Shown here piece after piece: positions 1 to 64,000 of a stretch of DNA of 64,000 nucleotides. The stretch lies in the NCBI GenBank assembly GCA_025060295.1, contig JANXCH010000006.1, positions 69,257 to 133,256 of the forward strand. Direction: 5' to 3'. Each line of letters begins with the position of its first letter. Positions within the stretch are counted from its first letter, which is position 1. This stretch comes from Dehalococcoidia bacterium (GTDB lineage: Bacteria; Chloroflexota; Dehalococcoidia; Lucifugimonadales; HRBIN23). The notes beneath the pieces were generated by a model. The model made no database searches and was not told where the DNA came from. It was given only the letters and a program-made list of their open reading frames with translations. The translations under genes were made by a program, and so were the position numbers.

Positions 1-140
1 TGCATCTGGGGAATCAGTTCGTGGGGGTAGATGGCCTCGTGCTCGTACTTGTCGGCGAGGGGGATGACCTCTTTCTCCACCCACTCCCGCACTGTGCTGA
101 CGATTTGGCGGCGGGCCTCCTCTTTGGTCACCTGGGCCAT
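1..140 (-). CDS. Acyl-CoA dehydrogenase family protein, N-terminal fragment (runs off the window)
   Basis: Only the first 46 codons are present; the rest lies beyond the left edge. The start is the ATG read from 140 down, preceded by a strong AGGAGG site seven bases upstream. The visible residues (VREWVEKEVIPLADKYEHE) match the N-terminal helix typical of acyl-CoA dehydrogenases, flavoenzymes that oxidise acyl-CoA thioesters. It lies 11 bp downstream of argG on the same strand, so the two are probably co-transcribed although no metabolic link is obvious. The family call rests on a short stretch, so substrate cannot be stated. Confidence 0.6.
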   Translation of the reverse strand, partial: MAQVTKEEARRQIVSTVREWVEKEVIPLADKYEHEAIYPHELIPQM

Positions 141-151
141 CACACACCTCC

Positions 152-1393
152 TCACATCTGGGGCGGTTTTTTGCCCCTCACAGGCGCAGCTTGGGTCTTG
201 GCGATGCCTTGTACCTCAGCCTGGGTACGCACGGGCAGGCCGTACACCCGAATGAAGCCCACCGAGGCGCGATGGTCAAAGGCGTCTTTGCGCCCGTAGG
301 TGGCCAGGTCGTGGCGGTAGAGGGAGTAGGGGGATTTGCGCCCCACTACCTGGGCAGTGCCTTTGAATAGACGCAGGCGCACCGTGCCCGTAACGAAGCG
401 TTGGGTGCTGTCCACATAGGCGTCCAGGTCTTGGCGGTGGGCGGTGAACCACAGGCCGTTGTAGACCAGGTCGGCATATTGCTGGGCTACGATGTCCTTG
501 AAGCGCACCTGCTCCTTGGAGAGGGTGGCGGTCTCCAGGGCGCGGTGGGCGGTGTGCAGGACGACCGCTGCGGGAGCCTCATACACCTCCCGGGATTTGA
601 TGCCCACCAGACGGTTCTCCAGGTGGTCAATGCGCCCGACGCCGTGCTCGCCCGCCAGGCGGTTGAGGTGCTCCACCAGGGCCACTGGCCCCAGGCTCTC
701 CCCATTGATGGCGACGGGGATGCCCTGCTGAAACTCGATCTCCACATAGAGGGGAGTATCAGGGGCTTGGGAGGGGTGCTTCGTCCAGGCGAAGGCGTCC
801 TCGGGGGGCTCGTCCCAGGGGTCCTCCAGGTCTTCGCCCTCAATGGCACGGCCGAAGAGGTTCTCGTCCACGCTGTAGACCCGCCCCTTCTGCTCGGGGA
901 TGGGGATGCCCCGGGCGCGGGCGTATTCCTTCTCCTCGTCGCGGGTCATGCCCCACTCCCGCACGGGGGCGATGACCTCCAGGTGGGGTGCCAGGGCCAT
1001 GACGCTCACATCAAAGCGCACCTGGTCGTTGCCCTTGCCTGTGCACCCGTGGGCAACGGCGTCGGCCCCCTCCCGCAGGGCCACCTCGACCAGATGTTTG
1101 GCAATGAGGGGGCGTCCCAGAGCGGTGGTGAGGGGATAGACGCCCTCGTACACGGCGCCGGCCTTCAGGGCGCGCCACACATACTCCCGGATAAACTCCT
1201 CACGGGCATCCACCACCAGGGCCTTGGAGGCGCCCGTCTTCAAGGCCTTTTGGCGGATGGCGTCTAGGTCGCGCCCCTGGCCCAGGTCCAGGGTCAGGGC
1301 GATGACCTCCGCCTGATACTTCTCCTTCATCCAGGGGATGGCCACCGAGGTGTCCAACCCCCCGCTGTAGGCTAGGACGATGCGCTTGGGCAT
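152..1393 (-). CDS. argG: Argininosuccinate synthase
   Basis: Joins citrulline and aspartate with ATP to give argininosuccinate, the penultimate step of arginine synthesis in the cytoplasm. The 413-residue length is normal for the family. The N-terminal PP-loop ATP-pyrophosphatase motif SGGLDTS is at residues 10-16, and the conserved HGCTGKGNDQVRF block follows near residue 114. The ATG is preceded by AGGAGG-like GGAGGTC. It is the last arginine gene of the minus-strand cluster, separated from argD by the decayed 1406-2700 patch. argC, argF and argH are not in this window. Confidence 0.97.
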   Translation of the reverse strand: MPKRIVLAYSGGLDTSVAIPWMKEKYQAEVIALTLDLGQGRDLDAIRQKALKTGASKALVVDAREEFIREYVWRALKAGAVYEGVYPLTTALGRPLIAKHLVEVALREGADAVAHGCTGKGNDQVRFDVSVMALAPHLEVIAPVREWGMTRDEEKEYARARGIPIPEQKGRVYSVDENLFGRAIEGEDLEDPWDEPPEDAFAWTKHPSQAPDTPLYVEIEFQQGIPVAINGESLGPVALVEHLNRLAGEHGVGRIDHLENRLVGIKSREVYEAPAAVVLHTAHRALETATLSKEQVRFKDIVAQQYADLVYNGLWFTAHRQDLDAYVDSTQRFVTGTVRLRLFKGTAQVVGRKSPYSLYRHDLATYGRKDAFDHRASVGFIRVYGLPVRTQAEVQGIAKTQAAPVRGKKPPQM

Positions 1394-1405
1394 GGGGAGA
1401 CCTCC

Positions 1406-1762
1406 TTACTGGTTTACGGGCACGCCCAGGGTTGTCAAAAGGGGTATCGCTTCCAGCATATCACGCCGTACTAGGTCTAAATACAGCGCTAAAGCCCCAT
1501 CAGGGGAGCGTTGCTCCCAGTAGGAGAAGTTAATGGATGCGCACAGGGAGGCGAAGGACGACAATGCGGGGTTATGGCGCGCCCCCAGGTGCAGCGAGAC
1601 GGACAGGTCGTGCTTAGGGCACAGGCCCCAGCCTCTAGCCCGGAGAAACCCTTTCAGAGCTTTTTCCCACGGCTTGTTGGAGGGGGAAACCCGTTTCCTC
1701 AGGCGTCGCGCCCCCTCTAAGAGCCCTTGGGCAACCCTCCAGTCGCTCAGCGCTTTCGTCAA
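1406..1762 (-). CDS. HEPN-domain-like protein, probably part of a decayed nucleotidyltransferase/HEPN pair
   Basis: This 118-codon frame opens with TTG directly after an in-frame TGA, so it has no upstream extension and no good ribosome site. The middle (EKALKGFLRARG then KHDLSV) resembles the helical core of HEPN proteins, which pair with MNT-type minimal nucleotidyltransferases in toxin-antitoxin modules. The usual HEPN R-x4-6-H ribonuclease motif is not evident. The frame overlaps the nucleotidyltransferase remnant by about 130 bp, which is unusual for intact MNT/HEPN pairs and suggests a frameshifted or degraded module. Function is uncertain. Confidence 0.4.
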   Translation of the reverse strand: MTKALSDWRVAQGLLEGARRLRKRVSPSNKPWEKALKGFLRARGWGLCPKHDLSVSLHLGARHNPALSSFASLCASINFSYWEQRSPDGALALYLDLVRRDMLEAIPLLTTLGVPVNQ

Positions 1763-2111
1763 TCACCTCGGCCACCGAGACCTCTCCCGGCGCATACAGG
1801 GTTTTCCCATAAGTAAGAATGTTGCGAATAAACGGGTCGCCGCTTTGCTGGCGCTTCTCTAGTTCCCGTGGGGTAAGTACCATCACCTCCACTTGGATGC
1901 GTCGGGTCGGGTCAAGGAGACGGGATTCCACCTTCTTCCTGCGTGCATCCGCCTCTAGGGGGGTGTCTTTGATGACCAGAAGTTCTAGGGCACTGTCGCG
2001 GTCGGGCTGGCCTTGGGCGTAGGCACCGGAGGGGATGATGCGTCGGGGCTGATAGCCGCCCTCAAGCCGACAGAGGATGCCCTTTAAGTCCTTAGGGCTT
2101 GTTGGGGGTGA
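1635..2111 (-). pseudogene. Nucleotidyltransferase-like (MNT family) remnant
   Basis: An open frame runs from just after a TGA at 2112-2114 down to 1635, but no ATG, GTG or TTG start occurs before the nucleotide-binding region; the first GTG (1931) lies beyond it. The translated order (SGAYAQGQPDRDSALELLVI, then an E-V-x-V strand, then DPFIRNILTYGKTLY) follows the minimal nucleotidyltransferase fold. The family GS..(S)DxDL signature is damaged: GS reads SG and the DxD reads ALE. The missing start, lost catalytic acids and overlap with the HEPN frame together suggest a dead gene. An inactive but expressed homologue is possible. Confidence 0.5.
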
Positions 2112-2700
2112 TCACAACGCAATATATCTCTCCAATTTGCCCAATCGGAAAGAGCACCCCCTTGCCCAGCGCCCCGTCTGCAAGGCCTGCCTCTTTTTCC
2201 ACATCGCGCAGGAAAGCAGGAAGTCTTACTTTGAAATCGTCCTTTTTCCCTGCTAGGCACAGGGCCACCACGCCCCATTGGTTAGGGGAACAAGAGATAT
2301 CGCGGGCATGGCAGAGCGCCTCCAGCAGACTGGGCTTCCTTCGCTCCCAACGCCACTCCCATTCTTTGGTTAGGAAGCCCACCTTCAGTTCCAGGTAGTA
2401 CTGTTGGTCACCAACAGCGAGGTAGATATCACAGCGTTTCCCAGTATGCGATTGCTGTTTTTCTTCCTTTTATTGCTCCCCCTCTTGTTCTTTCCCCTTT
2501 TGTTCTTTCCCCTTTTGTTCTTCCCCCTCTAGTTTCTCCACTTCCACTGCAAGCCCCTGCCCGTGCAGGGCGGCCGCCAGTTCCCACTTCAGCCACCCCT
2601 CAAAGCCCTTTTGCTGTGTGAGGGCAAAGGTCAAGATGTCCTGTCGCTTTGTGCAGATGTCTCGGAGGACGTCTTGAATGCGTTGACATAACTGGGACAT
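2092..2700 (-). pseudogene. PD-(D/E)XK nuclease-like protein interrupted by an in-frame TAA
   Basis: Reading from ATG at 2700, the frame stops at TAA (2470-2472) after 76 codons, yet the same frame continues open to TAA at 2092, giving about 202 residues in all. The N-terminal half has FEGWLKWELAAAL, and the second half has RCDIYLAVGDQQYYLELKV. This D-(x)n-ELK arrangement is that of PD-(D/E)XK nuclease folds, as in DUF4420- or Mrr-like proteins. The stop sits in a degenerate 15-bp repeat coding for a Lys/Glu/Gln-rich linker. The gene begins 5 bp after argD. Either one gene with a nonsense mutation or a natural split is possible; I favour decay. Confidence 0.5.
2476..2535 (-). repeat. 15-bp tandem repeat coding a Glu-Gln-Lys-Gly-Lys linker
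   Basis: Two perfect 15-bp units (2491-2505 and 2506-2520) are flanked by degenerate copies at 2476-2490 and 2521-2535. In the minus-strand reading they encode EQKGK repeats. The unit is a multiple of three, so copy changes would not shift frame, but the in-frame TAA of the nuclease-like gene lies right at the edge (2470-2472). Confidence 0.85.
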
Positions 2701-2705
2701 AACCG

Positions 2706-3908
2706 TTACCCCTTTACCTGTTGTAATGCCCGCACCAGGCCCCGCTCAAAGCGGGCCACCCCCTCGTCCACCTCCGAGGCGGTCAGGATGAGGGGGGGCA
2801 TGAAACGGATGGCGGTGGGGCGCACGGGGTTGAGCAGGATGCCCTCCTCGTTGCAGGCACCCACCACCTGCGGTGCGATGGGATTGTGAAACTCCACCGC
2901 CACCAGCAGGCCCACCCCACGCACCTCTTTGATGACCCCCTCGTGACGCGCCTTGACCTGCTCTAAGGCGTTCTTCAGGCGCTGGCCCATGCGTGCAGCA
3001 TTCTCGTAGATGCGCTCCTCCAGGAGGGTCTTGAGGGTGGCGTAGCCGGCGGCGCAGGCCAAGGGGTTGCCCCCGAAGGTGGAGCCGTGGTCGCCGGGCT
3101 GAAACAGGTTGCACCGCTCGGTGCACAGGAACGCCCCGATGGGCACACCATTCCCCAAACCTTTGGCCAGGGCGAGAATGTCGGGCTGGACGCCGTAATA
3201 CTGGAAGCCGAACACGGTGCCGAGGCGTCCCATGCCCGTCTGCACCTCGTCAAAGATGAGCACCAGGTCGTTGCGGTCGCACCAATCCCGCACCCCTTTG
3301 AGGTAGGTGGGGTCGGCGGGGATGACGCCCCCCTCCCCCTGCACCGGCTCCAGGAGCACCCCCACTGTGCGGTCGGTGGTGGCGCGCTTGAGGGCCTCCA
3401 GGTTGTTGAAGGGCACCTGCACAAAGCCGGGCGTCAGAGGGGTGAAGGGGTCGCTGTAGTGGGGGTTGCCGGTGGCGGTAACGGCGGTGAGGGTGCGCCC
3501 GTGGAAGGCGTTCTGGGCGGTAATGATTTCGTAGGCGCCGTTCTTTTTGACCTTTCCGTACTTGCGGGCCAGTTTGATGGAGCCTTCTATGGCCTCGGCC
3601 CCGCTGTTACAGAAGAACACCTTGCTCAGGCCGCTGGCCTCCACCAGCAGGCGCGCCAACTGCAGTTGGGGGAGGGTGTAGAACTGGTTGGAGGTCTGGA
3701 AGAGGGTGGCGGCCTGCTCCTGCACCGCCTTCACCACAGCGGGGTGGCAATGGCCCAGGTTGTTGACGGCCCAGCCCGCCGTGAAGTCCAGGTACTCTTT
3801 GCCGTTCACATCCCACACCCGCGTCCCCAGCCCGCGCACGATGACCACCGGCTGGCGGCGAGCGCAAAACATGTAGTATTGCTTCTCCAGAGCGATCCAG
3901 TCGGTCAT
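2706..3908 (-). CDS. argD: Acetylornithine aminotransferase (class III PLP aminotransferase)
   Basis: Transfers an amino group from glutamate to N-acetylglutamate semialdehyde, giving N-acetylornithine. The 400-residue protein shows the class III hallmarks: NSGAEAIEG at 101-109, FDEVQTGMGR at 219-228 and the PLP lysine K249 in LALAKGLGNG, followed by HGSTFGGNPLA. It lies 19 bp downstream of argB in the same operon, which supports argD over the related ornithine or GABA aminotransferases. The arginine operon is interrupted immediately downstream by the decayed 1406-2700 patch. Confidence 0.93.
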   Translation of the reverse strand: MTDWIALEKQYYMFCARRQPVVIVRGLGTRVWDVNGKEYLDFTAGWAVNNLGHCHPAVVKAVQEQAATLFQTSNQFYTLPQLQLARLLVEASGLSKVFFCNSGAEAIEGSIKLARKYGKVKKNGAYEIITAQNAFHGRTLTAVTATGNPHYSDPFTPLTPGFVQVPFNNLEALKRATTDRTVGVLLEPVQGEGGVIPADPTYLKGVRDWCDRNDLVLIFDEVQTGMGRLGTVFGFQYYGVQPDILALAKGLGNGVPIGAFLCTERCNLFQPGDHGSTFGGNPLACAAGYATLKTLLEERIYENAARMGQRLKNALEQVKARHEGVIKEVRGVGLLVAVEFHNPIAPQVVGACNEEGILLNPVRPTAIRFMPPLILTASEVDEGVARFERGLVRALQQVKG

Positions 3909-3927
3909 CTCTGCCTCCGTGCGTGTG

Positions 3928-4722
3928 TTAGCCGATCAGGGTGCCTAAGGATGCTCCGTGCACCACCTCCACAAGGGTATGGGGCCGTCGGCCGTCGGCG
4001 ATGACGGCCTTGGGGATTGTGGCCAGGGCGTCCAGGCACGCTTCTATCTTGGGAATCATCCCCCCGGCCACCACACCGCTCTCCATAAGGGCACGCGCCT
4101 GTTGAGGTAGCAGACGCGGCAGAAGGCGTTTGGCCCCGTCCAAAACGCCCTCCACATCCGTTAGGAACACCAGCAGGCGGGCGTGAAGGGCTTTGGCCAA
4201 GGCTCCCGCCGCCGTATCGCCGTTGATGTTCAGGAGAAGGCCATCGCACCCACCGTCGGCCCTCACACCGATCCCGATGGGGGCCACCACAGGCAGGTAC
4301 CCTTGCTGGAGGGCACCCAGCACCGGTGCGGGATTCACCGCCACAACTTTCCCCACCAGGCCCAGTTCAGGATCCGCCTGTTGGGCCTGCAGAAGAAGCC
4401 CGTCTGCCCCACTGAGGCCCAGGGTTTGGACACCCTTGGCCTGCAGGGCGGCCACAATCTGTTTGTTCACCAGGCCCGCCAGCACAGCCACCACCACCTC
4501 CAAGGTCGGGGGGTCAGTTACCCGCAGGCCCCGGATGAAGCGGGGCATAGCGCCGGAGCGCTGCATCCATTGGGAGATGACCACGCCCCCGCCGTGCACC
4601 ACCACCAAGGGGATACCCTGCTGGAACAAGGTGGCGATGTCGTCTAGGGAGGTGTCGGTGGTGGCCAGGGCGGCCCCGCCGATCTTCACCACCACGGGGC
4701 GCAGGGCTCCGGCACTGCTCAC
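3928..4722 (-). CDS. argB: Acetylglutamate kinase
   Basis: Phosphorylates N-acetylglutamate, the second step of arginine synthesis. I place the start at the GTG at 4722, which overlaps the stop of the upstream acetyltransferase in a GTGA arrangement and gives 264 residues; the longer ATG at 4770 would overlap the neighbour by 52 bp. Amino acid kinase motifs are KIGG at 13-16, VHGGG at 42-46 and GGMIPKI near the C-terminal third. Overlap implies translational coupling with the GNAT gene. Confidence 0.93.
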   Translation of the reverse strand: MSSAGALRPVVVKIGGAALATTDTSLDDIATLFQQGIPLVVVHGGGVVISQWMQRSGAMPRFIRGLRVTDPPTLEVVVAVLAGLVNKQIVAALQAKGVQTLGLSGADGLLLQAQQADPELGLVGKVVAVNPAPVLGALQQGYLPVVAPIGIGVRADGGCDGLLLNINGDTAAGALAKALHARLLVFLTDVEGVLDGAKRLLPRLLPQQARALMESGVVAGGMIPKIEACLDALATIPKAVIADGRRPHTLVEVVHGASLGTLIG

Positions 4723-5264
4723 TCCTGGTCCCCCGCCACGTCCAGTTCCATGGCGATGATATCCCGCCACTGGCCGTCGAGCATGCCGTGGTGCTTATAG
4801 ATGCCGACGGTGCGAAAGCCCATCTTGCGATACAGGCGGAGGGCGCGGGTGTTAGAGGGGAAAGCGTAGAGGACGACCTTGTGCACACCCACTTGGGCTG
4901 CCCGCTTCAGAAGGGCGTCCAGGAGAAGGCTCCCCACCCCCTTCCCACGCCACTCACGCCGCACATAAATGGACAGTTCTTTCACGCCGTCGTAGCACCG
5001 GCGGGGTTTGTAACGCGACAAGGAGGCCCAACCCACCACCATACCGTCCACCTCAGCCACCAAGATGGGTTCCGTCGGCCCATGATCGCGGAACCAGGCC
5101 AAACGCTCCTCCACAGGATGGGGTTCCCCCTCTAAAGTGGCGATGCGGTCCTCTATCCCTTGGTTGTAAATCTCGGTAATGGCGGGCACATCCCCCTCAA
5201 AAGCGGGGCGCACTGTGATAGAGACGAAATGCTGGGAAGGAATAATCTGTTGCTGTGTGGCCAT
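4719..5264 (-). CDS. GNAT-family N-acetyltransferase, phosphinothricin-acetyltransferase-like
   Basis: A 181-residue acetyltransferase starting at ATG 5264 behind GGGAGG. The opening (VRPAFEGDVPAITEIYNQGIEDRIATLE) and the acetyl-CoA loop REWRGKGVGSLLLDAL followed by NTRALRLYRKMGF fit the bar/pat branch of GNATs, which acetylate amino groups of glutamate analogues. It sits between argJ and argB and its stop overlaps the argB GTG. Its substrate could be an arginine-pathway intermediate or a toxic amino acid. It does not look like the ArgA N-acetylglutamate synthase, and ArgJ can already supply acetylglutamate. Confidence 0.8.
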   Translation of the reverse strand: MATQQQIIPSQHFVSITVRPAFEGDVPAITEIYNQGIEDRIATLEGEPHPVEERLAWFRDHGPTEPILVAEVDGMVVGWASLSRYKPRRCYDGVKELSIYVRREWRGKGVGSLLLDALLKRAAQVGVHKVVLYAFPSNTRALRLYRKMGFRTVGIYKHHGMLDGQWRDIIAMELDVAGDQE

Positions 5265-5365
5265 GCCTGTGCCTCCCCTTCCAAGGATGCGATCGCTGTC
5301 AGGAAGGGGCGTCGCCAGCGCCGGCGAAGCAAGTATCCGGGAGTAATGGGCATGGGTGCACACCC

Positions 5366-6583
5366 TTATGTGGTGTAGGCGCTGTTGAGGGTAACATAGG
5401 CTTCGCTTAAGTCCGAACCCCAGGCGGTGGCCTGAGCATTCCCTAGCCCCAGGCGCACCCGAAAACGCACCTCAGGGGCCTTCATGCTGGCAGCAAGGGC
5501 CTCCTTGAAGTAGGGGATGGGCACACCCCCCTCCATCACACAGATGCCGTTGATGTAAAGGGCGACCTTACTCTCGTCCACCTGGGCACCGCTCTTGCCG
5601 ATGGCCATCATCACCCGCCCCCAGTTGGGGTCGCCCCCGTAGACAGCTGTCTTCACCAGGTTGGAGGAGACGATGGCGCGGGCTGCCAGGCGGGCGTCCT
5701 GCAGTGTTGAGGCCTCCTCTACCGTCGCCTCGATCAGTTTGGTGGCACCTTCGGCGTACCGCACCATGTCCTTCGCCAAGGTCGTGCATACCTGGGTAAG
5801 GGCCTGTTGGAAGGTCTCGGCTTCGGGGGAGTGGGGACGCAGGGGGGGAGCACCCGCAGCCCCGTTGGCCAAAAGGAGCACCGTGTCGTTGGTGCTCTGG
5901 TCGTTGTCCACATCCACCATGTTGAAGGAGGCATCTACCGCCTCTTTCAGAAGGGTGCGCAGGAGCGGGGGGTCAATGGTGGCGTCGGTGGTCAGGAAAG
6001 CCAGCATGGTGGCCATCTGGGGGTGAATCATCCCCGCCCCTTTGACACACCCGCCGATGTGCACCCGCTTGCCCCCAAGAGTCAACCCTATCGCCACCTC
6101 TTTGGGACGGCTATCGGTGGTAAGGATGGCGCGGGCGAAGGCGTGGCCCCCCTCGCGGGAGAGGCTAATCTTGGGAATGGCTTCCCGAATCAGCCCCATG
6201 GGGAGTTCCACACCGATAATGCCTGTGGAGCAAATCAGCACCTCCTCTGGGGGGATGGCCAGTTTGCGTCCCACCAGGGCGGTGGTCTCCAAGGCGTCCT
6301 TGACCCCCTGCTCGCCTACACAGCAGTTAGCGCATCCGCTGTTGACCACCACCGCCCGGGCGATGCCCCGACTGATATGGCGCTGACACACCCGCACCGA
6401 GCCGGAGACGATGGTGTTGGTCGTAAAGGTGCCGGCGGCGCTGGCGGGGCGCTCCGACACCAAAAGGCCCAGGTCTAACTTATCTTCCCCATAGGTCTTG
6501 ATGCCGGCATACACAGCGCCCGCCAGGAAGCCCAAAGGCGTGGTAACACTCCCATTGGCGATGACCTCAAACTCCAGGGCCAT
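5366..6583 (-). CDS. argJ: Bifunctional glutamate N-acetyltransferase/ornithine acetyltransferase
   Basis: Recycles the acetyl group from N-acetylornithine to glutamate; many ArgJ proteins also use acetyl-CoA. The start is the ATG at 6583 (405 residues) behind GGGAGGGAGC. The precursor self-cleavage site is visible as ATML with the nucleophile T192 after KGAGMIHPQM. Cleavage would give alpha and beta chains. The start codon lies inside the last 17 bp of the DUF1385 gene, so translation is probably coupled. Whether it is mono- or bifunctional cannot be read from sequence alone. Confidence 0.95.
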   Translation of the reverse strand: MALEFEVIANGSVTTPLGFLAGAVYAGIKTYGEDKLDLGLLVSERPASAAGTFTTNTIVSGSVRVCQRHISRGIARAVVVNSGCANCCVGEQGVKDALETTALVGRKLAIPPEEVLICSTGIIGVELPMGLIREAIPKISLSREGGHAFARAILTTDSRPKEVAIGLTLGGKRVHIGGCVKGAGMIHPQMATMLAFLTTDATIDPPLLRTLLKEAVDASFNMVDVDNDQSTNDTVLLLANGAAGAPPLRPHSPEAETFQQALTQVCTTLAKDMVRYAEGATKLIEATVEEASTLQDARLAARAIVSSNLVKTAVYGGDPNWGRVMMAIGKSGAQVDESKVALYINGICVMEGGVPIPYFKEALAASMKAPEVRFRVRLGLGNAQATAWGSDLSEAYVTLNSAYTT

Positions 6584-7526
6584 GCTCCCTCCCTTGGGTG
6601 TGCTGGGATTGGGCATTGGAGGCTGGGTGCAGTATAGCACGCTCCCCTTCGGGCTGGGGAGCCACCCCATCCGTCTGCAGGGCCAGGCGCAGAGCAGTGA
6701 GGGCCACATCTATCTGCTCCCTGTCCGGAGGGCGGGTGGTGAGGGCCTGGAGGGCCAGGCTGGGAGCCAGCACCCACCGCACCAGGGGGCGATGGGCATG
6801 CCGCCCGCCCCAGCGAATGACTTCGTAGGAGAGGCTGGCAATAAGCGGTACAAACCCCAGGCGCGCCAGCAATCCTTGCCACACGGGTAGGTCACCCAGA
6901 AAGACGAAAACGAGGATGCTGATGACCCCCACCACCAGCAAAAAGGCGGTGCCACAACGGGGATGAGCAGTGGGGAAGCGGGCAACGGCCTCCGGGGTGA
7001 GGGGCTGCCCGTGCTCGTAGGCGTGGATGGCCATATGTTCCGCCCCGTGGTAGGCGAACACCCTCTGGATGTCCCGCATGCGCCCGATGAGCCACAGGTA
7101 GCCCAGGAAGAGCCCCAGCCGAACCAAGCCCTCTGCCAGGTGGGCCAGCACCACGGGCAGGCCTGCGCCGATAAGGGCCTTCCCCCCCACCAAGGGCACC
7201 AGGAGGAAAATGCCCACCGCTATCACGAGAGCCAGCAGAACAGCGCCCCACATTGCCGGGGCTGAAGGGCACTCCTCCTCCCCGCTTGCCACCTGGGCGG
7301 AATAGGAGAGGGCGCGCAGGCCCACAACCAGGGTCTCGGCCAGCACCACAGGCCCCCGCACCAAAGGGTAACGACGCCAGCGGCCCTGAAATAGGGAGGC
7401 TAGGGGCCAGACCTGGGTGGCCAGGCTCCCGTCGGGCCTGCGCACCGCCAGGGCCACCCACCGCTGGCCCCGAATCATGACCCCCTCAATGAGGGCCTGC
7501 CCACCGTAGGCGAAGGGTTGGGACAT
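6567..7526 (-). CDS. DUF1385 family membrane protein
   Basis: A 319-residue integral membrane protein of unknown function. The start is ATG 7526 with GGAGG seven bases upstream. The family signatures GGQALIEGVMIRG (near the N-terminus) and YHGAEHMAIHAYE in the middle are both present, with hydrophobic segments around residues 90-120, 125-150 and 195-225. It directly follows the rpmE terminator, whose T-run touches its ribosome site, and it overlaps argJ. The conserved His/Glu residues suggest a metal site, but no activity is established for the family. Confidence 0.88.
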   Translation of the reverse strand: MSQPFAYGGQALIEGVMIRGQRWVALAVRRPDGSLATQVWPLASLFQGRWRRYPLVRGPVVLAETLVVGLRALSYSAQVASGEEECPSAPAMWGAVLLALVIAVGIFLLVPLVGGKALIGAGLPVVLAHLAEGLVRLGLFLGYLWLIGRMRDIQRVFAYHGAEHMAIHAYEHGQPLTPEAVARFPTAHPRCGTAFLLVVGVISILVFVFLGDLPVWQGLLARLGFVPLIASLSYEVIRWGGRHAHRPLVRWVLAPSLALQALTTRPPDREQIDVALTALRLALQTDGVAPQPEGERAILHPASNAQSQHTQGREHGPGV

Positions 7527-7532
7527 GGGCCT

Positions 7533-7569
7533 CCAAAAAGGCACGGGGGTGAGACCCCTCACCCCCGTG
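7533..7569 (-). terminator. Rho-independent terminator/attenuator after rpmE
   Basis: A perfect 12-bp stem (7542-7553 with 7558-7569) and a 4-base loop is followed on the minus strand by TTTTT at 7533-7538. The T-run runs straight into the GGAGG of the DUF1385 gene, with no room for a promoter between them, so downstream expression must come from read-through or from a promoter inside rpmE. Confidence 0.9.
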
Positions 7570-7583
7570 GCCGGGTTGAGCGC

Positions 7584-7787
7584 CTACTGCAGTTTGAACT
7601 TGCGCTTCAGGCGCTCCACCCGGCCCTCGGTGTCCACAATTCGCTGCTCCCCGGTGAAGAAGGGGTGGCACTTGTGGCACACCTCAATGCGCAGTTCGGG
7701 CTTGGTGGAGCCAGTGGTAAAAGTGTTACCGCAGATGCAGATGACACGCGCCTGGGGATACCACGGGGGGTGGATTTTCGCCTTCAT
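7584..7787 (-). CDS. rpmE: 50S ribosomal protein L31
   Basis: A 67-residue zinc-ribbon ribosomal protein of the large subunit. I use the ATG at 7787 ([10 protein letters not shown]), two bases from the rpmA stop; longer reading frames are not supported. Cysteine pairs CxC(G) and CHKC are kept, so this is the zinc-binding C+ form. The C-terminal HPFFTGEQR is typical. It is the last gene of rplU-rpmA-rpmE and is followed by a terminator. Confidence 0.95.
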
Positions 7788-7788
7788 G

Positions 7789-8049
7789 CTAGCCTTCCAG
7801 GGGGTAGACGCTGACCCGCTTCTTTGTGGGGGAGACGAACTCAAAGGCGACCCGTCCGTCGGCGACGGCGTAGAGAGTGTAATCCCTGCCCAGGCGCACA
7901 TTTACGCCGGGGAGGATACGCGTCCCCCGCTGGCGCACGAGGACAGCGCCCGCCCGCACCACCTGTCCGGCGTATTCTTTCACCCCCAAGCGTTTGCTCT
8001 GACTATCCCGTCCGTTACGGGATGCGCCGCCCGTCTTCTTATGAGCCAT
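7789..8049 (-). CDS. rpmA: 50S ribosomal protein L27
   Basis: An 86-residue large-subunit protein near the peptidyl transferase centre. It begins [16 protein letters not shown], the standard mature N-terminus, so no Firmicutes-type N-terminal extension needs removal. The [15 protein letters not shown] core is present. It follows rplU by 18 bp and precedes rpmE, the common bacterial order apart from rpmE. Confidence 0.97.
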
Positions 8050-8067
8050 AGTGGTGCACCTCCCCCT

Positions 8068-8421
8068 CTAGGCCTGGGATGATGGCTGGGATGGGGGCGT
8101 CTGCCCCACCAGGATGTCCTTGATGAGGAGCCGCGTATACCACTGGCGATGCCCGCTTTTGCGGCGATAGCGCTTCTTGGGCTTGTATTTAAAGACGATG
8201 AGTTTGGGGCCGCGGAAGATGTCCCGCACCACCGCCCGCACCCGTGCGCCGTTGAGGGAGGGTTGGCCGATTAGCACCTGTCCGTCCTGCTCCACCAGGA
8301 GCACGAGGTCCAAGTCCACCTCGGTGCCCGGCTCGGCCTCCAGGCGCTCCACATCAATGATGTCACCGGGCCTGACCCGGTACTGCTTGCCCCCGGCCTG
8401 GATGATCGCGTAGAGAGCCAC
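8068..8421 (-). CDS. rplU: 50S ribosomal protein L21
   Basis: A 117-residue large-subunit protein starting [16 protein letters not shown], with the [16 protein letters not shown] block characteristic of the family. A short Ser/Pro/Gln tail ends the protein. It heads the rplU-rpmA-rpmE unit, and an extended -10 box lies about 33 bp upstream of its ATG. The divergent gene is the YYY membrane protein. Confidence 0.97.
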
Positions 8422-8453
8422 GCTTGTCCTTCATCACTAGGATTAGCCCTTTT

Positions 8454-8462
8454 ATTATAGCA
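8454..8462 (-). promoter_or_regulatory. Extended -10 promoter for rplU
   Basis: On the minus strand TGC precedes a perfect TATAAT, giving an extended -10 element. A TTGACG box lies only 12 bp further upstream, too close for a standard -35, so the TGn extension probably compensates. Confidence 0.55.
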
Positions 8463-8491
8463 TGGGTCGGGCGTCAAGGGGTGGGGGCCCC

Positions 8492-8500
8492 TGTTACAAT
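8492..8500 (+). promoter_or_regulatory. Possible extended -10 promoter for the YYY protein gene
   Basis: TGT followed by TACAAT ends 19 bp before the ATG at 8520, which would leave a leader of about 13 bases. No recognisable -35 hexamer is seen 17 bp upstream. Confidence 0.35.
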
Positions 8501-8519
8501 ACCCCTGAACGGGACGACC

Positions 8520-11500
8520 ATGCGAACGCGCACCGTGTGGCGTGTGCTGATGTCCCCCGGGGCCCTGGCCCTTCTCCTTCTGGTAGCCCTGGGCCTGCGC
8601 CTGTTCGGTCTCAACTGGGATGGGGGCCACTTGTTCCATCCGGATGAGCGCGCCATCCTGTGGTGCGTCAACGATTTGGGGCGCGACCCTTCCTACTATA
8701 CTACTCGCCGTTTCTGCGGCACCGCCGACGCCCCGTGGAACCCCCAGTGGTTCCCTTACGGCAGCCTCCCGCTTTACCTCCTGAAGGTTATCCAGGTGGC
8801 CCTATCCCCGTGGAAAGACCTGGGGATGGCCGACCTACGCATCCCGGGGCGTGTCCTCACGGGCTTGGCCGATACCCTGATTGTGCTGGGGGTTTTTCTG
8901 CTGGGGAGGCGTCTGTTCGGGATGCGGGAGGGGGTGCTCGGGGCATTCCTGGCCACCTTTGCAGTGATTCACATTCAGTTAGCCCACTTTTTCACGGCTG
9001 ATACCTTCCTGGCCCTGTTCTCCCTTTATGCCATGCTGTCTCTCATTCCTGTGGCCCAGCGGGGGAGCCTGTTATGGGCAGGTGTGAGTGGGGTTTGGGT
9101 GGGGTTTGCCCTGGCCTCTAAGTTTGCGGGGGCACCTTTGTTATTGCCTTTAACTGTGGCGCCTTTGCTCTACCTGCTGGGAGGGGTTGGCGAGCGGGTG
9201 GGGTTGTCCCGTCCGGATGGACGGCGGTGGAAGTGGGCGCTGGGTGCCCTAGCCCTGGGCTATGGGATGGTGGGGGTGTCCACGTTCGTGGCGCAACCCT
9301 ACGCCTTTTTGGACTGGCCCAAGTATCTCGCCGATGTGTTAGAGCAGAGCGAGATGGCGCGGCGCATTCGGGATTACCCGTACACTCTGCAGTATGTGGG
9401 GACGCCGGCCTATTGGTATCCCGTAGAGCAGTTGGCCCGTTGGGGTTTGGGGTTGCCGGTGGGTGTGGTAGCGTGGATGGGGCTGCTGGCTGCCCCCTTC
9501 TGGGCGTGGCGCTCCCGCCGTCGGGCCGAGGTGCTGGTGATGGGGTGGGTGATTCCGTATTTCCTCATCGTGGGTGGCCTGCCGGTGAAATATCTGCGCT
9601 ATCTCTTGCCCATCGTGCCCTTCCTGCTGGTCTATGGGGCACGTCTGCTGGTGGTGCTGGTGGAGTGGGTGCGCCAGATCAGGCTCCCCCCCATGCCCCA
9701 GCGCATTGTGGGAGTAGCGGTGTGGGGTGTAGTAGCGGGCGCGCTCCTGGGGGGAGTGTTGTATGGAGTGGCCTATGTCAGCATGTATCGCAAGCCCCAC
9801 CCCGCCATTCTGGCCTCCCACTGGTTGGGGGGGCACGCCCGCCCCGGCTCCCTCATCCTCAAGGAGCACTGGGAGGAGGGCCTGCCCAACCTGTGGGGCT
9901 TCCGGGTGGAGGAACTCCCCCTCTATGAGCCCGACTCTTGGGATAAAGCCGACCGCTTGGCCCAGCGCCTGGCCCAGGCCGACTATCTGGTCTTCTACAG
10001 CCAGCGCCTGTATGGGACGATTCCTCGTCTCCCACACCGCTACCCTATGTCCAGCCACTACTATCGCCTTCTGTTCGCTGGGGAGTTGGGGTATCGTCTG
10101 GTGCACTGGGAGGGGCGCTGGCCGTCGCTCCCTGGCCTGGCCATTATGGACGATACCTTCCGGCGCGCCGGCGTCCCGGTGCCCGAACCGCTGCGCACTT
10201 GGAAGCCGGCACCTCTGCCTCTGCGCCTGGGTTTTGCCGACGAGTCTTTCAGTGTGTACGACCATCCGTTGGTGCTCATTTTCCAAAGGGTGGAAGGTGT
10301 ATCCGCCGAGGCGTTGCGAGAGCGTTTGTGGGAAGGCTTGACCCTGACGCCGTCGCCCCCTGTCCGCTCTACGCCCATGCTTACCCCTCGGGAATGGGCC
10401 GACCAGCAACGCGGGGGAACCTGGGCGCGCCTTTTCCCAAAAGGGGATATCCTGGGGCGGCAGCCGGTGTTGGGGTGGCTGGTGGTGCTGTATGGGGTGT
10501 CGGGAGCGGGGGTTCTGTGGGGCTTTTGGGCCTTCCGCTCCCTTCCCGATGGGGGATGGCTCCTGGGACGCACCCTGGGCTTGCTGGCGACAGCCTACCT
10601 TGCTTGGCTGTGCGCCAGCCTAAAACTCGTCCCCTTCGGACGGGGAAGCATTGCGGTGTTTCTCGTCCTCTTGCTGGTGGGCGGGGGATTGCTGGCCTGG
10701 TGGGGACGTAAGGAGTGGGGGAAGTTCCTGCGGGAGCGGTGGCGCTTGTTGGCGGTGGAGGAAGCCCTCTTCCTATCGGCCTTTGGGGCCTTCGTGCTCA
10801 TTCGGATGGCCAACCCGGACCTGTGGCACCCCTTCCGGGGAGGCGAGAAGCCCATGGATTTGGCCCACCTGAACGCTGTGGTCAAGTCCACCTGGTTCCC
10901 CCCCTATGACCCCTGGTTTGCAGGGGGGGCGCTGAACTACTACTACTTTGGACAGGTGCTGGTGGCCACACTGGTGCACCTTACAGCGATTCCCACACCC
11001 ACGGCTTATAACCTTGCAGTGCCCACCTTGTTCGCTTTGGCGACGGGGAGCGCCTTCAGCATCGCCTACACCCTGGGTGGAGGGAAGGGAGGAGTGGAGA
11101 GAGGGGCCATAGGGGTGGGCATCGCTGGGGCGAGTTTCGCCTTCGTCCTGGGCAACCTGGATGGGGCCGTGCAACTCCTCCAGGGGGTGGGGGCAACCCT
11201 GAGCGGCAGGTCTTTTCCCCCCTTTGACTACTGGCGCTCTAGCCGCATGATGCCACCCGACCCCCCCGGTTTTGAGATTACCGAATTCCCCTTCTTCACC
11301 TTCCTGTTCGCGGACCTGCACGCCCATCTGTTGGCAATACCTTTATCCCTGCTGGTGCTGGGGGGTGTGCTGGGGCTGGTACGGGCTGTGCCCGAGCAGG
11401 GGTTGAAGCCGATACTGCCTATTCTAGCTCTCCTGGGCTTGGCCGTGGGTTCTCTTTACCCCACCAACTCGTGGGACTTCCCCACCTTTGGGGCGATCAC

Positions 11501-12962
11501 CCTGGCAAGTGGGGTCTTGGGGGGGTTGGTGTGGTGGCGGGCAATTCACGGGCGGGCGGCGGGAGGCACCGCCCAGGCGGTGCCCACACCCAACGGTATA
11601 GACGGCTGGGTAGTGCCCTCACGCACGCTGGAACCGGGAGCGAAAGTGCTCGGCACGAGGCGCACTGTGGGTCTGCGGGCGGGGCATCCGTGGGCTTTCG
11701 CTGTCGGTGGAGGGGTCGTGGGGTGTGGCGTGGTGCTGGCGGGGATACTCCTGTTCCTACCGTTCCATGTGCGGTTTGCCCCACCGGTAGCGGGTGTGCA
11801 ACCCACCGTTGCCAAGACCATGCTCATCCACTATCTGGCCATTCACGGCCTATTCCTGTTTCCGTTGGTTACCTGGCTGGTGTGGGAGGGTGTACCCGTG
11901 CTGGGGAGGGTGGTTCGGGGGAGTGTCTGGGGTGTGGGGGCTGTTGGCCTGGGGGGCGGAATCCTACTGGCTCTGGTGGCCGGGGGGTATGCGACGGTGG
12001 CCATGCTTCTGGGACTGGGGGTGCTGGGGGTAGTGGTAGGGTGGAAGGCCTGGGAGCGGGGGAATCGGGAGGCCCTTATAGCCGTGCTGATGGCGGAGGT
12101 GGCGTTCGCTTTGGGGATAGGTGTGGACTTCCTGCGCCTGCGGGACGATATTGACCGCATGAACACGGTGTTCAAGTTTTACATTCACGGGTGGGTGCTC
12201 CTCGCACTGGCGTCGGCGTATGGCTTGGGGCAGGTGCTCCCCCGACTGGTGAGGCGGGCGGGTGCACCGCCACCCGAGCCCACGCTTCCAAATCTGGCTG
12301 GATGCCCACCCGGGGCAGGGGGTTGGCCTTTGAGACACCAGACCCTCCGCCCGCGCCTGACGGGGTGGGGTATGGTGTGGCTGGGTGTCTTTGCCCTGTT
12401 GCTCCTTAGTGCAGGTATATATCCCCTTTTGGGCACGCGCGCCCGGTTGGCCGACCGTTTCACTATTCTACCCTTCACCCTAGACGGCACCGCCTATATG
12501 GAGTGGGCGGTGTATCGGGATGAGCGGGGGCAGGTGGCCTTGCGTTGGGACAGGGAGGCCATTCGCTGGCTGTGGGAGTATGTGGAGGGGACGCCTGTCA
12601 TCGCAGAAGCCAATACCCCGCTCTACCGCTGGGGCGGTCGCATCTCGGTCTACACGGGGTTGCCGTCGGTGGTGGGGTGGTCGTGGCACCAGATGCAACA
12701 GCGGTGTGGCGGGCCCCACTGTCCTCCGGTGGAGGAGCGCCTGACCGACCTGCAACGCCTGTATACCACCGTTGACATAAAGGAGGCGCACGATATCCTG
12801 CGGCGGTATGGGGTGGGCTATGTATATGTAGGGGAGACGGAGGCCCTCTACTATCCCCCACAGGGGCTGGCAAAGTTTGCCGAAATGGAGCGTCAGGGGC
12901 TCCTACAAGGGGTGTACCGTAACGAGAAGGTTACCATCTACCGTGTGCTGACCTGGCCGTAG
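8520..12962 (+). CDS. Giant membrane protein: glycosyltransferase-39-like half fused to a YYY (DUF2298) domain
   Basis: A 1480-residue multi-pass membrane protein. I chose ATG 8520 over an upstream start at 8424, which would lie in the divergent promoter region. The N-terminal half looks like a GT-C glycosyltransferase of the PMT/ArnT type: one membrane segment, then HPDE at 40-43 and many hydrophobic helices. The C-terminal half contains NYYYFGQ near residue 806 and FLFADLHAHLLAIPLS, the signature of the Chlor_Arch_YYY domain known from Chloroflexi and archaea. It probably transfers sugars from lipid carriers outside the membrane, but the acceptor is unknown. It may be co-transcribed with the HAD gene 37 bp downstream. 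Confidence 0.88.
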   Translation: MRTRTVWRVLMSPGALALLLLVALGLRLFGLNWDGGHLFHPDERAILWCVNDLGRDPSYYTTRRFCGTADAPWNPQWFPYGSLPLYLLKVIQVALSPWKDLGMADLRIPGRVLTGLADTLIVLGVFLLGRRLFGMREGVLGAFLATFAVIHIQLAHFFTADTFLALFSLYAMLSLIPVAQRGSLLWAGVSGVWVGFALASKFAGAPLLLPLTVAPLLYLLGGVGERVGLSRPDGRRWKWALGALALGYGMVGVSTFVAQPYAFLDWPKYLADVLEQSEMARRIRDYPYTLQYVGTPAYWYPVEQLARWGLGLPVGVVAWMGLLAAPFWAWRSRRRAEVLVMGWVIPYFLIVGGLPVKYLRYLLPIVPFLLVYGARLLVVLVEWVRQIRLPPMPQRIVGVAVWGVVAGALLGGVLYGVAYVSMYRKPHPAILASHWLGGHARPGSLILKEHWEEGLPNLWGFRVEELPLYEPDSWDKADRLAQRLAQADYLVFYSQRLYGTIPRLPHRYPMSSHYYRLLFAGELGYRLVHWEGRWPSLPGLAIMDDTFRRAGVPVPEPLRTWKPAPLPLRLGFADESFSVYDHPLVLIFQRVEGVSAEALRERLWEGLTLTPSPPVRSTPMLTPREWADQQRGGTWARLFPKGDILGRQPVLGWLVVLYGVSGAGVLWGFWAFRSLPDGGWLLGRTLGLLATAYLAWLCASLKLVPFGRGSIAVFLVLLLVGGGLLAWWGRKEWGKFLRERWRLLAVEEALFLSAFGAFVLIRMANPDLWHPFRGGEKPMDLAHLNAVVKSTWFPPYDPWFAGGALNYYYFGQVLVATLVHLTAIPTPTAYNLAVPTLFALATGSAFSIAYTLGGGKGGVERGAIGVGIAGASFAFVLGNLDGAVQLLQGVGATLSGRSFPPFDYWRSSRMMPPDPPGFEITEFPFFTFLFADLHAHLLAIPLSLLVLGGVLGLVRAVPEQGLKPILPILALLGLAVGSLYPTNSWDFPTFGAITLASGVLGGLVWWRAIHGRAAGGTAQAVPTPNGIDGWVVPSRTLEPGAKVLGTRRTVGLRAGHPWAFAVGGGVVGCGVVLAGILLFLPFHVRFAPPVAGVQPTVAKTMLIHYLAIHGLFLFPLVTWLVWEGVPVLGRVVRGSVWGVGAVGLGGGILLALVAGGYATVAMLLGLGVLGVVVGWKAWERGNREALIAVLMAEVAFALGIGVDFLRLRDDIDRMNTVFKFYIHGWVLLALASAYGLGQVLPRLVRRAGAPPPEPTLPNLAGCPPGAGGWPLRHQTLRPRLTGWGMVWLGVFALLLLSAGIYPLLGTRARLADRFTILPFTLDGTAYMEWAVYRDERGQVALRWDREAIRWLWEYVEGTPVIAEANTPLYRWGGRISVYTGLPSVVGWSWHQMQQRCGGPHCPPVEERLTDLQRLYTTVDIKEAHDILRRYGVGYVYVGETEALYYPPQGLAKFAEMERQGLLQGVYRNEKVTIYRVLTWP

Positions 12963-12999
12963 CCTCTGGGGTATGGTATGCTGGAAATGGGTACTGCGT

Positions 13000-13695
13000 A
13001 TGGCCCTGTATCCGTGTGCCCTCGTCGTGGACTTTGACGGCACCATCACCCTGCAGGACACGGGGGATATCCTGTTCGCGCGGTTTCAGGCTGGGGGATG
13101 GGGGGATATTGACCCCTATTGGGAGCAGGGGCTGCTGAGCGGGCGGGAGGCTTTGGCCCTCTACTTTGCTCGTCTGCCAGCCGACCGAGAGGCGTTAACG
13201 CGCTGTGTGCAGGAGGAGCATCGCTTGCGCCCGGGCTTTACCGCGTTGGTGATGTGGTGTCGGGAGAAGGGTATCCCCCTGACCATCGCCTCCGGGGGGT
13301 TGGACTTCTACATTCAGGCGGTGCTGGAGCGGGAGGGGCTGCAAGTGCCGTTTTACAGCGCCACGGCCGATTTCAGTGGCCCCCGTTTGGGGATGCGCTT
13401 CACCAACGGGGTGCGGAGTTGTCCCGATGTGGGGGTGTGCAAGTGCTGGCTGGTGGAGCGGATCAAGGGGCAAACGGAACGGCTGGTGCTGGTCGGCGAT
13501 GGGCTGACGGATGCCTGCGCAGCGCGCCGTGCGGACCTGGTGTTTGCCCGCAAGTGGTTGCTGGATTACTGCCGGCGGAACAATTTGCCTCATCTTCCTT
13601 TTGAAACCTTCCACGAGGTGCACCAGGCTTTGGCTGAGTGGGTGCACATGCGTGGGGAGCGCTCCTCCCCTTCCCCCGTCGCCGCCGCCTCTTGA
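13000..13695 (+). CDS. HAD-superfamily phosphatase (subfamily IB, MtnX/SerB-like)
   Basis: A 231-residue soluble phosphatase. Motif I is DFDGTIT with both catalytic aspartates, motif II is the S of TIASGG, and motif IV is VGDGLTDACAA. The order resembles 2-hydroxy-3-keto-5-methylthiopentenyl-1-phosphate phosphatase and phosphoserine phosphatase. I start at ATG 13000 because the HAD core begins at once; ATG 12973 would add nine residues. Neither has a strong ribosome site. Its stop codon overlaps the -35 box of the downstream transporter promoter, so the two are independently controlled. Substrate unknown. Confidence 0.75.
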   Translation: MALYPCALVVDFDGTITLQDTGDILFARFQAGGWGDIDPYWEQGLLSGREALALYFARLPADREALTRCVQEEHRLRPGFTALVMWCREKGIPLTIASGGLDFYIQAVLEREGLQVPFYSATADFSGPRLGMRFTNGVRSCPDVGVCKCWLVERIKGQTERLVLVGDGLTDACAARRADLVFARKWLLDYCRRNNLPHLPFETFHEVHQALAEWVHMRGERSSPSPVAAAS

Positions 13696-13720
13696 CAGAA
13701 GAGGGGAATTAGCGTATATT
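13692..13720 (+). promoter_or_regulatory. Near-consensus sigma-70 promoter of the phosphonate-type transporter
   Basis: TTGACA (13692-13697), exactly 17 bp, then TATATT (13715-13720). The -35 box contains the TGA stop of the HAD gene. A start near 13727 would leave a leader of about 70 bases before the GTG at 13800. Confidence 0.85.
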
Positions 13721-13799
13721 GCAATCAACAATTCATCTAATTCTGCCCCAACGGGGTGATGGCGTTCTGCCGCAGTGGGGCAGAGAGAGGAGAGCAAAG

Positions 13800-14774
13800 G
13801 TGCGCCACCGCTGGATGCTGCTCCTGATTGTGCTGGCACTGGTGGTGGGAGCAGGGATGGGCGGGTTCCTCATAGGCGGGCGGAGCCGGGGGGGAACCTC
13901 ACCCGCCCAGGAGACACCCCAACGGGTGGTGATCGCTATCCAACCCACCATGTCCGCCGCTGAGATGCTGGAAAAGGCCCGTCCTCTGGAGCAGTTCCTG
14001 GAACAGCAGTTGGGCGGGAAGGTGGATGTGCAGATTTATGTCCCCACCAGTTATGCGGCGGTGGTGGAGTCCCTGCGCTTTGGGCAGGCGCAGGTGGCCT
14101 TCATGTCGGCCTGGCCGTCCTATCTGGCAACCCAGATGGCGGGGGCTGAGGTCGCCCTGGCGGAGGTACGGGAGGTGGTCATCGGCCAAGAGAAGAGGGA
14201 GGCTCCCTTTTATTACTCCTACTGGGTGGTGCGTGCCGATAGCCCCTACGAGAACCTCCTGTCTCTCAAGGGGAAGCGGGCCTGCTTCCCCAGCCCTATC
14301 TCCACCTCCGGGTATGTCGCCCCCATGGGGCGCCTGGTGGAACTGGGCTATCTCACCGTGGAGGCCGGCCGCGAGGCGGACCCTAAAGCCTTCTTCGGGG
14401 ATGTGCTGTTTGGGGGGGGCTACGCCCAGTGCTGGCAAGCTCTGCAGCAGGGGCAGGTGGATGTAACCATTATCGCCGGGGATGTGTCGGAGCGGTTGTA
14501 TCGGGAGGTTTTGGCCAATACACGCGTGTTAGAGCAGCAAGGGCCTATCCCCTCCCACGCCGTAGTCGTCAGCAAAGACCTGGCGGAGCCGTTGCGCAGT
14601 CAGGTTCTTCAAGCCATTGAAGGCTTGGGCGCTCCCGAGTATCGCCCGTTAATGCGCTCCTTCATCTCCAGCATCTTCGTGCGCTTTCAGTCCACAACGG
14701 CCCAGGAGCACCTGGCCACCCTCCAGCGCTACTTGCGCCTGGCGGGTTTGAAGTTCACCGAGCGCCTGGGCTAG
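13800..14774 (+). CDS. phnD: Phosphonate/phosphate-type ABC transporter substrate-binding protein (PhnD-like)
   Basis: A 324-residue extracytoplasmic solute-binding protein. I place the start at GTG 13800 because AGAGAGGAGAG lies just upstream and the promoter's transcription start falls after the longer start at 13719. An N-terminal hydrophobic segment (LLLIVLALVVGAG) acts as signal anchor. The mature part (IAIQPTMSAAEML, PTSYAAVVESL, VAFMSAWPSY, SGYVAPMGRL) follows the PhnD pattern for phosphonate, phosphite or phosphate binding. ATPase and permease genes follow directly. No phn catabolic gene is seen, so the ligand may be phosphate or another oxyanion. Confidence 0.82.
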   Translation: MRHRWMLLLIVLALVVGAGMGGFLIGGRSRGGTSPAQETPQRVVIAIQPTMSAAEMLEKARPLEQFLEQQLGGKVDVQIYVPTSYAAVVESLRFGQAQVAFMSAWPSYLATQMAGAEVALAEVREVVIGQEKREAPFYYSYWVVRADSPYENLLSLKGKRACFPSPISTSGYVAPMGRLVELGYLTVEAGREADPKAFFGDVLFGGGYAQCWQALQQGQVDVTIIAGDVSERLYREVLANTRVLEQQGPIPSHAVVVSKDLAEPLRSQVLQAIEGLGAPEYRPLMRSFISSIFVRFQSTTAQEHLATLQRYLRLAGLKFTERLG

Positions 14775-14781
14775 TGGAGCG

Positions 14782-15525
14782 ATGGACGACAGCCTTACCT
14801 ACCCACTCCAGGCTGAGGGGGTCTGGTTCGCCTATCGGCCACGGGTTTGGGTGCTGAAGGATGTGTCCCTGGCCGTTCCCGAGGGTGCCATGGCCATGAT
14901 TATGGGCCCTTCGGGCGCCGGCAAAACCACCCTGCTGAAGGTTCTGGCAGGCCTTGTGCGCCCCCAAAAGGGCGTGGTGCGCATCTTGGGGAGGGAGGTG
15001 CATAAGGGGATGCCTCGGGCCCTGCGCCCCCGTGTGGGATATATTCCCCAGCAACTAGGGCTGGTGCGCAACCTGACGGCCTTGGAGAATGTGCTGATGG
15101 GGGCTTTGGGGCGCAGCCCAGGGCTTAGGGTCTTCTTGGGCATCTTCCCCAAGCAGGAGGTGGAGAGGGCACGCACGGTTTTGGAGTTGCTGGGTATTGG
15201 GCACAAGGCTCACGAAAAGGTGTTCCGCCTCAGCGGGGGCGAGCGCCAGCGGGTGGCCATCGCCCGCACTCTTCTGCAACGCCCCAAAGTGGTTCTGGCC
15301 GACGAGTTCGTCTCTGATCTGGACCTGCCTCGGGCGGCCGAAATTTTGCGCCTGATGCGCCAGGTTACCCAGCGGGAGGGGATGACCTTCTTGATGAATA
15401 TGCACGAGGTGCAACTGGTGCAGGAGTTCGGGGACCAGGTGTTCTTGGTCAAGGATGGGGTAGTGCGCCACCAGTGCAGCGGCTCCCAAGTAACCTGGAA
15501 CCTGCTCCAGGAGGTGCTGGGGTGA
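14782..15525 (+). CDS. phnC: ABC transporter ATPase, PhnC-like
   Basis: A 247-residue ATPase that powers uptake by the neighbouring permease. Walker A is GPSGAGKTT at 42-50, the Q-loop follows (YIPQQLGL), the signature is LSGGERQRVAIAR and Walker B is VVLADE. Residues after Walker B read FVSDLD, matching the PhnC subfamily, which often has ASLD here. It starts 7 bp after phnD, and its stop overlaps the permease start as GTGA. Confidence 0.88.
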   Translation: MDDSLTYPLQAEGVWFAYRPRVWVLKDVSLAVPEGAMAMIMGPSGAGKTTLLKVLAGLVRPQKGVVRILGREVHKGMPRALRPRVGYIPQQLGLVRNLTALENVLMGALGRSPGLRVFLGIFPKQEVERARTVLELLGIGHKAHEKVFRLSGGERQRVAIARTLLQRPKVVLADEFVSDLDLPRAAEILRLMRQVTQREGMTFLMNMHEVQLVQEFGDQVFLVKDGVVRHQCSGSQVTWNLLQEVLG

Positions 15526-16283
15526 GGCGGGATTTGCTGGTGTTGGGGGGTGTGGCGGTGGCGCTGGGGGTGGTGCTGGGGCACCTGGGCTTCTTTGACG
15601 GCCAGCGCCTCGGACGGGGTCTGGTAAACGCGGGCATTTTCGTGCGCGATATGGTGCCCCCCGATGGGGCGGTCTTGGCGGTGGCGGGCCAGGCCCTGCT
15701 GGAGACGGTGCAGATGGCCTTCGCGGGGACCCTGTTGGGTTTCCTCCTCTCCCTGCCCCTGGGCATCTTGGGGACGCGCTCCCTGTTTCCTTTGCCGATC
15801 ACATCCCTGGCCCGCCTCGTGAGCGCTGTGGTGCGTACCATCCCGGTTCTGTTGTGGGCTATCCTATTCGTGATCATTGTGGGCTTGGGGCCCTTGGCGG
15901 GCACTTTGGGCATCGCCTTTTACACCGTAGGGTATTTGGCCAAACTTTACGCCGAGTTGTTTGAGGGCACCGACCCCGAGATCATGGAGGCGGTGCGGGG
16001 TGTGGGGGCGTCGCGTCTGCACCTGGTGCGGTTCGTGGTGCTTCCCGAAGGGGCTAATGCTATCTTGGCGCAACTGCTGTTCATGCTGGAATACAACATT
16101 CGCGCGTCCTCTATTTTGGGGTTCGTGGGGGCGGGCGGGGTGGGCTTTGTGCTGCAGGTCTACTTGCAGACCATGGAGTATCAGCGCCTGGCGACGGTGC
16201 TCCTGCTGGTTCTCGGGGTGGTGTTGGCTATGGATGCGGTGAGCGGGTGGGTGCGGCGGCGCTTCCTCCTAACACCCCGCTAG
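15522..16283 (+). CDS. phnE: ABC transporter permease, PhnE-like
   Basis: A 253-residue inner-membrane permease. The GTG at 15522 overlaps the ATPase stop by four bases and gives a compact N-terminus; the frame is open upstream to 15474 but that region is coding in phnC. The cytoplasmic EAA loop is clear (EAVRGVGASRLHLVRFVVLPEG), followed by ASSILGFVGAGGVG. Several hydrophobic segments cover the rest. The stop overlaps the convergent HAD gene by four bases, with no terminator hairpin between them. Confidence 0.88.
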   Translation: MRRDLLVLGGVAVALGVVLGHLGFFDGQRLGRGLVNAGIFVRDMVPPDGAVLAVAGQALLETVQMAFAGTLLGFLLSLPLGILGTRSLFPLPITSLARLVSAVVRTIPVLLWAILFVIIVGLGPLAGTLGIAFYTVGYLAKLYAELFEGTDPEIMEAVRGVGASRLHLVRFVVLPEGANAILAQLLFMLEYNIRASSILGFVGAGGVGFVLQVYLQTMEYQRLATVLLLVLGVVLAMDAVSGWVRRRFLLTPR

Positions 16284-16666
16284 GCTAGGGGCCGAGCACG
16301 GTTGCGCAGCACCTGTTCCACCCATTCAATAACCCGATACAGTTCCCTATCGTGGGGGTCTAGGTGGCGGTAAGGTTTGACCCACACCCCCGAATACTTC
16401 TGCACCAAGAAGTCGTCGTCGTCCACCACCATATCGGGGCGGATGGGGCAGTCGGCGTCCTTGTCCAGGCAGGCGGTAACCCAACGGGCCAGGCCAAAGG
16501 TGTGCACCACCCGCTCGGCGTGGGGTCGGCCAGTGGCCGTCCATACATAAATTTCGCACCCCAGATCCCGAAGGCGGCGGAACACCTCCTCCGTCCCGGG
16601 GCGCAAGGCCCATTGGCTCCCGTCGGCGTACAGAATGGTGAGGTCCACATCAAAGAAAACCCGCAT
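16280..16666 (-). CDS. Small HAD-like hydrolase
   Basis: A 128-residue protein starting at ATG 16666 behind GGGAGGAG. The HAD nucleophile motif is DVDLTIL, with the DxD pair at residues 6 and 8, then VWTATGRPHAERV and a late acidic motif VVDDDDF. It lacks room for a full cap domain, like NIF- or polynucleotide-type small HAD enzymes. It is encoded convergently with phnE, the stop codons sharing four bases. Substrate unknown. Confidence 0.65.
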   Translation of the reverse strand: MRVFFDVDLTILYADGSQWALRPGTEEVFRRLRDLGCEIYVWTATGRPHAERVVHTFGLARWVTACLDKDADCPIRPDMVVDDDDFLVQKYSGVWVKPYRHLDPHDRELYRVIEWVEQVLRNRARPLA

Positions 16667-16719
16667 CCAGCTCCTCCCAGTGTAGGCTACGCTCATGGGC
16701 ACCGCGGGTCAAGGGGGTA

Positions 16720-16749
16720 TGGACAAACAGTCCACATCCCCGATAGGAT
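16720..16749 (+). promoter_or_regulatory. Probable promoter of trmI
   Basis: TGGACA (16720-16725), an 18-bp spacer and TAGGAT (16744-16749), the same -10 form as the minus-strand promoter at 41654. The first trmI codon is 21 bp downstream. Confidence 0.5.
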
Positions 16750-16770
16750 AATTGAACGAGGCGCGTCGCT

Positions 16771-17634
16771 TTGGAAACCGAGGGTAACCTTAGCGAAGGG
16801 CTCGTATTCCGTCCTGGAGACCAGGTTCTCCTGGTAGACAGGAAGGACCGCCGTTACCTTTTTACCCTTGTCCCCGGCCACACCTTTCATACCCATCTGG
16901 GCGCTCTCCCCCACGACACCATTCTGGGCCAGGCACCTGGCGCGCGCATCACTGCGGGCGGGCACACCTTCCTTGCTCTGCGCCCCACTTTAGCCGACTA
17001 CATTCAGGAGTTGCCCCGGGTTACCCAAATTATCTACCCCAAAGACCTGGGGGCCATTTTGGTCTACGGCGACATCTTCCCTGGGGCGCGGGTGCTGGAA
17101 GCGGGGTTGGGTTCGGGGGCCTTGACCTTGGCCTTATTGCGCGCCGTGGGGCCTCAGGGGTGTGTGATCTCTTACGAGGTGCGCCGCGACTATATCCCCC
17201 GAGCCCGCCAGAATGTGCAGGCCCTCTTCCCCGAGCCGTCCAACTGGGTGATTCGCGAAGCGGATGTGTATGCCGGTATCGCCGACAGAGGGTTGGATCG
17301 GATTATTCTGGATGTGCCCGAGCCTTGGCGGGCAGTGCCCCACGCAGCACCGGCCTTACTCCCTGGCGGTATCCTGCTGTGCTGGCTTCCCACGGTGCTG
17401 CAAGTGCATCGTTTGTGCATGGCCCTGGAAGCCCATCCCGAGTTTGACCTCGTGGAGACCTTTGAAGTGCTCCTCCGCCCGTGGCATATGAGCCCTGTGA
17501 GCGCCCGCCCGGTCCACCGCATGGTGGCCCACACAGGCTTCATCACCACAGCCCGCCGGTGTGCCCCTGGCAAGTTGCGGGTAGGGGAAAGACACTTGGC
17601 CGAGCCGGAGGGGGAGGGATATGAACCGCAATGA
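16771..17634 (+). CDS. trmI: tRNA (adenine-58-N1)-methyltransferase
   Basis: A 287-residue S-adenosylmethionine-dependent enzyme that makes m1A58 in the T-loop of tRNAs, a modification common in thermophiles and actinobacteria. The N-terminal beta-rich domain (GDQVLLVDRKDRRYLFTL) precedes IIYPKDLGAILVYGDI and the SAM motif VLEAGLGSGALTLALL. LDVPEPWRAV is the typical acceptor motif. The start is TTG at 16771, since the frame is closed by TGA at 16753; GAGG lies 11 bases upstream. The HD-domain gene overlaps its last 14 bp. Confidence 0.9.
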   Translation: METEGNLSEGLVFRPGDQVLLVDRKDRRYLFTLVPGHTFHTHLGALPHDTILGQAPGARITAGGHTFLALRPTLADYIQELPRVTQIIYPKDLGAILVYGDIFPGARVLEAGLGSGALTLALLRAVGPQGCVISYEVRRDYIPRARQNVQALFPEPSNWVIREADVYAGIADRGLDRIILDVPEPWRAVPHAAPALLPGGILLCWLPTVLQVHRLCMALEAHPEFDLVETFEVLLRPWHMSPVSARPVHRMVAHTGFITTARRCAPGKLRVGERHLAEPEGEGYEPQ

Positions 17635-18178
17635 GGCCCTGGCCATTGTCAACGAGTTTGTGAAGAGCGAAAGTTTGCGGAAGCACCTCCTCTCGGTGGA
17701 GGCGGCTATGCGCGCCTATGCCCGCAAGTATGGGGAAGACGAGGAGACCTGGGGCATAGCGGGCCTGCTCCACGACTTTGACTGGGAGATTTGTCCCACC
17801 CCCGATCAGCACCCCACCTACGGGGCCGCTCTCTTGCGCCAAAGGGGGGTGCCCGAACCGATCGTGCGGGCGGTGCTGTCCCACGGCGACCATACCGGCA
17901 TCCCTCGGGAGACCCTCATGGAGAAGGCCTTGTTCGCTGTGGATGAACTGTGCGGGTTCATTATCGCCGTTGCCCTGGTGCGTCCCACCAAAAGCCTGGC
18001 GGAGGTTACACCCGAGGCCGTCCGCAAGAAGATGAAGGACAAGGCCTTCGCCCGTGCTGTGCGGAGGGAGGACATCACGAAGGGGGCAGAGGAACTGGGA
18101 GTGAATCTGGACGAGCATCTCGCCTTTGTAACCCAGGCTTTGCGGTCAGTGGCTCCCAGTCTGGGTCTCAACCCGTGA
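17621..18178 (+). CDS. HD-domain (HDIG) phosphohydrolase
   Basis: A 185-residue metal-dependent phosphohydrolase of the HD superfamily. The first metal histidine is H22 in RKHLLSVE, the doublet is H51-D52 in GLLHDFDW, and SHGDH follows. The C-terminal half is helical with DITKGAEELGV. Related stand-alone proteins are annotated HDIG hydrolases without defined substrate. ATG 17621 is preceded by GGGGGAGGGA and overlaps trmI, so the two are coupled. Confidence 0.8.
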   Translation: MNRNEALAIVNEFVKSESLRKHLLSVEAAMRAYARKYGEDEETWGIAGLLHDFDWEICPTPDQHPTYGAALLRQRGVPEPIVRAVLSHGDHTGIPRETLMEKALFAVDELCGFIIAVALVRPTKSLAEVTPEAVRKKMKDKAFARAVRREDITKGAEELGVNLDEHLAFVTQALRSVAPSLGLNP

Positions 18179-18196
18179 AAAGGAAGGAGGCAATCT

Positions 18197-18667
18197 ATGC
18201 TTCGCTACGCCAAAATAGAGGACTTGCCCCGCCTTGTGGCTTTGGAGCGGGAGGGTTTCCCCCCCGAGGAGACCTTTTCGGAGGGGCGATTGCGTTATCT
18301 CCTAACCCGCGCCCAGGGCCGTATCGTGGTGGCGGAGGAGAATGGGGAAATTTTGGGCTTCGTGGTGCTTCTGTGGCGCTACCGCTCTACCATCGGGAGG
18401 ATTTACGACATCGTGGTCTCTCCCGCGGCGCGGGGCAGGGGAATCGGAACCGCCCTGTTGCGGGAGGCGGAGCGCATCGCCCGTCAGAGGGGCCTCACCG
18501 CTCTCGCCTTGGAGGTCCGTGCTACCAATCGGGAAGCCCGCTGCCTCTATGAGCACAACGGGTTTGTCCCCGTTGTTGACCTGCCCAACTACTACGGCGA
18601 GGGTGTGCACGCCATCCGCTACCGCAAGACCCTGGACACCACCGCCGCTACGGCTAAGGCGGGCTGA
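18197..18667 (+). CDS. GNAT N-acetyltransferase, RimI-like
   Basis: A 156-residue acetyltransferase with the RimI-type layout: N-terminal LVALEREGFPPEETFSEGRL, the acetyl-CoA loop SPAARGRGIGTALL and ALEVRATNREARCLYEHNGF. Members acetylate protein N-termini or small amines. The ATG is preceded by AAGGAGG, 18 bp after the HD gene, so it is the third gene of the trmI unit. It ends 4 bp from the convergent adenine deaminase. Confidence 0.8.
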   Translation: MLRYAKIEDLPRLVALEREGFPPEETFSEGRLRYLLTRAQGRIVVAEENGEILGFVVLLWRYRSTIGRIYDIVVSPAARGRGIGTALLREAERIARQRGLTALALEVRATNREARCLYEHNGFVPVVDLPNYYGEGVHAIRYRKTLDTTAATAKAG

Positions 18668-18671
18668 CGCG

Positions 18672-20378
18672 TCACACTTGGACGAACCGCCCCGCCATCA
18701 CATCCACCAAACCCCGGTCGGTCAGTTTCAATTCGGGGATGACGGGTAGCGCCAGGAAGGAGAGCACTGCGAAGGGGGATGCCACACGACACCCCAGGTC
18801 GCCAGCCAGGCGCTCCAACTCCTCCACCGTCTGGGCGACCTTCTCCAACGGCTCGGGCGACAGTAAGCCGGCGATGGGCAGGGCCAGGGATCCCAACACT
18901 TTCCCCTGGGCCACGACCGTGAGGCCTCCCCGCAGGCGCTCAATCTCCCGCACGGCGGTCAGGATATCCTCGTCGCTTACCCCCACCACCACGATGTTGT
19001 GGGAGTCGTGGGCCACGGAGGTGGCCAATGCCCCCCTCTGCAGGCCGAACCCCTTCACCAGGCCCAGGCCGATGTTGCCCGTCGCCTTGTGCCGCTCCAC
19101 CACAGCCAGTTTAAGGAGGTCGCGCTGGGGGTCGGCGACAATGGTGCCGTTGCGTCGTAGGGGGCGCTCTTCCACCCAACGGGTGATGATTTGACCGGGG
19201 ACGATCTCCATCACGGGGACGGTGTCCCGCTCCCCCCAGCGGATGGCCAAATCTGCAGGGGTGAAGGGTTTGATGTGCACTGTGTCCCACATCCAGGGGG
19301 CTTTGGGCATTGTGGCTGTAAACAGGGGCCGTCCCTGGTGCGCCACCAGGCGCCCACGGTAGTAGACCCTTTCCACTCGGAAGGCCCGCAAATCGTCCAA
19401 CACGAGCAGGTTGGCCCAGTAGCCGGGGGCGATGCCGCCCAACCCCTCCAGGCGGAAGTAGGTGGCGGGCACCAGGGTAGCCATAGTGATGGCCATCACG
19501 GGGTCTAGCCCCAAGCGGATGGCCTTGCGGACCACCGCATCCACATCCCCGTCCTTATAGATATCTTTGGCGGTGCGGTCGTCCACCACGAGCATGCACC
19601 GGCGGTAGGTGTGCTCATTGACCAGGGGGAGGAGGTCCTCCAAGTTCTTCTCCGAAGAGCCTTCCCGAATCATCAGGTACATGCCCCGCCGCAGTTTCTC
19701 CTTGCCCTCCTCCCGGTGGGTGGTTTCGTGGTCGGAGCCGATGAGGGGGGCTAAGTAAGCGTTCAGAGCCTTGCCGGTAACCCTGGGGGCGTGGCCATCC
19801 CGCACCCGCCCACGGGCGGCGGAAATTTTGGCCAGCACATACGGGTCGGCTTGAATGACGGCGGGGAAGTTCATCATCTCTCCCAAACCCAGCACCTCTT
19901 TCCAGCGCAAGGCCTGGCGCACCTCGGCCGGTCCGAGGGTGGCCCCGGAGGTCTCCATATGAGTGGCGGGGACGCAGGAGGGAGCCATGAAGAACATGTC
20001 CAAGGGCACGCGACGGGCACAGGCCATCACCCAACGCATGCCCCTCAACCCACAGACATTGGCAACCTCGTGGAGGTCGGTTACACAGCCCAGGGTGCCG
20101 CGCGGCACCACAGCACGGGCATACTGGTCCACTGTAAGGTAGGTGCTCTCTAAGTGATAATGGCCGTCAATGAGGCCCGGGGCCAACCACCGCCCCTGCA
20201 GGTCAAGCACTTCGTGGGCGTCCTGATAGTCGCCAATGCCGGCGATACGCCCCTCGGCGATAGCCACATGGCCCTCTTCAATCTCGCCGGTAAAGGTGTT
20301 GACGATACGGGCGTTGCGCAGGACCAGATCCGCAGGGGCATCACCCCGTGCCACGGCGATGAGGCGCTGCAGGTTCAT
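18672..20378 (-). CDS. ade: Adenine deaminase
   Basis: A 568-residue amidohydrolase that converts adenine to hypoxanthine. ATG 20378 is chosen for its GGAGGGAG site. The metal motif is PGLIDGHYHLEST with the HYH pair at 73-75. The family blocks MMNFPAVIQADP and VVDDRTAKDIYKDGDVD are both present, as is SVAHDSHNIVVVG in the C-terminal domain. It overlaps hpt by 38 bp, and the pair forms a purine salvage route from adenine through hypoxanthine to IMP. Confidence 0.92.
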   Translation of the reverse strand: MNLQRLIAVARGDAPADLVLRNARIVNTFTGEIEEGHVAIAEGRIAGIGDYQDAHEVLDLQGRWLAPGLIDGHYHLESTYLTVDQYARAVVPRGTLGCVTDLHEVANVCGLRGMRWVMACARRVPLDMFFMAPSCVPATHMETSGATLGPAEVRQALRWKEVLGLGEMMNFPAVIQADPYVLAKISAARGRVRDGHAPRVTGKALNAYLAPLIGSDHETTHREEGKEKLRRGMYLMIREGSSEKNLEDLLPLVNEHTYRRCMLVVDDRTAKDIYKDGDVDAVVRKAIRLGLDPVMAITMATLVPATYFRLEGLGGIAPGYWANLLVLDDLRAFRVERVYYRGRLVAHQGRPLFTATMPKAPWMWDTVHIKPFTPADLAIRWGERDTVPVMEIVPGQIITRWVEERPLRRNGTIVADPQRDLLKLAVVERHKATGNIGLGLVKGFGLQRGALATSVAHDSHNIVVVGVSDEDILTAVREIERLRGGLTVVAQGKVLGSLALPIAGLLSPEPLEKVAQTVEELERLAGDLGCRVASPFAVLSFLALPVIPELKLTDRGLVDVMAGRFVQV

Positions 20379-20937
20379 GGTCTCCCTCCTCCAGGGCGTA
20401 AATGGCGGGGAGCCAGCGGTAGGCCTCCCCTTTGTCCAGGCCGTATCCCACCACGAAGCGGTCGGGCAGGGTGAAGCCCAGGTAATGGATAGGCACCTCC
20501 ACACGGCGACAAGAGGGTTTGTCCAACAGGACGCAGGTGCGCAGGGTGAGGGGTGAAAAGCGCTTGAGGTAGGTAAGGACAGCTTGGGTGGTGAACCCGG
20601 TGTCCACGATGTCCTCCACCACGAGCACGTGGCGTCCCCTGGGGGAGAGGCGTACGCCTGAAAGCACCCGTGCGGGGGCGGAGGGGTGGGTGGCAGCGCC
20701 GTAGGTGGCTACCCGCACGAAGTCGATTTCGAGGGGGATGTGCAAAGCGCGCACCAGGTCGGCCAAAAAGATGAAAGCCCCTTTCAGCACCCCGACCAGA
20801 AGGGGGTTGCACCCCTGGTAGTCCTCCCGTATGTGACGCGCCAGGCGCTGGATGCCTTGAGCCAGGTGCTCCTGAGAGAGGAGAAGGACGAGGTGTGCAC
20901 TGGTGGCTGGGTCGTGCCCGTGGGTGCTTGTAGCCAT
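20341..20937 (-). CDS. hpt: Hypoxanthine phosphoribosyltransferase
   Basis: A 198-residue enzyme that joins hypoxanthine (and usually guanine) to PRPP. The PRPP-binding motif VVEDIVDTG is at 106-114, VGVLKGAFIFLADL at 48-61, and DRFVVGYGLDKGEAYR near the end. ATG 20937 is the best start: a GGCAGGA site precedes it and the longer frame runs back through rpsI. It is the first gene of hpt-ade and has a promoter embedded in the terminator of the upstream operon. Confidence 0.93.
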   Translation of the reverse strand: MATSTHGHDPATSAHLVLLLSQEHLAQGIQRLARHIREDYQGCNPLLVGVLKGAFIFLADLVRALHIPLEIDFVRVATYGAATHPSAPARVLSGVRLSPRGRHVLVVEDIVDTGFTTQAVLTYLKRFSPLTLRTCVLLDKPSCRRVEVPIHYLGFTLPDRFVVGYGLDKGEAYRWLPAIYALEEGDHEPAAPHRRGTG

Positions 20938-20949
20938 CCTTCCTGCCCG

Positions 20950-20986
20950 AAAAAAGAGGGCACTCCCATTATACCTGGGAGTGCCC
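20950..20986 (-). terminator. Rho-independent terminator of the map-rpsI operon
   Basis: A perfect 11-bp stem (20958-20968 with 20976-20986) and a 7-base loop is followed on the minus strand by TCTTTTTT. It lies 27 bp beyond the rpsI stop. Its loop and stem edge contain the TATAAT of the next promoter. Confidence 0.92.
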
Positions 20987-20996
20987 GATCTGTGAT
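20968..20996 (-). promoter_or_regulatory. Promoter for hpt-ade inside the terminator hairpin
   Basis: On the minus strand ATCACA (20991-20996), a 17-bp spacer and TATAAT (20968-20973). The -10 box occupies the hairpin loop, so the two elements share bases. The transcription start would fall near 20961, about 24 bases before the ATG at 20937. Confidence 0.6.
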
Positions 20997-21013
20997 CAGG
21001 ACGGGCCGGGCCG

Positions 21014-21451
21014 TTACCGCTTGCTGTATTGGGGGGCGCGGCGTGCCCGTTTGAGGCCGTATTTCTTGCGCTCTTTGACCCGTGGGTCGCGCGTGAGGAG
21101 ACCCTTCTGGCGCAGGGGGGCTTTGAAGGCGGGGTCGGCCACCACCAGGGCCCGGGCGATGCCGTGGCGGAGGGCGTCGGCCCATGCGGAAATGCCTCCG
21201 CCGCGCACCTTGGCGACAACGGCGAACTTGCCCAGGGTCTCGGTGACCCGAAAAGGCTCTAACACGGTGGCCTGCCAGGTTTGCAGGGGGAAGACCGTTT
21301 CAAAGGGCTTATCGTTTATGAGAAAAGTGTTTCCCCCCGGGTAGAGGCGCACCTGGGCTACAGCCGTTTTGCGTTTGCCGAGGGCGTAGAAGTAGCGGGG
21401 GGCCTCGGCCTGTGCCCCCGCCGAAGATGGAGCGGGAGAAGTAGTGGTCAT
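21014..21451 (-). CDS. rpsI: 30S ribosomal protein S9
   Basis: A 145-residue small-subunit protein ending in the conserved basic tail [17 protein letters not shown] that reaches the P site. An extra N-terminal stretch of about 20 residues rich in Thr/Ala/Ser precedes the [15 protein letters not shown] core. Its ATG overlaps the rplM stop as ATGA. It is the last gene of the operon that starts with map. Confidence 0.97.
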
Positions 21452-21921
21452 GCGCTGTTCACCTCCTCAGAGGTGTTCTGGGCGGGGAAGCCGGCGATTT
21501 GCGCCTGGTGGGGATGCTCGGGCCCGGCGTAGACCTTCAGGCGGGAGAGCATCTTCCGTCCCAGGTTAGACTTGGGGAGCATGCGCCGCACTGCCAGTTT
21601 GATGACCCGTGTGGGGTCCCGCTGGAGCATCTGCTCCAGGGTGAACTCCCGCAGGCCGCCAGGGTAACCGCTATGGAAGTAGTAGATCTTCTGACGCATC
21701 TTCTTACCGGTAACGACCACTTTGGCGGCGTTGATCACCACCACGAAGTCCCCGGTGGGCAGATGAGGGGTATAGGTGGCCTTGTCCTTGCCTTGCAGGA
21801 TGCGGGCGATGCGGGTGGCCAGCCGTCCCAGCACCTGCCCTTCGGCGTTGATGAGGTGCCAGCGGGGCTGAATCTCCTGGGGGCGGGGCACATAGGTCTT
21901 AAGGGTTCGTACTCTTGTCAT
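21448..21921 (-). CDS. rplM: 50S ribosomal protein L13
   Basis: A 157-residue large-subunit protein. ATG 21921 ([12 protein letters not shown]) has GGAGG upstream and overlaps the truA stop by four bases. The core [34 protein letters not shown] and [14 protein letters not shown] blocks are all typical. The rplM-rpsI order is nearly universal in bacteria. Confidence 0.97.
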
Positions 21922-22703
21922 GGTGCCTCCGAGACAGGGGGGAAAGTGGGGTAGGCTATGCGGGTCAGGAACAGGCCGTGCGCTGGCACGGCCGGGCCAG
22001 CCGCCGAAGGTCGGGGGGACTCCAGCAGGGCGTGCACCGCGTGCACGGACAGTTTCCCCAGTCCCACCTCCAGCAGGGTGCCGACCATCCGCCGCACCTG
22101 CCCCGGCAGGAAGGCGTTCCCCTCGATGGTGAATACGAGGAGGTCGCCTTTGCGGGTGATGCCCGCCTGGGCTATGGTCCGCACGGTGCAACGCCGGCCT
22201 GCAGGGCCTGCGAAGGAGGCGAAATCCCGAGTCCCTTCCATAAGGCGGGCGGCCTGTTCCATGCGGGGGAGGTGTAGGGTATGGGGGCAGTGGTAGGCGA
22301 AGCGTCGCCAAAAGGGGGACGCCTCCCGCCGGTTCCATACCAGGTAGCGATATTGGCGGGCACGGGCGTGGCGACGGGGGTCAAAGGCTAGGGGGACTGT
22401 GTACGCCTCCACCACGCGCACATCAGGGGGGAGGGTGGCATTCAAGGCGTTGCGCACCGTGGCCGGCGTGTAGCGGGCGGGAGCGGTGAAGGCGGCCACC
22501 TGGTAGAGGGCGTGGGCACCGGCATCGGTGCGGCTGGCCCCTTGCAGGCGCAGGGGTTGACCATACAGGGTGGCCACGGCCTTACTCACTTCCCCTTGCA
22601 CGGTGCGGGCGCGGGGTTGGATTTGCCAGCCCGCAAAGTCGGTGCCGTCGTATTCCAGCACCAGGGCGATACGATGCAGGCTGGGGACAGGATCGGTCGG
22701 CAT
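21918..22703 (-). CDS. truA: tRNA pseudouridine(38-40) synthase
   Basis: A 261-residue enzyme that makes pseudouridine at positions 38-40 of the tRNA anticodon arm. The catalytic aspartate is D60 in [11 protein letters not shown]. Other family blocks are [11 protein letters not shown] near the N-terminus and [20 protein letters not shown] near the C-terminus. It lies between rplQ and rplM, a common arrangement, with an ATGA overlap into rplM. Confidence 0.96.
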
Positions 22704-22721
22704 ACCCCACGGATTCCCCCC

Positions 22722-23117
22722 TTACACGAGTTCCAAGATGGCCACATGGGCCGCATCGCCACGACGATAGCCTACCTTGAGAACACGGGTGAACCCGCTG
22801 GTGCGGTCCCGGTATCGGCGGGGCATCTGCTCAAAAACCTGGGCCACCACATCCTTATCGGGCAAAGCGGCCAGGGCCAGACGACGGTAATGGAGAGCTT
22901 TGGCACGGTTCTCCGGGGTGTCGCCGGCATCCAGGGCTTTCTGGGCGTGCAGCGCCCAGGTGATGATGCGGTCGGCCAGTTTGCTGGCAGCCCGTGCCTT
23001 GGGGAGGGTTGTCTGTATGCGCTGGTGCAGGAAAAGGGAGCGCACCAGGTTGCGCAGCATGGCGCGCCGCTGTTCGGTGGGGCGTCCCAGTTTTGCAGTA
23101 ACGACCTGGTGGGGCAT
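22722..23117 (-). CDS. rplQ: 50S ribosomal protein L17
   Basis: A 131-residue large-subunit protein. ATG 23117 (MPHQVVTAKLGRP) has AGGAG eight bases upstream; a GTG three codons earlier overlaps that site and is less likely. The LFLHQRIQTTLPKARAASKLAD block and the C-terminal GFTRVLKVGYRRGDAA are diagnostic. It follows rpoA by 11 bp. Confidence 0.96.
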   Translation of the reverse strand: MPHQVVTAKLGRPTEQRRAMLRNLVRSLFLHQRIQTTLPKARAASKLADRIITWALHAQKALDAGDTPENRAKALHYRRLALAALPDKDVVAQVFEQMPRRYRDRTSGFTRVLKVGYRRGDAAHVAILELV

Positions 23118-23128
23118 AGGTAACACTC

Positions 23129-24205
23129 CTAAGCGGACGGATCAGGGGTGGGGCCGGCAGTGCTCTGGGGCGTGTCGCTTTCGGGGGTGGGGCGTGTCTC
23201 CGCCCTCGGGGGGGAGGGTGGTGGGGCGTCGGGCTTACGCAAATGGGCGGGGATGGTGATGCCCTTGGCCGTGAGTTGTTGCATGACCTCCTCGTAGGAG
23301 CGCTCGCCGAAGTTACGAATCTGCATCAACTGCTCGCGGGTGCGTTCCAGCAGTTCCCCCACTTTGCTGATACCCCCGCGGCGCAGGCAGTTGAGGGTGC
23401 GGGTGGAGAGGTCCAAACGCTCCACGGGCATATGGTAAATCTCTGGGGGCACTTGCACGATGGGGACAGCCCCATCCCCAGGGGTCTGAGCTGCCTGGGG
23501 AGCAAGAGTGAAGATGCTGAAGTGGTCGAGGAGTTTTTGTGAGGCCTTTTTGACCGCCTCCACTGGGGTGATGGTGCCGTCGGTCCACACCTCCAGGATG
23601 AGGCGCTCGTAGGTGAGGCGCTGGCCTATGCGGGACTGCTCCACCAGGTAGTTGACCTTGAAGACCGGGGAGAAGATGGCGTCTACGGCCAGAGTGCCGA
23701 TGGGGAGACCTTGCCCCTGCTGGGCGGGGAGGTAGCCCACACCGGGCTCCACATTGAACTCTACCTCCAGGCTTCCCTCCGGCGACTCGATAGTGGCCAG
23801 GTAATGTTCGGGATTGACGATTTCCATATGGGCGGGGGCGATGATGTCGCCGGCGCAGACCTGGCCTGGGCCGTGCACGGCCAGATGCATCCTGCCCCCC
23901 TCGCCGGAAAGGCCCCGAATGCGAATCCCCTTCACATGCTGCAGGAAAGTGAGCACGTCCTCGCGGATGTGGGGCAGAGCGGTGAACTCGTGGGGCACAT
24001 TGTTGATGCGTACCCAGGTTACCGCTAGCCCCGGCAGGGAGCGCAGGAGCACCCTGCGGAGGGGGTTACCCAGGGTGGGGCCATAGCCTTCCTCCAGGGG
24101 CTCCAGGATCAACTTGGCATAGGTATCTGTGGTATCCACCACCCGGAGGACAGGCCTCTGCCCTTCCGTTTTCTCTGGCTGACTGATGATGCTGGGAAAA
24201 TCCAC
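23129..24205 (-). CDS. rpoA: DNA-directed RNA polymerase subunit alpha
   Basis: About 358 residues. The N-terminal domain (LEPLEEGYGPTLGNPLRRVLLRSLPG) drives assembly of the polymerase, and the C-terminal domain (LSTRTLNCLRRGGISKVGELL, then NFGERSYEEV) contacts UP elements and activators. Two in-frame GTG codons are possible: 24214 is only one base from the AGGAGG, while 24205 is ten bases away, so I prefer 24205. A Pro/Ser/Thr-rich tail of about 35 residues follows the C-terminal domain and is unusual. Confidence 0.95.
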   Translation of the reverse strand: MDFPSIISQPEKTEGQRPVLRVVDTTDTYAKLILEPLEEGYGPTLGNPLRRVLLRSLPGLAVTWVRINNVPHEFTALPHIREDVLTFLQHVKGIRIRGLSGEGGRMHLAVHGPGQVCAGDIIAPAHMEIVNPEHYLATIESPEGSLEVEFNVEPGVGYLPAQQGQGLPIGTLAVDAIFSPVFKVNYLVEQSRIGQRLTYERLILEVWTDGTITPVEAVKKASQKLLDHFSIFTLAPQAAQTPGDGAVPIVQVPPEIYHMPVERLDLSTRTLNCLRRGGISKVGELLERTREQLMQIRNFGERSYEEVMQQLTAKGITIPAHLRKPDAPPPSPPRAETRPTPESDTPQSTAGPTPDPSA

Positions 24206-24289
24206 CGTAACCACACCTCCTCAGGCTCGTGATGCGTGCCCTCTAGTCATACCGTGAACCAGGGTGGTTTGAGTGGTATGTGTAGAAGG

Positions 24290-24916
24290 CTAGCGCGAGT
24301 AGAACTCCACAATTAGGCGGGTGTCAATCTGCACGTCCAGGTCCGCTGGCTGGGGGAGGGAGAGCACCTTGCCCGTGAGGTGCTCCCGCTCCAGGGAGAG
24401 CCAGGCGGGCACCGTGCGTTTCGGGCCGTTCTGGAGCAGGGCCTGGGCCAAGGGCATGCCACGACTGCTCTCGCGCCAGGTAACGGTGTCCCCGACTTTT
24501 ACCAGGTACGAGGGGATGTCTATGGGTTTGCCGTTGACGAGGATATGGCCGTGGCGCACCAGTTGGCGGGCCTGGCGGCGGGAATCCGCAAATCCCAGGC
24601 GGAAGACCACGTTGTCCAGGCGACGCTCTAACAGGCGCAGAAGGGCCTGGCCGGTTTCCCCCTTTTGACGGCGGGCGGTCTCCACATATTTGCGGAACTG
24701 GCGCTCCAGCAAGCCATAGAGGTATTTGGCCTTCTGCTTCTCCCGCAGGCGCAGGCCGTAGTCGGAGAGCTTCCGCCGGCGGGCGATGTGCATGCCGGGG
24801 CTACGCCGCCGGCGCTCCACGGGGCATTTGGGGGTATAGCACTTGTCCCCCTTCAGGAACAGCTTTTCGCCGATTTGACGGCACAGGCGACAGACTGGCC
24901 CAGTGTAACGGCCCAT
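24290..24916 (-). CDS. rpsD: 30S ribosomal protein S4
   Basis: A 208-residue small-subunit assembly protein that in many bacteria also represses its own operon. Cysteines C9, C12, C26 and C31 form the zinc site of the C+ form. The S4 RNA-binding domain (ERRLDNVVFRLGFADSRRQARQLVRHGHILVNG) lies in the centre. A 75-bp gap to rpoA is the largest in the operon, but I see no clear hairpin in it. Confidence 0.97.
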   Translation of the reverse strand: MGRYTGPVCRLCRQIGEKLFLKGDKCYTPKCPVERRRRSPGMHIARRRKLSDYGLRLREKQKAKYLYGLLERQFRKYVETARRQKGETGQALLRLLERRLDNVVFRLGFADSRRQARQLVRHGHILVNGKPIDIPSYLVKVGDTVTWRESSRGMPLAQALLQNGPKRTVPAWLSLEREHLTGKVLSLPQPADLDVQIDTRLIVEFYSR

Positions 24917-24937
24917 AAGGAACTCCTCTCGTTGACT

Positions 24938-25321
24938 TTAGACGCGCCGGCGTTTGGGCGGACGGCATCCGTTGTGGGGGATAGGGGTAACGTCCCGGAT
25001 GGCGGTCACGGTGAGGCCGGCGGCTTGCAGGGAGCGGATGGCCGCCTCGCGCCCGGGGCCGGGGCCTTTCACCCACACCTCTACTTGGCGCAGGCCGTGT
25101 TCCATCCCCTTACGGGCGGCGTCCTCGGCTGCCCGCTGGGCGGCGTAGGCTGTCCCCTTGCGGGAGCCTTGGAACCCCACCGTCCCTGCGCTCCCCCAAG
25201 CCAGCACATTCCCCTGCAGGTCGGTCAGGGTAACGATGGTGTTGTTAAAGGTGGCGTGGATATAGGCACGCCCCACCGGGACCACTTTGCGTTCGCGGCG
25301 ACGACCTTTGGCTTGAGGCAT
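24938..25321 (-). CDS. rpsK: 30S ribosomal protein S11
   Basis: A 127-residue small-subunit platform protein. The blocks [30 protein letters not shown] and the C-terminal [18 protein letters not shown] are diagnostic. It lies between rpsM and rpsD in the standard alpha-operon order. Confidence 0.97.
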
Positions 25322-25354
25322 AGTGAAGCACCCTCCGCACTGGACGAATGGTGG

Positions 25355-25738
25355 TTATTTCTTGGCCGTGGCACGGCGCCGACCGGCCACTGTCTTGCGG
25401 GGGCCCTTGCGGGTGCGGGCGTTGGTGCGGGTGCGTTGGGCGCGCACGGGCAGGCCCCGCTGGTGGCGCAAGCCCTGGTAGCAGCGGATTTCTATCTTGC
25501 GGCGGATGTTCATCTGCACCTCCCGCCGCAGGTTACCCTCCACCTTATAGTTCTTGTCAATGATGTCCCGGATGCGGGCCAACTGCTCTTCGGTGAGTTC
25601 CCGCACGCGGGGGTTGCCGGTGATCCCCGCCTGGCGCACGATGCGCTCCGCCAGGGTGGGGCCGATGCCATACAAGGCGCGTAAAGCAATGGTTACCCGT
25701 TTGTTGTCGGGGATATTGACGCCCGCCACAAGAGCCAT
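25355..25738 (-). CDS. rpsM: 30S ribosomal protein S13
   Basis: A 127-residue protein of the small-subunit head. The N-terminal [23 protein letters not shown] and the C-terminal [22 protein letters not shown] are conserved. It follows rpmJ by 15 bp and precedes rpsK. Confidence 0.97.
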
Positions 25739-25753
25739 ATGCCCTCCTTGGCC

Positions 25754-25867
25754 CTAGCCCTGGCGCTGTTTGTGCTTGGGGTTGGAGCAGATGACCCGCA
25801 CCACCCCCTTACGCCGAATGATTTTACACTTTTCGCAGCGCCGTTTCACCGACGGCTGGACTTCCAT
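25754..25867 (-). CDS. rpmJ: 50S ribosomal protein L36
   Basis: A 37-residue large-subunit protein, too short for routine length cut-offs. It begins [15 protein letters not shown] and ends NPKHKQRQG. The zinc ligands are C11, C14, C27 and H32, so it is the zinc-binding form. It lies between infA and rpsM, its standard position. Confidence 0.96.
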
Positions 25868-25879
25868 AGTGCTCCCTCG

Positions 25880-26098
25880 TTACTTGAAGCGGTAGGTAAT
25901 CCGCCCGCGGGTGAGGTCGTAAGGAGACAACTCCACGAGCACTCGGTCGCCCGGCAGGATGCGGATGAAGTTCATGCGGATTTTGCCCGAGGCGTGGGCC
26001 AACACGGTGTGGCCGTTGGCCAGTTTCACCCGAAAGGTTACATTCGGGAGCGCCTCCTCCACGATACCCTCCACCTCTATCGTCTCTTTTTTGGCCAT
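25880..26098 (-). CDS. infA: Translation initiation factor IF-1
   Basis: A 72-residue S1/OB-fold protein that binds the ribosomal A site during initiation. ATG 26098 ([11 protein letters not shown]) has GGGAGAGGG upstream; an earlier in-frame start would add eight residues. The core [31 protein letters not shown] is typical. It follows map by 13 bp. Confidence 0.97.
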
Positions 26099-26111
26099 AC
26101 CCTCTCCCACT

Positions 26112-26930
26112 CTAACGCCCATGATATCGTGTGATCACCTCGCATCCTGTAGCGGTAATGATAACGGTGTCTTCAAAGTGGGCGGACAGGGTGCCGTCGG
26201 CGGTTACCACTGTCCACCCGTCCTCTTGCACCCTGGTCAGGTAGGTGCCCATGTTCACCATGGGTTCGATGGCGATGGCCATGCCGGGCACCAGAAGCGG
26301 GCCCTCTCCGGGCTGGCCGTAGTTGGGAACGGCGGGGTCTTCGTGCAAAGCCCGACCGATGCCATGCCCCACATACTCCCGCACCACCGCATAGCCGCGG
26401 CTCTCCACATAGCGCTGGATGGCCGAGCCGATATCGCCGATGTGGGCACCCGGACGCGCCTGGCGAATGCCCACTTCCAGGGCAGTGCGGGTTACCTCTA
26501 TAAGGGCGTGGACGCGGGGATGCACCTTCCCAACGGGGAAGGAGCGGGCAGCATCCGCATACATGCCGTCCACTATGGCCCCGGCGTCAATCTTCACCAG
26601 GTCGCCCTCCCGAATGATACGGTCGCCCGGGATGCCATGCACGATCTCCTCGTTCAGGGAGACGCAGATAACGGCGGGGAAGCCCCGATAGCCCAGGAAG
26701 GCGGGCTGTGCACCCGCCTGGCGAATCATCTGGGCGGCCAGGGCGTCCAGGTCACGGGTGCGCATCCCCGGGTGCAAGGCTTGGCCTAACCGCTCCAGCA
26801 CCAACGCCACTACCTGCCCCGCACGGCGCATAGCCTGCTGTTCCTCCGGCGTTTTGAGGGTGATGCCGGAGGCGGAGGCCGCCACGCGGGCAGGGCGGTT
26901 CTTCACACGGGTGGGGCGGAGTGTCTGCAT
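26112..26930 (-). CDS. map: Type I methionine aminopeptidase
   Basis: A 272-residue metalloprotease that removes the initiator methionine. The metal ligands are visible in [19 protein letters not shown] (two Asp), [13 protein letters not shown] (His), IAIEPM (Glu) and HFEDTV (Glu), with EEIVHGIPG as the substrate-side histidine. A basic N-terminal extension of about 20 residues precedes the catalytic core. It is the first gene of the ribosomal operon, just after a TATAAT promoter; secY and adk, its usual upstream neighbours, are not adjacent. Confidence 0.96.
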
Positions 26931-26950
26931 CTTGGGAGAACCGAGATACT

Positions 26951-26979
26951 ATTATAGCAAGGACGGGGCGGAATCTCCA
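26951..26979 (-). promoter_or_regulatory. Promoter of the map-infA-rpsI operon
   Basis: On the minus strand TGGAGA (26974-26979), a 17-bp spacer and a perfect TATAAT (26951-26956) preceded by TGC, so also an extended -10. It lies inside the 3' end of the hydrolase gene and 20 bp before the map ATG. Confidence 0.7.
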
Positions 26980-27677
26980 CCGCTAGCGCGGGGCGGAGCT
27001 TTGAGGTGGCGCAGGAGCCAGTCTTTCAGCAAAGTGTGGAGGGCTGAGGCCGCCTCGCGCAGGCTGTGGCCCGCCCCCGGGAGCAGGACCAGCTCTTTAG
27101 GCTCCTTCGCCCAGGCATACACCCTGTGGGAGCAGGTGGGGGGAAGGTGAGTATCGGCCTCGCCGTGCACCAGGAGAAGGGGACGGGGTGACACCTGCCC
27201 TGCCCCCTGCGCTCCATAGGTCTGGGTGGAGAGGGCTACCACACAGACGGCGATATCGCTGAAGGGGGCAGCGGCGATGACCACCGCCCCGCCAAAGGAG
27301 TGGCCCACAAGGGCCGCCCGCAGAATACCCATCCCTTTTAGGAAGGTGAGGCCTGCCAGGGCATCCAAAACGCATTCGTGGAAAACACCGGGGTGTCGGT
27401 AGTCCAGACGCAGGGAGGCGATGCCGTGCTGGTGGGCCAACTGCTGGGCTAGAACCCGGTAGCATCCGTTGGCCGGGCCATCCACCCCGCCCCGCACGCC
27501 CCAGACCCACAGCACCCCCTCCTGCGCCCCCGGGACGGGGTGATAGATGCCCACGACGTCCCCCCGTGTGGTGTGGAGGACGAGCCCGCGCCCACCCTGG
27601 TCGGGAGGCGCAGGACGAAAGGTGAAACCCACCACCTGGATGGTGAGGATCGCCTCGCTGTCTTGGGCCGAGGGCAT
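26952..27677 (-). CDS. Alpha/beta-hydrolase family protein
   Basis: A 241-residue serine hydrolase. The nucleophile elbow is VGHSFGG, the acid is probably D in HGEADTHLP, and the histidine is in GAGHSLRE. The short size and position of these motifs match dienelactone-hydrolase-like or BAAT-like small hydrolases. ATG 27677 lacks a clear ribosome site and the frame is open further upstream into the divergent promoter, so the start is uncertain. The 3' end contains the map promoter, so some read-through into map is possible. Confidence 0.75.
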   Translation of the reverse strand: MPSAQDSEAILTIQVVGFTFRPAPPDQGGRGLVLHTTRGDVVGIYHPVPGAQEGVLWVWGVRGGVDGPANGCYRVLAQQLAHQHGIASLRLDYRHPGVFHECVLDALAGLTFLKGMGILRAALVGHSFGGAVVIAAAPFSDIAVCVVALSTQTYGAQGAGQVSPRPLLLVHGEADTHLPPTCSHRVYAWAKEPKELVLLPGAGHSLREAASALHTLLKDWLLRHLKAPPRASGGDSAPSLL

Positions 27678-27725
27678 GCGCGTTGTGGGTTTTGTAGGGG
27701 ATGGTTTCAGTGTAGCACAGTAAGG

Positions 27726-27754
27726 TTGCCAGGGGAGGGGAAACGCGCTACCAT
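27726..27754 (+). promoter_or_regulatory. Promoter of the MFS transporter gene
   Basis: TTGCCA (27726-27731), 17 bp, TACCAT (27749-27754). The same hexamers recur at 31393-31421 on the minus strand, and a close variant at 36894-36922. Confidence 0.65.
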
Positions 27755-27788
27755 CGTGCACAGACCCAGCCAACGGGAGGGGGCTTAT

Positions 27789-28997
27789 ATGGAACAGGTG
27801 AGTGCGCCACCACGCACGGGTCTAGGGGCGGGGCGTGTCTTTTTGTTGGGCGGGCTGACTTTAGGGCACGCCATTATCCACTGGTATCAACAGTCCTTTG
27901 TCATCCTGTTGCCAGAGATCAAGCGCACCCTGGGGTTAGACCCGGTGCAGGTGGGTGCCCTCTCTAGCGTGCGGGCCATATCAGGGGGCGCGGCGAATCT
28001 GCCTGCTGGCTTCATCTCCGATCTGTTCCGACGGCAGGGGGCGTTGGTTCTGGCAGTGAGTATGGCGTGGATAGGGCTGGCGTATCTGCTGGTAGGTATC
28101 GCCCCGACGTATGCCCTCTTGTTACCAGCCGTGGCTTTGGTGGGGATGGGTGGGGCCATCTGGCACCCGCCGGCCATTGGGCTGTTGTCGCGCCGCTGGG
28201 CCGACCGTCGGGGTTTCGCGGTGGCCGTGCACGGGGTGGGGGGGAGCATCGGCGATACCCTGGCACCCCTGGCGGTAGGGATATTGTTACTCGTCTTTTT
28301 CTGGCGCAATCTCCTCCATTTCTATGCTATTCCAGCGGTGGTGTTGGCGTTGGGTGTGTGGTGGTTCCTACGCTCCGCCTATCAGGAGGGCGGGGAACGG
28401 CCCACGCTTCGAGGCTATTTTGGGGCCGCGGGGAAGGTGTTGACGAATAAGGTGATTCTGGTGCTTCTGGTGGTGGCAGGTGTGCGGGCTATGGGCCAGC
28501 AGGCCATCCTGACCTTCCTGCCCATTTATTTGCGGGAGGACTTCCAGTATTCCTCGGCCTTCGCCGGCCTCATGCTGAGCGTGCTCACCCTGATGGGGAT
28601 AGCGTCCCAGCCGGCTTTGGGGTGGCTATCCGACCGCTTCGGGAGGAAGGCGGTGCTTGTGCCGGGGCTGGCGTTGCTGGCTCTCTTCGCCTTGCTGCTG
28701 GCGTGGGCACGGCCCGGCTGGGAACTGGTAAGTGTTGTGGTGATTTTGGGGCTATTCTTCTACGCTCTACAGGCCACCATCTTGGCGGCGGCCATGGACG
28801 CCACGGCGCAGGGTGCCGAGGCCACCTCCGTCAGCCTCATCTTTGGTGGAACTTTCATCTTCTCCTCGGTGTCGCCGGTCATCGCGGGGGCGGTCGCCAA
28901 GGCGTGGGGCATCACCAGCGTGTTCTACTATGCGGCGGCCCTGTATGTGCTGTGTGTGGTGTTGACCCTCCCCTTGCGCCTGCGGCGGGGAACATAG
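27789..28997 (+). CDS. Major facilitator superfamily transporter
   Basis: A 402-residue protein with about twelve hydrophobic segments. The start at ATG 27789 has GGGAGGGGG upstream. The inter-helix loop GWLSDRFGRKAVL between helices 8 and 9 and GFISDLFRRQGAL between 2 and 3 are typical MFS signatures. The N-terminal HAIIHWYQQSFVILLPEIKRTLGL resembles fosmidomycin-resistance-type or YfkF-like exporters. Substrate cannot be assigned. It ends 9 bp before the convergent SelA-like gene. Confidence 0.85.
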   Translation: MEQVSAPPRTGLGAGRVFLLGGLTLGHAIIHWYQQSFVILLPEIKRTLGLDPVQVGALSSVRAISGGAANLPAGFISDLFRRQGALVLAVSMAWIGLAYLLVGIAPTYALLLPAVALVGMGGAIWHPPAIGLLSRRWADRRGFAVAVHGVGGSIGDTLAPLAVGILLLVFFWRNLLHFYAIPAVVLALGVWWFLRSAYQEGGERPTLRGYFGAAGKVLTNKVILVLLVVAGVRAMGQQAILTFLPIYLREDFQYSSAFAGLMLSVLTLMGIASQPALGWLSDRFGRKAVLVPGLALLALFALLLAWARPGWELVSVVVILGLFFYALQATILAAAMDATAQGAEATSVSLIFGGTFIFSSVSPVIAGAVAKAWGITSVFYYAAALYVLCVVLTLPLRLRRGT

Positions 28998-29006
28998 GGG
29001 CCATCG

Positions 29007-30143
29007 CTACGGGGAAAGGGCCGCCCGCAGGTGCTGGGCGACGATGGCGTCTTCGCCCTCCCGCAGGGTGTGCACCGCGATGAGGAGGTTATTTCCCTCG
29101 GCACGGATGCGGATGCTGGGATTGCCCTGGCGCAGGGCCTGCTGCACAGCAACGGCCGTCTTCCCCAGAGGCTGTTCGTTCAGGGTTACCATCAGGCGCA
29201 TCCAGGGCCCTTGGCGCTCCCAGAGGCGTTGGGTGGTAATGTGAGGGATGCCCTCCAACGCCTGCAGTATGGTGTGGATGCGTCGCTCCTGCTGGGCGAA
29301 CCGCTCCTCGTGGTTCATTTGGAACCACTCCTGCAGAGCTACCACGGTGGCCACCACCTCTTGGCGGTCCACCTTGTAGCCCCGTCCGATAGCGTGGTTA
29401 TCGTGGGTTTCATAGGCGATAAAGTTGTTGAGGGTGGCTGCCTCCACTGCCCCCTTCTTGCCGCACAGCACCCCTGTGGAATGGGTGGAGCCGAAGTATT
29501 TGGCTCCGAAGCACACCAGATCGGCCCCGCTCTGGCAGAGCCAGCGCATGCGCTCCAGCGGATAGACCTCTGCGGCGGCGTCGATCAGAACGGCCACTCC
29601 CCGGCGGTGCGCGATACTCACCACTTGGGGGATAGGGAGGATTCCCGGGTCGCCCTCCATGCGCGCCAGGTAGAGGATGCCGGCCGTGCGGGGGCCGATG
29701 GCCCGCTCCAACTGGTCGGGGGTGGTGCCTTGCTCGTCCCCCACCTCCACCAGCTGTCCCCCGGGCACCGTGACACAGCGGTCGTAGTGATAGCGCATGC
29801 GCTTCTGGATGAGGAACTCGTTGTTCATCCCTGTGGTGTCGGGCAGGCGGGCGATGCGGGCGGGGTCGGTGCCGGTCATGATGCCGGCTGCCCCCAGCAC
29901 CAGGGCGGCATAGCACCCTGAGGTAACCAGAGCCGCCTCGGCCCCCAGAATGCGGGCGATAACCTGTCCCGACTTCGTCAGCAGTTCCTCCATATCCACG
30001 AAGGACTCGTTGGCCTCCTCCATTGCGGCCAGCACCCGGGGACTGAGCATGGATCCGCCGAGAATGGTCATGCTCCCGGCGGCGTTAATGACCCGACGGA
30101 CGCCCAATGCCTCGTAAATACCTGCGGTCTGCCTGGCGCACAT
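29007..30143 (-). CDS. SelA-like PLP-dependent enzyme
   Basis: A 378-residue fold-type I PLP protein. The opening IYEALGVRRVINAAGSMTILGGSMLSP, the VTSGCYAALVLGAAG turn and the lysine in CFGAKYFGSTHSTG match the L-seryl-tRNA(Sec) selenium transferase/D-glucosaminate-6-phosphate ammonia-lyase family (DgaE-like). No selB or tRNA-Sec is in the window, so a lyase or racemase role is more likely than selenocysteine synthesis. ATG 30143 is 14 bp after the M24 peptidase stop, so they form an operon. Confidence 0.78.
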   Translation of the reverse strand: MCARQTAGIYEALGVRRVINAAGSMTILGGSMLSPRVLAAMEEANESFVDMEELLTKSGQVIARILGAEAALVTSGCYAALVLGAAGIMTGTDPARIARLPDTTGMNNEFLIQKRMRYHYDRCVTVPGGQLVEVGDEQGTTPDQLERAIGPRTAGILYLARMEGDPGILPIPQVVSIAHRRGVAVLIDAAAEVYPLERMRWLCQSGADLVCFGAKYFGSTHSTGVLCGKKGAVEAATLNNFIAYETHDNHAIGRGYKVDRQEVVATVVALQEWFQMNHEERFAQQERRIHTILQALEGIPHITTQRLWERQGPWMRLMVTLNEQPLGKTAVAVQQALRQGNPSIRIRAEGNNLLIAVHTLREGEDAIVAQHLRAALSP

Positions 30144-30157
30144 GCCTACCCCCCTTC

Positions 30158-31369
30158 TCAACTGGGGCGATTATAGGAGGGGCCTTTAGGGAGGTCAAGA
30201 CGCTCGCCAATAAGCACTATGCTCTGCTGCACGGCAGTGGTAACCTGGGGGCCAGAGGGGCTAAAGAATACATCTATCTCCGAGCGCACGCCAAACTCCG
30301 GGAGGTAGATGCCCGGCTCAATGGTGAAGCCGATCCCAGGGATGATGCAACGGGTGTCCCGTGTTTCCCAGGAATCCAGGTTGACGGCGTCCCCGTGCAC
30401 CGTGCGCCCCAGACTATGTCCCAGGCGATGGGTGAAGTACTTGCCATAACCTGCCTGGGCGATCAGGCGGCGGGCGACCCTGTCCACCTGCCATCCCTGG
30501 AGCACCCGCCCCTTTTCCCACGCCTTCTGAAGTGCGGAGAGGGCCGCATCCCGCGCCTGGCAGACGACGCGGAACACCTCTTGCTGCCGGGGAGGGGCTT
30601 CAGGGCCAGCGTATCCCACCCATGTGATGTCGGCATAGATGGTGTCTTCCCCCTTCAGACGCCCCCATAGGTCTATAAGCACCCAGTCGCCGCGGCGCAC
30701 GGGTGCCGCTGCGGAGGGGGTCGGCTCGTAGTGGGGGTCGCTGGAGTGGGCGTTGACAGCCACGATGGGGCCTTCGGGGCTTTCCAGCCCCAGGTCGGCG
30801 AAGCGTGTGCGGATGAACTGGGCCGTGTCCCACTCGGTCAAGGCCCCCGACAGGTCCTGCCCCAGGAAGGCGAACGCCTCCAGAACGATGGCCGACAGCA
30901 AGCAGGCTGCCTCCCGGTGGGACTGCTCCTGGGCGGGCGTCCAGAGGAGGGCGGACTCCTGGAACAGGTCGCCCGAGGGGAGCACCTGCAGTCCCCATCC
31001 CCGCACCAGTTCCACTGTCCCCGCGTCCACTCGCCCCACCCGCGGGAGGGCCCCCTGGGGGCTATATTCCATAGCCACACGCTGCAGTCCCGTGAGCCAT
31101 CGGCGCAGATGGCGGAGCATCTGGGCACGGTTGGCGAACACGGTGAGGGGCAATCCCAGGCTCCGGAACTTGCCGGCATCTACGGCGTGCACTAACAGGC
31201 GGGGCTGACCACGCGCTGGGACGAACAGCCAGCAGGGGCGGGTTACCATGCCCAGTTTGCCGACGACCGCCCAAAACACGGGGTTGGCCCCCAGGTAGTC
31301 GTAGAGGAGCCAGGCGTCCACACGGTGGCGGCGCAGCCACCCTTGGGCCTTCTCCACGGTGGACAACAT
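30158..31369 (-). CDS. M24-family metallopeptidase (Xaa-Pro dipeptidase-like)
   Basis: A 403-residue protein with an N-terminal creatinase-like domain and a C-terminal pita-bread domain. Metal ligands are the Asp of VLIDLWG, the Asp of TIYADITWVG, the His of HRLGHSLGRTVHGD, the Glu of TIEPGIYLP and the Glu of VRSEIDVF. The Cys-free catalytic set is complete, so it should be active on proline-containing or modified dipeptides. It precedes the SelA-like gene and is driven by the promoter at 31393-31421. Confidence 0.85.
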   Translation of the reverse strand: MLSTVEKAQGWLRRHRVDAWLLYDYLGANPVFWAVVGKLGMVTRPCWLFVPARGQPRLLVHAVDAGKFRSLGLPLTVFANRAQMLRHLRRWLTGLQRVAMEYSPQGALPRVGRVDAGTVELVRGWGLQVLPSGDLFQESALLWTPAQEQSHREAACLLSAIVLEAFAFLGQDLSGALTEWDTAQFIRTRFADLGLESPEGPIVAVNAHSSDPHYEPTPSAAAPVRRGDWVLIDLWGRLKGEDTIYADITWVGYAGPEAPPRQQEVFRVVCQARDAALSALQKAWEKGRVLQGWQVDRVARRLIAQAGYGKYFTHRLGHSLGRTVHGDAVNLDSWETRDTRCIIPGIGFTIEPGIYLPEFGVRSEIDVFFSPSGPQVTTAVQQSIVLIGERLDLPKGPSYNRPS

Positions 31370-31392
31370 AGTGGTTTCTCTCTGTCGGTGCT

Positions 31393-31421
31393 ATGGTAGC
31401 CCACTTTCTTCCCGATGGCAA
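31393..31421 (-). promoter_or_regulatory. Promoter of the M24 peptidase/SelA-like operon
   Basis: Minus strand TTGCCA (31416-31421), 17 bp, TACCAT (31393-31398), identical hexamers and spacing to the MFS promoter at 27726. The M24 ATG lies 24 bp downstream. Confidence 0.65.
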
Positions 31422-31441
31422 CGGCGAGGGGAGGAACAGGG

Positions 31442-31470
31442 CTGACTTGCGCCAGGCACGGGGATATAAT
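31442..31470 (+). promoter_or_regulatory. Promoter of the TPR protein gene
   Basis: CTGACT (31442-31447), 17 bp, perfect TATAAT (31465-31470), divergent from the M24 promoter and 20 bp away from it. Confidence 0.7.
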
Positions 31471-31533
31471 GAGACTAAAACCCCCTGATTGTGCAGGGGA
31501 ACTCCTTGTACCTTTGCAGAGAGAGTGCACACC

Positions 31534-32073
31534 GTGACACGCCGGCACCGGGCCTGCGGGGCTCGGGGCGTGGGGGGTGAGCCTGTGCAGAGGGGAGCAG
31601 AGCACCAGCGGGAGGCATGGGAACTGTTCCAGAGGGGCTACGCACTCCAAAAGCAGGGGCGCTTGGAGGAGGCGGTGCGCGCCTACCAACGTTCCTTGGA
31701 CATTTACCCAACGGCGGAAGCCTATACCTTCCTAGGCTGGGCACTCTCCCACATGGGCCGTTTGGAGGAGGCCATTGAGTATTGCCGGAAGGCCATCGCC
31801 TTAGACCCGGACTACGGCAATCCCTATAACGATATCGGGGCGTACCTGATTGAACTGGGGCGGTTAGACGAGGCGATTCCCTGGCTGGAACAGGCCTTGC
31901 GTGCCAAACGCTACGACCACTACTGCTTCCCCTGGATGAACCTGGGGCGCATTTGGGAGCGCAAAGGGCTGTGGTATCGGGCGCTGGAATGTTATAAGAA
32001 TGCTCTCCAGTGCGACCCCCACTACCAGCCCGCCGCCCGGGCCCTGGCCCGTCTGCGGGGCCTGTTGAACTAA
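31534..32073 (+). CDS. Tetratricopeptide repeat protein
   Basis: About 179 residues. Four TPR units follow each other: ELFQRGYALQKQGRLEEAVRA, then YTFLGWALSHMGRLEEAIEY, YNDIGAYLIELGRLDEAIPW and WMNLGRIWERKGLWYRALEC. Such proteins are protein-interaction scaffolds, so no reaction is implied. I prefer GTG 31534 because AGAGAG lies eight bases upstream; GTG 31525 and a later GTG near 31583 are alternatives. There is no signal peptide, so it should be cytoplasmic. It lies upstream of, and may be co-expressed with, tldD. Confidence 0.75.
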   Translation: MTRRHRACGARGVGGEPVQRGAEHQREAWELFQRGYALQKQGRLEEAVRAYQRSLDIYPTAEAYTFLGWALSHMGRLEEAIEYCRKAIALDPDYGNPYNDIGAYLIELGRLDEAIPWLEQALRAKRYDHYCFPWMNLGRIWERKGLWYRALECYKNALQCDPHYQPAARALARLRGLLN

Positions 32074-32087
32074 CCCCGCCTCCACCG

Positions 32088-32116
32088 GGGACACACACCC
32101 GAGGGTGTGGTATATT
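32088..32116 (+). promoter_or_regulatory. tldD promoter with a palindrome filling its spacer
   Basis: GGGACA (32088-32093), 17 bp, TATATT (32111-32116). The spacer contains the inverted repeat CACACCC-GA-GGGTGTG (32094-32109), which would place a dimeric regulator directly under RNA polymerase. Confidence 0.55.
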
Positions 32117-32135
32117 CGGCAGGGGAGGTCTACCC

Positions 32136-33698
32136 ATGAGCATCGGTATCGAGTCCTTGGACGCTGTGATTCCTGTGGCGGAGGAGGTGGCACGGACGGC
32201 GCGCCGCCTGCGGGGGTGTCGGGAGTGCGAAATTCGCCTGGGGGCGTGGGAGGTGCGCACCTGCACCGCCGAGAACGGCGTGGAAAAGGTCAGCACCGCC
32301 GACTGCCACATGGGGCTGGGGGTGCGGGTGGTGGCCGAGAACGGCTCCATAGCCGCAGGTTTCTGCGGCAGGGTGCTGGGGGGAGCCGATCTGTCCCGTA
32401 GCATGCAGGTGCTGCAGGATGCGGTTCGTCACGCCCACGCGCGCGCCGTTGCCAACGCCCGGGAAAAACACCGTGTCGCCACCCTTTATGGATCCCTGGG
32501 GGCGAGTTTCACGCCTTTGGCGTTGCTGCCGGCCCCTGTGGTGCGGACGCGCATTCCCCCCGTGTTTCGGATAGACCCCCGCTCTGTGCCCTTGGAGGAG
32601 GTGGTGCGTCTGGTCACCCGGGCCTCCCGGGCAGCGGCGGGCGTCAGCCCACAGGTGGCTTTCAACACCGTCATCGGAACGACGGCTTTGGTGCGGGATG
32701 TGTTTGTGAGCGCCGCCGGCTCGTCGATTGACCGCATCTATGCCTTATCGGAGGGCCTGGTGTTCGTGGCCTCTCGGGGGGAGACGGGCCCCCTGGACCT
32801 TTACGATTTCACTGGCCATCAGAGGGGTTGGGAGGTGCTCACCGAAGGCTACCGCAACGCCCATATCCATTTGGAGCCGCTGGAGGAGTTCGCCCGCCGC
32901 CTGGCTTCTACGGCGGTGGAAGTCTCCAATGCCCCCCACTTGCGCCCGCCCGAGGGGGAGGTGGTGGTGGTAACCGATCCCCACTTCAACGCCCTGGTGT
33001 GCCACGAGGTGGTGGGGCATCCCTCGGAACTGGACCGGGCTTTCAAAATGGAGACGGCGTACGCAGGGCGCTCCTGGCTGTTCAAAGACCTGCAGGAGAA
33101 CATGCTGGGCAAGCAGGTCGCTTCGCCGTTGGTGAGCGTAGTGTCGGACCCGACGATGGAGGGGTTTGGCTCGTATCCCTATGACCACGAGGGCACTCCC
33201 GCCCGGCGGGTCTACAACATCCGAAATGGCATTTACACCGAGTTCCTCTCCAGCCGGCAAACGGCAGCCCTCCTGGGCTTGGAAAGCAACGGACACTATG
33301 TGGCTACCGAGCCTTTCCGTGTGCCCCTTATTCGCATGTCCAACACGGCTTTCCTGGGAGGGGACCGGGATCCTCAGGACATCATCGGCGACGTGGAGCG
33401 GGGGTGGTATGTGGTGGGGCACCGCATCCCCTCGGTGGCCGAGAGCCGGGAGAACTTCCGCATCTCGGCGGTGAAGGTGTATGAAATCCGCAACGGTCAG
33501 ATAGGGCAACTCTATCGGGACGGAGCGGTCATGGCCGATACTCGCGACTTTTTTATGCACATTGACGCGGTGGGGAACGACTTCCGCCTGTTCCCCATCC
33601 CCAACTGCGGGAAGGGGCAGCCCATGCAGGCCAAGCGGATGAGCAACGGGGGCCCCACCCTGCGCTCGGTGGCCCGTCTGACGGGAACTTCCCGCTGA
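32136..33698 (+). CDS. tldD: TldD-family metalloprotease
   Basis: A 520-residue protein of the TldD/PmbA family. ATG 32136 is preceded by GGGGAGG. The HExxxH zinc motif is HEVVGH at 290-295 and a glycine-rich distal segment follows, so this is the catalytic partner. In characterised systems a TldD/TldE heterodimer degrades flexible peptides and matures modified peptides such as microcin B17. TldE follows 31 bp downstream. No precursor peptide gene is visible nearby, so a housekeeping role is the safer reading. Confidence 0.92.
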   Translation: MSIGIESLDAVIPVAEEVARTARRLRGCRECEIRLGAWEVRTCTAENGVEKVSTADCHMGLGVRVVAENGSIAAGFCGRVLGGADLSRSMQVLQDAVRHAHARAVANAREKHRVATLYGSLGASFTPLALLPAPVVRTRIPPVFRIDPRSVPLEEVVRLVTRASRAAAGVSPQVAFNTVIGTTALVRDVFVSAAGSSIDRIYALSEGLVFVASRGETGPLDLYDFTGHQRGWEVLTEGYRNAHIHLEPLEEFARRLASTAVEVSNAPHLRPPEGEVVVVTDPHFNALVCHEVVGHPSELDRAFKMETAYAGRSWLFKDLQENMLGKQVASPLVSVVSDPTMEGFGSYPYDHEGTPARRVYNIRNGIYTEFLSSRQTAALLGLESNGHYVATEPFRVPLIRMSNTAFLGGDRDPQDIIGDVERGWYVVGHRIPSVAESRENFRISAVKVYEIRNGQIGQLYRDGAVMADTRDFFMHIDAVGNDFRLFPIPNCGKGQPMQAKRMSNGGPTLRSVARLTGTSR

Positions 33699-33729
33699 CC
33701 CTCGCAGTGCATTGGAAGGAGAGTGGGTT

Positions 33730-35298
33730 ATGATCCCCCTGGCAACTTTGAAGCGGACGGTGCAGGAGGGGCTGGCTTACCTGCACGCTCAGCCCGATGT
33801 GCAGGAGGCGGAGGTGTTTGCCGCCTCCAATGGCGCTTTGTTCGCCCGCCTTAACTACACCTCCCACCTGCCCTGCAACGGGGTGGAGGAGCCCAAGTCC
33901 CAAGAGTCCTATGGGGTGGCGGTGCGGATCCTGTTCCGAGGGGAGGGGGGTCTCCGCTACGGCGCAGGCTCGGAGCCGAGCGACCTGTCTCTGGAGGGGG
34001 TGAAGCGGGCCCTACAGAAGGCGCGGCGGGCAGCCGTGTTGGACCCCGACCGCACCTCCCTCCCTCGTCCCACGGGGGAGAGGCGTCGCCTGCGCCGGTA
34101 CCACGACCCTTTGGTGATGCGCATGCGCGATGACGATTTGGTGCGGGTCGGGTGGACGGCTGTGGAGGGGGCACTGGGAGCATTCCAGTCGGCCGAGGAT
34201 CTGGTGTCCTTAGTGGAGCGCCCCGACCAGTTGCCCCGCCTGGGCCTCATTCTGGGGGGGGATGTTACCGTCTTGCAGGAGCGCATCGCCGTCGGCTCCA
34301 CCCATATCCCCGTGGATACGGACCAGTCCACCCTGGTGATGGCCTTCTTGACGAGTATGGTGGAGGCACGGGTCAGCAAAGGCTCGGCGTGGATGGTGGG
34401 AACTCGCCTGACCGACTTTTCCCCTGAGCCCGGGGCGGAATGCGCCCGTAACGCCGTCCGCGCGATGGACGGGGTGCGGGTGCCCGATGGGGAATATGCG
34501 TGTGTGCTCGGCCCCCAGGCTGTTACCGACCTGCTCAACCACATTATCCTCCCCAGCCTGAACCTGGGGGTCTTTTATGCGGGGGCGTCGGCCTTCCAGG
34601 GGAAGATGCTCCAGCCCATTGCCTCGCCCCTGCTGGATATGTGGGACGACGGCGCGGCGCCGGGCTTGGCGGGGAGCAAGGGTATCACCTGCGAGGGTCT
34701 CCCTACCGGGCGCACCGATTTGGTGCGGCAGGGGCGCTTGGTGGGCCTGCTGACCGACTACTATCGTAGTCAGCAAATCCTGCGCGACCCCCAGGCTCGG
34801 GCTAAGTTAGGTGTTGACCCCGCACAGGTGCGGGATGGGCTGGTGCCCCGCAACGGCTTCCGCTTCTTCTTCGGCGGGGGACGCCACCCTGAGGCGCCCG
34901 TGGGCATTTTCGGCACCAATGTGATCATCTCCACCAGCCAGCCCTGTACCCACGAGGAGCTGCTCCGCCGGGTAGGCAACGGCCTCTACATCGGGCGCAT
35001 CTGGTATACCTACCCCATCAACGGGCTGGCGGCGGGCGACTTTACGTGCACAATAGTGGGGGACTCGTACCTGATAAAGGACGGGCGATTGGATAAGCCT
35101 ATCAAGCCCAACACGGTGCGCATCAACGACAGCATCCATCGTGTCTTGCGGGGGATTATCGGCATCGGGGACAAGCCGCGGGGCACCCTCGTGTGGGCGG
35201 CCGATAGCATTATGTATGTGCCGGAGGTGGCCGTCCAGCGCCTTCAGGTGCGAGAGATTGCCGGCTTCATCGAGACGGTCTACCCGACGCGAGAGTGA
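33730..35298 (+). CDS. tldE: TldE/PmbA-family protein (non-catalytic partner)
   Basis: A 522-residue member of the same family that lacks the HExxxH site. ATG 33730 has GGAAGGAG nine bases upstream. The pattern of GVFYAGASAFQGKMLQ, EGLPTGRTDLVRQGRLVG and IGRIWYTYPINGLAAGDFTCTI matches the PmbA/TldE side. It should pair with the upstream TldD. A bidirectional hairpin follows at 35347. Confidence 0.88.
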   Translation: MIPLATLKRTVQEGLAYLHAQPDVQEAEVFAASNGALFARLNYTSHLPCNGVEEPKSQESYGVAVRILFRGEGGLRYGAGSEPSDLSLEGVKRALQKARRAAVLDPDRTSLPRPTGERRRLRRYHDPLVMRMRDDDLVRVGWTAVEGALGAFQSAEDLVSLVERPDQLPRLGLILGGDVTVLQERIAVGSTHIPVDTDQSTLVMAFLTSMVEARVSKGSAWMVGTRLTDFSPEPGAECARNAVRAMDGVRVPDGEYACVLGPQAVTDLLNHIILPSLNLGVFYAGASAFQGKMLQPIASPLLDMWDDGAAPGLAGSKGITCEGLPTGRTDLVRQGRLVGLLTDYYRSQQILRDPQARAKLGVDPAQVRDGLVPRNGFRFFFGGGRHPEAPVGIFGTNVIISTSQPCTHEELLRRVGNGLYIGRIWYTYPINGLAAGDFTCTIVGDSYLIKDGRLDKPIKPNTVRINDSIHRVLRGIIGIGDKPRGTLVWAADSIMYVPEVAVQRLQVREIAGFIETVYPTRE

Positions 35299-35346
35299 AA
35301 GGGGGAGCGGCGTAGGGGTGGTCTCTTGGCCCGTGGGGGATACGAG

Positions 35347-35373
35347 AAGGGGCCTGGGATTGCCAGGCCCCTT
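35347..35373. terminator. Bidirectional hairpin between tldE and fumC
   Basis: A perfect 11-bp stem (35347-35357 with 35363-35373) with a 5-base loop sits between two convergent genes. T-rich tracts on either side are short (CTTTGGTCTT on plus), so it may act as a weak terminator for both. Confidence 0.7.
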
Positions 35374-35381
35374 TGGTCTTG

Positions 35382-36800
35382 CTAGCCGGATACTGGGCCA
35401 GCCCCCAGGCCGGGCTGGGTCATCTTCTCGGGGTCTAGGATTTTCCGCAGGTCCTCTTCGGTGAGGGTGGTGCGCTCCCGGGCCACCTCCCGAATCGTCT
35501 TTCCCGTGCGGGCGGCCTCTTTGGCGATGTCGGCGGCCTTATCGTAGCCGATGACGGGTGCCAGGGCGGTGGCCAGCATGAGACCCTTTTCTACCATCTC
35601 GGGACCTTTGGAGGTGGCCTTGAGGCCCTTGACGCACTGCTCGGTGAAGTTGCGGGATGCGGAGGCCAGAAGGGAAACGGACTCCAGCAGGTTGCGGGCG
35701 GCTAGGGGCATCATCAGGTTCAACTCCAAGTAACTGCCCAGGTTGGCCATCACCAGAGCAGTGTCGTTGGCCACCACCTGCCCGCACACCTGAATGAGGG
35801 ACTCGGCGATGACGGGGTTGACCTTACCGGGCATGATGGAACTGCCAGGCTGGACCTCGGGTAGGAGCAATTCCCCGAGCCCCGCCCGCGGCCCTGATCC
35901 TAGCCAACGGATGTCGTTGGCTATCTTATGGAGGCTCAGGGCTACGGTGCGCACGGCGCCTCCCGCCGCCACCACATTGTCCAAGGTGGCCTGGGCCTGG
36001 AAGTGGTTATCCGTCTCGCGGATGGGGTAGCCGACCACTAGTGAGAGAAGGGTGCACACCTTGCCCGCAAACTGGGGATGGGTGTTCACCCCCGTTCCGA
36101 CGGCGGTGCCCCCCAGGGCCACCTCTGCCAGCTCCTCCATGGCCCCCCGTAGGCGGCGGATACCCCGCTCCACCTGGCCGGCATAGCCTAGGAACTCCTG
36201 TCCCAGGCGAATGGGGGTGGCATCTTGAAGATGGGTGCGTCCCGTCTTGATGATGGGCCAGAACTCCTGGGACTTGGCCAGCAGGGCTTGGTGGAGCCCC
36301 TCCAGGGCGGGGATGAGGTCATCCTTGATGGCCATAAGGGACGAGAGGTGGATGGCGGTGGGGATCACATCGTTGGAGGACTGTCCCAGGTTGACGTGGT
36401 CGTTGGGGTGCACCTTGCGGGAGCCTCGGGGCAGGCCCAGCAGCTCGCCGGCGCGGTTGGCGATGACCTCGTTGGCGTTCATGTTGGTGGAGGTGCCCGA
36501 GCCGGTCTGGAAAATGTCCACCACAAACTGGTCGTCCCATCGCCCCTCCGCCACCTCCCAAGCTGATTGGACGATGGCGTTGCCGATGGAGGGGTCTAGC
36601 AGGCCCAGTTCCATATTCGCTTTGGCGGCTGCCCATTTGATGAGGCCTAGGGCGCGGATGAACCGCCGGGGGAAGCGCTGTCCGCTAATGGGGAAGTTGA
36701 GCACGGCCCGTTGAGTGGATGCTCCGTAGTAAGCATCGGCGGGCACCTCCATGGGGCCCATCGAATCCCGCTCTATGCGCGTGGGGCGGGCTACCGTCAT
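35382..36800 (-). CDS. fumC: Class II fumarate hydratase
   Basis: A 472-residue enzyme that hydrates fumarate to malate in the TCA cycle. The family signature GSSIMPGKVNP is present, as are TGSGTSTNMNANEV and the TGRTHLQDATP block. GQSSNDVIPTAIH supplies further active-site residues. Aspartase is related, but the T-H-L-Q-D-A-T-P and S-N-D sequence pattern favours fumarase. The ATG is preceded by GGAGGTG. It is transcribed alone, opposite to tldD/E and divergent from the sensor kinase. Confidence 0.94.
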   Translation of the reverse strand: MTVARPTRIERDSMGPMEVPADAYYGASTQRAVLNFPISGQRFPRRFIRALGLIKWAAAKANMELGLLDPSIGNAIVQSAWEVAEGRWDDQFVVDIFQTGSGTSTNMNANEVIANRAGELLGLPRGSRKVHPNDHVNLGQSSNDVIPTAIHLSSLMAIKDDLIPALEGLHQALLAKSQEFWPIIKTGRTHLQDATPIRLGQEFLGYAGQVERGIRRLRGAMEELAEVALGGTAVGTGVNTHPQFAGKVCTLLSLVVGYPIRETDNHFQAQATLDNVVAAGGAVRTVALSLHKIANDIRWLGSGPRAGLGELLLPEVQPGSSIMPGKVNPVIAESLIQVCGQVVANDTALVMANLGSYLELNLMMPLAARNLLESVSLLASASRNFTEQCVKGLKATSKGPEMVEKGLMLATALAPVIGYDKAADIAKEAARTGKTIREVARERTTLTEEDLRKILDPEKMTQPGLGAGPVSG

Positions 36801-36893
36801 CCTTCACCTCCCTTGCGGAGTACACCTTCCCTTATCTTACCCCTTCTGTGGTGGGATGGGGAGGGCGAAGAAATGGGGGGTTGCTTGTAGGGG

Positions 36894-36922
36894 TTGCCTG
36901 AGGCGTCCCTGCACGCTACCAT
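36894..36922 (+). promoter_or_regulatory. Promoter of the two-component system
   Basis: TTGCCT (36894-36899), 17 bp, TACCAT (36917-36922), the same class as 27726 and 31393. It argues that the kinase starts at ATG 36942 rather than at the TTG at 36894, which is itself the -35 box. Confidence 0.65.
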
Positions 36923-36941
36923 AGGACAGTCGGAGCAGCGG

Positions 36942-38378
36942 ATGGAGACAGTTGCGGCGTCTTTAGGGGGAAGCCTGGCGGCTCTCACCGAGCCTGCCTT
37001 GCTGGACTGGGGAGAGGGGGCCCTGCGCCGCCGGGTGGAGGAGGTGCTGGCCCGTCTGACAGGGGCGCGCAGAGTGTGGTTCGTCGCCCCAGGGGACTCC
37101 CCTCCGGCAGACGCTTACGCCCTCACCTTAGAGGTGCACGGACAGGCGCTGGGTTGGCTGGTTCTGGAGGGGGTGAGTGCCCTTGCCCCCTCTATTCGGG
37201 AGGAGGTTCGGGCAGTGGCGCTGGTGGGGCTTGCCCTTCTACGGGCCGTCCAGGCTCTGCACCGGGAAGAGCGTCTGCAGCGCGAGGCGCGCGCCCGCCA
37301 GCGTCGCCTTCAGGCTATCATAGACGCCATCCCCGAGGCCCTGGTCATCGTGCGGGCACCCACGGCCCACATCACTATGGCTAATCGCTGGGCACGCCAC
37401 ATGCTGGGAACAACGGAGGATGGGCGTCTTTCCATCGGCTCACTTTATGACCTACGCCTTTTCACGCCCGAGGGGGTGCCTCTGCCCTTTGACCAACGCC
37501 CCGTTACCCGCTGTTGGCGGGGGGAGGTGTGTGAGGGGTTGGAGGTGCTGTTGGAGGTGCGGCCAGGGCAGCGCATCCCTCTGCTGGTGAACGCTGCCCC
37601 TTTGACCAACGAGCAGGGGCAGGTTACCGGGGCGGTGGTGGTGTGGCAGGACATCAGCCGCCTCAAGCGGATGGAGCGCTTGCGCTCGGACTTCCTGTCC
37701 ATGGTGAGCCACGACCTGCGCACACCCCTGGCCAGCATTAAGACCGCTATCTCCGCTTTGCGCACCGCCCCCGCTCTGGAGCCTGCGGCGACGGCCGAGT
37801 TGTTCCAGGCCATAGACGAGGAGACGGAGCGCCTGGTGCGCATGGTCAACGACTTGCTGGACCTGTCTCGCCTGGAGGCCGGGGCCTTGCCCATGGAGCC
37901 CGAGGAGTGTGGACTGGGGGACATCGTCCAGCAGGCGGTGCGGGAGGTGGAGCGGTCGGGACTGACGCAGGGGCGGACCCTGCAGGTAGACATCCCTCCC
38001 ACCCTTCCGTCCCTATGGGCCGATGTCTCCCATATCCAGCGGGTGGTGGTGAACCTCCTGGTGAATGCTTTGGCGCATACACCGGCCTCTAGCCCTGTGC
38101 GCCTCTCGGCATATCACGATGACCGCCGCAACGAGGTCGTGGTGTGTGTGGCCGATCAAGGGCCGGGCATCCCTCCCGAAGACCTCCCCCACCTGTTTGA
38201 GCGTTTCTACCGTTCCCCCCACAAAAGCGGTCGGGGGTATGGCATCGGGCTGGGGTTGGCCATCTGCAAGGCGTTGGTAGAACTGCACGGGGGGCGTATT
38301 TGGGCTGAGAGCGCCTTAGGGCAGGGTTCTACCTTTTATTTTGCCCTTCCCCTTGCCAAAACGGATGCCCAGAGGTAA
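36942..38378 (+). CDS. Sensor histidine kinase with PAS domain
   Basis: A 478-residue kinase without membrane segments. An N-terminal GAF-like region (about 1-105) precedes a coiled stretch and a PAS domain ([16 protein letters not shown]). The HisKA motif is [15 protein letters not shown] with the phosphoacceptor His, and the ATPase has [31 protein letters not shown] and [18 protein letters not shown]. It resembles the cytoplasmic part of PhoR/KdpD-like kinases. ATG 36942 has GGAG seven bases upstream. The partner response regulator starts 3 bp later. Confidence 0.9.
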
Positions 38379-38380
38379 CC

Positions 38381-39103
38381 GTGCAGTCTCCCAAGCCGTA
38401 TCGCATCCTGGTGGTGGAGGACGACGCCCGCCTATGCCGTTTCCTGGCAGACCTGTTGCGTCGCCAGGACTATCAGGTGGAGAGCGCCACGGACGGCCTG
38501 CAGGCCCTCCAACAGGCCGAGGTTTTTCAGCCCCATCTGGTCCTACTGGATTTGCTTTTGCCGAATCTGAACGGCTTGGAGGTCCTCCACCGCCTGCGCC
38601 AGTGGAGCAACGCCGTGGTGCTGGTTCTCTCTGGGCGGGGGGAAGAGGCCCTTAAGGTGCGGGCGCTCGACCTGGGGGCCGACGATTACCTGACCAAGCC
38701 CTTCAGTCCGCCAGAACTTTTGGCCCGTGTGCGGGCGCTCCTGCGCCGAGCAGAGCACTCCCCATCACTGACCACTCCTCACCCTGTTCTCACGTTCGGG
38801 GATCTCACTATAGACCTCTCGGCCCGTATCGTGAAGCGCAGCGGCCAGGAGGTGCCCCTCACCAGGACCGAGTTCGCCCTCCTGCAAGTCCTCGTGGCCA
38901 ATGCGGGGAAGGTGCTCACCCATAAGGAACTGCTCCAGCAGGTGTGGGGACCTGAATACGGTCAGGAGACCGAATACCTACGCACCTTCATTAAGCAACT
39001 GCGGCGCAAACTGGAGCCTGATCCCGCTCGCCCCCGCTACATTGTGACCCAAGCAGGGGTGGGGTATCGCTTTCAGCCCCCAGGCAACGCCGAGAGCAGG
39101 TGA
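38381..39103 (+). CDS. OmpR/PhoB-family response regulator
   Basis: A 240-residue transcription factor with a receiver (VVEDD acidic pair, phospho-acceptor in LLLDLLLPN, LTKPFSPPEL lysine) and a winged-helix DNA-binding domain (TRTEFALLQVLVANAGKVLTHKELLQQVWG, then YLRTFIKQLRRKLEPDP). Its layout is close to KdpE/PhoB. The start is GTG, directly after the kinase. Regulators of this family bind 11-bp direct repeats, and such an array begins 11 bp after its stop codon. Confidence 0.92.
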   Translation: MQSPKPYRILVVEDDARLCRFLADLLRRQDYQVESATDGLQALQQAEVFQPHLVLLDLLLPNLNGLEVLHRLRQWSNAVVLVLSGRGEEALKVRALDLGADDYLTKPFSPPELLARVRALLRRAEHSPSLTTPHPVLTFGDLTIDLSARIVKRSGQEVPLTRTEFALLQVLVANAGKVLTHKELLQQVWGPEYGQETEYLRTFIKQLRRKLEPDPARPRYIVTQAGVGYRFQPPGNAESR

Positions 39104-39113
39104 AACGATTTTC

Positions 39114-39177
39114 TTCACGCTTTTTTCACACCGGCGCTCATTTCTTTCACGCCCGTTTCACACGCCTGGATTACCTT
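39114..39177 (+). promoter_or_regulatory. PHO-box-like direct-repeat array with a downstream -10 box
   Basis: Four TTCACrC units start at 39114, 39125, 39146 and 39157: two pairs with 11-bp pitch, separated by 21 bp. In each pair the first is TTCACGC and the second TTCACAC. A TACCTT (39172-39177) follows the last unit by 8 bp with no -35 hexamer. This is the layout of an activator-dependent promoter for the receiver gene. Streptomyces PhoP uses GTTCACC-type 11-bp repeats; the regulator here is inferred to be the adjacent one. Confidence 0.7.
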
Positions 39178-39213
39178 AGGTTGTGGTTGAGGGTAGTCAG
39201 AGGAGGGACAGGT

Positions 39214-39624
39214 ATGGGGCTCCCCCTCACGGTTCTCCTGGTGGAGGACGACCCTACTCTGCTCCGCACTTTGCAGGTGGCCCTGGGGGCCCGGGGGTAC
39301 CGGGTTCTCACGGCGCAGTGTGTGCGCGAAGGGCTGGCTGTGGTGATGGGAGCGACGAGTGTGGATGCGATGGTGATAGACCTGCGCCTGCCCGACGGGT
39401 TGGGATGGGACTTGGTGGAGCGCCTACGCCAAATTGGGCGTATACCCCCTCCCGCCGTGCTCATTAGTGCCTCTACCCTTTCCCGACGAGAGGTGCGGGA
39501 GCACGGTCTGGAGGGCTACCTGCCCAAACCGTTCAGTGTGGATCATTTGGTGGAGATGGTCTCCCTGGCCCTGAAAAGGGCCGGTCGGGGACTACCCTCC
39601 ACCCGCAAGGAGGTGCTACTATGA
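39214..39624 (+). CDS. Stand-alone receiver-domain response regulator
   Basis: A 136-residue single receiver domain, CheY-like, with the acidic pair in LLVEDDP, the phosphorylatable Asp in MVIDLRLPDG and the conserved Lys in YLPKPF. No output domain follows. ATG 39214 has AGAGGAGGG upstream; the frame is open back to 39100, but that stretch holds the repeat array. Expected roles are phosphate sink or protein-protein signalling with the upstream kinase. It overlaps the zinc-ribbon gene as ATGA. Confidence 0.85.
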   Translation: MGLPLTVLLVEDDPTLLRTLQVALGARGYRVLTAQCVREGLAVVMGATSVDAMVIDLRLPDGLGWDLVERLRQIGRIPPPAVLISASTLSRREVREHGLEGYLPKPFSVDHLVEMVSLALKRAGRGLPSTRKEVLL

Positions 39625-39812
39625 TCTGGTTCCGCGCATGCCCACGCTGCCATGGGGATCTGCGGGAGGTGGTGGATCAGTGGGGTAGAACGGTGCTCTG
39701 CCTGCAGTGCGGGTATGAGCTGACCCCCGCTCAGGAGGCCCGTTTGCGCTTGGAGACCGTCGCGCGCAAGGGGCAGGGGACGCATCGGGACCTGGTAGCC
39801 ACGGGGCGATAA
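39621..39812 (+). CDS. Small zinc-ribbon protein
   Basis: A 63-residue protein with CPRC at 7-10 and CLQC at 27-30, a zinc ribbon of the rubredoxin-like knuckle type. AAGGAGGT lies upstream and the ATG overlaps the stop of the receiver gene, so it is translationally coupled to it. The rest is basic with no other domain. It could bind nucleic acid or a partner protein; no specific function is known. Confidence 0.7.
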   Translation: MIWFRACPRCHGDLREVVDQWGRTVLCLQCGYELTPAQEARLRLETVARKGQGTHRDLVATGR

Positions 39813-39836
39813 GCCCGCCCCAACGGGAGGCACACC

Positions 39837-40736
39837 GTGAAGACCATTCTTGTCGCCTTGGACGGCTCCCCTATTGCCGAGCAGGTCCTTCCCTGGGCGC
39901 GTCTTTTGGGGGAACGGCTCCCCGCTCGGTTAATCCTGTTCACGGCGGTGCCTCCCCTAACCCCAGAGGTCCGACAGGCCTATGCTCACCTGCGCTTGCC
40001 CCTAGAGGCGGCGGTGCATGTGGCCCGGGCGGAGGAGTACCTTTCCCTGACCGCCCGCCCCCTGCGGGAGGTGGGTTTGGAGGTGTTCATCAAGGCTCAG
40101 GAGGGCGAGCCGGTTAGCCAAATCCTTGCCTATGCCCAAGAGGTACATGCCGATTTCATCGCCCTGACCACCCATGGACGCACCGGGTTGACCCGCCTGA
40201 TGCTGGGGAGTGTGGCCGACCGTCTCGTGCGCACTGCGTCTATCCCCCTTCTGTTGGTGAAGGCCCGTCCTCCCACGGCGCGGCCGACACCCCCCCAGGT
40301 GCAGAGCGTCCTTGTCCCCTTGGATGGCTCCCCTTTGGCGGAGACGGTTCTGCCCCTGGCCCTCGACCTGGCCACCGCTTTACAGACGGAGGTGATTCTG
40401 GCGCGCGTGGTCAGCACCCCTGCCGTGGTCAGCATGTGGCCCGAGGCGTCCTCGTACGTGACGGAGACTCTGGAGGCGTTGCGCCAGGAGGCTTTGGCTT
40501 ATCTCTCCACCCATCAGACGCGTCTGCAGGCTCAGGGGCATAGGGTGCGGGTGGAGGTGCGGGAGGGCCAACCAGCGGAGGAGCTGGTGGCTCTGGCCCG
40601 CCGCCATAAGTCCCTGGTGGTCATGGCAACCCACGGCTACGGGGGGGCGCGGCGTTTGCTCCTGGGGAGCGTGGCCCAGCGGGTCGTGCTCACCCTGGGG
40701 GGGCCGGTTGTGGTCGTGCGCCCCAAGGAGGCCTAG
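39837..40736 (+). CDS. Tandem universal stress protein (two UspA domains)
   Basis: A 299-residue protein made of two Usp domains (about 1-147 and 155-297). Each begins with ILVALDGSPIAEQVLPWA or VLVPLDGSPLAETVLPLA and ends with the ATP-binding pattern: THGRTGLTRLMLGSVADRLV in the first and THGYGGARRLLLGSVAQRVV in the second. It is therefore an ATP-binding type. The GTG start has GGGAGG upstream. It follows the zinc-ribbon gene by 24 bp in the two-component cluster, which suggests stress-dependent expression. Confidence 0.9.
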   Translation: MKTILVALDGSPIAEQVLPWARLLGERLPARLILFTAVPPLTPEVRQAYAHLRLPLEAAVHVARAEEYLSLTARPLREVGLEVFIKAQEGEPVSQILAYAQEVHADFIALTTHGRTGLTRLMLGSVADRLVRTASIPLLLVKARPPTARPTPPQVQSVLVPLDGSPLAETVLPLALDLATALQTEVILARVVSTPAVVSMWPEASSYVTETLEALRQEALAYLSTHQTRLQAQGHRVRVEVREGQPAEELVALARRHKSLVVMATHGYGGARRLLLGSVAQRVVLTLGGPVVVVRPKEA

Positions 40737-40739
40737 CCT

Positions 40740-41003
40740 GTGGAGTTCCTGGTGCACGTGCTGGTCAGTTTGAAGCCTACGGTCAATGACCCTCAAGGTG
40801 TCACGGTGCAGAGTGCCCTGCAAGCCCTGGGCTTTTCAGGCGTGCGGCGGGTGCGGGTGGGCAAATACCTGGAGGTGCACCTGCAGGCGGAGAGCCTCCA
40901 GGATGCCCAGCGCCAGGCGGAGGAGATGTGCCGGCGCCTTCTGGCCAACCCCGTGATAGAGCAGTTCCAGTTCACGGTGCGCGAGGCCAGTCCTGCTGCC
41001 TAG
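40740..41003 (+). CDS. purS: Phosphoribosylformylglycinamidine synthase subunit PurS (orphan)
   Basis: An 87-residue protein with the PurS layout: [35 protein letters not shown] and [13 protein letters not shown]. PurS bridges PurL and the glutaminase PurQ in de novo purine synthesis. Here purQ and purL are absent from the neighbourhood; the gene starts with GTG 3 bp after the Usp gene and ends overlapping the convergent molybdoenzyme by four bases. The position is odd, the identity is not. Confidence 0.85.
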
Positions 41004-41626
41004 CCTCCCAACTCTGGCCAAAAGCGCTCCTCGCGCCAGGGGTCACCCCGCATGTGGTAGCCCCGCTGTTCCCAGAAGCCGGGCTCCTCGCGATCCGTGA
41101 ACTCTAACCCGTTGACCCACTTGGCGCTCTTCCAGGCGTAGAGGTGGGGCACCACCAGGCGCAAAGGCCCCCCGTGCTCGGGGGCGAGGGGTTTGCCGTC
41201 GTGGCGGTCGGCGAACAGGGTGGTCTCGGCCAGCAGGTCCTCCAGGAGCAGGTTGGTGGTGTACCCCCCGTAGCAGTGGACCATCACAAAGCGGGCTTCG
41301 GGCTTGGGACGGGCCAACTCGACCAGGGTGCGGGCTTGCACGCCCTCCCAAAGGTTGTCCAGACGGCTCCACTGGGTGACGCAATGGAAATCGGCCGTAA
41401 CCGCCACTCGGGGTAAGGACTGAAACTGGGGCCAGGTCAGTTCTTGCGCGTGCTCCACCAGCCCGAACACACGGAAGCGCCACAGGGAGAGGTCGATACG
41501 GGGCGTGGGACCGTAAGTAAGAACAGGGAACTTGGTCGTGACGAACTGCCCCGGCGGCACCTTTAGGTGTGGGGGCAATTCTTGCCGAATTGTCTTCGGT
41601 GGACGCGGCGCACGCGGCTCGTTCAC
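41000..41626 (-). CDS. Sulfite-oxidase-like molybdopterin oxidoreductase
   Basis: A 208-residue single-domain member of the sulfite oxidase/MsrP fold. The molybdenum-ligating Cys is C82 in [17 protein letters not shown], and [21 protein letters not shown] supplies the cofactor pocket. Lacking a signal peptide and heme domain, it is probably cytoplasmic; the physiological substrate of this short type is not known. A GTG start has AGGGGAGGGG upstream. Molybdenum cofactor genes moaA and MOSC are further along at 59273-60796. Confidence 0.85.
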
Positions 41627-41653
41627 GGTTTCCCCTCCCCTGGAGCTGGTTCT

Positions 41654-41683
41654 ATCCTAACCCTTCCCGTGGGCGGGTGTCAA
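41654..41683 (-). promoter_or_regulatory. Promoter of the sulfite-oxidase-like gene
   Basis: Minus strand consensus TTGACA (41678-41683), 18 bp, TAGGAT (41654-41659); the start codon lies 27 bp downstream. Confidence 0.65.
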
Positions 41684-41703
41684 AAGGGGGTGAAGGGGTT
41701 TCC

Positions 41704-41732
41704 TTGCCCCCGTTTGCCCAGGGGATTATACT
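41704..41732 (+). promoter_or_regulatory. Promoter of ligA
   Basis: TTGCCC (41704-41709), 17 bp, TATACT (41727-41732). A start near 41739 leaves a leader of about 27 bases before the ATG at 41766. Confidence 0.65.
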
Positions 41733-41750
41733 CACCCGTGAAGGTCGTGA

Positions 41751-43787
<2,037 letters not shown>

Positions 43788-43788
43788 G

Positions 43789-45771
43789 ATGGAGTTACCC
43801 GTCATCGGATCAGCAGTGGCCCACGGACCCCTGGTGCGGGAGGCGGTGTGGGAGGGGATTGTGTACCCTGGCGAGGTATGGGCTGTGCGTCAGTGGGAGG
43901 AGGCTGTGGCTCGCCCGTTGCCCCGCGGGCGCTTCTTCCGAGTGGTCTTCTGTCTAACTCCCCTCGGTGCGTATCTACCCTCCTCTGTCCCCCCCGGGGT
44001 GGCGGTGTGTTGGCCGGAGCGCCCCGTGGAGTCGGCTTTGTACCGCCTGCACCGCCAGGTGCGCGTAGTGCGGGAGGCTCGGGCCCGTTACCTGGAGAGT
44101 TTGACCGCCCCCAACGAGATAGATGCCAAGGAGCGCGATGTGCGTCTTACCATGCTCCGGGAACTCTCAGCCCTTTACCAACGCGGGGGGGTATGGCCCG
44201 CTTCCCTCGAGGGTGCGCAGGTGTTCCGCATCCCTGACCCTGAGGGGTGGGTGCAGGCTCTGGCGAGCGCTTTGTTACAGCGCTGGGGCGAGGCCCTATG
44301 GGATGGGAGGGGGTGGTCCCGTCCCTTGCGCTCGGCAGACGCTCCCCTCCTGTGGGAGGCCCTCCTCTCCCCCTGGCCGACGGCGGCGGCGCTGGAGGTG
44401 TTAGAGGTGTTTGGGCCGGGGCTGGGTGTGGAGCGGGGTGCACCCCCCCAGAGGGACGGGGTTATGGCCTTGCTCCGTGAAGCAGAAGCCCCCTCCGCAC
44501 CAGACCTGCTTCCCCTTTTCATCCGCTGGGAGCAAGAGCGGGGAGTGCCCTGGTGGTTGGGGTGGATATGGGTGGGGGCCCTCCTCGCCTTCGGATGGCC
44601 GCCTCGCAGCCTGCGTTTGCAGAGCACACGCTCCGTTGTTTTGGCTCAGGGACGGCGGGCTGAACTCTCCCGCCTGACCCCAGCCCTGGTGCGAGAGGTG
44701 GTGTGGAATGAGGGATTGGTGGAAGCGCTCGGCCGGCTGGAGGGTCTGGGCACCCCCTCAGCAGAAGAGGTGGTGGCTCATATGGGGCCCCTTCTGGAGG
44801 CTAACGGCGTCTCGCTGGCCCCACTCTTGCCTGAGGAGGGGGTGCGGGCACTGGAGGGGGCGCTGACTGCCCTGCGGGCGCGCCTTTTGCGCCTGGAGCG
44901 GAGCCTGGAAGAGGTGCGGTCCGTGTGGACCCCCACTTCTGCCCAGCAGGACGCGGTCGCCCTTTTGGGGCGGGTGGCTCAAACAGACCCGGCGGGGGTG
45001 TATACCTTCCTCCAAGAGGAGCGTCTCGGCCCGATGCGATTGCGGGAGGCGCTCCGGGAAGTGGAGAGTGTAGAGACCGCCCTTGCGGTGGTGCAAGAGG
45101 CCCGTCACGCTCAGGCCTTTTTGGAGCAAGCTGTCCTTCCCCCGGAGTATGCCGAGATGGCCCTGGAGAGGCAGCTCCTGGTGATCCAAATAGGGGATAT
45201 ACCGGGTTTGGCCCAGGCTCCCCACCGCTGGGCGCAGGTGCGGGAGGCTTTCCAACGGTTCCAGGCGCGGTATCGCTCCCTTTACAGGGAGTACCACAAG
45301 GAGATGCGCCAGCGGATGCGGGAGACCGGAGAGCATCTGCGCCTTCTGGGGACGGGCCTGGAGGCGTTAGACGCGTTGAATAGCCTCCCAGAACTGGGTC
45401 CGCCCACTGAGCCTGGCCTGCGCCAAGAGGTGGAGGCACTGCGCCCACGCCTTCAGCCCTGCCCCCTGACCGAGGAGCGGGTGCCGGTGGAATCCCTCCC
45501 CTACTGCTGGCACTGCCGTTTGGTCTTGGGCGATCGCTCCCCAATTGACGAGGCAGAACGCCTGGAGAAGCGTTTGCAAAGTGCTCTGCAGGAGCGATGC
45601 CAACGTCTTTCGGTCAGCGCCATTCAACAAGCCCTCAAGACTCCGGGGCGGGATGCGGTAGAACGGCTCATTCAGGTGGTGCAACTGGCCGATTTGTCTC
45701 CCCTCATCCGTGTGCTGACACCCCAAGTGGTGGATCTGTTGCGGCGCATCCTGCGTGCATCCCAGGGATAG
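43789..45771 (+). CDS. Unrecognised 660-residue protein, rich in helix/coiled coil, with a C-terminal Cys cluster
   Basis: I do not recognise this family. No P-loop, signal peptide or clear membrane protein pattern is seen; one hydrophobic stretch (WLGWIWVGALLAFGW) lies near residue 265. Long charged helical runs cover about 330-560, and a late segment reads CPLTEERVPVESLPYCWHC, a possible C-x-C-x2-C metal site followed by further helices. That C-terminal pattern reminds me of the tail of DUF6079 ATPases (BrxC/PglY-like) of BREX-type systems, but the ATPase is missing. AAGGGAGG precedes the ATG. It is coupled to ligA and 11 bp before pth. Confidence 0.6.
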   Translation: MELPVIGSAVAHGPLVREAVWEGIVYPGEVWAVRQWEEAVARPLPRGRFFRVVFCLTPLGAYLPSSVPPGVAVCWPERPVESALYRLHRQVRVVREARARYLESLTAPNEIDAKERDVRLTMLRELSALYQRGGVWPASLEGAQVFRIPDPEGWVQALASALLQRWGEALWDGRGWSRPLRSADAPLLWEALLSPWPTAAALEVLEVFGPGLGVERGAPPQRDGVMALLREAEAPSAPDLLPLFIRWEQERGVPWWLGWIWVGALLAFGWPPRSLRLQSTRSVVLAQGRRAELSRLTPALVREVVWNEGLVEALGRLEGLGTPSAEEVVAHMGPLLEANGVSLAPLLPEEGVRALEGALTALRARLLRLERSLEEVRSVWTPTSAQQDAVALLGRVAQTDPAGVYTFLQEERLGPMRLREALREVESVETALAVVQEARHAQAFLEQAVLPPEYAEMALERQLLVIQIGDIPGLAQAPHRWAQVREAFQRFQARYRSLYREYHKEMRQRMRETGEHLRLLGTGLEALDALNSLPELGPPTEPGLRQEVEALRPRLQPCPLTEERVPVESLPYCWHCRLVLGDRSPIDEAERLEKRLQSALQERCQRLSVSAIQQALKTPGRDAVERLIQVVQLADLSPLIRVLTPQVVDLLRRILRASQG

Positions 45772-45782
45772 GAGGGCGTGCA

Positions 45783-46358
45783 ATGGGGAGGCGTCTGGTG
45801 GTGGTGGGGTTGGGCAACCCCGGGCCCCAGTACGCGGCCACGCGCCACAACATCGGCCGGCGCTGTGTGGAGAGCGTGGCGCGGCGTCTCGGCATAGCCT
45901 GGCGACGTGAGCTTCCTAGTGCCTTTCTTGCTCGGGGGCAGTCCCCTGGTGGAGACTTGGTTCTGGTGCGTCCCCGCACATATATGAACCAGAGCGGGCG
46001 GGCTGTCGCCCAAGTTGTGCGTCTTTTCGCCTTAGACCCCTCCCGAGAACTGGTAGTGGTCTGCGACGATATGGACCTTCCTCTGGGGAAACTGCGTCTG
46101 CGCCTCAAGGGCAGTGCAGGGGGACACAAGGGATTGGCATCGGTTATCATGGCTGTGGGCAGTGAAGCTCTTCCGCGCCTGCGCATTGGCATCGGGCGTC
46201 CTCCTCCTGATATGGACCCGGCAGCCTTCGTGCTGGCCCCGTTTCCCCCTGGCGAGGAGGAGCGCATCACCCAGGCAGTGGAGCGGGCGGTGGACGGTGT
46301 GCTCCTAGTTCTGGAAAAGGGGTGGGAGAAGGCGATGACTTGGGTGAATGCTGGCTAA
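45783..46358 (+). CDS. pth: Peptidyl-tRNA hydrolase
   Basis: A 191-residue esterase that frees tRNA from dropped-off peptidyl-tRNAs. The catalytic His is H22 in ATRHNIGRR, and the supporting residues are N in YMNQSG, D in CDDMDLPLGKLRLR and the GSAGGHKGL loop. ATG 45783 has AGGAGG eight bases upstream; longer frames overlap the upstream gene. It is the third gene of the ligA unit. Confidence 0.96.
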   Translation: MGRRLVVVGLGNPGPQYAATRHNIGRRCVESVARRLGIAWRRELPSAFLARGQSPGGDLVLVRPRTYMNQSGRAVAQVVRLFALDPSRELVVVCDDMDLPLGKLRLRLKGSAGGHKGLASVIMAVGSEALPRLRIGIGRPPPDMDPAAFVLAPFPPGEEERITQAVERAVDGVLLVLEKGWEKAMTWVNAG

Positions 46359-46409
46359 CCTTGTGCCGCTCTAATCGTTTTACTCTTTATGGATCCCCGG
46401 AGGTGGACA

Positions 46410-48845
46410 GTGTTGAGGCCCTGGCTTCTCGGGTGTCTGGGCATCGCCTCGTCTTTGCTTTTGTTGACCGCCTGCCGCTCGGCTCAAAGCGCTCAGAGCA
46501 CCAGCGTGCGCACCGACACGGTGCGGAGGGACACCTTGCAGGTGAGTGTGGTGGCTGCAGGGAACACCGTTTTCCCCCGTGTGGCGAAACTCTCTTTCGG
46601 TTCGGCTGGCACGGTAAGCGAGGTGCGGGTGCGGGTGGGGCAACAGGTGAGCGCGGGGGAGGTGCTCGCCCGTCTGGACACCCAAGACCTCCACACGGCT
46701 CTTTTGCGTGCCCAGCAGGACGTGACCAACGCTCAAAAATCCCTCCAGGACTATCAGGACAGTTTTAGTGAGGTGCGCATCGCACAGGCGCGCGCCGCCG
46801 TGGAAACGGCCAAAGCCAACCTCGCCAGCGCCCAGGAGGCATACACCAAGGCCCAAAACCAAACTTTTTTGGACATTGCCCAGGCGGAGCAAAGAGTGGC
46901 AGAGGCGCGTCTGGGTGTGCAGCGGGCGCAGGATGCGCTGGAGGTGGCGCGCCGCCCAACGCTGGAGATCGCCCAAGCCGAGCAACGGGTCGCCGAGGCA
47001 CGGGTGGCTGTGCAACGGGCCCAGGAGGCTCTGGATAAGGCCCGTCAGCCTTTCACAGCGGAAGATGTGGCCCGTGCCCAGCAGCGGGTTGCGGACGCCC
47101 GGTTAGGGGTGCAACGGGCCCAGGAGGCTCTAGACAAGGCTCGCCAACCCTATACCCCCGAGGATATCGCCCGCGCACAGGAGAATGTGGATTTAGCCCG
47201 CTCCGCTTTGGTGTCTGCCCAGCGCGCGCTCCAGACGGCTGACATGGATGTGGAGATCACACGTAAGGACTGGGCCAATCGCCTCCAGGATGCCCAGAAC
47301 CAAGTGGAAGCCCACGAGCGCACCTACGCCCAGACCTTTTTGCGCACCTATCGCAATTTGCTGGCGGTGGATACCTCCGTGCCCCCATGGACGATGCTTG
47401 GTGTGCAGCCTTCGGGTGTGGACTTCACGGTGATGCAGGCGTGGAATACCCTGGTCAGTAGCCGAAACAACCTGGAAGTGCTCCGTGCCCAGGCCGAGCG
47501 CAACCTCCTCAACGCCGAGAACGCCCTTCAGCGGGCACGGGATGCGGTAACCACTGCCCGACAGAACCTCTCCGATGCCGAGAAACGCCTGGCCGATATG
47601 CTGAAGCAGCCCGACCCTCTAGAGGTGGATGTGCGGGAGAAGGCGTTGGCGACGGCGCAGGCAGTGCTGAAGCAGGCGGAGGAGGACCTGGCCAAGATGA
47701 AGCCCGACCCCCTGGACATCGCCGCTAAAGAGAAGGCTTTGGCTACCGCCCGGGCGATGCTGAAGCAGGCAGAGGAGGACCTGGCCAAGAAACGCCCCGA
47801 CCCTGTGGATATCACGGCCAAGGAGAAGGCGTTGGCAACAGCCCAGGCTGTTTTGGCCCAGGCGGAGGCGGACTTGGCCCGAATCCGTGAAAGTTCCGAC
47901 GCCATTCTGCTCCAGCGGGCGGCCCAGGTGGCGGCGGCACGGGCGTCTTTGGCTTCCGCTCAGGACGAACTCGATAAACTGCTGAAAGGCCCTGACCCCC
48001 TTACGCTCGAGGCTCGGCGCCTGCAAGTGGAAGTTGCCAAGGCGTCCTTGGCCCAGGCCCAGCAGCGTCTGGAGAACGCCACCCTCAAGGCCCCCTTCGC
48101 TGGTGTGGTGGCCCAGGTGCAGGCGGAGGTGGGGATGCCTATGAGTGCTTCCACCATCGCCGTTGTGGTGGTGGACCCTTCCCAGGTGGAGATCAACGCT
48201 GCCGTGGACGAGACCGATATTGCACGCTTGCGCGTGGGGCAAGAGGCACAGGTTACCATTGAAGCTCTAGGGCCTGTGCCTTTGCGGGGGCGGGTGGTGG
48301 CCCTGTCGCCGGTGGCCCGTGTCCAGCAGGGGGTTGTCTCCTACGAAGTGACCCTAGCACTCACAGCGCCCCAGGCGGACCAGGCCTCTGGTGCCAGTGC
48401 CCAGACTGGTGCGGGGCAGCGTCCCCAGCCAGGGGGGCAGGGTGGGGTACCAGGAGGTGGTGCCGGCCCGCGCTTCGGTCAGCGTCCTGGCGGGATAGGG
48501 GCTCCCGCCGAGGCGGCGGGGCTGGGTTTCCTGGCCCTAGGTCTGCGGGAGGGCATGACCGTCAGTGCCCGCATCATCATCCAGCAGAAGGAGGGCGTCC
48601 TTGTGGTGCCCGCACGGGCGGTGCGAACCGAGGGAGGCAAGCGGGTGGTGGAGGTGGTCCTCCCTGACGGGAAGCGCGCTCTGCGGGAGGTCACGGTGGG
48701 CCTTACGGGTGACCAAGGGGTAGAAATTATTGCGGGCCTTCAGGAAGGGGAGACGGTCGTGGTGCCTACCACCACGTCCTCCTCCCGCACGCTTCAGCCC
48801 CCCTTCGGGCAGGGGATGGGGCCGGGGGGCTTGCGGGTGCGGTGA
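46410..48845 (+). CDS. Membrane fusion (HlyD/MacA-type) lipoprotein with an unusually long repeat-built coiled coil
   Basis: An 811-residue periplasmic or cell-surface adaptor. I start at GTG 46410 because CGGAGG sits six bases upstream and gives a compact lipoprotein signal (LRPWLLGCLGIASSLLLLTAC with lipobox Cys at 22). A barrel-sandwich half follows (SFGSAGTVSEVRVRVGQQVSAGE), then a coiled coil of about 480 residues, the second lipoyl half (LKAPFAGVVAQVQAEVGMPM) and beta-barrel parts. MacA proteins are about 370 residues, so the hairpin is much longer. The ATPase and FtsX-like permease follow with overlaps. No TolC gene is nearby. Confidence 0.85.
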   Translation: MLRPWLLGCLGIASSLLLLTACRSAQSAQSTSVRTDTVRRDTLQVSVVAAGNTVFPRVAKLSFGSAGTVSEVRVRVGQQVSAGEVLARLDTQDLHTALLRAQQDVTNAQKSLQDYQDSFSEVRIAQARAAVETAKANLASAQEAYTKAQNQTFLDIAQAEQRVAEARLGVQRAQDALEVARRPTLEIAQAEQRVAEARVAVQRAQEALDKARQPFTAEDVARAQQRVADARLGVQRAQEALDKARQPYTPEDIARAQENVDLARSALVSAQRALQTADMDVEITRKDWANRLQDAQNQVEAHERTYAQTFLRTYRNLLAVDTSVPPWTMLGVQPSGVDFTVMQAWNTLVSSRNNLEVLRAQAERNLLNAENALQRARDAVTTARQNLSDAEKRLADMLKQPDPLEVDVREKALATAQAVLKQAEEDLAKMKPDPLDIAAKEKALATARAMLKQAEEDLAKKRPDPVDITAKEKALATAQAVLAQAEADLARIRESSDAILLQRAAQVAAARASLASAQDELDKLLKGPDPLTLEARRLQVEVAKASLAQAQQRLENATLKAPFAGVVAQVQAEVGMPMSASTIAVVVVDPSQVEINAAVDETDIARLRVGQEAQVTIEALGPVPLRGRVVALSPVARVQQGVVSYEVTLALTAPQADQASGASAQTGAGQRPQPGGQGGVPGGGAGPRFGQRPGGIGAPAEAAGLGFLALGLREGMTVSARIIIQQKEGVLVVPARAVRTEGGKRVVEVVLPDGKRALREVTVGLTGDQGVEIIAGLQEGETVVVPTTTSSSRTLQPPFGQGMGPGGLRVR
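46869..47258 (+). repeat. Four tandem 93-99-bp repeats in the coiled coil
   Basis: Units start at 46869, 46962, 47061 and 47160 (pitch 93, 99, 99 bp) and encode variations of IAQAEQRVAEARLGVQRA ending in ARQP. The last unit is the most diverged. Confidence 0.8.
47619..47897 (+). repeat. Three tandem 93-bp repeats in the coiled coil
   Basis: Units start at 47619, 47712 and 47805 with exact 93-bp pitch (31 residues). Each carries xxKEKALATAQAVLKQAEEDLAK and a PDP turn. The protein copies are close to identical in the middle. Confidence 0.85.
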
Positions 48846-49549
48846 AGCCGATGGAGCCGATTGTCCAACTGCTAGGCGTGGAGCGGGTCTACCGCATGGG
48901 CACCGTGGAGGTGCGGGCCCTACGGGGGATAGACCTCTCTATCTCCCCAGGGGAGATGGTGGCCATTATGGGGCCCAGCGGCTCCGGCAAAAGCACTTTG
49001 ATGCATATTATGGGGCTGTTGGATCGCCCCACCTCTGGACGCTATCTCCTGGAGGGGCAGGAGGTGCACCGTCTCGGGGAGACTGCCCTTGCCCGCCTGC
49101 GCAATCGCAAAATCGGCTTCGTCTTCCAGGCCTACAACCTGCTGCCGCGAGCGACGGCCTTGGAGAATGTGGAGTTGCCGTTGCTCTATGCCGGGGTGGT
49201 GCGGGGACGCCGCCAGAGGGCGGTTACCGCTCTGGAGCGGGTGGGACTGGGGGAACGCCTGGGCCATCGGCCCACCCAACTCTCCGGCGGGGAGCAGCAG
49301 CGTGTGGCCATCGCCCGCGCTTTGGTGAATAACCCCTCGCTCATCTTGGCCGATGAGCCTACAGGCAACCTGGACACCCAGACCAGCCACGAAATCATGA
49401 GCCTGTTTCGCCACCTCCAACAGGAGGGGATGACGGTGGTCATCGTGACCCACGAGCCGGATATCGCCCGCTGGGCCGAGCGCATCGTTGTGATGCGGGA
49501 CGGGCGCATCGTGGACGAGCGAAGGGAGAGGCATGACGCTGTGGGATAG
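48842..49549 (+). CDS. ABC transporter ATPase (MacB/LolD type)
   Basis: A 235-residue ATPase. Walker A is GPSGSGKST at 44-52, the signature LSGGEQQRVAIARAL and Walker B LILADEPTGNLD are complete, with THEPDIARWAERIVVMRDGRI as the D- and H-loop end. The motif pattern is that of mechanotransmission exporters partnered by FtsX-like permeases. GTG 48842 overlaps the adaptor stop as GTGA; ATG 48851 is a close alternative. The permease overlaps its 3' end by 17 bp. Confidence 0.93.
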   Translation: MKPMEPIVQLLGVERVYRMGTVEVRALRGIDLSISPGEMVAIMGPSGSGKSTLMHIMGLLDRPTSGRYLLEGQEVHRLGETALARLRNRKIGFVFQAYNLLPRATALENVELPLLYAGVVRGRRQRAVTALERVGLGERLGHRPTQLSGGEQQRVAIARALVNNPSLILADEPTGNLDTQTSHEIMSLFRHLQQEGMTVVIVTHEPDIARWAERIVVMRDGRIVDERRERHDAVG

Positions 49550-50762
49550 CCTCCTCACCGCTTTCCGTGCCCTCACTGTCAATCGCCTGCGCTCAGCCCT
49601 GACTCTGCTGGGCATTGTCATCGGTGTGGGGGCGGTCATCGCCCTGATGTCCATCGGGCGCGGGGCACGCCAGACCGTTACCGAACAGATTCAGGGCATC
49701 GGGAGCAACTTGCTCTTTGTCACGCCGGGGCAGGCCACGGTGGGGCGGGTGGCGGGGGCGGCCACGCTGGCCTCCCTTACCACCGAGGATGCCGAGGCCT
49801 TGGCTGACTTGCCCTCTGTGCAGGCGGCGGTGCCACGGGTCTCCTTCTTCGGCCAAATCGTGAACGGCCCTCTGAATGCCCGTGGGCAAATTGTGGGCAC
49901 ACTCCCCCAGTATCTGGAGGTGCGCAACCTCCAGATGGCCAGCGGCTCCTTCCTCGGGGAGGAGCACGCCCTTACCGGGGCGATGGTGGCGGTGCTGGGG
50001 GCCAACATCGCCGCCCAACTGTTCCCCGACGACGACCCTATTGGGAAGACGGTCTACATCAACCGTCGACCCTTCCGAGTGCTGGGGGTGCTCGCCCCCC
50101 GTGGGGGCACAGGCTTCACCATAGAGGACGATACGGTGGTGGTGCCGTTGAAGACGGCTGTGCAACGCCTGCAGGTGCGGCGCAGCACCCGCGGGGGGAT
50201 AGCGGTGGACCTCATCTATGTGCAGGCCCGCTCCGATGCCCTCATGGAGCAGGCGCGCCAAGAGGTGAGCGAGGCCCTGTTGGCCCGCTTCCAAGGCAAC
50301 GCCGAGGCCTTTACGATTGTGAGCCAGCAGGATGTGCTCAACGCCCTCACGCAAATAACCAACGCCTTCACCCTGTTTCTGGGGGCCATCGCCGGCATCT
50401 CCCTCTTGGTGGGGGGTATCGGCATTATGAACATCATGCTGGTATCGGTTACCGAGCGCACCCGCGAGATTGGTATCCGCAAGGCGGTAGGGGCGCGCCG
50501 GCGGGACATTCTCCTGCAGTTCCTGTTCGAGTCGGCCGCCTTGGGGTTGATGGGCGGGATAATGGGGACGGGCCTGGGATATGGCTTGGCCCGCCTGATG
50601 GAGCGGTTCTCCATTGGGGGCCAGAACTTGCGCGCCTATGTGGCCCCCGATGTGGTGTTCCTGGCCGTGGGGGTGAGCCTGGCGGTGGGTCTCTTCTTCG
50701 GTCTCTACCCGGCACGACGGGCTGCTGGGCTAGACCCTATACAGGCCCTACGCTACGAGTGA
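49533..50762 (+). CDS. MacB-like ABC transporter permease (FtsX family)
   Basis: A 409-residue protein with four membrane segments: one near the N-terminus (TLLGIVIGVGAVIALMSIG), a large extracytoplasmic domain from about 45 to 275, and three at the C-terminus (IAGISLLVGGIGIMNIMLVSV onward). The MacB-type EIGIRKAVGARRRDILLQFLFES motif is conserved. With the upstream ATPase and adaptor it should form a tripartite or bipartite exporter. A terminator follows, serving mainly the convergent gene. Confidence 0.92.
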   Translation: MTLWDSLLTAFRALTVNRLRSALTLLGIVIGVGAVIALMSIGRGARQTVTEQIQGIGSNLLFVTPGQATVGRVAGAATLASLTTEDAEALADLPSVQAAVPRVSFFGQIVNGPLNARGQIVGTLPQYLEVRNLQMASGSFLGEEHALTGAMVAVLGANIAAQLFPDDDPIGKTVYINRRPFRVLGVLAPRGGTGFTIEDDTVVVPLKTAVQRLQVRRSTRGGIAVDLIYVQARSDALMEQARQEVSEALLARFQGNAEAFTIVSQQDVLNALTQITNAFTLFLGAIAGISLLVGGIGIMNIMLVSVTERTREIGIRKAVGARRRDILLQFLFESAALGLMGGIMGTGLGYGLARLMERFSIGGQNLRAYVAPDVVFLAVGVSLAVGLFFGLYPARRAAGLDPIQALRYE

Positions 50763-50790
50763 AAAAGGGGAGGGGGCCTGCCCCTCCCCT
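50762..50790 (-). terminator. Terminator for the purA-FAH operon
   Basis: A perfect 10-bp stem (50766-50775 with 50781-50790) and a 5-base loop, followed by a five-T run on the minus strand at 50762-50766. It abuts the stop of the convergent permease and could act weakly for that side as well. Confidence 0.8.
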
Positions 50791-50811
50791 AGGGTTGGGC
50801 GTCGTGTTCTG

Positions 50812-51732
50812 CTAGCGGCGGACGGCCTCGGCCACGACGCGGCGGGCGAACTCCGCATCAATGGCTTTAGGCCAGGAACGCTTGAGGGGGTCCTTCACCT
50901 GCACCGAGAAGCGCCCGATGCGCTCAATTTCCATAGTTACCGTTTCGCCGTCCTGCACGGGGCCAATGCCTTGGTGGTTGGTGCCGCAGGCGATGATATC
51001 CCCCGGCTCGAGGGTGCACACCCACGAGGCGAAGGCGATAAGGGCGGGGATTTTGTGGGCCATGTCGCTGGTGTTGTAGTCGTGGCGGGGTTGGTCGTCC
51101 ACCCAGAGGCGCACTTGCAGGTTATGGGGGTCAGGCACTTCGTCAGCGGTCACGATCCATGGCCCCATAGGGCCAAAGGTGTCCCACGACTTGCCCAGGA
51201 AGAAACTGTTGCGTCCGTTGGGGTTGAGGCCGCGCGCTGAGATGTCCATGAAGCAGGTATAGCCAAAGACATAGTCCATCGCCCGTTCGGGCGGAACGTG
51301 GAAGGCCCGCTTGCCAATCACCACTCCCAGTTCGGCCTCGTGGTGGAAGATGGTGGCCTGGGCGTTGGGGAGCACCACCGTTTCCCCCGGCCCGATGACC
51401 GAGGTGGGAGCCTTCAGAAAGCAGTCCTGCTCGGCAGGGGGGCGCTGGCCGTTCTCCAGATAGTTGACTGCGGCGCAGATGATTTTAGAGGGGCGGGGGA
51501 GGGGCGCCCGTAGGCGGGCCTTCTCGAGGGGGATAGCCCGCTCGGGATTGGCCTGGACGCGCCGCAGGTGGGCCTCCAGTTGGGAACGCCGTCGCGGGAA
51601 CTCGGCGATCAGGCGGGCCATCCGCTCCTGGGCTCGGTACGGGTCGCGGGTGCCGGGGGCACCCGGGATGGGGTAAACCCTATCCCCGACCACCAGGGCG
51701 GGTCGGAAGTCGTTGACCAATGCCAGGCGCAT
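50812..51732 (-). CDS. Fumarylacetoacetate hydrolase family protein
   Basis: A 306-residue member of the FAH fold. The metal motif is HHEAELGVVIGKRAF (the H-E-x-E-L set), with GYTCFMDISARGL and CTLEPGDIIACGT downstream, as in 2-hydroxyhepta-2,4-diene-1,7-dioate isomerases and acylpyruvases. About 110 N-terminal residues form the usual separate domain. It starts 21 bp after purA and has a terminator after it. Substrate is not predictable within this broad family. Confidence 0.85.
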   Translation of the reverse strand: MRLALVNDFRPALVVGDRVYPIPGAPGTRDPYRAQERMARLIAEFPRRRSQLEAHLRRVQANPERAIPLEKARLRAPLPRPSKIICAAVNYLENGQRPPAEQDCFLKAPTSVIGPGETVVLPNAQATIFHHEAELGVVIGKRAFHVPPERAMDYVFGYTCFMDISARGLNPNGRNSFFLGKSWDTFGPMGPWIVTADEVPDPHNLQVRLWVDDQPRHDYNTSDMAHKIPALIAFASWVCTLEPGDIIACGTNHQGIGPVQDGETVTMEIERIGRFSVQVKDPLKRSWPKAIDAEFARRVVAEAVRR

Positions 51733-51753
51733 ATCCTACCTCCTTTCCGTGTG

Positions 51754-54306
<2,553 letters not shown>

Positions 54307-54321
54307 GGGGACGGGCCTGGC

Positions 54322-55227
54322 GTGCCGGTCCTGACGGTTTTCCTGAATGTGGTGCTCCCCGTCTTCCTGGTGGCGGGGGTGGGGCTGGCGCTCCAGCGCG
54401 TCCTGCGCCTGAACCCAGGCCCCCTGGGGCAGGTGGTGCTGTATGCCTTCGGCCCCGGCCTGGCCTTCTACAATCTGGCCACCACCACTATGGAGATGCC
54501 CCTTCTGGGGCGCATCGCTCTGTTCACCATCCTCCTCATTGGAGTGATGTATGTGCTGGGGTGGGGGGTGGCTCGCCTCCTGCGCCTGGACCGGGTGGGG
54601 GAGAGCAGTTTTTTGCTCACCGTGGTCTTTATGAATGCGGGCAACATGGGGCTGTCGGTGGCCCTGCTGGCCTTTGGGGAGGAGGGGCTGGCGCTGGCAT
54701 TGGTGTTCTTTATTGTGGAGGCGACTCTGGGCAATACCTTAGGGATATACCTGGCCGCACGGGGGGAGGCCAACCCTCGCCAGGCGTTGGGGCAGGTGTT
54801 ACGCATGCCCATCCTATACGGGGCGGTGCTGGGCCTGCTCGCCAACCTGACCGATGTGTCTGTTCCCCAGCCCATCCTCGCAAGCACACGTTTTTTGTCT
54901 CAGGCGACCATCCCCGCTATGCTCATTGTGCTGGGCCTGCAGTTGGGCACGGCGTGGGGACGCCCCCCGTGGAAGGCGCTGGGGGCGTCGCTGGTCCTGC
55001 GGCTGGGGGTATCGGTGGGGGTGGCCCTGGTGCTGGTGCGGGCGCTAGGACTGGAGGGGCTGGCGGGCAAGGTGATGGTGGTGTTGGCGGCCATGCCCAC
55101 ACCCGTGTTCGTAACTATCTACGCCACCCAGTTTCGCTTGGATGCCAACCTGCTGGTCCATGCTGTGGTGGTTAGTAGCCTGGCCAGCATGGTAACGCTC
55201 ACCGCTCTCTTGTGGTGGCTCCAGTGA
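54322..55227 (+). CDS. AEC-family transporter (auxin efflux carrier superfamily)
   Basis: A 301-residue membrane protein with about ten hydrophobic segments. It begins VFLNVVLPVFLVAGVGLAL, and the conserved FMNAGNMGLSVAL segment in helix 4 marks the AEC/bile-acid-arsenite-riboflavin transporter superfamily. The family exports or takes up organic acids such as malonate or malate. The GTG start has no strong ribosome site. Its 3' end overlaps the convergent MFS gene by 29 bp. Confidence 0.87.
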   Translation: MPVLTVFLNVVLPVFLVAGVGLALQRVLRLNPGPLGQVVLYAFGPGLAFYNLATTTMEMPLLGRIALFTILLIGVMYVLGWGVARLLRLDRVGESSFLLTVVFMNAGNMGLSVALLAFGEEGLALALVFFIVEATLGNTLGIYLAARGEANPRQALGQVLRMPILYGAVLGLLANLTDVSVPQPILASTRFLSQATIPAMLIVLGLQLGTAWGRPPWKALGASLVLRLGVSVGVALVLVRALGLEGLAGKVMVVLAAMPTPVFVTIYATQFRLDANLLVHAVVVSSLASMVTLTALLWWLQ

Positions 55228-56506
55228 GGCGTGGGGGGCGCGCTAACAGGGCTAAGCACCCCGCTAAAGCGGCCAGTGCGCCCGCCACCAGTAAGGCCAC
55301 CTCATACGACTGGCGCCAGTCATAGAGCGCCCCGATGAGGAGAGGCCCCATAGCCTGGCCCCCCACCTGCACAGGCAGGGTAACCCCCCGGATGGTGCCC
55401 AAGTTGGCCCTCCCATAGTAGTTGGCCCAAGCCACGGGCACCAAGGTAAGCAGTCCCCCCACACCTGCCCCGAAGAGGATGGTGCCTGCAAACCCTTGGA
55501 CTGGGTGGCGGGCGATGAAGAGCATGCTTACCCCTGCCACCATGACCGCCGTTGTGGCCACCAACACATAGCGAATAGGCCAGCGGGACGCCGCCAATCC
55601 CCAGAGCAGGTTGGAGGTGGAGGAGGCGAAGCCGAACCCGCTCACCATACCCGCCGCCAGCACAGGAGGTATTCCCCTCTGCATCAGGTGGGGAGCCTGG
55701 TGGAGGCTTACCCCCGCCTGCACTAGGAAGGCGATGCCGGTAAAGGAGGCGAGAATCCACAAGGTGGGGGTGCGCAGGGCATCACGCAGGGTGAAGGAGA
55801 CCTCCCCGGCGGGACGGGGGGCCTGCATAGGAGAGGCCCCTGTTGTCGTAGGCGAGCGCACACCATCGGGCGCCAGGCCCACATCCTCGGGACGGCGACG
55901 CACCAGCACGGCGTTAGGGAGCAGTCCCACCCCCATGGCCACCCCCGCCACGGCCAGCCATCCGGCGCGCCAATCCCGCCACCCGATAACCGCCTGCACG
56001 ATAATGGGCAAGGCCCCTTGCGCCAATCCCCCCAAGAAGTTGGCGACCGCTGTGGCCACAGCCCGCCGCCGAATGAACCAGGTGGCAATGGCGGTGTTGG
56101 CCCCGATTTCTACCGTGGAGGCGAAGGCCAGGCGTGCCATTCCATAGGCTACATAGAACCCCCACAAGGTGGAGACCTGGGACAGGGCGATGGCACCTAC
56201 GCCTACCAACAGCACGCTGAGGATAAGCACCCCTTGCGCACCCGCCCGGTCGGCCCAGCGCCCCCAGATGGGTGCCGTGAGGGCCCCCACGATGTTGCCC
56301 ACCGATACCGCCCCCGATAACTGGGCGCGCGACCATCCGAAGGCGTCCCCCATAGGCTTCACGAACACCGATAGCACCGCTACCGAGGCCCCTTGTCGGG
56401 CCACCAGCGCCGCCGCCACACACGCCACCACAACCCATCCGTAATAAAAGGGCAGGCGGCGGGGCAGATCGCGCCAGAGGGCAAGGACACCCGATTGAGT
56501 GCGCAT
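55199..56506 (-). CDS. Major facilitator superfamily transporter (monocarboxylate-type)
   Basis: A 435-residue transporter with twelve predicted membrane segments. The opening FYYGWVVVACVAA is typical of the OFA/monocarboxylate branch of MFS, and a long loop (about 210-235) separates the halves. It is 6 bp downstream of an aldehyde dehydrogenase, so the substrate may be an aldehyde-derived acid. The overlap with the AEC gene at the 3' end is unusual for a high-quality gene boundary but both reading frames are intact. Confidence 0.85.
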   Translation of the reverse strand: MRTQSGVLALWRDLPRRLPFYYGWVVVACVAAALVARQGASVAVLSVFVKPMGDAFGWSRAQLSGAVSVGNIVGALTAPIWGRWADRAGAQGVLILSVLLVGVGAIALSQVSTLWGFYVAYGMARLAFASTVEIGANTAIATWFIRRRAVATAVANFLGGLAQGALPIIVQAVIGWRDWRAGWLAVAGVAMGVGLLPNAVLVRRRPEDVGLAPDGVRSPTTTGASPMQAPRPAGEVSFTLRDALRTPTLWILASFTGIAFLVQAGVSLHQAPHLMQRGIPPVLAAGMVSGFGFASSTSNLLWGLAASRWPIRYVLVATTAVMVAGVSMLFIARHPVQGFAGTILFGAGVGGLLTLVPVAWANYYGRANLGTIRGVTLPVQVGGQAMGPLLIGALYDWRQSYEVALLVAGALAALAGCLALLARPPRLTGATTRER

Positions 56507-56512
56507 GGGTTG

Positions 56513-58018
56513 CTAAGGCACCTGGCTGGTCAAGCCCTGGGCCATGCGGATTTCCGTGCCGTGGTTGACCGTCCAGGCGACCCGATGGGTAACGGCATCG
56601 GCCAGGGCCGAGGCGGAGGGCATGCCCGTCCCACTGCGGCGGAGGCCCCCAAAAGGCAGGTGCACCTCCGCTCCGATAGTAGGTAAGTTGACATAACCCA
56701 CACCGAACTCACACTCCTCGCGGATGAAGCGCTGTGTGCGATAGTCCCGGGTGCATACGGCTAGGGCGAAGGCGTAGTCGGCATCGTTATACTTACGGAC
56801 GGCATCCTCGGCGTCAATGAAGGGGATAAGGGCCACATGGGGGCCGAACACCTCCTCCCGTAACACCCGCTTGCGGCTGTCGTGGGTCATCTGGTAAATG
56901 AAGGGGCCGATGTAGTTGCCGTATTGCAGGGCGCTGTCCGAGGGACGGCCCACCTCAAGTAGTACCTGGGCACCCTCCTCGCGGGCGAGGCGATTATACC
57001 CCTCCACCTTCTCCCGCGCCTGGGGGGTAATCAGGGGGCCGATGAAGGTGTCCTCCCGAGTGGGGTCGCCGATGCGCAGGCGGCGGGCCTTTTCCACAAA
57101 GGCCTGGGTGAAGCGCTCCATCATGCTCTCTTGCACGAACAGACGGGACGCCGACACACAGCGTTGCCCGGAGGTGCGGAAGGCGGCCATAATAGCGGCG
57201 TTGACCGTGAGGTCAAAGTCGCAGTCCTCAAAAATGATCATGGCGTTCTTGCCCCCCATCTCGCACACGGCAAACTTATGGGGGTGTTTGGCTGTCTCTT
57301 GCCGTATAAGGGAACCGACTTGGTAGGAGCCGGTGAACAGAACCACATCGGTCTCCGGGTGCACCACCAGGGGCCAGCCCGCCTCCTCCCCATACCCGTG
57401 CACCAGGTTCAGCACCCCCGGGGGCAGGCCGGCCTCGTGGAAGTACTGAACGATGCGTTGGGCCAGCAGGGGTGTCTCTTCGGCGGGTTTAAGGATGACA
57501 GTGTTGCCCTCCATAAGGGAGGGGCAGATGAGCCACAAAGGGATGGCAAAGGGGAAGTTCCAGGGGGTAATGCACACCACCACCCCCTTCGGTTTGCGCA
57601 GGGCGTAACTGTCCTTCTCGGCTATCTCCGAGGCCAGCACATCCCCCAGGGGCATGCGCGCCCGACCGAACCAGTATTGAAGGGTGTGCAGGCCCTCCAC
57701 CACATCGGCACGGCACTCCACGAGGGGCTTGCCGCACTCCTGGGCCATCAGAAGGGCGAGGGTCTCCTGGTCGCGTTTGACCATCTGGGCGACGGCGTCC
57801 AGGAACTCGGCCCGCTTGATGCGGGAGAGGCGCCGCCATGCGGGGAAGGCCTCCCGTGCTGCCGCCACCGCTTTGTGCGCATCCTCCTTCTGGGAGCGGG
57901 GGAAGATGCTCAGCACCTGTCGCCAGTCGTGGGGGGAGCGGTCTTCCAGAGTGGCCTCGCTGGCGGCGGGGAGCCACTGGCCGGCGATGTAGTTGTAGAT
58001 GCGCTCCGGCTGGGGCAT
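56513..58018 (-). CDS. Aldehyde dehydrogenase family protein
   Basis: A 501-residue NAD(P)-dependent dehydrogenase. The catalytic Cys is C287 in RTSGQRCVSASR, and the general base is in AVCEMGGKNAMI. VVCITPWNFPFAIPLWL is the cofactor-binding N motif. ATG 58018 has AGGAGGTGG upstream. The sequence TGSYQVGSLI and the short linker are reminiscent of 1-pyrroline-5-carboxylate or succinate semialdehyde branches, but the exact substrate is not clear. It is followed by the MFS transporter in the same operon. Confidence 0.92.
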   Translation of the reverse strand: MPQPERIYNYIAGQWLPAASEATLEDRSPHDWRQVLSIFPRSQKEDAHKAVAAAREAFPAWRRLSRIKRAEFLDAVAQMVKRDQETLALLMAQECGKPLVECRADVVEGLHTLQYWFGRARMPLGDVLASEIAEKDSYALRKPKGVVVCITPWNFPFAIPLWLICPSLMEGNTVILKPAEETPLLAQRIVQYFHEAGLPPGVLNLVHGYGEEAGWPLVVHPETDVVLFTGSYQVGSLIRQETAKHPHKFAVCEMGGKNAMIIFEDCDFDLTVNAAIMAAFRTSGQRCVSASRLFVQESMMERFTQAFVEKARRLRIGDPTREDTFIGPLITPQAREKVEGYNRLAREEGAQVLLEVGRPSDSALQYGNYIGPFIYQMTHDSRKRVLREEVFGPHVALIPFIDAEDAVRKYNDADYAFALAVCTRDYRTQRFIREECEFGVGYVNLPTIGAEVHLPFGGLRRSGTGMPSASALADAVTHRVAWTVNHGTEIRMAQGLTSQVP

Positions 58019-58128
58019 AGGCCACCTCCTGCGGGACGCGCCCCTGTGTCTCTCAGCATAGCAGAGCCGGAGCACAAGCGGCAGTGTCCCTGGTGGAGGG
58101 GGCCTATGCCCCTGTGGGCTGGGGGGCA

Positions 58129-58638
58129 CTAGGAGCCGCTCTCCTGCTTGTGCCAGCGCAGCCACACCAGGCCGGAGCCGATGAGGGCTCCTACCAAGGC
58201 ACCGAGGGGCTGAGCCACCACGAAGGGGTAGCGCTCGAAGCCGAAGTCAAAGGCGGGAATACCTGCTACCACCAGCCCCACCAATAAGCCAATACCGCCC
58301 CAATGGAACATCTCTAAATCGCGAGCGACCCGCTTGAGGAGCTGCTCCGAGGATTGCCCCCATCGCTCCCAAGACCAGGAGCCGTGTTCGTGGGCATGGT
58401 AGAGGTCGGTGCCCACCTCGCCACGGCGAAGGGGGGTAAGGATGGGGCGAGTGTCGGTCGGGGTAGCAGTCTGCCCCTTCCCGTCGGGAGCGGAGGTCTC
58501 CTCCACACCACGGCTGCGCCGCAGGGTGCCTTCACGCGGCTCCCGGATCCCCACGGTGGTCCATTCTCCCTCGTCAGGTGGTGTGGGAGAGCGCTCCCGC
58601 TCGGCATGGGCAGGGGGAGATGAGCGCAAGTAGGGCAT
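58129..58638 (-). CDS. Small membrane protein with a long hydrophilic N-terminus
   Basis: A 169-residue protein of unknown function. ATG 58638 has AAGGAGG upstream. The first 110 residues are charged and low in hydrophobic content; two membrane segments follow (GGIGLLVGLVVAGIPAFDFGF and VAQPLGALVGALIGSGLVWL). It is transcribed on the minus strand 110 bp before aldehyde dehydrogenase and likely has its own promoter at 58708. No homologous family is recognised by me. Confidence 0.65.
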   Translation of the reverse strand: MPYLRSSPPAHAERERSPTPPDEGEWTTVGIREPREGTLRRSRGVEETSAPDGKGQTATPTDTRPILTPLRRGEVGTDLYHAHEHGSWSWERWGQSSEQLLKRVARDLEMFHWGGIGLLVGLVVAGIPAFDFGFERYPFVVAQPLGALVGALIGSGLVWLRWHKQESGS

Positions 58639-58707
58639 GGCAGCCTCCTTATCTACACTCTTCCGGCGCCTCACCAGTACCCTCTGGGGGCGCGTGGTAT
58701 CAGCGTG

Positions 58708-58737
58708 AGTTTAGACAAGGGTTTAGCCCCGCGTCAA
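58708..58737 (-). promoter_or_regulatory. Possible promoter of the small membrane protein
   Basis: Minus strand TTGACG (58732-58737), 18 bp, TAAACT (58708-58713). The leader before the ATG at 58638 would be about 63 bases. Confidence 0.4.
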
Positions 58738-58985
58738 GGGCGATTGAGGGCAAATTTCGGGTCTGTTTGGCCTGCGCAAGAGGGCATTTTGGCCCCTATT
58801 CCCGCGATGGAAAAAGTAAGGGTCTACTTGACCATAAAAACGGAAGGCTTCGTGATGCTTCGTATGGGCATAAATGAAGGCGTTTTGCATCTTATGAGGT
58901 TGTGGATATCCTATTTTCGTTGCGTGAACGGCGTACTATCATCTCAAAAAAGACTAATGGCTTGTTTTTCTGACGGTCATTCCTA
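58738..58985. other. AT-richer intergenic region without a convincing gene
   Basis: This roughly 250-bp stretch between divergent promoters is distinctly poorer in GC than its surroundings, with runs such as AAAAAAG and TTTTTC. A 94-codon plus-strand frame (58705-58989) crosses it but has no ribosome site, no recognisable family and unusual codon use. I see no hairpin plus T-run, repeat or tRNA-like fold. It may be a regulatory spacer or a remnant. Confidence 0.4.
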
Positions 58986-59015
58986 TTGACATAGCAGAGG
59001 AAGGAGTTCTACCTT
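58986..59015 (+). promoter_or_regulatory. Promoter of the DUF5679 gene
   Basis: Consensus TTGACA (58986-58991), 18 bp, TACCTT (59010-59015). The ATG at 59047 follows a strong AAGGAGGTGA site. Confidence 0.65.
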
Positions 59016-59046
59016 CAGGGCAAAAGCAACCGCAAGGAGGTGAAGT

Positions 59047-59190
59047 ATGGCCGAGGCCTATTGCTTCAAGTGTCGCAAGAAGGTTACCATTCGCAACGCC
59101 ACGCAGGTAACGCTGCGGAACAAGCGCCCGGCGATTCAGGGGGTGTGCCCCTCCTGTGGCACCAAGGTGTTCCGCATCGGCAAGGCGTAG
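59047..59190 (+). CDS. DUF5679 zinc-ribbon protein
   Basis: A 47-residue protein, MAEAYCFKCRKK... ending CGTKVFRIGKA, with cysteine pairs CFKC and CPSC that should bind one zinc. This small family is common in Chloroflexota and a few others and has no assigned function. It has its own promoter, a very strong ribosome site and its own terminator, which suggests high, independent expression. Confidence 0.88.
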   Translation: MAEAYCFKCRKKVTIRNATQVTLRNKRPAIQGVCPSCGTKVFRIGKA

Positions 59191-59214
59191 ACCCCCTGCT
59201 TTCCCCCTCGACAC

Positions 59215-59253
59215 ACACGAGCGCCAGGCCTTCGCCTGACGCTTGTGTTTTTC
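59215..59253 (+). terminator. Rho-independent terminator of the DUF5679 gene
   Basis: A 15-bp stem (59215-59229 with 59234-59248), with one G-T wobble and one C-A mismatch, and a 4-base loop is followed by TTTT(T)C. It lies 24 bp after the DUF5679 stop. Confidence 0.85.
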
Positions 59254-59272
59254 TGCGCACGGAGGGCGATGG

Positions 59273-59773
59273 CTAGGCGGTGGGTCTTTCCACCCACACC
59301 CTATCCCCAGGGCGTACCACACCCGGGCGGAGGACTACTCCCACAACCCCCCGCCGCCCCACGACCATGCCCACGATGTCGGGGTGGTGCACTTGGAGGG
59401 TTGCACAGGGGCGGTTCTGCTGGGTTACTTCTATTACAGCCTCCGCGCCCAGGTGCAGACGGTCCCCAGGCTTCAGGCCGGAGAGGTCGCCTAGCCCCTC
59501 TACCAGGATGTTCTCCCCAAAAGCGCCCGCCTGAAGGCGGATGCCCAGCGCCTCCTCTAGGTCGGTATAGACCTCCTGGGCCACAACACTGACCTGCCGC
59601 CAGTTGGGTTCGGGGTCGCCCCGCTTCTTATGCTTGTTGACGGGGCCAGCGTGCCAGTCGCCCTCCACCCCCTGATTGGTGAGGGTAATGGCGGGTTGTG
59701 GAAACTTGGGAATTCCACTGGTCGGGCGCAGGCAGACAGCCATAACCCGGCCGCTCGGGGGCTGTGTGTCCAT
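59273..59773 (-). CDS. MOSC-domain protein (molybdenum cofactor sulfurase-like)
   Basis: A 166-residue MOSC protein. The conserved cysteine is C123 in QQNRPCATLQV, and the block NWRQVSVVAQEVYTDLEEALGIRLQAGAFGENILVEG is typical. MOSC domains bind molybdopterin and serve in cofactor transfer or as part of N-hydroxylated substrate reductases. Its ATG directly follows the moaA TAA with no gap, so both belong to one molybdenum-cofactor unit. Confidence 0.87.
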   Translation of the reverse strand: MDTQPPSGRVMAVCLRPTSGIPKFPQPAITLTNQGVEGDWHAGPVNKHKKRGDPEPNWRQVSVVAQEVYTDLEEALGIRLQAGAFGENILVEGLGDLSGLKPGDRLHLGAEAVIEVTQQNRPCATLQVHHPDIVGMVVGRRGVVGVVLRPGVVRPGDRVWVERPTA

Positions 59774-60796
59774 TTACCCTCCCACTTGGAACATCTCTAC
59801 CTTGCGCCCGGGGCGAGCGGGATGGGTGCTCCGCTCTTCGGAATAGCGGTCTGCCCGCTGGCTCCAGAGGGCTATGATGTGCTGGCGTAGGTCGTCGTCC
59901 GATGCCCCGGCGCGTAGGGGGCTCTTCAGGTCATAGCCCTCTGTGGCGAACAGGCAGGTATACGCCTTCCCCTCGGCGGATAGGCGCAGACGGGTGCAGT
60001 CGCCACAAAAAGGTTGGGTAACCGAGGCGATGATGCCTATCTCCCCGCCCCCGTCCCGATAGCGGTAGCGCAGGGCGGTGTCTCCATAGCCTCGGGGCAG
60101 AGGCTCCAGGGGGAAGACGGCGTGGATGCGCTGGAGAATCTCCTGGGCGGAGACCACATCATCCACACGCCAGTGATTGAGGCTTCCCACATCCATGTAT
60201 TCAATGAAGCGGATGATGTAGCCCCGCTCTCTGCAGAAGCGGGCCAGGGCAAGCACCTCGTCCTCATTGACGCCCCGCTGGACCACCACATTGATCTTCA
60301 CAGGCCCCAGGCCCACCCGAGTGGCCTCTTCTATGCCCTCGATGACGCGTTGGGGGCCGAAGGCGCGCCCGTTCATCCTGCCGAAGACCTGGGGGTCCAA
60401 GGAGTGGAGGCTGACGGTAACCCGCTTCAGGCCGGCGTCCTTGAGGGCCTGGGCTTTCTGGGCCAGGAGAAAGCCGTTGGTGGTCAGGGCCAGGTCCTCC
60501 AGCCCCTCTATGCCGGCCAGGTGGGCGATGAGGGTCTCGATCTGATTGCGCAGGAGAGGCTCTCCCCCGGTGAGGCGCACTTTGCGCACCCCCAGGGAGA
60601 CGAGAATGCGGACGAGGCGGGTGATCTCTTCAAATGTAAGTATCTCCTCTTTAGGGAGGAAGCGGTAGCGGAAGCCCAGGGCCTCGTGGGGCATGCAGAA
60701 GGGGCAGCGGAAGTTGCACCGGTCGGTAACAGAGAGGCGCAGGTCGCGCAGGGGCCTGCCGAAGCGGTCGGTGATGGTCATTGGGGTTTGGGGCAT
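59774..60796 (-). CDS. moaA: GTP 3',8-cyclase MoaA
   Basis: A 340-residue radical-SAM enzyme for the first step of molybdopterin synthesis. The N-terminal 4Fe-4S site is C27-x3-C31-x2-C34 (RCNFRCPFC), and the C-terminal cluster is CGDCTRLRLSAEGKAYTC. LTGGEPLLR is the SAM motif. The C-terminus ends in GG, which many MoaA proteins need for activity. The product supports the sulfite-oxidase-like enzyme at 41000. No clear ribosome site precedes the ATG; ATG 60781 is an alternative. Confidence 0.96.
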   Translation of the reverse strand: MPQTPMTITDRFGRPLRDLRLSVTDRCNFRCPFCMPHEALGFRYRFLPKEEILTFEEITRLVRILVSLGVRKVRLTGGEPLLRNQIETLIAHLAGIEGLEDLALTTNGFLLAQKAQALKDAGLKRVTVSLHSLDPQVFGRMNGRAFGPQRVIEGIEEATRVGLGPVKINVVVQRGVNEDEVLALARFCRERGYIIRFIEYMDVGSLNHWRVDDVVSAQEILQRIHAVFPLEPLPRGYGDTALRYRYRDGGGEIGIIASVTQPFCGDCTRLRLSAEGKAYTCLFATEGYDLKSPLRAGASDDDLRQHIIALWSQRADRYSEERSTHPARPGRKVEMFQVGG

Positions 60797-60811
60797 AGGA
60801 GTGACGTTGTC

Positions 60812-61468
60812 CTAGTCTTCTTGTGGATGCGCCGAGGCGAGTATCTTCTGGAGCAGAGCCACTGCCCTCCGTGCCGCCTGCCCCCGGTGGCTGATAGCGT
60901 TTTTTTCCTCCAGGCTCAACTGAGCCACCGTTTTGCCCCTGTCGGGCAGGTAGAACACGGGGTCATAGCCGAAACCGCCCGTCCCGTGAGGTGCCAATGC
61001 GATAATACCTTCCAGCGTCCCCTCTACAGCATAGACGCGTCCATCGGGGAAGGCAAGGGCGATGACGGAGCGAAAGCGTGCGGTGCGCCGTTCCCAGGGC
61101 ACCCCTTGCAGTTTCTGGAGCAAGAAGGCGATGCGTTGGGGGTCGGTGGCGTTCTCCCCCGCGTAGACTTTGGCCCGTGCCCCTGGTTCACCCCCCAGGG
61201 CGTCTACCTCTAACCCGGAATCGTCGGCAAGGGTGGGGAGGCCGGTCATTTGGCAATAGGTGCGCGCCTTGAGGATGGCATTTTCGGCACAGGTGTGGCC
61301 GGTCTCCTTTACCTCGGTGGTGATGCCCAGGTCGGCCAGGGTAACCCACCGGCACGGTGCTTGGGAGAGGATGGGGAGGAGTTCCTGCACCTTGCCCGGG
61401 TTGGTGGTGGCGAGAAGGAAAATAGGAGGTTCCGAGAGTGAAGTGTGGTGGGCGTGGGCTGGGGCCAT
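60812..61468 (-). CDS. rdgB: XTP/dITP diphosphatase (RdgB/HAM1)
   Basis: A 218-residue enzyme that removes non-canonical purine nucleotides (ITP, dITP, XTP). Family motifs are ATTNPGKVQEL, ETGHTCAENAILKA, LADDSGLEVDALGGEPGARAK and GGFGYDPVFYLPD. ATG 61468 has AGGGGG five bases upstream; GTG 61474 adds two residues. The start codon shares bases with the divergent tRNA promoter. Confidence 0.94.
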   Translation of the reverse strand: MAPAHAHHTSLSEPPIFLLATTNPGKVQELLPILSQAPCRWVTLADLGITTEVKETGHTCAENAILKARTYCQMTGLPTLADDSGLEVDALGGEPGARAKVYAGENATDPQRIAFLLQKLQGVPWERRTARFRSVIALAFPDGRVYAVEGTLEGIIALAPHGTGGFGYDPVFYLPDRGKTVAQLSLEEKNAISHRGQAARRAVALLQKILASAHPQED

Positions 61469-61496
61469 TGACACCCCCTGGTAGGTTAGATACCAT
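61468..61496 (+). promoter_or_regulatory. Promoter of the tRNA-Leu/tRNA-Cys pair
   Basis: Consensus TTGACA (61468-61473), 17 bp, TACCAT (61491-61496). It combines a perfect -35 with the TACCAT -10 seen elsewhere. The first tRNA begins 41 bp downstream. Confidence 0.75.
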
Positions 61497-61536
61497 AATG
61501 GCGGAAGGGCGTGGTGTGTGCCTGCGCCCGTGGCGT

Positions 61537-61622
61537 GCCCAGGTGGTGGAACTGGTAGACACGCGGTCTTGAGGGGGCCGTGGGGTTTCCCCGTGTGGGT
61601 TCAAATCCCGCCCTGGGCACCA
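61537..61622 (+). tRNA. tRNA-Leu (anticodon GAG)
   Basis: An 86-base class II tRNA. The acceptor GCCCAGG pairs with CCTGGGC, discriminator A, and CCA is encoded (61620-61622). The anticodon loop TTGAGGG gives GAG, decoding CUC/CUU. A long variable arm follows, then the T arm with TTCAAAT. Confidence 0.95.
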
Positions 61623-61626
61623 ACAC

Positions 61627-61700
61627 GGCGACGTAGCCAAGAGGCCTAAGGCGGAGGTCTGCAAAACCTCTATTCGCCGGTTCGAATCCGGCCGTCGCCT
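61627..61700 (+). tRNA. tRNA-Cys (anticodon GCA)
   Basis: A 74-base tRNA. The acceptor GGCGACG pairs with CGTCGCC, discriminator T(U), and the anticodon loop CTGCAAA gives GCA. The 3' CCA is not encoded (the next bases are CTA). It starts 4 bp after tRNA-Leu. Confidence 0.95.
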
Positions 61701-62206
61701 CTAGGTTCGTGTTTTCCACGTGTTGTCTGCTCCTGGGTCTGGCCGATCCACCCCTCCCTAGGCGGCAGGGTGGAGTTGGTCGGGCAGAAGCAGAAGTATT
61801 CAGCCGCAGGGCTGGAGCGGTCCAGCACACGGTGCAGTCCCCCGGTGGGCTTGGGGTGTTCATCCCCCCGCCGGATGGTCCTGGGACATTCCCCACGTCC
61901 ATAGACTCCCATCCCTGCCAAGGGCTGGCCGCTGTGAGGGCCGCCAACCTTCCGTCCCGACTCCGAGGCGCGGACGGGATGCTCCTTCTATGGCTCCCAA
62001 GGGTCACAGAAAGCCCCTCGCACACGGTAAGGGTGGCCTCTGCCGTGTCGTATTCCCATATAGCGCTGGGTTAGGGCGATGCCCCGCTTAATGCAAAGGA
62101 TACCCCAGTTGCCCGTAACGGGACAGCGGGCGATGCAGGTCAAGGTGGGGTTGAGCCCATCTTGGGTTAGGATGGTTTCCCCTATGGCGCAGGGCTTGGT
62201 GTAAAG
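61701..62206. other. Intergenic region between tRNA-Cys and tRNA-Leu without a clear gene
   Basis: About 500 bp. A minus-strand frame runs through the region in one phase but is cut by TAG at 61988-61990. Its upstream part (TCIARCPVTGNWGILC) is cysteine-containing, yet no family is recognised and no start with a ribosome site exists. Other frames here are tRNA-derived translations. It could be a degraded small gene or an untranslated RNA; I see no terminator. Confidence 0.4.
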
Positions 62207-62212
62207 TATGAT
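62207..62212 (+). promoter_or_regulatory. Possible -10 box of tRNA-Leu (TAA)
   Basis: TATGAT, 14 bp before the tRNA. The sequence 17 bp upstream (ATGGCG) is a poor -35. Confidence 0.35.
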
Positions 62213-62226
62213 AGCAGAGGGGGATT

Positions 62227-62310
62227 GCCGAGGTGGCGAAACGGCAGACGCGGCGGACTTAAAATCCGCTGGGGCACCGCCCCGTGTGGGTTCAAATCCC
62301 ACCCTCGGCA
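62227..62310 (+). tRNA. tRNA-Leu (anticodon TAA)
   Basis: An 84-base class II tRNA. Acceptor GCCGAGG pairs with CCTCGGC, discriminator A; the loop CTTAAAA gives TAA, decoding UUA. The variable arm is GGGGCACCGCCCC-like. The next bases are CCT, so CCA is not encoded. Confidence 0.95.
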
Positions 62311-62345
62311 CCTGGCATGAGGCCACTTTCTACCCCTTGGAGGGG

Positions 62346-63269
62346 CTAGGGGCGTGGACGGGGGGGAATAGGGTGGCCGGGCCTCTGGGGAGGGACGGGC
62401 CTGGGCGGAGGGTTGTCCAGGGCCTGCAGGACCTCCTGAATCTGCTGCCGCCACTGATGGTAGGCCTGCTCCAGGCTTGGGCGTGCCTGGGGCGGCGCAC
62501 GCCGCAAAGCCTCCTGCCACCTGGCGTCCCGGACTTGCAGGTGCTCCAGCAACTCTCGGCGCACTTCCAAACGCACGGCCTCCCGCCGAGCCCGCCCCGG
62601 GGGCAGAGGGATGGCGCGTGGGGAGGGGGATAACGCAGCGGGTGTTGGGGGCAGATCGGTTTGCGAGGGCACCTGTGTTGCCTCCTCGTCGGCGGTGGGG
62701 ATGTCTGCCCAGTAGGCAGCGGCCTGCCGGGCGTGGACTGCCATGCGGTGGAAAAGCCCCTCCAGGGCTTCGCCATCTTTCCCACGGGAGATGAGCTTGT
62801 CCATCTCTTCGGCCCGCTGACGGGCCAGGGCGGTAGCGAGGCGGGCTTTGGCTTCGGGGGAGCGGGCCAAAGCCAAGGAGACACGCTCCCTAAAGGTCTT
62901 GACGGGGTACAAGGCGTCGCCTGGGGCACTGTTGGCCGAGGCGGTGGACACGCCCCAAAAGGCTCCCAGAAGGAGCACAGCCGCCGTCGGAGCCAGGAGC
63001 CACGGGCGTAGAATCTGGGGTAGCCAGCGCCTGCGGGGCGCGGCGTCCCTGCGCTGAGCCAACACCTGGGCTAAAATGCGCGCGCGCATCTCGGGCGTGG
63101 AGCGCAGGTGCGCTGTGGCCTTGAGGGAGGCGAAGGCCACCTGCAGGAGGGGGGCCAAATCAGCAGCCAAGGAGGGGTAAAGCCGTAAACAGTCCTCCAC
63201 GGACACCCCCCGCAGGAGGCGGTCTAGGCAATCGCTCAAAGCCTCCTGTAGTTCCTTGTCTCGTTTCAT
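62346..63269 (-). CDS. DUF5667 membrane protein, putative anti-sigma partner
   Basis: A 307-residue protein. An N-terminal cytoplasmic part carries conserved helices (DCLDRLLRGVSVEDCLRLYPSLAADLAPLLQ), one membrane segment follows at about 88-110 (LLAPTAAVLLLGAFWGVS), and then the DUF5667 signature SANSAPGDALYPVKTFRERVSLAL and a helical, Pro-rich tail. Genes of this type sit next to ECF sigma factors in Chloroflexota, which suggests but does not prove anti-sigma function. Its ATG overlaps the sigma-factor stop as ATGA. Confidence 0.85.
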   Translation of the reverse strand: MKRDKELQEALSDCLDRLLRGVSVEDCLRLYPSLAADLAPLLQVAFASLKATAHLRSTPEMRARILAQVLAQRRDAAPRRRWLPQILRPWLLAPTAAVLLLGAFWGVSTASANSAPGDALYPVKTFRERVSLALARSPEAKARLATALARQRAEEMDKLISRGKDGEALEGLFHRMAVHARQAAAYWADIPTADEEATQVPSQTDLPPTPAALSPSPRAIPLPPGRARREAVRLEVRRELLEHLQVRDARWQEALRRAPPQARPSLEQAYHQWRQQIQEVLQALDNPPPRPVPPQRPGHPIPPRPRP

Positions 63270-63841
63270 GGCGCGTTTCCGCTAGGGATTTTTGCGGTCA
63301 AGAGTTTGCGCAGGTTTTCCACCCCAGCGTGCTGCAGGGCCTTGATGGCTCCCTCGCTCTTTTGGAGGACTTGGGCCGTCTCCTGGATACTCATGCCTGC
63401 CCCGAAGCGTAATAAGAGCACCTGGCGCTGCAGGTCGGTCAACTGCGCCAGGGCTTTGTGCAGGCGTTGGGCATCCAGGGTGATGAGGGCGTCCTCAGCA
63501 GGGTCGGCGGTGCTGGCCAGGCCAAATACAGCGTCTAGGGGCAGGTGCTCGGCGGTGGCGCTCCGGCGGTACCGGTCGGTGACCAGATTGCGAGCGATGC
63601 GGAATACCCACGCGGCAAACGGCATCCCCCGCTGCTGATAGCGGGGGAGATTTTCCCACACCCGCGTAAACACCTCTTGGGTCAGGTCTTCCGCCTCGGC
63701 CTGTTCTCCCACGCGCAACAGCATATAGCGGAGCACTCTGTCAAAAAGTTCCTCATACACCTGGGCAAAGGCCTGGGTGTCCCCTTTCTGGGCTTGAGCC
63801 ACAAGGCTGTCCAGGCGATGGACAGCCCCCTCTTTTTGCAT
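63266..63841 (-). CDS. ECF-family RNA polymerase sigma factor
   Basis: A 191-residue sigma-70-like factor. Region 2 is YEELFDRVLRYMLLRVGEQAEAEDLTQEVFTRVWENL with MPFAAWVFRIARNLVTDRYRR, and region 4 is LTDLQRQVLLLRFGAGMSIQETAQVLQKSEGAIKALQHAG. Regions 1 and 3 are missing, as in ECF factors. The linked DUF5667 protein is its probable regulator. The ATG is at 63841 with GAGG near by. Confidence 0.92.
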   Translation of the reverse strand: MQKEGAVHRLDSLVAQAQKGDTQAFAQVYEELFDRVLRYMLLRVGEQAEAEDLTQEVFTRVWENLPRYQQRGMPFAAWVFRIARNLVTDRYRRSATAEHLPLDAVFGLASTADPAEDALITLDAQRLHKALAQLTDLQRQVLLLRFGAGMSIQETAQVLQKSEGAIKALQHAGVENLRKLLTAKIPSGNAP

Positions 63842-64000
63842 GAGGCACCTCGGTGGAGGCTGTCCTAAATGCTATAACGGCTCTCCACCCCCTAAGGATA
63901 GGGGATCCGATGGGGTTTTGTTGTTCTTATGGCCAGCCAAAGGGCTGGCGTGGGAGAAGTCGGCCGGATGGACAGGTGCGTGGGAGGCGTGCTAGGATAA
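63842..64000. other. Upstream region of the ECF sigma operon
   Basis: 159 bp to the window edge. A TATAGC/TAGCAT-like -10 stretch occurs on the minus strand about 30 bp before the sigma ATG, but no clear -35 fits. A 7-bp hairpin (63932-63938 with 63943-63949) has no adjoining T-run. No coding sequence is recognised. Confidence 0.4.

Follow-up and report, generated by a model that had tools for sequence, protein, structure and literature searches.

The locus examined here raises the question of what reads a set of four short direct repeats placed between a response regulator gene and a group of genes that includes a universal stress protein, and what these repeats control. It lies in a stretch of 64,000 nucleotides of Dehalococcoidia DNA (the window). 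The four copies, all on the forward strand, were read directly as TTCACGC (39114..39120), TTCACAC (39125..39131), TTCACGC (39146..39152) and TTCACAC (39157..39163), with start-to-start distances of 11, 21 and 11 bp, the two pairs starting 32 bp (about three helical turns) apart. Eight bp past the last copy lies TACCTT (39172..39177, forward strand), a predicted -10 element on the basis of its sequence and of its fixed place in 44 of 69 related arrays; copy 3 overlaps the -35 position and copy 4 falls inside the -35/-10 spacer. This direct reading confirms the arrangement reported in an earlier note on this DNA.

The two genes before the array and the four behind it are on the forward strand. 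Upstream, a PAS-HisKA-HATPase histidine kinase (36894..38378, Pfam), the presumed partner of the regulator, is followed by a KdpE-like response regulator of the OmpR family (38381..39103, Pfam Response_reg and Trans_reg_C), the presumed array binder, whose stop codon ends at 39103, leaving 10 bp to copy 1. Downstream are genes encoding a receiver-only response regulator (39214..39624, Pfam; presumed first gene of the operon), a CxxC zinc-ribbon protein of 63 aa (39621..39812; its homologues within the class lie in part 3' of arrays), a tandem universal stress protein (39837..40736, Pfam Usp) and PurS (40740..41003, Pfam PurS; presumed last gene). A possible role for the receiver-only protein is that of a phosphate sink or of a feedback element. 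A gap of 110 bp separates the regulator gene from the receiver-only gene; a GTG frame (39100-39624) crosses it, and the corresponding frame of the congener G001 begins at an ATG located 3' of the array, which places the array in intergenic DNA. The zinc ribbon (39621-39812) is frequent in the class, and in G003, G048 and G461 it lies behind arrays; it was tried as a marker of the locus and dropped as too divergent and widespread for tracing it.

From the frequency of TTCAC in the window, 7e-8 exact arrays would be expected per window and 2e-6 per genome. Chance or low-complexity repeats, a reading to which the T-rich spacers lend something and nothing else does, are thus of negligible probability, and are refuted by the conservation of the array across classes (see below). 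The genome scan for TTCACRC-N4-TTCACRC proposed in the earlier note rendered zero-mismatch matches at these two places only. With up to 2 mismatches the pair pattern matched 20 times in the window's own genome (G000), against 20 for the reversed control, so that no wider regulon is visible in it; the two single-mismatch matches elsewhere in this genome fall inside genes, and a half-site near another promoter (L038) was set aside as a single weak pair. The window's own genome therefore has one array, and the "regulon" there is this promoter alone.

The relatives of this organism show that the array is not a peculiarity of one genome. In the congener, the sequences CTCACGC, TTCACGC, TTCACGC and TTCACGG follow each other at 11/21/11, with TACACT 8 bp later; its contig starts inside the regulator gene, whose product is 85% identical over 75 residues to the window regulator. 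A whole-array search (four boxes at fixed spacing, up to 3 mismatches) covered 247 genomes of the order and was positive in 71; the reversed control was positive in 7, one of which matched through a repeat. Many genomes of the order hold several arrays, up to the 11 of G494, four of them mismatch-free. When the distance between copies 2 and 3 was left free, 21 bp rendered 34 matches and any other distance 7 at most, once a match at 49 bp recurring in f34 genomes, presumed to be a conserved-gene artefact (probably rRNA), had been collapsed. In one genome, G023, the reversed control pattern matched 57 and 44 times, which was ascribed to some repeat family in that genome, and these matches were left out. 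In the wider phylum, at up to 2 mismatches, arrays were found in 23 of 400 genomes against a single control match, the most conspicuous beyond the order being those of G114 (six arrays) and of family f140, which is identified as Ktedonobacteria because its member G750 shows the same match, in the same position, as G604 (the genome of Ktedonobacter locus L155). Loss of the 11-bp pitch in relatives had been named in advance as grounds for abandoning the proposal; both the congener and the order-wide search keep it.

To look at the promoter, 82 arrays selected by TTCAC alone were aligned, and -10 elements were counted in the 69 with up to 2 mismatches from outside the window's genus. The motif TANNNT occurs exactly 8 bp past copy 4 in 44 of these 69 arrays and at 9 bp in 5 more, other positions being at background level (binomial tail 1e-85, a figure that ignores kinship among the arrays); about a third of the arrays have no clear TANNNT at this fixed place. 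At 16-18 bp spacing, hexamers in the set of related arrays were no nearer to TTGACA than random ones, the -35 place being occupied by copy 3. The -10 without a -35 described for the window is thus borne out, and the layout is, judging from the DNA, that of class II activation. Since copies 3 and 4 cover both the -35 place and the spacer, the array could alternatively be the operator of a repressor that blocks RNA polymerase; this is quite unlikely, given that there is no -35 beneath the array to be blocked (matches no better than random) and that the -10 sits at a fixed helical position, as predicted for class II activation. Overall, there is good support for an activated, class II-like promoter to which the neighbouring regulator would bind.

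The regulator had been described as PhoB-type, and the array as an analogue of the PHO box. In the PhoB pho box, 7-4-7 direct repeats replace the -35, and in this respect it is like the window array; it differs in sequence, in regulator subfamily and in target genes. Were the regulator a PhoB, the array would be part of a phosphate regulon, for which the similarity of the 7-4-7 TTCAC repeats to the Streptomyces GTTCACC and the PhoB-like location of the site upstream of a -10 could be adduced. The protein itself points elsewhere. Pfam identifies Response_reg and Trans_reg_C domains (E 2e-28 and 4e-26), the receiver and winged helix that define the OmpR/PhoB family, but in NCBIfam the best model is KdpE with 226 bits (under its equivalog cut-off of 325), whereas PhoB reaches 175.5 bits (cut-off 296), and KdpE structures rank first in a PDB search, so that the PhoB-type assignment does not hold. 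Moreover, the only good array of this genome is at the window locus and not at phoU, which is on a different contig (C21); a scan of about 40 genes 3' of arrays in other genomes met no phosphate gene, and there the arrays stand before genes for stress response and respiration, not for phosphate or potassium. The phosphate reading is for these reasons very improbable. Nor was a kdpA/KdpA found in G000 (96% complete), which leaves no kdpFABC operon for the regulator to control.

Does the adjoining regulator read the array? A same-strand array lies directly 3' of a regulator gene of this kind in ten genomes of the window's class (G000, G001, G003, G056, G431, G453, G461, G480, G495 and G154) and, among Ktedonobacteria, in about ten more. 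A scan of named genomes with the regulator found mostly ordinary KdpE/OmpR homologues. In a regulator tree the array-linked proteins split into two separate clades: clade A, with the window regulator, those of G056 and G344/G527 and those of Ktedonobacteria, has the recognition helix LRTF (the region in the window regulator, within 38381..39103 on the forward strand, reads EYLRTFIKQLRRKL), while most members of clade B have VRSF, so that an (L/V)R(T/S)F helix and TTCAC arrays are common to both. Among regulators with an R(T/S)F helix, 18 of 23 have an adjacent array, against 2 of 68 for all other parsed helices, one of these two being probably due to chance; the sample was drawn partly via array loci, which may inflate adjacency and does not dictate the helix. 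Near clade A stands a clade with an LWAY helix (G030, G039, G431, G452), and in these genomes arrays read TTCAGG instead, in an unchanged layout and with the -10 in roughly the usual position; G431 carries both box types together with both regulator types, being one of several genomes with two candidate regulators. This concerted change of helix and box is the strongest in silico sign that the regulator reads the array, and together with the recurrent adjacency it supports the earlier suggestion that the neighbouring regulator acts on it. A different regulator, of the OmpR family or of another fold, could instead bind the array, the KdpE-like adjacency being secondary: there are several OmpR-family genes in the window's genome, and in family f41 (G494 and its relatives) arrays are frequent and lie away from the candidate regulator, which has an RTY helix. 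Set against this are the repetition of the adjacency in two regulator clades and two classes and the joint change of helix and box, and we regard another binder as unlikely. The array is probably read by the adjoining KdpE-like protein.

TTCAGG arrays at 11/21/11 (sometimes 20) with their own -10 were seen in G030, G039, G431, G442 and G452 (loci L328-L345), where they precede genes for Usp, a multicopper-type protein, an Fe-S protein, an ABC permease and sensors. Array-like repeats of TTGAC (L109, 56 bp past the regulator), TTTAC (L140) and TTTATG (L005, in G002) were also found after related regulators in which V replaces T/S in the helix; as further box types they are suggestive only.

The reading of the array as operator in an activator-dependent promoter, bound by the KdpE-like regulator encoded upstream and driving the receiver-zinc ribbon-Usp-purS genes as one member of a Chloroflexota regulon, is in our judgement highly probable. 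We infer that the phosphorylated regulator would bind as two tandem dimers, one on copies 1 and 2 and the other on copies 3 and 4, both on one face of the helix. The downstream dimer would, from the geometry of the array, substitute for the -35 and hold RNA polymerase at the -10 located 8 bp past copy 4, while the upstream dimer would act via a neighbouring contact, probably such as that with the alpha C-terminal domain. The promoter would thereby drive the four genes downstream, control of which by the array had already been proposed and is supported. The succession regulator-array-receiver is found again in G001, G056, G453, G461 and Ktedonobacteria, and that of receiver and zinc ribbon in G461.

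The first genes after arrays in other genomes encode Usp, GNAT, CBS-pair, Hsp20 and hemerythrin proteins, a cytochrome d1-type protein, alanine dehydrogenase, molybdopterin oxidoreductases, Rieske and LigB dioxygenases, a sigma-70 factor, receiver-only proteins and zinc ribbons. By a rough count in those genomes of the order that were searched for Usp, a usp gene lies behind ~8 of ~46 arrays, with 1-14 Usp domain matches per genome. The regulon is probably one of redox, low-oxygen or general stress response, and the recurrence of one layout across many Chloroflexota ahead of genes for stress and respiration suggests a common stress/low-oxygen response that has gone unrecognised.

As to the signal, no haem GAF could be recognised by a GAF search of the N-terminus of the window kinase, unlike DosS, which has one. 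A GAF domain is present in clade B proteins and, within clade A, in the kinase of G056. That of the G003 regulator matches DosS GAF-A with E 3e-45, the FPxxHP region of the haem ligand being part of the match, and the regulators of G003, G453, G461 and G480 and the kinase of G056 all have the HP motif; in DosS GAF-A the haem ligand is His149 (PMC4082495). The clade B members examined are single-chain GAF-PAS-HisKA-HATPase-receiver-wHTH proteins (L351, 2579-5023; L354, 2746-5241; L350, 2743-5949; L349, 2631-4955), uniting sensor kinase and DNA-binding output, and the GAF of the L351 protein (G003) is closest to mycobacterial DosS. The regulon of DosS-DosR and of the Streptomyces OsdKR includes Usp, a heat-shock protein, a nitrate-reductase-like enzyme, hemerythrin and a sigma factor (PMC5069765), target classes that overlap with those of the array-linked genes. 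However, OsdR/DevR sites are palindromic, whereas those of the arrays are direct repeats, and the output domain of DosR is NarL-type, whereas that of the window regulator is an OmpR-type Trans_reg_C. It could be the case that Chloroflexota have a phylum-wide stress/low-oxygen regulon which is DosR/OsdR-like and separately built, with a DosS-type haem GAF and a KdpE-like output reading the 11/21/11 tetrad, two clades having one box in common and a third having moved to TTCAGG; we hold this wider proposal tentatively, at somewhat short of an even chance.

Direct repeats with an 11-bp pitch are bound by both Mycobacterium tuberculosis PhoP and Escherichia coli KdpE (PMC4832192, PMC3264566). The KdpE operator consists of 6-bp direct repeats, TTTATA and TTTACA, with 5 bp between them (PMC3264566); KdpE is the closest OmpR-family regulator by sequence and shares the pitch, but it uses two half-sites instead of four and its target is a K+ pump, in contrast to a genome with no kdpA. 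PhoP recognises TCACAGC-N4-TCACAGC as a tandem dimer, the 7-bp repeats being separated by a spacer of strictly 4 bp, a strictness for which the same study gives the reason, and sites with three or four motifs outbind those with two (PMC4832192); the protein is more distant from the window regulator (152 bits versus 216 for KdpE in the structure search), and the four-motif sites tested with it are continuous with 4-bp spacers, whereas the window array is 11/21/11. The OmpR-family redox regulator ArcA of E. coli binds 2-5 direct repeats spaced mostly at 11 bp and in some cases at 22 bp (PMC3798270), a variable architecture that differs from the fixed 11/21/11 with its -10 at one distance.

Taken singly, the parts of this system belong to known kinds. 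The fixed tetrad with its linked -10, and the stress and respiration regulon that goes with it in Chloroflexota, appear to be undescribed in the literature searched, in which subscription journals were thinly covered. A promoter signature of 64 bp, searchable and predictive of targets, would provide a readable regulatory code for a largely uncultured phylum, one in which the recognition helix of a regulator is linked with the DNA box that it reads. There is also a suggestion that the actinobacterial hypoxia/dormancy gene set has an equivalent governed by another output domain.

Other features were seen near arrays. Big, secreted-looking paralogous proteins are encoded behind perfect or near-perfect arrays at L229, L233, L235, L238 and L239 (in G488, G558, G512 and G494), the one that was scanned having no Pfam match. 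At the window locus, purS (40740-41003) closes an operon of stress genes, and a gene for a sulfite-oxidase-like molybdoprotein adjoins it on the opposite strand.
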